IMG/VR virus record: IMGVR_UViG_3300027770_000307 | Span: 1-20,599 of that record | Direction: 5' to 3' (one strand) | Length of the DNA stretch: 20,599 nucleotides | DNA from: a virus | Shown: positions 1-20,599 of the stretch, one piece after another | Layout of the letters: each line of letters starts with the position of its first letter | How positions within the stretch are numbered: the stretch's first letter is position 1 | The notes under the pieces: generated by a model | Databases searched by the model: none | Told to the model about the DNA's origin: nothing | Seen by the model: the letters and a program-made list of their open reading frames with translations, nothing else | Position numbers and translations under genes: made by a program

Positions 1-644
1 GCATCCACTGTAGAATCCCAAAACCCAGTAGTTTGACTAAGTGCTGGTAGTTTTGTATTAGGGTCAACAGTATAAACTGCATCGTTGTTTTTTACGGCTT
101 CTTCTATTTTTTTTCTTTGCTTAATATATGCTGGGGAATTTTTAGGTGCAGCTAATCCTTTAGCTTTTAATGCTCTTTCTGTTGTGTTATCAATAGCTAT
201 TTGCATATTAGCTCTTGACTTTGCGACTTGTTCTATTTTTTCTCCAGTTACATTCTTTGCAACATACGTTGCATCAGATGGCATTGGTTTATTAAATGAG
301 CTTTTATCAAATACTATGCTTTTCCAATCTTTTTGTTTGGGAATTGGCTGAGGCTGAGGTGCATTCTCTTTTGCTACCTGAGCTTGTTGAGCTGCATAAG
401 AAGGATTAAGTGCGCTTGTTTGCCAACTTGGCTTTTCTCCCCCTTCTTGTAAACTTGATGGTGATTGTGAGGGTGTAGGGGGATTGGTATTTGTCTTTAA
501 TTCTTGACCACCAGATTGACCATCTACTTTTTTTTTTACATCATCAAAATCAGAGAAATCGTATTGAGTATTAGATGGAGCTTGCTCTTTGTTGCTAACA
601 GCTTCATCAAATGCGGAAAAATCATATTTTTTAGCTCCAGACAT
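1..644 (-). CDS. Probable internal virion (ejection/cargo) protein, N-terminal part only
   Basis: The reading frame opens at an ATG at 644 (complement) and stays open to the left edge, so only about 214 N-terminal residues are seen. The start follows the upstream gene's stop by 12 bp, in an A/T-rich context as for the neighbours. The N-terminus carries two copies of a short motif, YDFSAFDEAV (residues 7-16) and YDFSDFDDVK (28-37). A Q/P/S-rich, probably disordered stretch (about 38-105) follows, then a charged K/A/E-rich region. I recognise no catalytic domain. Its place last in the tail/ejection gene run, after two other low-complexity virion proteins, suggests the third and largest ejection or cargo protein, comparable in position to P22 gp16 or T7 gp16. 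That role is inferred from gene order; the frame itself is secure. Confidence 0.7.
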   Translation of the reverse strand, partial: MSGAKKYDFSAFDEAVSNKEQAPSNTQYDFSDFDDVKKKVDGQSGGQELKTNTNPPTPSQSPSSLQEGGEKPSWQTSALNPSYAAQQAQVAKENAPQPQPIPKQKDWKSIVFDKSSFNKPMPSDATYVAKNVTGEKIEQVAKSRANMQIAIDNTTERALKAKGLAAPKNSPAYIKQRKKIEEAVKNNDAVYTVDPNTKLPALSQTTGFWDSTVD

Positions 645-656
645 TATTTATGTATT

Positions 657-2306
657 TTATGGTTTTTTTATTAACCCTTCAGCAATAAGTATTTTTATAG
701 CATCGCTTTCGCTTAATTTATTCTTACCCATAAAAGATGAAATCTTTTTTTGAGTTGCATTATCATAAGATTTTATTGATGGTGCAGATTTGGGTATGCC
801 TTTTTTTTCTTCTATTGCTAATATAGTTTTGCCTTTTGCATTAGGCTGTACTTTATATCCCAACGTAGCGGCATCTATAGTAGTTAATCTTTTTCCTATT
901 TTATTATCTAAAACAGGATACACTTCCCAATTGCCTTGCTTATTTAATTTTACACCTAAATTATCCGAACCATACTCTTTTTTTTCTTTTTTGCCTTGTT
1001 CCGTTACTTCATATCCTAGTTTTAAATCTTTAATTATCCCTACAATACTTTTTGAAAATTCCGCATCTAAGTCTTCTCTATTCAATGGAAGCATAGCCGT
1101 ATTTCTACCTTGTTGTGACGCTAGTACAGCGTCTGGCTGCAATCCCGTTTCTTTTGAAACTTCATCTATACTCTTGCCTTGCTTTAATAAATCAGCAGCC
1201 TTATCTTTTTGGTCTTGAAGAGCTTTATATTGTTCAGCAGCAGGAGTATATATATCCCTTTTTTCTCCACCTGCTCCCCCTACACTAACATTTGTTATAT
1301 TTTTAGTTATAGGTGCTTTGGTTTCTTGTACATCCTCATGCACAAATCCTACCTTGGCATTGTTAGCATATATGTCATACAGCTTTGCTTTTTGGAACGC
1401 TATGATTTCTTCTGGTTGGGGAACACGACCTAAAGCCTGTGCAAACTTTTGAGTTTCTGCGTTGATGCCTCCCATAACAGCAGGGTTATATCTCATCCTA
1501 TTAAACTCGTTATCTGACACCATTCTTAGTGGCTTCTTAGCATCTCCTGATATGTATTGGCTTATTGAAGCAGTCGCCTCCGTGGTTGGAGCTATTGTGT
1601 GTTCGGGAACTACTCCACTAAATACACCTTTTTCATCTATATCTGGAACAAACGAAGATGATGTTTGTATTTTCTTTTTAACACTTCTTATATTACCTTT
1701 AGCATCCCTTACCATCACGTCTTTCATCTCTGAACTTTTGCCCATATTTTTTATGTCTTCCCCAACAGCCTCATCTAAATTATAAATATTACCACTCTTT
1801 TTAATTTCGGAGTCAAAGTCTACTGCTGTATCTAAATTCCAATAATCTTCCCTTGGCTTTCCATCAGCACCTAAATAATATTTCTTTATAAATTCAGCAT
1901 TGTATGCATCTGGGTTGTATCCTTTCTTGCCTTTTATATTTTCTAATCCTAATTTTCTTTGTGTTTCGGCGTACTTTACATTCTCTGTTGCTGTTCTTAA
2001 CTTTGCTACATCTTCAGCAATTCCCATTCTTATATGATTGTAATCATACCCACCATTAGCCATCAAGTCAGCCTTCTGCTGAATTTTTCCTAAATCTCTT
2101 GAAAATATTTGGTCTTCTACAGTCCCAGTAGTAAAATTTGACAATTCTAAGTCCTTAGATAATTGTGCTGATGTAGCAGCCTTTTTATTTGCTGCATCTT
2201 GAGCTGCCTTAGCTTTTGCTTTTTGCTTCCCCTCTAGTTGTTGACCTATTTTATATAGTCCACTAAAATCTTGTTGGGGAATTATAAACTGTGAAAAATC
2301 TGCCAT
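657..2306 (-). CDS. Probable internal virion (ejection/cargo) protein, 549 aa
   Basis: This is a long polar protein without membrane segments or a recognisable enzyme domain. The N-terminus has two DFS motifs (DFSQF at 3-7, DFSGL at 13-17), echoing the doubled DFSxFD motif of the next gene. Residues 20-60 are K/A/Q-rich and probably form a coiled helix; the rest mixes charged helical stretches with loops. The C-terminus (about 520-547) looks like a small helical domain (SSFMGKNKLSESDAIKILIA). The gene starts 11 bp after the 265-aa gene and ends 12 bp before the next, in the middle of the virion operon. By position it matches the second of three DNA-ejection proteins of podoviruses (P22 gp20 or T7 gp15 position) or a crAss-like cargo protein. 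The virion assignment is an inference; the coding call is secure. Confidence 0.75.
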   Translation of the reverse strand: MADFSQFIIPQQDFSGLYKIGQQLEGKQKAKAKAAQDAANKKAATSAQLSKDLELSNFTTGTVEDQIFSRDLGKIQQKADLMANGGYDYNHIRMGIAEDVAKLRTATENVKYAETQRKLGLENIKGKKGYNPDAYNAEFIKKYYLGADGKPREDYWNLDTAVDFDSEIKKSGNIYNLDEAVGEDIKNMGKSSEMKDVMVRDAKGNIRSVKKKIQTSSSFVPDIDEKGVFSGVVPEHTIAPTTEATASISQYISGDAKKPLRMVSDNEFNRMRYNPAVMGGINAETQKFAQALGRVPQPEEIIAFQKAKLYDIYANNAKVGFVHEDVQETKAPITKNITNVSVGGAGGEKRDIYTPAAEQYKALQDQKDKAADLLKQGKSIDEVSKETGLQPDAVLASQQGRNTAMLPLNREDLDAEFSKSIVGIIKDLKLGYEVTEQGKKEKKEYGSDNLGVKLNKQGNWEVYPVLDNKIGKRLTTIDAATLGYKVQPNAKGKTILAIEEKKGIPKSAPSIKSYDNATQKKISSFMGKNKLSESDAIKILIAEGLIKKP

Positions 2307-2317
2307 TTTTTTATTTT

Positions 2318-3115
2318 TTATTCATATCCACCTGGATATTGCTGAGGGTACATTAATGCTTGTTGTTGATAATAATATGGATTATTTGCATTTGGAAGTA
2401 TTCCTCTTTGACCATAACTGCCGATTATACTACCATTCCCCATATTACCCATATTTCTTAATGCAAATGGATTTAATGCTCCTGGAACTAATCCCATGTT
2501 TGATGGCATATTAGCTGTTGGGTATCCCATCTTTGACATATTAGATACAGCATTAGCTTGATTTACTCCCCCGCCTCCGCCAACCTTCCCAAATGAGCCA
2601 CCCATACCACTTAAACCTATTGATGTTGCGCCCATTCCAAATTGAGCAGCATCTCCCCAAGACTTTGCTCTATTTTGAGCAATAGCCGCTTGAGCTGAAT
2701 TGACTGTTTCAAAGTCTTGCATTCTTTGTGCTTGATTATATTGCTCTTCGTTAACCAAGTTGCCGTATCTTCTTTGGTAATCACCAGTTTCTTGAAGACC
2801 CAAGGCTGCCATAGCATTATTTGTTTGAGATTGTATTCCAGCAGCAGCTTGCATTACATCAGCAGCAGACGTGGCTGCTTGCTGTGTTCTTCCCATAGCG
2901 TTAGCTCCACTTTGATATATATTTCTTTCTTGCTGCTCTGCCCCTGGCATTCTTGCATTTAATTGAGTCCTTGCCAAGTTGCTTATCTGTGGCATCGGTC
3001 TGTTCTTGAGCTGATTTCTGATTTGTTTGTTAGCCTGCGCTCTACTAGCTATACCTCCAACTACACCTGCCCCTGATACAACTGCGCCTCCTATTGCTAT
3101 TGCTGCAAAACTCAT
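2318..3115 (-). CDS. Probable small internal virion / DNA-ejection protein, 265 aa
   Basis: The N-terminus (residues 2-24) is a hydrophobic glycine- and alanine-rich segment with small-xxx-small spacing, able to insert in a membrane. A Q/A/N-rich helical region follows (about 57-160). The C-terminal third is low complexity, rich in G, N, M, Q and Y, with a poly-glycine stretch near 177-181. This build, a short hydrophobic head then a Q/A-rich helix, is that of podovirus ejection proteins such as T7 gp14 and P22 gp7, which leave the virion first and line the membrane channel. Its start codon overlaps the stop of the cupin gene upstream (ATGA), so the two are probably translationally coupled. 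Family membership is judged from composition and gene order, not a specific motif. Confidence 0.75.
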   Translation of the reverse strand: MSFAAIAIGGAVVSGAGVVGGIASRAQANKQIRNQLKNRPMPQISNLARTQLNARMPGAEQQERNIYQSGANAMGRTQQAATSAADVMQAAAGIQSQTNNAMAALGLQETGDYQRRYGNLVNEEQYNQAQRMQDFETVNSAQAAIAQNRAKSWGDAAQFGMGATSIGLSGMGGSFGKVGGGGGVNQANAVSNMSKMGYPTANMPSNMGLVPGALNPFALRNMGNMGNGSIIGSYGQRGILPNANNPYYYQQQALMYPQQYPGGYE

Positions 3116-3639
3116 AGTTCTAAATTTTTATTGTTAACAGAATCTAATCTAACGCTATTAGATGAATTTATTATTTTTAATTTTTCTTTTAGGTCTGTGG
3201 GAAGCATTGGGTTGTCATGCTTTTCTATAATCCTTTCCTCTACCTGAAACTCATCTTCGTTTTCTGGATTAGCATGAGCCGTTGCCCAAATGCAGTCTTC
3301 CCAAATATATAAAACACGCCTTGTGCCTGGTTCTGTAACACCAATATATGGTGCTTCCAAATACTGCTCTACGCCCTCATCTATCCAAACAGAAACAGAC
3401 CCCTTCAATATAAAATATTGGTGCTGTGTTTTGTGTATCTTGCTTACAATCAAAGAACCTGCTGGCATGAATATTTCCCTAACATAAAGCCCATCTGTAA
3501 ACCTGTGATTTAATGGGCAACTAATGATGTCAAAGTTCTCAGCCATTATTGACTCTAGTTCGTCTATCTTCTGCTCCTTAGTCTTCTCTTGTATGTCAGA
3601 AGCCGAAATTGTAACTACTGACTTTTCTTCGTTTTGCAT
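3112..3639 (-). CDS. Cupin-fold phage protein, 175 aa
   Basis: Residues about 45-125 read as a single cupin-type beta barrel. An H-x3-H pair (H69, H73) is followed by QYFILKGSVSVW, which matches cupin motif 1. A second part, PGTRRVLYIWEDCIWATAH (104-122), ends with a histidine where motif 2 would supply the last ligand. The N-terminal 40 residues are charged and helical, and the C-terminal 35 are polar. Similar cupin proteins occur in many tailed phages among tail genes, but their role (structural or enzymatic) is not established. It sits 10 bp after the large tail protein and overlaps the next gene by four bases. The histidines hint at a metal site; I cannot say whether it is functional. Confidence 0.75.
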   Translation of the reverse strand: MQNEEKSVVTISASDIQEKTKEQKIDELESIMAENFDIISCPLNHRFTDGLYVREIFMPAGSLIVSKIHKTQHQYFILKGSVSVWIDEGVEQYLEAPYIGVTEPGTRRVLYIWEDCIWATAHANPENEDEFQVEERIIEKHDNPMLPTDLKEKLKIINSSNSVRLDSVNNKNLEL

Positions 3640-3649
3640 AACTATAGCT

Positions 3650-6600
3650 TTAAACTATATGACCCTTGCTTATTGACATTCCTAGTTCTAAAATACGAAG
3701 TTGTAAAGGTGATGTTGTTGGGGAATACTGTGCTAAAACGAACATATTAGTATTCCTCATTACCTCAGCCGTTAACAAACCTGTATACACATCACCACTA
3801 TTTGTTGGTACTACTTTGTTTCTCAATATCGGTGCGTACCAAATTCCTTCTTTCTGTACAAAACTAATGTCCTCTAAGTCTGATGTTTGTAAGTAAGGGA
3901 ATTCATTATAAAAATACACAAAATTTGGAACAATATTAGATTCTGATAAAAAATTATCATAAACCTTGGGCATTTGTGGTAAAATGTTTGATGTGAACAT
4001 TATTTGTGACGGGGAATACACTCCATAGAATATATTCTGATTGTCTTGATTGTGTTCCCAAGCATTACCATTTATAAATGAAAACAACCTATTCTGTATT
4101 GTGCAGAAGTATTCTGTATTGAATGTATATGCGCTTTGCCAATGTGGTTGCACTATTACCCCTGTGCCTAACTTGTAAGAAATAGTTTTACCTTGATAGT
4201 CTAGGATATCAAATGGGTATACTATCAATGGGTAGTCTGGTAAAAATCCTTTTGGTGGTACATCTGAAAGTTTGGGAATTGTTATCAACAACTCATCATG
4301 ACTAGGGTCTACCGTTGCAAATACGTATGGTCTGTTCCCAAACGCCTCAATCTCATCCTTTGTCAAAGACATATACTTGTAGCACCAATTCTTCCAAAAC
4401 CTTGACATCTTTATTGATGATATATTATCTAAGCCATTTACAGAATATTGTACCCATCTACCATTACTTGCATCAAGATAATAAACATTACCACGATACT
4501 GAACAACTGATGCAGGGTCTATGCAACCATAGTTCCCCTTCAATATATTAATAGTTCCCACAACATCCTTACCTGCACTAAAGAACTGTGTTGCACCTGT
4601 GCTATCCGTTATCTGCGTTTCCCCAAGATACATAGAATTAGTTTCTACTGCACACAAGGCTAACATAACACTACCCTGGTCTTGTACCTTTGATGTGTTC
4701 TGAAGTTTATTTATAGAACCACAATCATCTGACACAAAGGTTTGACTTCCCAAACGAAATGTACTAGACCCATTTATTTGTGTGCCTGATATATATGTGT
4801 CACTCCATACTACTTCTGTGTTGTTATTTACCTGCCCTAATCTTGTAACAATATTAACTTTGCCTGCATCTGTAATCCATATTTTATAAATCAAATCATT
4901 TGGGGACATTGCAGATGCAAAATAATCTGTTGATATTCCAGCAGAATTTTTATACGTTCTTTTAAGTATATAAGCATCTGCGTTAAATATTCCAAATAGC
5001 TGAGAGTATTTTCGTTGTGCAGTGCCAGGATTATTTACTTTATACATCCTACCCATTTCATAATATGGCTCTTGTTCAGATGTTTTATATGGAGTGTATA
5101 TTTCATAAGTCAACATTTGTAATGCCCCTAAATTAAATGTTTTAAGTATAATATAGTTATTATCTTGACCTATTACTTGTAGTGTTTTTGATGTGCCAGA
5201 ATATAGATTTAATATACAAATATCGCCCTCAGAAAAAACATACCCAAGCCCAGCTTGAGCTAATGCTGTTGCATCTATTCCTATGCCGATAGAGCCATCA
5301 AAACTTGATGAATATACATAATTGCCACTAGCATCTCTACTCACATACTTAGCCTCATTGGCATAATTGTAAGATGATATGTAAAATCTTTTTGTTTGGT
5401 TTTTTGTTAATACAGGTGCATAATAATACGCCCATTCTGGTATTTGTATTTCCGAATCCGCATTATCTAAATTCCATTGTAATGTACTTATTGCCGATGT
5501 ATAATTATAATCTCTAGCTGGGGTGGATATTACACAATCTTTATTAGTTATAACTCCGCATTTTCTCATAGCATAATCATAAAAAACTATACCAGATTTA
5601 TATGTAGATAATTGTGGGTAAGCTATATAATAACTTGGAATAAGACCAGATACAGTACACAAATTTGTTGTTTCTATAGCTTCAGAAAAATTATTTATTC
5701 TTCCGCCTGGTTTTGTATTAGATACTACTTGAGCTACAGTTGCCCCTTTATAGGATATTTGTGTGGGATATATTGCAGATGTTGGTGGTGTAGGTAATGT
5801 TGGTATTGCAGAACTCAATAAATTATACTGCTCTGTTGATGTTATAGCCCAATACCCAACAATTGGGAATGTTAAATATACATACCATCCAGAATAACCA
5901 TATGGTGCAGTTTGTGTTGTTTGCCTTGGGTTTTGTTGTGTCGCAATACCGCTAGCTCTTATTGATATTAAATTAGCTATTACACTACTAGAAGAACCTG
6001 GAACTATTGTACTACCAGTATTCAATGTCATTGAAGTAAATACTGGGGTATTATACCCATCAATATTATTAGCAAGGAAGTATCTTTGTTTAGCTATTTC
6101 GTGTGTTTGGGAATAAATAGGTATGTTATCAAATGGTCTTAACACATCGTAGTCTGGTATTGTTATACCTATACTCGTATTGTAAAAATCATAAGTCAAT
6201 ACATCAATGCCATTATTATGATTTTCAATTTCGTTTAAATCATCTGCATTGTCTTTATCCCATGTTTTTACTATATAAGCAAAATTAGTATCGCTATTTC
6301 TTGCTATTAAATTTATTATTTTAACAGTATACGGTATTGATTCAATTGAGTTCATTGAAACTATAATCCTATTATAAGAATCGTCAAACCCATTTAATTT
6401 TGAAGATTGACTATATTCTCCAATTACTGTAGTTTCATTATCATAAAATTTATATTGGTAAGCAAATTGAAAAGAATCATTAGATATATAATTCTGTAAA
6501 AAAGATGAATCATAATCCTTTAAAATATTTGCAGCAAATATAGGTGGCGGCTTAATAAGTGTTATTTCTGAAAAGTTCAATGGGAATGCATAAGGATTTG

Positions 6601-7891
6601 TATCTGTTATAAATGATGAATAGTTTGCCTTAATTGCAGACTCTATATTTATTTTTCTTGGCTCATTGTTTATGCTATCTGTCCACGATAAAATATTATT
6701 AGCAATATGTGCGCTATGTATAAGTGAATTTTTATTAAAATTTAACCCTCTAATTACTTCGGAAGAAGTTAAAACATTGTACTGCGTATTTGTATCTGTA
6801 TACATACAGATAATCTTGTCTTCCCCTACAGCAGTATACAAAATATCAGTAGTATATGTATCTGTTCCTAATGATACACCTACATTTAAATAATAATATC
6901 CATTTGTAAATACTATAGATTGACAAGTATATGTTCCAGCGTTTGAACCAGATGTAACAACAAATATATCTCCTGCTTTTATTGCATTTATTCTTTGGTC
7001 AGCTATAATAAATGTATTGCCTCCAAATGATATTATAGATATATTAGCTATAGGTACTTGGTGGCTTCTTACTGTGTCATAGTCAAAGTAAACAAATCTT
7101 TGGTTCTCTGTGTCTTCTATTGAGCCTATTGTTATGTACTGGGAATTGAATGTTACTACCCTTACAGAATATCCAGATTGTTTATCTCTTATACTAAAAT
7201 CTGTAGCAGCATCATCATAGAAAAGTGAAACTGTATTTGCTCTATCTACGTTATATTCTGTTGCAGTCCAAAACCTAGTTATTTGTAAATTATCAGAATA
7301 GTTTCCAAGATAATCTCTTTGACCACATCCTAATGCGGTAAATCCACTAATATTATCTGCTCCTGTATTAGGGGAGTCCCAATGTGCGAATCCTTCTTCT
7401 TTTAGTTTTCCCCCTGATATACTATTCCCACCTAGATAATTAGATAATTGTTGCCATTCATATTGTGTGGGAATCCACCAACCAATAGGAGCTAATCCTC
7501 TTGGGTCATTCACCGCATACCAATTATAAAGTCTAATTCCAGTAGCTTCATCATTATTGTACCAACACCATGCCCCAGTGGTTAATGCTGCCCAAGCTGT
7601 GGGGTCTTGCTCTTCTGGTATAGGAGAACCATCTCTATATTTATCTACATTAAGATTTTGTAGTGACCATTTTTGGTCGCCTATAACTACTGATGCTAAA
7701 TCATTGGGTACGGGAATTTCTACGTTACCGCCAATACTTTCAACAACTCCCGTAACACCCTTATCAGTAGTTCCCGTACGCACATTCTGTGCATTAACCC
7801 ACTCATTAGTAGTTATAGCAAATGGAGAGTCGTCTGAGTTCATGCGACCAGACTGTATATCTCCAAAGTATTTTAAATCTTTTTGCCTCAT
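3650..7891 (-). CDS. Phage stabilisation/muzzle-type tail protein with inserted FISUMP domain, 1413 aa
   Basis: The N-terminus (NEWVNAQNVRTGTTDKG, then VESIGGNVEIP at 50-60) is typical of the large beta-propeller-like stabilisation proteins of podoviruses and crAss-like phages, called muzzle proteins in the latter, which close the tail tube. Residues about 66-247 are a complete FISUMP (Fib_succ_major) domain: IGDQKWSLQNLNVDKYRDG, TTGAWCWYNND, LYNWYAVNDPRGLAP and GGKLKEEGFAHWDSPNTGA are all near consensus, closing with YSVRVV. The phage fold appears to resume at QYITIGSIEDTENQRFVYF. FISUMP is usually found on secreted or surface proteins of Bacteroidetes and Fibrobacter. The rest is rich in Y, N, T, S and I, as expected for a beta-rich virion protein. 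The gene begins 2 bp after the stop of the upstream ring-like gene. Confidence 0.85.
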   Translation of the reverse strand: MRQKDLKYFGDIQSGRMNSDDSPFAITTNEWVNAQNVRTGTTDKGVTGVVESIGGNVEIPVPNDLASVVIGDQKWSLQNLNVDKYRDGSPIPEEQDPTAWAALTTGAWCWYNNDEATGIRLYNWYAVNDPRGLAPIGWWIPTQYEWQQLSNYLGGNSISGGKLKEEGFAHWDSPNTGADNISGFTALGCGQRDYLGNYSDNLQITRFWTATEYNVDRANTVSLFYDDAATDFSIRDKQSGYSVRVVTFNSQYITIGSIEDTENQRFVYFDYDTVRSHQVPIANISIISFGGNTFIIADQRINAIKAGDIFVVTSGSNAGTYTCQSIVFTNGYYYLNVGVSLGTDTYTTDILYTAVGEDKIICMYTDTNTQYNVLTSSEVIRGLNFNKNSLIHSAHIANNILSWTDSINNEPRKINIESAIKANYSSFITDTNPYAFPLNFSEITLIKPPPIFAANILKDYDSSFLQNYISNDSFQFAYQYKFYDNETTVIGEYSQSSKLNGFDDSYNRIIVSMNSIESIPYTVKIINLIARNSDTNFAYIVKTWDKDNADDLNEIENHNNGIDVLTYDFYNTSIGITIPDYDVLRPFDNIPIYSQTHEIAKQRYFLANNIDGYNTPVFTSMTLNTGSTIVPGSSSSVIANLISIRASGIATQQNPRQTTQTAPYGYSGWYVYLTFPIVGYWAITSTEQYNLLSSAIPTLPTPPTSAIYPTQISYKGATVAQVVSNTKPGGRINNFSEAIETTNLCTVSGLIPSYYIAYPQLSTYKSGIVFYDYAMRKCGVITNKDCVISTPARDYNYTSAISTLQWNLDNADSEIQIPEWAYYYAPVLTKNQTKRFYISSYNYANEAKYVSRDASGNYVYSSSFDGSIGIGIDATALAQAGLGYVFSEGDICILNLYSGTSKTLQVIGQDNNYIILKTFNLGALQMLTYEIYTPYKTSEQEPYYEMGRMYKVNNPGTAQRKYSQLFGIFNADAYILKRTYKNSAGISTDYFASAMSPNDLIYKIWITDAGKVNIVTRLGQVNNNTEVVWSDTYISGTQINGSSTFRLGSQTFVSDDCGSINKLQNTSKVQDQGSVMLALCAVETNSMYLGETQITDSTGATQFFSAGKDVVGTINILKGNYGCIDPASVVQYRGNVYYLDASNGRWVQYSVNGLDNISSIKMSRFWKNWCYKYMSLTKDEIEAFGNRPYVFATVDPSHDELLITIPKLSDVPPKGFLPDYPLIVYPFDILDYQGKTISYKLGTGVIVQPHWQSAYTFNTEYFCTIQNRLFSFINGNAWEHNQDNQNIFYGVYSPSQIMFTSNILPQMPKVYDNFLSESNIVPNFVYFYNEFPYLQTSDLEDISFVQKEGIWYAPILRNKVVPTNSGDVYTGLLTAEVMRNTNMFVLAQYSPTTSPLQLRILELGMSISKGHIV

Positions 7892-7893
7892 TA

Positions 7894-8679
7894 TTAATTT
7901 TTAATTGCTGCGGTATATCCGTTACGAAGGGTGTTCTTAATATCTATCAATGACAAACCACTTAATCTTGCTCTTAATCTTTTCTTGTTGTTATAGAAAG
8001 ATACTGCCTCTGGACTGTAGTCGTTGTTTGAGTTGGGGGAGCGTTTCCACTCCTGCCATGCCCTAATACATTGTATAGCCTGTATGTCTATCTGACTTGC
8101 AGTGTCTACACTCTGACCGCTTGATATGTACTGAAGAACAACGCTCTTTCTTTCAAATCCAAGGGACATCTGTATTTGTCTTCTTTCCTTTATTACCTTG
8201 TACCCAATACTAGTGCCTCCCGTAGCACCAAAAAATCTACCAGTCGGCTCGCCAAAGTCAGAAATATTCCAGAACCAAAAAATGCCCAAACCGCCTAAAA
8301 ATAACTGATTGCCGCCATAAATGTTGTTCACATTCCCTGGTGTAACTCCATTGGTTGTAGGGTAATGTGGATGCGTAAATTGAGCCGTTGCTGGGTCATA
8401 TTTTCTTAACGGGCTAATAGAGCTTTGATGTGGAAGTTTTTGCAGAACTCCATTACCATAAAAACCACAAGACACATCGTCAACAAAATCGTCTGGAAGG
8501 TCTACTGCACCATAGTCGTTAACTGGCAGTTCTACCGTGTTAACTATTTTAAGTGTGTCAAATGATAGTTCTCTTAGGCAAGTAGCACCATGTACCATGT
8601 ATTCTAAATAGTAATGTATGGGAAGACCTGACTCAATGAGTCCACGCCTTGTTATTTCATCTAATGTTGCTAGTACCAT
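7894..8679 (-). CDS. Ring/adaptor-like tail protein (T7 gp11 / crAss ring type), 261 aa
   Basis: The N-terminal helical part (LDEITRRGLIESGLP, then HYYLEYMVHGATCLRELSF) and the phrase VDLPDDFVDDVSCGFYG (about 58-74) resemble the adaptor or tail-tubular-A-like proteins that form rings below the portal in podoviruses, including crAss-like ring proteins. The middle (100-160) is rich in G, N, F and W and may be a loop or contact region. The C-terminal third is helical (IDIQAIQCIRAWQEWKRS, then KKRLRARLSGL). It lies 2 bp before the large muzzle-type protein and 16 bp after another ring-like protein, the normal order of podovirus tail genes. The family call rests on remembered motif style and context, so the exact ring number cannot be assigned. 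Confidence 0.7.
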   Translation of the reverse strand: MVLATLDEITRRGLIESGLPIHYYLEYMVHGATCLRELSFDTLKIVNTVELPVNDYGAVDLPDDFVDDVSCGFYGNGVLQKLPHQSSISPLRKYDPATAQFTHPHYPTTNGVTPGNVNNIYGGNQLFLGGLGIFWFWNISDFGEPTGRFFGATGGTSIGYKVIKERRQIQMSLGFERKSVVLQYISSGQSVDTASQIDIQAIQCIRAWQEWKRSPNSNNDYSPEAVSFYNNKKRLRARLSGLSLIDIKNTLRNGYTAAIKN

Positions 8680-8695
8680 CTTTTATTAATTATTT

Positions 8696-9391
8696 TTATT
8701 GGTTAGCTTTTTGTTGTGTTGTAGGGATTCCCTTACTCTCGTCAACAGTTGGGTCAACAAGTTTATCAGGTATTGTTTGAGTGCTGTATAATTTATATAC
8801 TTCTTGAATTACTTGCCATTCTTGTTCGGGAAGTATTGGCAATGGGTCGTAATCCCCGTACATAGATATATCCATTATAGCTAAACGCATTGCTAACTTT
8901 ATGTTAGGGAACAGGGTCTTTAAGTCTTTTGTAAAGATAACATCCATACCAAAGTTCTCGTAACCAACTTGCCCCATTAAGTCGTTCAACAACGGCTGAG
9001 ATTTAATAAGACCTCCCTGACCCATTTGCAATGGAATAAACTCCTTGTCTAATTCATATCCTATATCATTTGGGTCGTACTTTGCATATATAGCCCATAT
9101 GCCCATATTTCTTGGTAGTTTTATTGGCTTGATGGGAAGCGTTGCCTTGCTCTTGCCATTATACGAAACGACATCTATACCTTCATATAGACCTAGTGTT
9201 GTACCGTTTGGTATCACTTCCCCCATCTTCCCATTGATACTAAAATATTCTGTTTTAAGTAATTGATTTATTACATTACCACAGGCTATTTTTATTTCAT
9301 TGTATGAAAGACTAGAGCCTTCTGCTATATCGCCACCTTCAATAAGTGACAAACAGCTTTCTGCTAGTCTATAGATTGTTACAACACTCAT
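8696..9391 (-). CDS. Ring/adaptor-like tail protein, 231 aa
   Basis: The N-terminal helices (SVVTIYRLAESCLSLIEGGD, SYNEIKIACGNVINQLLKTEYFS) match the alpha-helical start of portal-adaptor or ring proteins in Bacteroidetes podoviruses. A beta part follows with LPIKPIKLPRNMGIWAIY (about 85-102). Residues 170-200 form a helical end containing LPILPEQEWQVIQEVYKLY. There is no signal peptide, membrane segment or enzyme motif. It starts 7 bp after the stop of the K/E-rich 128-aa gene and sits in the ring/adaptor run between 10708 and 7894. The virion role is inferred from order and general resemblance. Confidence 0.65.
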   Translation of the reverse strand: MSVVTIYRLAESCLSLIEGGDIAEGSSLSYNEIKIACGNVINQLLKTEYFSINGKMGEVIPNGTTLGLYEGIDVVSYNGKSKATLPIKPIKLPRNMGIWAIYAKYDPNDIGYELDKEFIPLQMGQGGLIKSQPLLNDLMGQVGYENFGMDVIFTKDLKTLFPNIKLAMRLAIMDISMYGDYDPLPILPEQEWQVIQEVYKLYSTQTIPDKLVDPTVDESKGIPTTQQKANQ

Positions 9392-9398
9392 TTTTTAT

Positions 9399-9785
9399 CT
9401 ATTTTGATTTGTTCATTTTAGCCTCCAACTTCTTCTTATTATAATTTATAACCTTATGCTCATTTTCTGGTCTATATACATTACTTGGAGTTTCAGATTG
9501 GTCTGACATATTTTTCTTCATGTATTCTATATTTGTCTTAATCGCCTGAAGCTCTGTTGGCTTGTCTACAGATTTGCCATCTATAACATTCCCACTATAT
9601 TTTCCAAATTGAGTAGAAATCTCTTTACCTTCTTTTTCTTTTTTCTTTTTCTTGCCACCATCATTACCTTCTTCTTCTTCTTGAGTATCTTCTACTTTTT
9701 TTACTTGACCAGCGACTCCCGTAGGTATATATTTAAATGATTTTTTTAAAGAGTTCTGTTTTAAATCCCATTCTTCTTTTGTCAT
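9399..9785 (-). CDS. Small lysine/glutamate-rich protein of the virion operon, 128 aa
   Basis: This is a highly charged, low-complexity protein with two acidic-to-basic runs in the middle (EEEEGNDGGKKKKKEKEGKE, residues about 37-56). On the + strand the gene shows as pyrimidine-rich tracts around 9620-9700. The ends are less biased (EEWDLKQNSLKKSFKYIP near the N-terminus, KVINYNKKKLEAKMNKSK at the C-terminus). I recognise no domain. It lies between two ring-like tail genes (7 bp from the next, 11 bp from the previous) and is therefore co-transcribed with virion genes. It could be an assembly factor or a flexible minor virion protein; no function can be assigned. It ends with TAG, showing amber is a normal stop in this phage. 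Confidence 0.65.
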   Translation of the reverse strand: MTKEEWDLKQNSLKKSFKYIPTGVAGQVKKVEDTQEEEEGNDGGKKKKKEKEGKEISTQFGKYSGNVIDGKSVDKPTELQAIKTNIEYMKKNMSDQSETPSNVYRPENEHKVINYNKKKLEAKMNKSK

Positions 9786-9796
9786 TATTATTAATT

Positions 9797-10708
9797 TTAA
9801 ATATGATTAACGCCTTGATAATTTTGTTGTGATTTCATTTCTGCAAATTGAGATATTTCAGCATCGCTAAGATTTATACCAACACTCAATAAAGCCTTTA
9901 TTAAAATCATGTTTATATCTGTATCTCTCCACTCTAATTGAACAGAATTTATTGGGTCGTAAACAATATTTCTTCCCCCAACAACATTATAGCCATACAC
10001 TGGCTTTTTAGGTCTTCTCATATAAGACACGCTGCCAATATAATTAGTATTAGCAGGATATAAACGAATAGTTCTTGGTGCTGTTATTTCTCCTAATGGT
10101 GCTGTGGGAATTGGTGGGTCTATTTGAGAATTTAGTTTATTAGACCTTTCGTCTTCATTTGTCATTTTAACTGGGTAATACGTTTCTCTTCCATTTTGAG
10201 TAAAAACGATTTCCATGTCTAACATATCAAGATATACCCTACTTTCAAAGACCCTTATTGATGCACCACTTTGTATGGTTGTTATAGGCTCAATGTCTAC
10301 CTGAAACGATGTAGAAGATATTATTTTAGTTATAATAGTACCTGGCTGAAATAATCCAGTTCCCGTACTTACTACAACAATTTGCCCTATAACCAACCCT
10401 GTTGTACTAGAAACATTAATTGTTGTCCCAGACGATGCAGCATTTGCTGTAATTGTTGATACTAGGAATGTATTGGGAATTGACACTAGCTGTGGGTCAT
10501 TGGCAGCCGAATTAAAATCATACCTAGTCTTAAATGGAGTTAGGCAGTCTTTTATTATCTGAGATGTAGCATACTTTGGAATAATGTCATTGTAATATGC
10601 GATTTGTCCTAAATCCAAAACCGCAACAGACTCTTCTATTGTCAAAAAAGAACCTCTTTCTTTTCTTATCCAGAAATTAATATAATCAACGCAGTCTTTA
10701 ATATTCAT
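9797..10708 (-). CDS. Ring/connector-like structural protein with inserted beta domain, 303 aa
   Basis: The first 80 residues are helical (NIKDCVDYINFWIRKERGS, then LTIEESVAVLDLGQIAYYN). Residues about 84-154 form an inserted small beta domain of a type common in phage structural proteins: STTGLVIGQIVV, then TGLFQPGTIITKI, then a strand ending SIRVF. The main fold continues with YLDMLDMEIVFTQNGRETYY and a conserved-looking RTIRLYPANTNYIGSVSYMR (about 212-231), then a C-terminal helical part. Bacteroidetes podoviruses carry similar proteins just upstream of their ring and muzzle genes. It is the first gene of the virion run seen here, 49 bp after the GroES-like gene, with its own possible promoter in that gap. 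The structural role is inferred. Confidence 0.65.
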   Translation of the reverse strand: MNIKDCVDYINFWIRKERGSFLTIEESVAVLDLGQIAYYNDIIPKYATSQIIKDCLTPFKTRYDFNSAANDPQLVSIPNTFLVSTITANAASSGTTINVSSTTGLVIGQIVVVSTGTGLFQPGTIITKIISSTSFQVDIEPITTIQSGASIRVFESRVYLDMLDMEIVFTQNGRETYYPVKMTNEDERSNKLNSQIDPPIPTAPLGEITAPRTIRLYPANTNYIGSVSYMRRPKKPVYGYNVVGGRNIVYDPINSVQLEWRDTDINMILIKALLSVGINLSDAEISQFAEMKSQQNYQGVNHI

Positions 10709-10725
10709 TTTTGCTGAAAGTTTGC

Positions 10726-10746
10726 CAAATTTAATAATATTATTAA
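10726..10746 (-). promoter_or_regulatory. Possible -7 box overlapping a 16-bp AT palindrome
   Basis: In the 49-bp gap upstream of the 303-aa gene the minus strand reads TAAATTTG (10733-10726), a match to the Bacteroidetes TAnnTTTG box, 17 bp before the start codon. No TTTG lies 19-21 bp further upstream, so the match is partial. The box overlaps a perfect palindrome, TTAATAATATTATTAA (10731-10746), with an A8/T5 tract beside it. This could be a late-gene promoter with a regulator site, or simply AT-rich spacer. Confidence 0.35.
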
Positions 10747-10757
10747 GAAAAAAATTT

Positions 10758-11420
10758 TTATTCTACGATTTCTTTGCCTAATATTCTGTCCTGCTGTAAA
10801 ATTATAAATTTCTTTCCGTTTATTTCGTAGTGCTGTGCCTTGTCTGAGTTAAAGTATGCTAGGTCGCCATTTGAGGCTTGTATGTTTGGGAGGTGCTGCC
10901 TGTTGTTCCCAATGTGCATTATATGCGAAGACTTGGCTTTCTTTGTTTTCTTTATTGTCTGAGCCAATATAATCTTGTCCTGCTCAAACTCTTCAAGCAT
11001 TACAAACCCGTTTACCATTATTATTTCCCCGTCACGAATAACTCCAAATAAGTTTCTTATATCACAACTAAAATATTCCTTACCATCGTATTTAATTAAG
11101 TTCCTGTAAACAGGCTCTCCGTTTTCTTGTTTTATAACAAGGTCGTAAATTACTTTAAATGAGAATATAGCCATGTCGCCTATCTGTAGGTCTTGTATTG
11201 AGTAGCCTTCGTATTGCTTGTCGTTTGTGATTTGTCTGGGAATTGACACTATTTCCCCTACAATATTTACCACATCTGCTGGGTCAACTGAAGCCCCGTT
11301 TTGAATTGATGACCTCTTCATTAGGTCTGAAATATGTCTTATGTATCTTGTCTTTGGATGTACTATTACTTTATTTGTTGGGGCTTGAATCATACTTAAA
11401 TTTTTTGTATTTTTTTTCAT
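10758..11420 (-). CDS. Double GroES (Cpn10)-like protein, 220 aa
   Basis: I read two Cpn10-like barrels in a row. The first (about 15-130) has NKVIVHPK, VGEIVSIP, DLQIGDMAIFSF and YFSCDIRNLFGVI, in the order of the GroES strands (core start, GxV strand, VGDxVxF, final DILAVI-type strand). The second (about 136-218) has NGFVMLEE and ends with GDLAYFNSDKAQHYEINGKK then FIILQQDRILGKE, close to the GroES ending in which a GDxVLF strand leads to LILRExDIL. Phage co-chaperonins such as T4 gp31 replace GroES for capsid folding by the host GroEL; a similar role is possible here. The start overlaps the upstream 107-aa gene by 50 bp; a second ATG at 11393 would shorten this. Fold assignment is by eye. 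Confidence 0.6.
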   Translation of the reverse strand: MKKNTKNLSMIQAPTNKVIVHPKTRYIRHISDLMKRSSIQNGASVDPADVVNIVGEIVSIPRQITNDKQYEGYSIQDLQIGDMAIFSFKVIYDLVIKQENGEPVYRNLIKYDGKEYFSCDIRNLFGVIRDGEIIMVNGFVMLEEFEQDKIILAQTIKKTKKAKSSHIMHIGNNRQHLPNIQASNGDLAYFNSDKAQHYEINGKKFIILQQDRILGKEIVE

Positions 11421-11694
11421 TCAGTACTATACGATAAGCATAGTACCATGTTGCCATGTCATTCAATACAAATTTAATATCCTTTTCTATATTTTTATAT
11501 CCTGGGATTAAACTTCCTCTCAAAGAACCACTAAATACAACCCAAAGATAATAATTGGTTATTTGTATGGACGGGATGATTGAATCCTTTGGGTATGTAG
11601 ATATTAATCCTATATAGTGAGGGAACTCACGCTGTAGTATGTAATATTGTAACTCCCCACTTTCATCATTGTCACGATATGTTATGTATTCCAA
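11371..11694 (-). CDS. Unknown small protein, 107 aa
   Basis: The product begins MEYITYRDNDESGELQYYIL, is mixed alpha/beta and rich in Y, I and K, with no signal peptide, membrane span or known motif. Residues 84-107 are helical and very basic (YAYRIVLNEKKYKKFKY). It overlaps the genes on both sides, by 50 bp downstream and 23 bp upstream, which fits the tight packing of this operon but leaves exact starts uncertain. It lies between two GroES-like genes and so probably belongs to the same assembly-related group. No function can be given. Confidence 0.55.
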   Translation of the reverse strand: MEYITYRDNDESGELQYYILQREFPHYIGLISTYPKDSIIPSIQITNYYLWVVFSGSLRGSLIPGYKNIEKDIKFVLNDMATWYYAYRIVLNEKKYKKFKYDSSPNK

Positions 11695-11875
11695 AGGTTG
11701 CGTTTTTGTGTATTTTTATTTGGGAAGTGTTGAAGTGCCTAATCATTCCTCCTTCACATAAAACCACACACCAAATGTCGTTCTCAAACATTCCAGAAGA
11801 CTCTACATAAATAGCGTATCCGTCTTCTCCCTTTTCGGTAACTACAGGAATTGGTATATTAAATTGCATCATCAT
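11672..11875 (-). CDS. Unknown small beta-rich protein, 67 aa
   Basis: A short protein dominated by beta-type sequence: YAIYVESSGMFENDIWCVVL (about 20-39), then GGMIRHFNTSQIKIHKNATF (42-61). The pattern of two hydrophobic strands and a final QIKI strand looks like a small SH3-like or similar barrel, and proteins of this kind are common among phage hypothetical proteins. It starts with three methionines; the first is used here. It overlaps the GroES-like gene upstream by 17 bp and the 107-aa gene downstream by 23 bp. The role is unknown. Confidence 0.55.
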   Translation of the reverse strand: MMMQFNIPIPVVTEKGEDGYAIYVESSGMFENDIWCVVLCEGGMIRHFNTSQIKIHKNATFGIHNIS

Positions 11876-12158
11876 TTTCGTATTCCCTTACAATAAACCA
11901 AACATCACCATCTGGTGCTGCCTTTGCGTCAATCCATAAACAAGCATTGCCATTATACATTTGACCAATACCCGAATTAGAACTAATTACTACTACATCA
12001 CCTGGGATGTACATATCACTATATTCTTTACTAACCTCTACAACTCTTACCTTTTGAAATTCAAGTTGTACAAGTTCTATACCAACCGATGTTGTATAGT
12101 TGTCCTCCTTTAGCGGCTCAACTAACATTTTTCTTCCTACTGGTTCAAACTTTTGCAT
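11859..12158 (-). CDS. GroES (Cpn10)-like protein, 99 aa
   Basis: Length and strand order match Cpn10: PVGRKMLVEPLKEDNYTTSV (residues 6-25) as the first core strand with a T/S-x-GI turn, QKVRVVEVSKEYSDMYIPGD (35-54) as the GxVxxVG and VGDxV equivalents, then VVVISSNSGIG and WFIVREYENDDAI as the final strand (GroES: LIxxExDILA). The canonical mobile-loop hydrophobic tripeptide that docks on GroEL seems to be represented by VGIELVQL (25-32). A phage-encoded co-chaperonin beside structural genes suggests help in folding virion proteins with host GroEL. It is distinct from the double-barrel protein two genes downstream. Fold call by eye only. Confidence 0.6.
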   Translation of the reverse strand: MQKFEPVGRKMLVEPLKEDNYTTSVGIELVQLEFQKVRVVEVSKEYSDMYIPGDVVVISSNSGIGQMYNGNACLWIDAKAAPDGDVWFIVREYENDDAI

Positions 12159-12170
12159 ATATTTTTTGTT

Positions 12171-12257
12171 TTATAATTCGCCTTCTGTATGACTATCCCA
12201 TTCAAGTTCTTCAGCACTTTCAGCACCTTCACCTCCCCAAGAATAATAATTTTTCAC
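12171..12257 (-). CDS. Possible 28-aa acidic peptide, GTG start
   Basis: Between the GroES-like gene and the HTH gene the minus strand holds a 28-codon frame from GTG at 12257 to TAA at 12171. The product begins KNYYSWGGEGAESAEELEWD after the initiator and is strongly acidic. An in-frame TAG lies directly upstream of the GTG, so no longer version exists on that side. It fills the gap almost exactly (12 bp to the next gene, 15 bp from the previous), which is the main support. The non-ATG start and short length make it uncertain. Confidence 0.35.
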   Translation of the reverse strand: MKNYYSWGGEGAESAEELEWDSHTEGEL

Positions 12258-12272
12258 CTATTTAACGGATGT

Positions 12273-12536
12273 TTATGTTTTTATATAATAGTGTCTATTC
12301 CCAAACATCCACAAAATAAATCCCCTCAATTCAATACACTCCATAATACCAGACATAACCTCATCTGATACTATCTGACTATCTTTTCTGAATGCATTCT
12401 TTATTGTTGCTGTTGACTTTAAGCCAAGTTTTACTGCAATTTCTAATTCAGATAGTTCGCAGTTCGCAAACCGTGCATCCATTTCGGTTTGGAATTTTAG
12501 GTAATTAACCTTGTTATAGCCTTGTATTTCTATCAT
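12273..12536 (-). CDS. Small helix-turn-helix protein, probable early repressor/regulator
   Basis: The frame opens at 12566, but the ten extra residues (MIFILIYFAI) look like translated leader, so the ATG at 12536 (MIEIQGYNKV, 87 aa) is preferred. After a short start, residues about 14-60 read as a helix-turn-helix: FQTEMDARFANCELSELEIA, then VKLGLKSTATIKNAFRKD, the style of Cro/CI-like XRE proteins in which recognition falls on KSTATIKNAF. The C-terminus is hydrophobic (FILWMFGNRHYYI). It is the first leftward gene after the divergent region that also starts the early rightward block, the usual place for a lysis/lysogeny or early/late switch regulator. The palindromes at 13057-13073 and 10731-10746 are candidate targets. 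Regulator role inferred. Confidence 0.6.
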   Translation of the reverse strand: MIEIQGYNKVNYLKFQTEMDARFANCELSELEIAVKLGLKSTATIKNAFRKDSQIVSDEVMSGIMECIELRGFILWMFGNRHYYIKT

Positions 12537-12607
12537 AATAGCAAAATAAATTAAAATAAATATCATTTCAAAATTTATTTTGTCAAAATTATTATTATTT
12601 TTGTGTC
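12537..12607. promoter_or_regulatory. Divergent control region between leftward and rightward blocks
   Basis: This very AT-rich spacer lies between the HTH gene and the 54-codon rightward gene. The minus strand has TAATTTTG (12591-12584), and the plus strand has TATTTTTG (12596-12603), both exact TAnnTTTG -7 boxes, placed back to back 4 bp apart. Neither has a TTTG at the ideal 19-21 bp spacing: for the plus strand the nearest (12579-12582) is 13 bp away. The plus-strand box would put transcription start almost on the ATG at 12608, implying a leaderless or nearly leaderless message. Confidence 0.5.
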
Positions 12608-12772
12608 ATGGGAAGAGTCAAGACTAAAACTGAAGTTATTAAAGAGCCATATGTTCCCAAACCTGATACGCATTTATACGTATATATACGCAAAAACCCA
12701 CTATTACTAATTCCCATACCTTATAAATACAAACCCAACTATCAATATATTTTACCACTTATAAAAAACTAA
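12608..12772 (+). CDS. Small early protein, 54 aa
   Basis: ATG at 12608 opens a 54-codon frame ending in TAA, just 3 bp before the next gene. The product is basic at its start (MGRVKTKTEVIKEPYVPKPD) and then rich in P, Y, I and L (NPLLLIPIPYKYKPNYQYIL). It has no clear membrane helix because of the prolines, and I recognise no family. Support comes from its exact fit between the divergent promoter region and the following gene. It would be the first product of the rightward block. Confidence 0.5.
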   Translation: MGRVKTKTEVIKEPYVPKPDTHLYVYIRKNPLLLIPIPYKYKPNYQYILPLIKN

Positions 12773-12775
12773 AAA

Positions 12776-12970
12776 ATGGAACTATCATTAAAAATGCACG
12801 AAACAAAAACAACTATTGAGCAACAACATGACGACATCACAATAGATGAGATGTTCAATTTATTTTCTGCTTTGTTAATATCAGCCACCTTTTCCCAGAC
12901 ACAAATAGATAATTACATAATTGATAAAGCAGGTGAATTAAAGGAAGAAGAAGAAGACTTTAATGATTAG
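12776..12970 (+). CDS. Small acidic early protein, 64 aa
   Basis: An acidic, helical protein: MELSLKMHETKTTIEQQHDD at the start, an amphipathic middle (TIDEMFNLFSALLISATFSQ), and a strongly acidic tail (GELKEEEEDFND). There is no known domain. Small acidic proteins are common in phage early regions and often bind host proteins or mimic DNA, but nothing specific supports either role here. It ends in TAG and is followed by the structured 125-bp gap at 12971-13095. Confidence 0.55.
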   Translation: MELSLKMHETKTTIEQQHDDITIDEMFNLFSALLISATFSQTQIDNYIIDKAGELKEEEEDFND

Positions 12971-13036
12971 TTTGCAAAAGGTGTCGTAAATCAGCACCTG
13001 TCGCAAATATTTACTTTGTTTACGACAACGTAAACA
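12971..13036 (+). repeat. Cluster of overlapping hairpins in the intergenic gap
   Basis: Three complementary pairs overlap here. Pair one is a hairpin with arms TTTGC..AGGTG (12971-12983) and CACCT..GCAAA (12995-13007), with a 3x3 internal loop. Pair two is TGTTTACG / CGTAAACA (13017-13024 / 13029-13036) around the tetraloop ACAA. Pair three joins them: GTCGTAAA (12983-12990, mostly the loop of hairpin one) is the exact complement of TTTACGAC (13019-13026, inside hairpin two). Pair three cannot coexist with hairpin two, so a kissing or switching RNA structure is possible. It could equally be a terminator/attenuator or a protein-binding region; no U-tract follows. Confidence 0.5.
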
Positions 13037-13056
13037 GATAAACGAAATAAACGAAA

Positions 13057-13073
13057 TGGTACTATAAGTACCA
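13057..13073. promoter_or_regulatory. 17-bp perfect palindrome, operator candidate
   Basis: TGGTACT-ATA-AGTACCA is a perfect inverted repeat of 7-bp arms around a 3-bp centre, 22 bp upstream of the start at 13096. Its length and symmetry are those of an operator for a dimeric HTH repressor; the HTH protein at 12273-12536 is the obvious candidate partner. Just upstream, AACGAAAT occurs twice in tandem (13041-13048 and 13050-13057), giving a further repeated site. No -7/-33 promoter pair is clear beside it. Confidence 0.5.
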
Positions 13074-13095
13074 ATAATCAAATAAATTTAAACGT

Positions 13096-13377
13096 ATGAC
13101 ATCAATAGAATGGTTAATAGAACAAATTAAAGAGTATGATTTTACTCCACCTTCTAATAATGAAGAGTATGTAATTGTTATGCCTAAATGGATTTTTGAT
13201 GCAAAGAGAAGTGAAGCATTAGAAATGCACAAGGAAGAGATAAAAGATGCTTGGATAGCAACTGATAATGAACTACAAAGAATAGCAGCAGAACAATACT
13301 ATCAAGAAACATTTGTAAGTAAGGGAAGTGATGACCATGTTTCTGACATCAGCAAAATGGTAGAAGTTCCCCAATAA
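13096..13377 (+). CDS. Early phage protein, 93 aa, apparently truncated by an in-frame TAA
   Basis: The product starts MTSIEWLIEQIKEYDFTPPS and has a helical middle (EALEMHKEEIKDAWIATDNE, about 53-72) followed by AEQYYQETFVSK. This combination is familiar from accessory proteins of Bacteroidetes phages and prophages, which carry a WLIEQ start, an EMxKEEIxDAW helix and a YYNETF phrase; their function is unknown. Translation stops at TAA (13375-13377) right after VEVPQ. The same frame continues open for 91 further codons and encodes the usual second half of this family (see 13378-13653). The stop therefore looks like a recent C-to-T change from CAA, though the truncated product could still be made. 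Confidence 0.6.
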   Translation: MTSIEWLIEQIKEYDFTPPSNNEEYVIVMPKWIFDAKRSEALEMHKEEIKDAWIATDNELQRIAAEQYYQETFVSKGSDDHVSDISKMVEVPQ

Positions 13378-13532
13378 GAAACACTTGAAGAAGCAGCTAA
13401 AAATTATACTAAAACTGAAATAGGATTAGGTTTTTATCCTGATATTGAAATAGCTTTTGAAAAAGGTGCTAAATGGAAAGAAGAAAGAATGTATAATGAG
13501 GAAGGTAAGGTAGAACTTCCCCAACAAGAAAC
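13360..13532 (+). repeat. 23-bp direct repeat, copies 150 bp apart
   Basis: Positions 13360-13382 and 13510-13532 agree at 21 of 23 bases (GTAGAA[G/C]TTCCCCAA[T/C]AAGAAAC). They are exactly 50 codons apart in the same frame and encode VEVPQ-stop-ET and VELPQQET. One of the two differences is the T that creates the TAA stop. Both copies include the TTCCC word that is over-represented across the window. Confidence 0.75.
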
Positions 13533-13653
13533 CCTATATACAGAGGAACAAGTTAGGGAAGCACTAAAATATGGAGTTGATAATTCAGAAATAATAAAAA
13601 GAGGATGTAAAGATATTGAAGGATTTATCCAATCACGTATAGAGAACAATTAA
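13378..13653 (+). pseudogene. In-frame continuation of the 13096 gene beyond the TAA
   Basis: From 13378 the frame of the preceding gene runs on for 91 codons to TAA at 13651. It encodes ETLEEAAKNYTKTEIGLGFY, then FEKGAKWKEERMYNEEGKVE, and further on YTEEQVREALKYG. The ETLEEAA and GAKWxxERMYxEE phrases belong to common Bacteroidetes phage accessory proteins that normally continue from a WLIEQ-type N-terminus. There is no good start near its beginning; the first internal ATG is at 13489. Possible readings are a nonsense-mutated gene, programmed or suppressed readthrough, or reinitiation at 13489. Confidence 0.55.
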
Positions 13654-13663
13654 AAAGTAAATA

Positions 13664-13786
13664 ATGTATAGAGATTTACCACTAAATAAAAAACAAAGAA
13701 AAGAAGGATGCATATTCTTATCTTTTTTACTAGTTCTATTTATAATAGGATTGGTGTTGTTATACATTGAAATTAACTGCAAGTAA
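13664..13786 (+). CDS. Small single-span membrane protein, 40 aa
   Basis: ATG at 13664 opens 40 codons ending in TAA. The N-terminal 15 residues are basic (YRDLPLNKKQRKEG), followed by one strong hydrophobic helix (CIFLSFLLVLFIIGLVLLYI, about 16-35) and a short polar tail. This predicts an N-in, C-out single-pass inner membrane peptide. Its stop overlaps the start of the next small gene (TAATG), so they are coupled. An early-region role against the host envelope, or a holin-like role, is possible but not supported by any specific motif. Confidence 0.6.
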   Translation: MYRDLPLNKKQRKEGCIFLSFLLVLFIIGLVLLYIEINCK

Positions 13787-13941
13787 TGGATAAATTAAAA
13801 AATTACGAAGCATTATGGTTTGTATTAGCAGTATTCCCTGCCGCATTATTATTTCCTTATCCAGCTGATTTGATACCATTAACAATTCAAGTTATATCAG
13901 CTATAATATTGTTTAAATGCAATTATAAAAATATAAAATAG
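13786..13941 (+). CDS. Small membrane protein, 51 aa
   Basis: The ATG at 13786 overlaps the preceding stop. The 51-aa product has two hydrophobic stretches (LWFVLAVFPAALLF, about 10-23, and LIPLTIQVISAIILF, about 29-43) separated by PYPAD, suggesting a helical hairpin or two-span membrane protein with a basic C-terminus (KCNYKNIK). It forms a two-gene membrane pair with the 40-aa gene. Pairs of small membrane proteins in phages can be holins, superinfection-exclusion proteins or toxins; which applies here cannot be told. It ends in TAG. Confidence 0.55.
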   Translation: MDKLKNYEALWFVLAVFPAALLFPYPADLIPLTIQVISAIILFKCNYKNIK

Positions 13942-14013
13942 GCGCATCACAAGAAAAATGGGCGCACTTATGTTTTGTAGGGGAATTGTCAGTTTAAAAC
14001 TTACATTTAAGAT

Positions 14014-14352
14014 ATGAAAAAAATAAAAATAAACAGAGTTAAACTTTACGACACCTATATGGAATGGGTAAACAAAGTTGCAGATGATATTCCAGAAAAA
14101 ACACACTTTGATGTTGATGAAATAATTAATGCCATCAGTCGTATTTTAGAAGGGATACCTGAATTAATTCAAGAACTCCCAAACGAAATGGAAAGACATA
14201 AATGGTCACAAGATGTATGCAAGAGATGTTCACTAGAAAGAAACAAAATAATGAACTCAAAAGGATTCTATAATGTCTACTATTTAGTAAATAGAAAATG
14301 GACAAAAGAAAAGCCAATGTGTATACCTCAAATTCCCAAACAAGATGACTAA
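14014..14352 (+). CDS. Unknown early protein, 112 aa
   Basis: A soluble, mostly helical protein: MKKIKINRVKLYDTYMEWVN, then FDVDEIINAISRILEGIPEL, a CxxC-like pair in DVCKRCSLERNK (about 68-79), and a basic C-terminal part (YYLVNRKWTKEKP). The single pair of cysteines is not enough for a zinc finger. It follows a 72-bp gap (13942-14013) holding two GGCGCA direct repeats and nothing else clear, and its stop overlaps the start of the next gene by 8 bp. No family recognised. Confidence 0.6.
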   Translation: MKKIKINRVKLYDTYMEWVNKVADDIPEKTHFDVDEIINAISRILEGIPELIQELPNEMERHKWSQDVCKRCSLERNKIMNSKGFYNVYYLVNRKWTKEKPMCIPQIPKQDD

Positions 14353-14590
14353 ACAAGAGTACATAAACTATAAAAGAACTAACCAAATGAAAGTAATATA
14401 CGAATACTACAAGGAGAAGTTTGACCATAAGAAACACAAACCATTTTTGCCTGAGCAAGAGTTTTACGTTTACATACAAATGAACAGAGATTTAAACGAA
14501 ACTTACATAAAAGTAGCAAACTACTACGATTCATACTTCAACGTAGTTACCATTTTAGACGAAAAAGGTAACATAATTACTGCTTTCTAA
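14345..14590 (+). CDS. Unknown early protein, 81 aa
   Basis: The product is rich in Y, K and N: MTKQEYINYKRTNQMKVIYE at the start, a helical first half, and a short beta-like end (YFNVVTILDEKGNIITAF). There is no known motif. The start overlaps the 112-aa gene by 8 bp, so the two are probably co-translated. Immediately after its stop the sequence turns into the AT-rich promoter and structured element at 14599-14777, so it is likely the last gene of the first early operon. Confidence 0.55.
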   Translation: MTKQEYINYKRTNQMKVIYEYYKEKFDHKKHKPFLPEQEFYVYIQMNRDLNETYIKVANYYDSYFNVVTILDEKGNIITAF

Positions 14591-14598
14591 AAATATTT

Positions 14599-14629
14599 TT
14601 TGGTGGTATCAAAAATTTTTCTATTTTTG
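14599..14629 (+). promoter_or_regulatory. Bacteroidetes-type promoter (TTTG-N19-TAnnTTTG)
   Basis: TTTG at 14599-14602 and TATTTTTG at 14622-14629 are separated by 19 bp, matching the Bacteroidetes primary-sigma consensus (-33 TTTG, -7 TAnnTTTG) in both boxes and spacing. The expected start is near 14632-14634, which coincides with the first base of the long inverted repeat that follows. It is the only perfect two-box match I found in the window. The -33 box overlaps a 12-bp AAAAATATTTTT palindrome (14590-14601). Confidence 0.7.
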
Positions 14630-14632
14630 TCC

Positions 14633-14774
14633 TGCTTAAACAAAGACATATGATTTCCAAAAAAAAAAATCATTTAAAATAACTGGGTAACTTCTGTTGC
14701 AAAATTATCTTCCGCTTTTCCATAAGCAAGATGTTTTTGTTTAAGCAACAACAGAAGCTACCCTTAACTTTTTT
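14633..14774 (+). ncRNA. Structured leader RNA or small RNA with interleaved stems and terminal U-tract
   Basis: Two long complementary pairs are interleaved in the order A-C-A'-C'. A (14633-14649) pairs with A' (14731-14747) over 17 positions with one G-U. C (14685-14699) pairs with C' (14749-14763) at 14 of 15 positions, with GGGTA/TACCC at its base. A' and C' are one base apart. The spacers hold small hairpins of their own: ATGATTT/AAATCAT (14650-14673) and CTT..GCTT/AAGC.AAG (14709-14730). C' is followed by TTAACTTTTTT (14764-14774), so stem C-C' resembles an intrinsic terminator with a large loop. The promoter's expected start is base one of A. A pseudoknot, an attenuator in which A-A' and C-C' compete, or a free-standing RNA of about 140 nt are all possible; so is a replication-origin DNA element. 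Confidence 0.6.
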
Positions 14775-14777
14775 ATT

Positions 14778-15569
14778 ATGAAAAAAGATACTTTTTATTT
14801 TTCTCATGATTACAATGCTCATGATGATGTCAAAATCCTTTTTTTAAGACAAGAATTAGGGATGGAAGGTTATGGTATTTTTTGGTTTTTAATTGAAAAA
14901 CTTGCAGATTCTGGTGGTATTTTACCATTAAATTTAACACCTGTTTTAGCTATGCAAATGCATACATCAGAAACGAAAGTTTTAGGTGTAATTAATCAGT
15001 ATGGATTGTTTAATATTATTGAAAATGAATTTTTTAGTGAAAGACTTTTAGAGCATTTAAAAATAAGAAAACATTTATCAGATTCTGGTAAAAATGGTGC
15101 AGATAAAAGATGGGGTATTGATAGGGTGGCTAATGGGGGGGCTATTAGCATACCTAATGGGGACGGTAATGCAAAGGAAAGGAAAGGAAAGGAAAAGAAA
15201 GTAAAAGAAATAAAAGAAGAGTATAATACTTTTAAAGATACTGAAGATAACAAACATAATAAAAATTTAGAGAGTAGCTCCACGCCAGAAAGTTTGCTTG
15301 AAAATTCAAATTTATTTAGAAAGCCAAATATTCCAACATTTGAACAAGTGTATGAAGATTGTATTAGAAAGGGCGGCACAAAACAAATGGCTGAAAAATT
15401 TTTTGCAAAACACGAAGCATATGGTTGGATAACATCAAATGGTGCAATTACTAATTTTTCATACCTTTTAAGCAATTACATTGCAAGTTGGAAAGAAAAT
15501 GAAGAAAAAAACAACTTAAAAGCACCAAAAAGCACTTATGTAGTTCAAACACCAAGAGAGGATTGGTAG
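14778..15569 (+). CDS. DUF4373 (Lin1244/Lin1753-type) replication initiation-like protein, 263 aa
   Basis: Residues about 4-90 match the DUF4373 / Lin1244-Lin1753 N-terminal domain, a winged-helix module of DnaD-like replication proteins: FYFSHDYNAHDDVKILFLRQ, ELGMEGYGIFWFLIEKLADS, GGILPL. A charged linker (about 130-165) contains KERKGKEKKVKEIKEE. The C-terminal part (about 185-235) has a small helical domain beginning PTFEQVYEDCIRKGGTKQMA, with YGWITSNGAITNFSYLLSNY, also typical of these proteins. It likely helps open the phage origin or load the helicase encoded 105 bp downstream. Its start is preceded by the structured element at 14633-14774 and overlaps the stop of a 16-codon leader ORF. 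No GGGAA/TTCCC word occurs in it, unlike most neighbours. Confidence 0.8.
   Translation: MKKDTFYFSHDYNAHDDVKILFLRQELGMEGYGIFWFLIEKLADSGGILPLNLTPVLAMQMHTSETKVLGVINQYGLFNIIENEFFSERLLEHLKIRKHLSDSGKNGADKRWGIDRVANGGAISIPNGDGNAKERKGKEKKVKEIKEEYNTFKDTEDNKHNKNLESSSTPESLLENSNLFRKPNIPTFEQVYEDCIRKGGTKQMAEKFFAKHEAYGWITSNGAITNFSYLLSNYIASWKENEEKNNLKAPKSTYVVQTPREDW
15172..15215 (+). repeat. Polypurine tract with four AAAGG-type pentamers
   Basis: Within the linker of the DUF4373 gene the plus strand is almost pure purine for about 44 bases, beginning with a pentamer (AAAGG) repeated four times. Pentamer gain or loss would shift the reading frame, so slippage here could switch off the C-terminal domain. Similar K/E-rich linkers are common in this family, so codon bias alone may explain it. 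Confidence 0.6.
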
Positions 15570-15674
15570 TTAAATTTATTTTAACATAGCAAATTTAAAA
15601 GATAATTAGTTTTTGGATAGTATGTACCACTCAGAAAAAATAACGCACTAAATCGCCTTAAAATAACGAATACG
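15570..15674 (+). other. Intergenic gap with weak inverted and direct repeats
   Basis: This 105-bp AT-rich gap before the primase-helicase gene contains TTAAATTT / AAATTTAA arms (about 15569-15576 / 15590-15597), too AT-rich to be a strong terminator and without a T-run. It also has a repeated AAAATAACG (two copies, about 15638-15646 and 15659-15667). I see no exact TAnnTTTG box on the plus strand; TAGTTTTTG near 15608 has one base too many. Confidence 0.35.
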
Positions 15675-17531
15675 ATGATTACGATTTTTCAGAATATATT
15701 TTCAAAAGACCCACATTACATTTCTGTTGGGGAAGCGTTGACTAGAATTTCCCAAGGCAAAAGCAAACAAAGGGTAGAAGACATTAGGAGTCAACTAGAC
15801 AAGGAGAAGTCAAATAAATTGAAAGCGAACTTGCCTTCAGTTTGTTTTTCGGGTAAGTTTGGGAAGAACCGAAAGGATGACGAACTTATAGAGCATAGTG
15901 GATTTTTAGTACTTGACTTTGATGATGTTTATGAACTTAGGGAAAAGCAGACAGAGATAATTAGCCATGATTTTGTATATGCTTGTTGGGTTAGTCCGTC
16001 TGGGAAGGGTTTAAAGGCACTCATAAAAATAGCAGATGGGACTAAGCATAGGGAGCATTTTTCTTCTTTGCAGGAGGTTTTCCCCGACATAGACAAATCA
16101 GGAGCTAACCCTTCAAGAGTGTGCTATGAGTCTTATGACCCTGAGATATACATAAACGAAACGGCTAAAGTTTTCAAAAAGACTAAAAAGACAGAAAAGA
16201 TAGTTGAGCGTAAGGTTCAAGATACAGACGATTACCAAATATTTAAAAACTTATTAATTTGGATGTCAAATAAGGGTAACGCATTTGTGTCTGGGGAAAG
16301 GAACAATTTTATATTTATGTTAGCTTCTTCTTGTTGCAGGTTTGGTATAGATGAGCTTACTGCTGAAAATTTAATTTCTTCTGAGTTTTTAACTAATTCT
16401 GAATTTAGTAGTACGGAGTGTGTGAGAGCAATAAAGTCTGCTTACAGAGCAAATTCATCAAATTTTGGTTCTGCTAAGTTTGAAAAAGATGTATTAGTAG
16501 ACAAGGTTACTAGAAAAGAGGTTGAGATTAACCAAGATATCTTTGATGAAAGCATAAGACCTCAAGATGTTATTTATGGTATTGATGTGAAAGAAAGGGC
16601 AATGGACTTATATAATCTTGGGTTTGCTAAGGTTAATGGAATTAATGTTCCCGATATTGACGATAAGTTTAAGCCAAAGAAGGGTGAGGTTACTTTATTG
16701 ACGGGAATTGGTAACTATGGTAAGTCTTCCTTCAAGAGATGGTATCAAGTGTTTAGAACTGTTTTGTACGGGGAAAAGTTTGCTACATTTTCGCCAGAGG
16801 ATAACCCACCAGAAGAATACTACCATGACCTTGCTGAGATTTTATTAGGATGCGATTGTACACCAAGAAATCCAAGAAGACCTAATATAGATGTTTATCA
16901 AAGAGCATATGATTTTGTAACTGAGCACTTCTTTTACATTTATCCTAAAAATTCAGAACCTACGCCTCAGTATATTAAGCAAGTTTTTTTAGAATTGATT
17001 ATAAAGGAAAAGGTTGACGGATGTGACATTGACCCATTTAACCAAATGACAAATAACTACCAAGGGTTTGCAGGTAGAGATAAGTATCTTGAATTTGTGT
17101 TAACGGATTTCTCAAGATTTGCAGTTTTGAACGATGTGTTTTTTTGGATAGTAGCACATCCAACAAAACTTCCCAAACAACAAGACGGAAACTACCCATG
17201 CCCAGAAGTATTTGATGTTGCAGATGGTGCTATGTGGAACAATAAGATGGACAACATACTTGTTTATCACAGACCATTAGCACAAACAGACCCACAGAAT
17301 CCCATGTGCGAATTTCACTCAAAGAAAATTAGAAGGCAGAAGACAGTAGGTAAAAAGGGTGCATCTTCTTTTGAAATGAATTTCCCAACAAGAAGGTACA
17401 TTTTTTTAGGTGGCGACCCTTTGCAAAAAGCAGTCAATGAAAAGCAATTAGATTTTAATTACAAACAATCTAAGATAGAAATTCCCGAACAAAAACAATG
17501 GGTAGCTATTGATGATGAAATGCCATTTTAA
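15675..17531 (+). CDS. Primase-helicase: BT4734/VirE_N domain fused to RecA-like (Twinkle-type) helicase, 618 aa
   Basis: Residues 1-165 match the BT4734/VirE N-terminal domain seen in Bacteroidetes mobile elements: GFLVLDFDDV (76-85) with its acidic cluster, WVSPSGKGLKALIKI (105-119) and SRVCYESYDPEIYIN. Residues about 185-262 resemble a primase C-terminal helical module (GNAFVSGERNNFIFMLASSC). From about 320 on is a RecA-like helicase core: Walker A GIGNYGKS (344-351), Walker B-like GCDIDPFNQM (449-458), and FWIVAHPTK (490-498), the last two strongly recalling T7 gp4/Twinkle-type helicases. A single protein could therefore prime and unwind at the phage fork. It is followed after 2 bp by the NinG-like gene. 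The primase activity is inferred from architecture. Confidence 0.8.
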   Translation: MITIFQNIFSKDPHYISVGEALTRISQGKSKQRVEDIRSQLDKEKSNKLKANLPSVCFSGKFGKNRKDDELIEHSGFLVLDFDDVYELREKQTEIISHDFVYACWVSPSGKGLKALIKIADGTKHREHFSSLQEVFPDIDKSGANPSRVCYESYDPEIYINETAKVFKKTKKTEKIVERKVQDTDDYQIFKNLLIWMSNKGNAFVSGERNNFIFMLASSCCRFGIDELTAENLISSEFLTNSEFSSTECVRAIKSAYRANSSNFGSAKFEKDVLVDKVTRKEVEINQDIFDESIRPQDVIYGIDVKERAMDLYNLGFAKVNGINVPDIDDKFKPKKGEVTLLTGIGNYGKSSFKRWYQVFRTVLYGEKFATFSPEDNPPEEYYHDLAEILLGCDCTPRNPRRPNIDVYQRAYDFVTEHFFYIYPKNSEPTPQYIKQVFLELIIKEKVDGCDIDPFNQMTNNYQGFAGRDKYLEFVLTDFSRFAVLNDVFFWIVAHPTKLPKQQDGNYPCPEVFDVADGAMWNNKMDNILVYHRPLAQTDPQNPMCEFHSKKIRRQKTVGKKGASSFEMNFPTRRYIFLGGDPLQKAVNEKQLDFNYKQSKIEIPEQKQWVAIDDEMPF

Positions 17532-17533
17532 TT

Positions 17534-18136
17534 ATGAAAAGATTTAACTCAAGTATTGTACAGAAGAAATGCAAGTGTTCTGCTGATTGTGAAAAGTATC
17601 CGACATTAGGGTATAAGGGGTATTTTATTCATCACTTCCCTGGCGAAATAAAAAAACAATACAGAAATCACAAATCTCAGTTAAGTAAGTTGTCAAGAGA
17701 ATTGCACAAGGTATCAAAAGAAAATACTAAGAGTGATTACTTAAAGATTGCTGACATATTGTTTGGGAACTGGATAAAGAAGCGTGACTCAGATAGTAAT
17801 AAAAATATTACCTGTGTATGTTGTGGGGGTACTTTTAATTTAAAAGAAAAAGAAGCATCTGGTAACTACGTAGTACAGTGTATGCACTTTGTTCCAAGGG
17901 GTGTGTATTCCCTGAGATACAACGAAATAAACTGTCATGCAGGGTGTTGCTATTGTAACCTAAGTATGCACCTAGAATCAAGTGGGTTAGCACACCAGAG
18001 ATACAGAAGGTTTCTTGTTGATGCTGTTGGGGAAGAAGAGGTACAGCGAATGGAAGAGCAAAAAAGAGAAATAAACAAAATAACAGAAGCAGAATTAAAA
18101 CAAATTATAGAACAACTAAAAACACAAAACAAATGA
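17534..18136 (+). CDS. ninG: NinG-like recombination nuclease, 200 aa
   Basis: The protein has the layout of lambda NinG/Rap, which resolves recombination and replication intermediates. An N-terminal region with CKCSADCEK (13-21) is followed by basic helices. A CVCCGG pair (94-99), CMHFVPRGVYSLRYNEINCH (115-134) and GCCYCN come next, resembling the NinG sequence with H-F-x-x-R-G, a conserved R-x-N-E and a CxxC. The last 45 residues are helical and charged. Cysteine pairs and the histidine suggest an HNH-like zinc-bound nuclease core. It follows the primase-helicase by 2 bp and overlaps the next gene by 4 bp (ATGA), which fits a replication-recombination operon. Confidence 0.75.
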   Translation: MKRFNSSIVQKKCKCSADCEKYPTLGYKGYFIHHFPGEIKKQYRNHKSQLSKLSRELHKVSKENTKSDYLKIADILFGNWIKKRDSDSNKNITCVCCGGTFNLKEKEASGNYVVQCMHFVPRGVYSLRYNEINCHAGCCYCNLSMHLESSGLAHQRYRRFLVDAVGEEEVQRMEEQKREINKITEAELKQIIEQLKTQNK

Positions 18137-18597
18137 AACTAGAACAGAAATTTATTAAGCAATTAGAAACTTATTTAGATGAAGAATTTAATGATTACAC
18201 AAAAAACAGAATTATTGGATATTTAAAAGAATATCGTGATTCTATTCCATTTGTTGTAATAAAGCCAGAGAAAGAAAAAAAAGAATATCAAAGAATTGAA
18301 GACAGAATGAGGGACAGAATGAGAAAGCGGTTTATTACACACGAAGAGTTGATTATAGAAGCAAAAATTTTATGTGAAGAATATGATGTTTCTATAAATG
18401 ATTTTATTGTAAAAAGAAGCTCAAGGTCAAGAAATAATATAGGTGAATTAAGAAAAATATTTTGCAGTATAATTCATGAAAAATATTTATGTAGCAATAT
18501 AATTTTGTCTGAATTTTTTAACGTACATCATTCTACTATTTCTCATTATTTGTATGGGAAAACAAGAATATCGCCAACCCCAAAAATTAAAAACTAA
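18133..18597 (+). CDS. Protein with C-terminal DnaA-domain-IV-like HTH, 154 aa
   Basis: The first 90 residues are charged and helical, including RIEDRMRDRMRKRF. Residues about 93-147 read as the DNA-binding domain IV of DnaA: IGELRKIFCSIIHEKY, then a helix-turn-helix with SEFFNVHHSTISHYLYGK, where the HHSTISH phrase matches the DnaA signature DHSTVxH. There is no AAA+ ATPase part, so it cannot act as a full initiator. It may instead bind DnaA-box-like sites in the phage origin or compete with host DnaA. It overlaps the NinG-like gene by four bases. The DnaA-like call is good; its role is inferred. Confidence 0.65.
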   Translation: MKLEQKFIKQLETYLDEEFNDYTKNRIIGYLKEYRDSIPFVVIKPEKEKKEYQRIEDRMRDRMRKRFITHEELIIEAKILCEEYDVSINDFIVKRSSRSRNNIGELRKIFCSIIHEKYLCSNIILSEFFNVHHSTISHYLYGKTRISPTPKIKN

Positions 18598-18699
18598 TTG
18601 AAAAAAATAATAAAAGAAGCTATTGATATAATTTTAGGATTGCTAATAATTGCGACAATAGCTATATTGATTTTTTATTTTATTTGCATAAATTATTAA
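18598..18699 (+). CDS. Tiny single-span membrane protein, 33 aa, TTG start
   Basis: Directly after the stop of the DnaA-like gene (TAA-TTG, no gap) a TTG opens 33 codons to TAA at 18697. The product is (M)KKIIKEAIDIIL then GLLIIATIAILIFYFICINY: a lysine-rich amphipathic start followed by one strong membrane helix. The shape is exactly that of known small membrane proteins and unlikely in random sequence, although the TTG start lowers certainty. It ends 11 bp before the methyltransferase ATG. Function unknown. Confidence 0.5.
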   Translation: MKKIIKEAIDIILGLLIIATIAILIFYFICINY

Positions 18700-18710
18700 T
18701 TCCCATACAC

Positions 18711-19937
18711 ATGAACGTATTAAGCCTTTTTGACGGAATGTCTTGTGGTCAACAAGCATTAGAAAGAGCAGGATTTAAAATAGATAATTATTTTGCATCA
18801 GAAATAGATAAGTATGCAATTCAGGTAACAATGGCTAATTATCCAAAAACAATACAGCTTGGTTCTGTTGTAGATATAGATGGGTGTGAATTACCTAAGA
18901 TTGATTTATTGATTGGAGGAAGCCCTTGTCAATCATTTTCTTTTGCTGGGAAACGCAAAGGAATGTCTACAAAAGATGAACAAGAAATACTAACATTATC
19001 ACATTATTTAGAATTAAAAAAAGAAGGGTACGAATTTGAGGGTCAGTCTTATTTATTTTGGGAATACATTAGGCTGCTAAATGAAACTAAACCTAAATAT
19101 TTTTTACTTGAAAATGTAATGATGGGCGAAAAATGGGAAAAAATATTAAGTAAGGCAATAGGGGTAAATCCAATTGAAATAAACTCATCTTTAGTATCTG
19201 CTCAGAATCGTAGAAGATTATATTGGACTAATATTGGTATGCAAGCTGTTGGACTTTTTGGAGATATGGAATCTATTATTAAACAGCCAAAAGATAAAGG
19301 TATTTTATTAAAAGATATTTTAGAAAGCCAAGTTGACGAAAAATATTATTTAAGCGACAAAACAATTGCAACAATTACAAGACATAAAAATAAAATAATT
19401 GATGATAAAGAAAACCCACACAGAAGTGCAACTATTTACGCTAATTATTTTAAAATGGGTGGTAGAGACCAACAATATATAATTCATAATATTTTAGGTG
19501 GAGATTTTAGACACGATGAAGGATTTAGATGGCGAGAAAATGGCAAAAGTGGAACTTTATCAACAAGAGGAGCTACAGATAATTCATTATCTGGGATACC
19601 ATTAGCAAAAATAAATTATAACAATAAAAGACTTAATGAAACACTATTGAATAATGAACTTACAGAGAATTGTTTAATTGATAGCTATAATCAATCTATA
19701 CACAATGACAAATCAATAACTATTTCAACTAGAGTAAATGCATCATCTTGCACCCATGTTTATAAAAACTCAAAAATACGTAGATTAACTCCAATTGAAT
19801 GCGAAAGACTTCAAACCGTTTCTGATAATTATACTAACCATGTTTCCGACAGCCAAAGGTATAAAATGCTAGGCAATGGATGGACGGTAGATGTTATATC
19901 GCATATATTTTCTTATTTAGATTTTCCCAAACAATAA
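18711..19937 (+). CDS. DNA cytosine-C5 methyltransferase (orphan), 408 aa
   Basis: All main C5-methyltransferase motifs are in order: motif I LFDGMSCG (6-13), motif IV with the catalytic cysteine GGSPCQSFSFAGKR (69-82), motif VI LLENV (132-136), motif VIII QNRRRLYWTN (165-174), then a target-recognition region of about 180 residues, motif IX RLTPIECERLQ (358-368) and motif X MLGNGWTVDV (386-395). The ATG at 18711 is chosen because it places the motif I strand at the N-terminus as in relatives; a longer frame from TTG at 18684 overlaps the small membrane gene. It uses S-adenosylmethionine to make 5-methylcytosine. No restriction endonuclease gene is near, so protection of phage DNA from host enzymes is the likely role. 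The target sequence cannot be read from the protein. Confidence 0.88.
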   Translation: MNVLSLFDGMSCGQQALERAGFKIDNYFASEIDKYAIQVTMANYPKTIQLGSVVDIDGCELPKIDLLIGGSPCQSFSFAGKRKGMSTKDEQEILTLSHYLELKKEGYEFEGQSYLFWEYIRLLNETKPKYFLLENVMMGEKWEKILSKAIGVNPIEINSSLVSAQNRRRLYWTNIGMQAVGLFGDMESIIKQPKDKGILLKDILESQVDEKYYLSDKTIATITRHKNKIIDDKENPHRSATIYANYFKMGGRDQQYIIHNILGGDFRHDEGFRWRENGKSGTLSTRGATDNSLSGIPLAKINYNNKRLNETLLNNELTENCLIDSYNQSIHNDKSITISTRVNASSCTHVYKNSKIRRLTPIECERLQTVSDNYTNHVSDSQRYKMLGNGWTVDVISHIFSYLDFPKQ

Positions 19938-19947
19938 AAAACAAAAA

Positions 19948-20301
19948 ATGAAAGAACATTTTCAAGACAGCACATTCTCCTTAATCAAAGCATTGCACCA
20001 CACAAAAATAGCCATGGATTATTTTGATGATGTAGCAAAAGGTTACGAATATGGAGCAAAGCAAATAATGCAAAATTATGCAGTAAGGTGCAAATGGATT
20101 TTAGACAATGTAAGACACAGATTGCCTCAGGAAGCCGTAAATGAAATAGATTTGGATATCAGAGATGCTTTGTTCTTGGATGCAATAGAAGACAAGGTTA
20201 TTCACTTTAGTAATTCCCAAAAAGAAACGCTAGAGAATATAATTGATTTAATGGCTAAGGGGGAATTAATAGAAATAACAGATAACATAAACCCCCAATA
20301 A
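19948..20301 (+). CDS. Unknown protein, 117 aa
   Basis: A soluble helical protein: MKEHFQDSTFSLIKALHHTK, then AMDYFDDVAKGYEYGAKQIM, a middle with CKWILDNVRHRLPQEAVNEI (about 49-68), and a final helix (SQKETLENIIDLMAKGELIE). No domain recognised. It starts 10 bp after the methyltransferase gene, and its last codons run into the terminator hairpin at 20289, so it ends this transcript. Confidence 0.6.
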   Translation: MKEHFQDSTFSLIKALHHTKIAMDYFDDVAKGYEYGAKQIMQNYAVRCKWILDNVRHRLPQEAVNEIDLDIRDALFLDAIEDKVIHFSNSQKETLENIIDLMAKGELIEITDNINPQ

Positions 20302-20319
20302 AAGGGGGTTTGTGTTTTT
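20289..20319 (+). terminator. Intrinsic terminator ending the rightward block
   Basis: AAACCCCC (20289-20296), loop AATAAAA, GGGGGTTT (20304-20311), then GTGTTTTT. The 8-bp stem with five G-C pairs and the T-rich tail make a classic rho-independent terminator. Its left arm lies in the last codons of the 117-aa gene. Confidence 0.85.
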
Positions 20320-20329
20320 CATAGGTAAG

Positions 20330-20410
20330 CTATTGTTTATCATATTTTTTGGCATATAGCCAAATCTTTGTCAATACAACTGATATTATAAGCGAAACTA
20401 TCATTTTCAT
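20330..20410 (-). CDS. Possible 26-aa membrane peptide on the opposite strand
   Basis: On the minus strand an ATG at 20410 opens 26 codons: MKMIVSLIISVVLTKIWLYA then KKYDKQ and TAG. It has one hydrophobic helix and a basic tail. A TAnnTTTG match (TATATTTG, 20425-20418) lies 7 bp upstream, with a TTTG only 12 bp further up instead of 19, so transcription, if real, would be nearly leaderless. It points toward the terminator from the other side. The short length makes it tentative. Confidence 0.3.
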   Translation of the reverse strand: MKMIVSLIISVVLTKIWLYAKKYDKQ

Positions 20411-20599
20411 TTCAATGCAAATATAAAAATATTTTTTCAAAAATAAAATATTTCTCCATTTCCCCCAACAAAAACCCACTACCATATATAAACATAGATA
20501 AACACTCCCAGCACTTCCCCCACATAAAAAACCTACTAAGCTAAATACATTAGCAATAACATACTAATAATGTTAGCATGGCTTAAATTTCCTCAATGC
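20411..20599. other. Non-coding right end, G-poor on the plus strand
   Basis: No convincing gene is visible here. From 20450 to 20536 the plus strand has almost no G and several C-runs, including two TTCCCCC sequences. Beyond that lie short inverted repeats: GCTAA / TTAGC (20540-20544 / 20550-20554), AACAT / ATGTT, and TAAGC / GCTTA (20537-20541 / 20581-20585). They could form a weak hairpin or regulator site for a gene beyond the window; I see no T-run that would make them a terminator. Confidence 0.4.

Follow-up and report, generated by a model that had tools for sequence, protein, structure and literature searches.

Comparison with known leader RNAs

The RNA I and RNA II of ColE1 recognize each other through fully paired kissing loops of approximately 7 nt, which change between variants yet stay complementary, and in ColE1-type complexes hairpins with 7-nt loops can persist while kissing. 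The two loops are located on RNAs of opposite strands, which act on a primer. Attenuators and riboswitches with intrinsic terminators consist of a 5′ leader with the terminator directly before the gene. Among phages, the P4 CI RNA and the c4 RNA of P1/P7 (RF01695) are leaders upstream of, and on the same strand as, replication or antirepressor genes, with complementary segments within one transcript; processing of the leader gives an RNA that acts in trans on complementary parts of leaders. In P4, transcription is terminated prematurely before the replication genes (PMC4825925). In Gifsy-1, a single promoter gives both a terminated short RNA (IsrK) and a read-through mRNA, and IsrK pairs with a downstream ORF and activates its translation in trans (PMC4825925).

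The RNA element described here is encoded by a 20.6-kb virus record (IMG/VR IMGVR_UViG_3300027770_000307; “the window” hereafter denotes this whole stretch of 20,599 nt). As with the P4 CI and c4 RNAs, this phage leader precedes replication genes on their own strand and has complementary segments within one transcript, and, as at the IsrK locus, a single promoter may give rise to a short terminated RNA as well as a read-through mRNA. Unlike the P4 CI and c4 RNAs, however, it carries its complement within the loop of the terminator-like hairpin, has its own predicted promoter start with no sign of processing, lacks a match in Rfam, and belongs to phages that appear virulent. Whereas IsrK pairs with a downstream ORF, the element pairs two loops of a short RNA, and the loops, which resemble those of ColE1 RNA I/II in geometry, are both on one RNA. 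Its terminator-like hairpin stands directly before a gene as in attenuators and riboswitches, but without a competing antiterminator. There is also no evident sign of a conserved ligand pocket, given that both the first gene and the loop sequences lack conservation. The element is best regarded as a structured phage leader with a probable terminator and an architecture of its own, for which the P4 CI RNA and IsrK are the closest analogs in logic and ColE1 RNA I/II in loop geometry.

The whole library of Rfam 15 covariance models, the c4 model RF01695 included, gave no match at the element in the window and 23 other loci even at permissive E-values, consistent with the preliminary description, which could name no RNA family with this layout. 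Literature searches of open-licence papers yielded no description of this element, and we know of no RNA whose 5′-hairpin loop kisses its own terminator loop. The element represents an RNA architecture absent from Rfam at the replication control point of environmental Bacteroidota phages. It also illustrates how RNAs whose loops remain complementary while their sequences diverge escape ordinary homology searches.

Organization of the element in the window

The structural genes of the window are encoded on the minus strand and the replication operon on the plus strand, in the order of a Lin1244_N rep-like gene, a primase/helicase, NinG, and a C5 methylase. The element is located directly 5′ of the rep-like gene, and its parts and the first operon genes are as follows.

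14599..14629, +, Bacteroidota-type promoter, with –33 TTTG at 14599–14602 and –7 TATTTTTG at 14622–14629
14633..14649, +, A (TGCTTAAACAAAGACAT), 5′ strand whose partner lies in the second hairpin loop; corresponds to short-form k
14650..14673, +, B, small hairpin ATGATTT/AAATCAT, also present in the sister phage L351
14685..14699, +, C (GGGTAACTTCTGTTG), 5′ arm of the terminator-like hairpin
14714..14727, +, D, small hairpin GCTT/AAGC in the C/C′ loop, with the L351 counterpart ATTGC/GCAAT
14731..14747, +, A′, pairs with A from inside the C/C′ loop; corresponds to k′
14749..14763, +, C′, 3′ arm of the terminator-like hairpin
14769..14774, +, U-tract (T6), 5 nt past the stem, with 3 nt between it and the ATG at 14778
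14778..15569, +, first gene downstream of the element, replication-initiation-like (Pfam Lin1244_N, PHROG 2562)
15675..17531, +, following operon gene, encoding a primase/helicase (BT4734-like_N)

Segments A and A′ form 17 pairs (16 Watson–Crick and one G-U; duplex energy –19.9 kcal/mol), C and C′ form 14 of 15 pairs (–19.6 kcal/mol), and a gap of 1 nt (14748) separates A′ from C′; these pairs, their interleaved order, the gap, and the T6 tract are all present where the preliminary description had placed them. In a scan of the collected loci for this layout, the score of the window, with promoter and T-run included, was 28.8, and none of 12,175 shuffled positions scored as high (best, 21.9). 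The folding z-score of the element was –4.2. A translated leader peptide (ATG at 14650, 10 codons), considered by eye and compared with L351 only, was dropped, and the required core of self-cleaving ribozymes (hammerhead and pistol) was not seen.

The same description had proposed a promoter-driven RNA that starts at approximately 14633. In Bacteroidota, the motif TAnnTTTG is located at –12 to –5 relative to the start site (PMC9723704), and the predicted +1 is therefore 14634, the second base of A. As the promoter pattern alone is at chance level in this one window (two found vs. 2.0 expected) and not significant by itself, support for the promoter comes from the relatives, in which a –7-like motif lies no more than 22 nt upstream of the 5′ hairpin in 65 of 74 elements (12% in shuffles) and the predicted 5′ end is within approximately 3 nt of the first pair. 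A structured RNA driven by this promoter from approximately 14633 is supported.

Short-form relatives have, as terminator-based attenuators do, a GC-rich hairpin and then a U-tract ahead of the first gene, whereas a simple terminator scan was negative on the window because C/C′ closes a 49-nt loop and the U-tract begins 5 nt after the stem. The terminator of the window is not canonical and looks weak.

A sister phage and further long forms

A search with the primase/helicase of the window identified a sister phage, L351, on a 45.6-kb contig. The two sequences are 93% identical up to 14640 and 96% identical from 15586 onward, and between these points the element and rep gene of the window are swapped for other sequence, comprising the L351 element, an HNH gene, and a different rep-like gene. 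The L351 element retains the order A-B-C-D-A′-C′, but every stem has new letters. Its A/A′ is TTGCTCAAA/TTTGAGCAA, extended by CACATTATA/TGTAATGTG, its C/C′ is GGTCTATACCTGCGGTT/AACCGCAGGAATAGACC, followed by TATATTTTTTT and then ATG, and the small hairpins B (ATGTTT/AAACAT) and D (ATTGC/GCAAT) were read from the sequence. Further long-form examples, L394 and L437, precede other rep-like genes. Compensatory change in A/A′ and C/C′ among relatives, which had been set beforehand as the deciding test, was found in L351, L394, and L437 as well as in the short forms described below. The element and its first gene behave as an exchangeable module. The exchanged block corresponds to 14641–15585 in the window and 991–2409 in L351, covering the element plus the first genes through the rep gene, and one of its breakpoints is at most 10 nt from the predicted start site.

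Helices A/A′ and C/C′ have no bases in common in the window, L394, and L437 and share 2 nt in L351. As the stems share no more than 2 nt, a pseudoknot or kissing complex with both stems is supported, and a switch between antiterminator and terminator is not.

Short forms and covariation

Most elements 5′ of related rep genes have a short form of approximately 90–100 nt, with a promoter, a 5′ hairpin (H1), a linker, a terminator hairpin (H2), and the ATG in this order. The H1 loop (k, 7–9 nt) is perfectly complementary to the H2 loop (k′). In a scoring scan, 63 of 231 distinct rep upstream regions had scores ≥ 46, compared with 0 of 1,155 shuffles. A handful of the 63 (e.g., L148, L214, and L288) probably passed by chance, as they lack a promoter or T-run at the proper position, and approximately two thirds of the rep upstream regions were below the threshold, often with rep inside an operon. 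A curated set of 74 elements contains 29 distinct k, the A segment of the window counted among them, including GTCGCAT, GTCGTAT, GTTGCAG, GTACGAG, GTAGGAT, GTACCAG, AGGTGAGAG, and AGGTAGGAG. The GTCGCAT/ATGCGAC pair is inverted in L062, where each loop sequence stands in the place of the other.

Because the scoring scan itself demands complementarity, counting on an alignment is the more independent test. For this purpose, 35 sequences were aligned with MAFFT without fitting to the structure; 93.2% of the cells were paired and double changes occurred at 23 of 26 pairs, a count of sequences rather than of independent events. The covariation score was 0.667, compared with 0.181 in shuffled alignments and ≤ 0.205 when partners were slid by 1–3 columns, and the loop–loop helix alone was 93.9% paired. 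Double changes were present in each of helices 1, 2, 3, and 5, i.e., in the interleaved helices of an H-type pseudoknot or kissing-loop RNA, and a second family (A6) likewise supports H1 and H2. The 5′ hairpin, the loop–loop helix, and the terminator stem occupy separate bases in the short form, and hence all three helices can coexist. On these comparative grounds, the structure of the leader RNA is well supported.

The pattern RUNNNA was present in 27 of the 29 distinct k loops but in only 17% of shuffled loops. The center of the loop covaries freely, but the U of position 2 and the A of position 6 are retained, which simple pairing does not explain. The RUNNNA frame resembles anticodon loops, a likeness that serves as a lead only. 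In addition, H2 of family II (L085, L045, L075, L062, and relatives) has a purine-rich internal loop (A5 columns 48–51 and 73–76), in which UGAA faces an RGAAU-like sequence between two covarying stems, and this loop could be a protein-binding or stabilizing motif. A Box C/D-like kink-turn at this internal loop (L058, ATGATGA...CTGA) was dropped because other members lose the motif.

Distribution and genomic context

A scan for the element at T-runs found 144 matches in the loci, compared with zero among 3,199 shuffled positions (shuffles derived from 200 of the loci). In addition to rep and HNH genes, the element precedes DUF1376-like genes in L126 and L118, a methyltransferase in L164, and small ORFs in L183 and L116, and a search with model R1 found it 5′ of a methyltransferase in L042. 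As the first gene varies in this way, what the element marks is not a particular gene family but the start of the replication operon. Model R1, which represents one family, found the element in only one of 395 Bacteroidota genomes, and named phages searched for DNA resembling the leader of the window gave only a chance match of 41 bp. No tyrosine integrase was detected in 23 virus records, most of them element-bearing, while all control genomes were positive.

Proteins with a DnaA C-terminal (DNA-binding) domain (PF08299) are encoded just upstream of the element in L003 (2531–2890) and L004 (2478–2897). A different, GC-richer leader is located before a more distant rep gene in L112 (1890–2000, contig 3300045118_000238); it has the interleaved complementary segments AGTCAACA/TGTTGACT and ACAACACGG/CCGTTGTTGT, and its scan result was not above chance.

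Occurrence in cultured phages

The element is also present in cultured phages, and thus its role is directly testable with natural matched loop variants. The k/k′ pairs are GTGGAGG/CCTCCAC in Flavobacterium phage vB_FspP_elemoE, GTGGTGG/CCACCAC in Olleya phage Harreka_1, and GTACGAC/GTCGTAC in Cellulophaga phage phi19:1, and by eye elemoA, elemoA_2-5C, and phi18:3 fit as well. Among the muminphages, k/k′ is GTGAGAAG/CTTCTCAC in Flavobacterium phage vB_FspS_morran9-1, GTGAGACG/CGTCTCAC in hattifnatt9-1 and filifjonk9-1, and GTGGAACG/CGTTCCAC in snusmum6-1 and mumin6-1. The muminphage elements score 41.5–44.5, individually under the strict threshold, and are supported by matched changes between relatives; as these relatives align at 82–87% around the element, the changes are natural compensatory changes at close range. 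In the muminphages, which are described as virulent (PMC7077304), the next gene begins tens of nucleotides past the U-tract, and the tight spacing of terminator and ATG is therefore not universal.

In morran9-1 (L441), a 47-codon hypothetical protein annotated in GenBank (morran91_gp042) overlies the RNA element at 3150–3293 and is probably no gene. An Rfam DUF805b motif (RF02914, 52 bits) is located between two genes of this phage at 1831–1865.

Possible function of the leader

In the elements, T makes up 63% of the 15 nt preceding the ATG, and TTTTT occurs in 90%, whereas the same 15 nt in 1,013 control genes are 47% A, with TTTTT in 11%, and start regions in Bacteroidota (Flavobacterium) are A-rich (PMC6847099). 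In many elements the U-tract is only a few nucleotides before the ATG, which leaves no room for another promoter, and the gene would accordingly be reached by read-through. From the T-rich run before the ATG, the tight spacing between U-tract and ATG, and the predicted 5′ end close to the first pair, we infer an attenuating leader. With only slightly better than even probability, the element is a leader RNA heading the phage replication operon, the 3′ arm of which is an intrinsic terminator, such that the replication genes require read-through.

The mechanism and its sign, as we infer them, would be as follows. Transcription is predicted to start at, or within approximately 3 nt of, the first paired base, and comparison supports pairing of a 5′ segment (the H1 loop k or, in the window, the unpaired-hairpin-free strand A) with a segment in the loop of H2 (C/C′ in the window). 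Downstream of H2 come a U-tract and, usually at once, the first operon gene. H2 would act as an intrinsic terminator at which many transcripts end, giving compact RNAs of approximately 95–140 nt with their 5′ and 3′ domains locked together; a phage small RNA of approximately 140 nt is a possible terminated product. The replication genes would be expressed from polymerases that read through H2, and the 5′ domain, clamped on the terminator loop, may set the efficiency of termination, most likely by stabilizing the hairpin, and thereby keep the supply of replication protein low or delayed. A clamp that promotes termination is favored because two hairpins with 7-nt loops can both remain folded during the kissing interaction. 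In the window, A/A′ is the minimum-energy fold once A′ is made and before C′ is made, and thus the clamp can form first. Such a clamp needs complementarity rather than particular letters, which would explain the free sequence change between phages. On a broader reading that we consider doubtful, the element may represent a widespread, undescribed class of phage RNA whose 5′ end recognizes its own terminator loop by means of a core that evolves freely while its frame is fixed (RUNNNA in k and, accordingly, UNNNAY in k′). Each phage lineage would then have a matched pair of its own, which would time replication and prevent cross-reaction with related phages sharing the cell.

Alternatively, the terminated short RNA may accumulate during infection and act in trans by pairing with nascent or read-through leaders of the same phage, as the P4 CI, P1/P7 c4, or IsrK RNAs do, either as a dosage control of replication genes or to exclude related superinfecting phages, with the variable loops as an identity code; this appears unlikely, though its probability is appreciable. 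The loops do differ among close relatives with complementarity kept, the P4 CI RNA blocks P4’s own replication genes by premature termination, and the read-through transcript of the IsrK locus is itself a target of the short IsrK RNA (PMC4825925). However, the partner of k lies in the same molecule, which favors pairing in cis, and own k and k′ sequences elsewhere in the locus showed no enrichment (three and one found vs. 4.7 and 2.0 expected). Family II loops vary about as much as the stems, and lysogenic immunity is unlikely given that 23 virus records have no tyrosine integrase and the muminphages are virulent (PMC7077304). An improbable reading is that a stable 5′ structure serves to protect the mRNA or to adjust how the first gene is translated, the U-run being only an unstructured start region. 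Although the 5′ end is predicted to be paired from its first bases and the structure adjoins the start codon, gene starts in these phages and in Flavobacterium are A-rich (PMC6847099), and the element leaves a T-run after a stem, as intrinsic terminators do.

The preliminary description had proposed a mutually exclusive switch in which A/A′ is an antiterminator competing with a C/C′ terminator. Pseudoknot-free folding places the two alternatives close in energy (–24.9 vs. –22.1 kcal/mol), and until C′ is made the fold of lowest energy is A/A′, but an antiterminator helix that uses terminator bases was absent in three of the four long elements, with 2 nt shared in the fourth, and covariation in the short form keeps the loop–loop helix and both stems simultaneously, such that this competition is quite improbable. 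The position at the head of the replication operon, together with the DnaA C-terminal domain genes just upstream in L003 and L004, would also suit an origin at which the transcript or single-stranded DNA folds and primes or marks the start of replication. This is very improbable, as the structure finishes in a U-tract at a start codon and the cumulative GC skew of the window turns near 12–13 kb rather than at 14.6 kb.

Other genomic features

Within the structural gene block of the window, the C-terminal part of the protein encoded at 10758–11420 (–) matches the co-chaperonin Cpn10/GroES (PF00166, E ~1e-6). The contigs of L007 and L002 (both 3300027770_000018) and of L005 (3300009161_000529) stop within the rep gene, and the presence of the rep gene start at both ends of 3300027770_000018 suggests a circular or terminally redundant genome.
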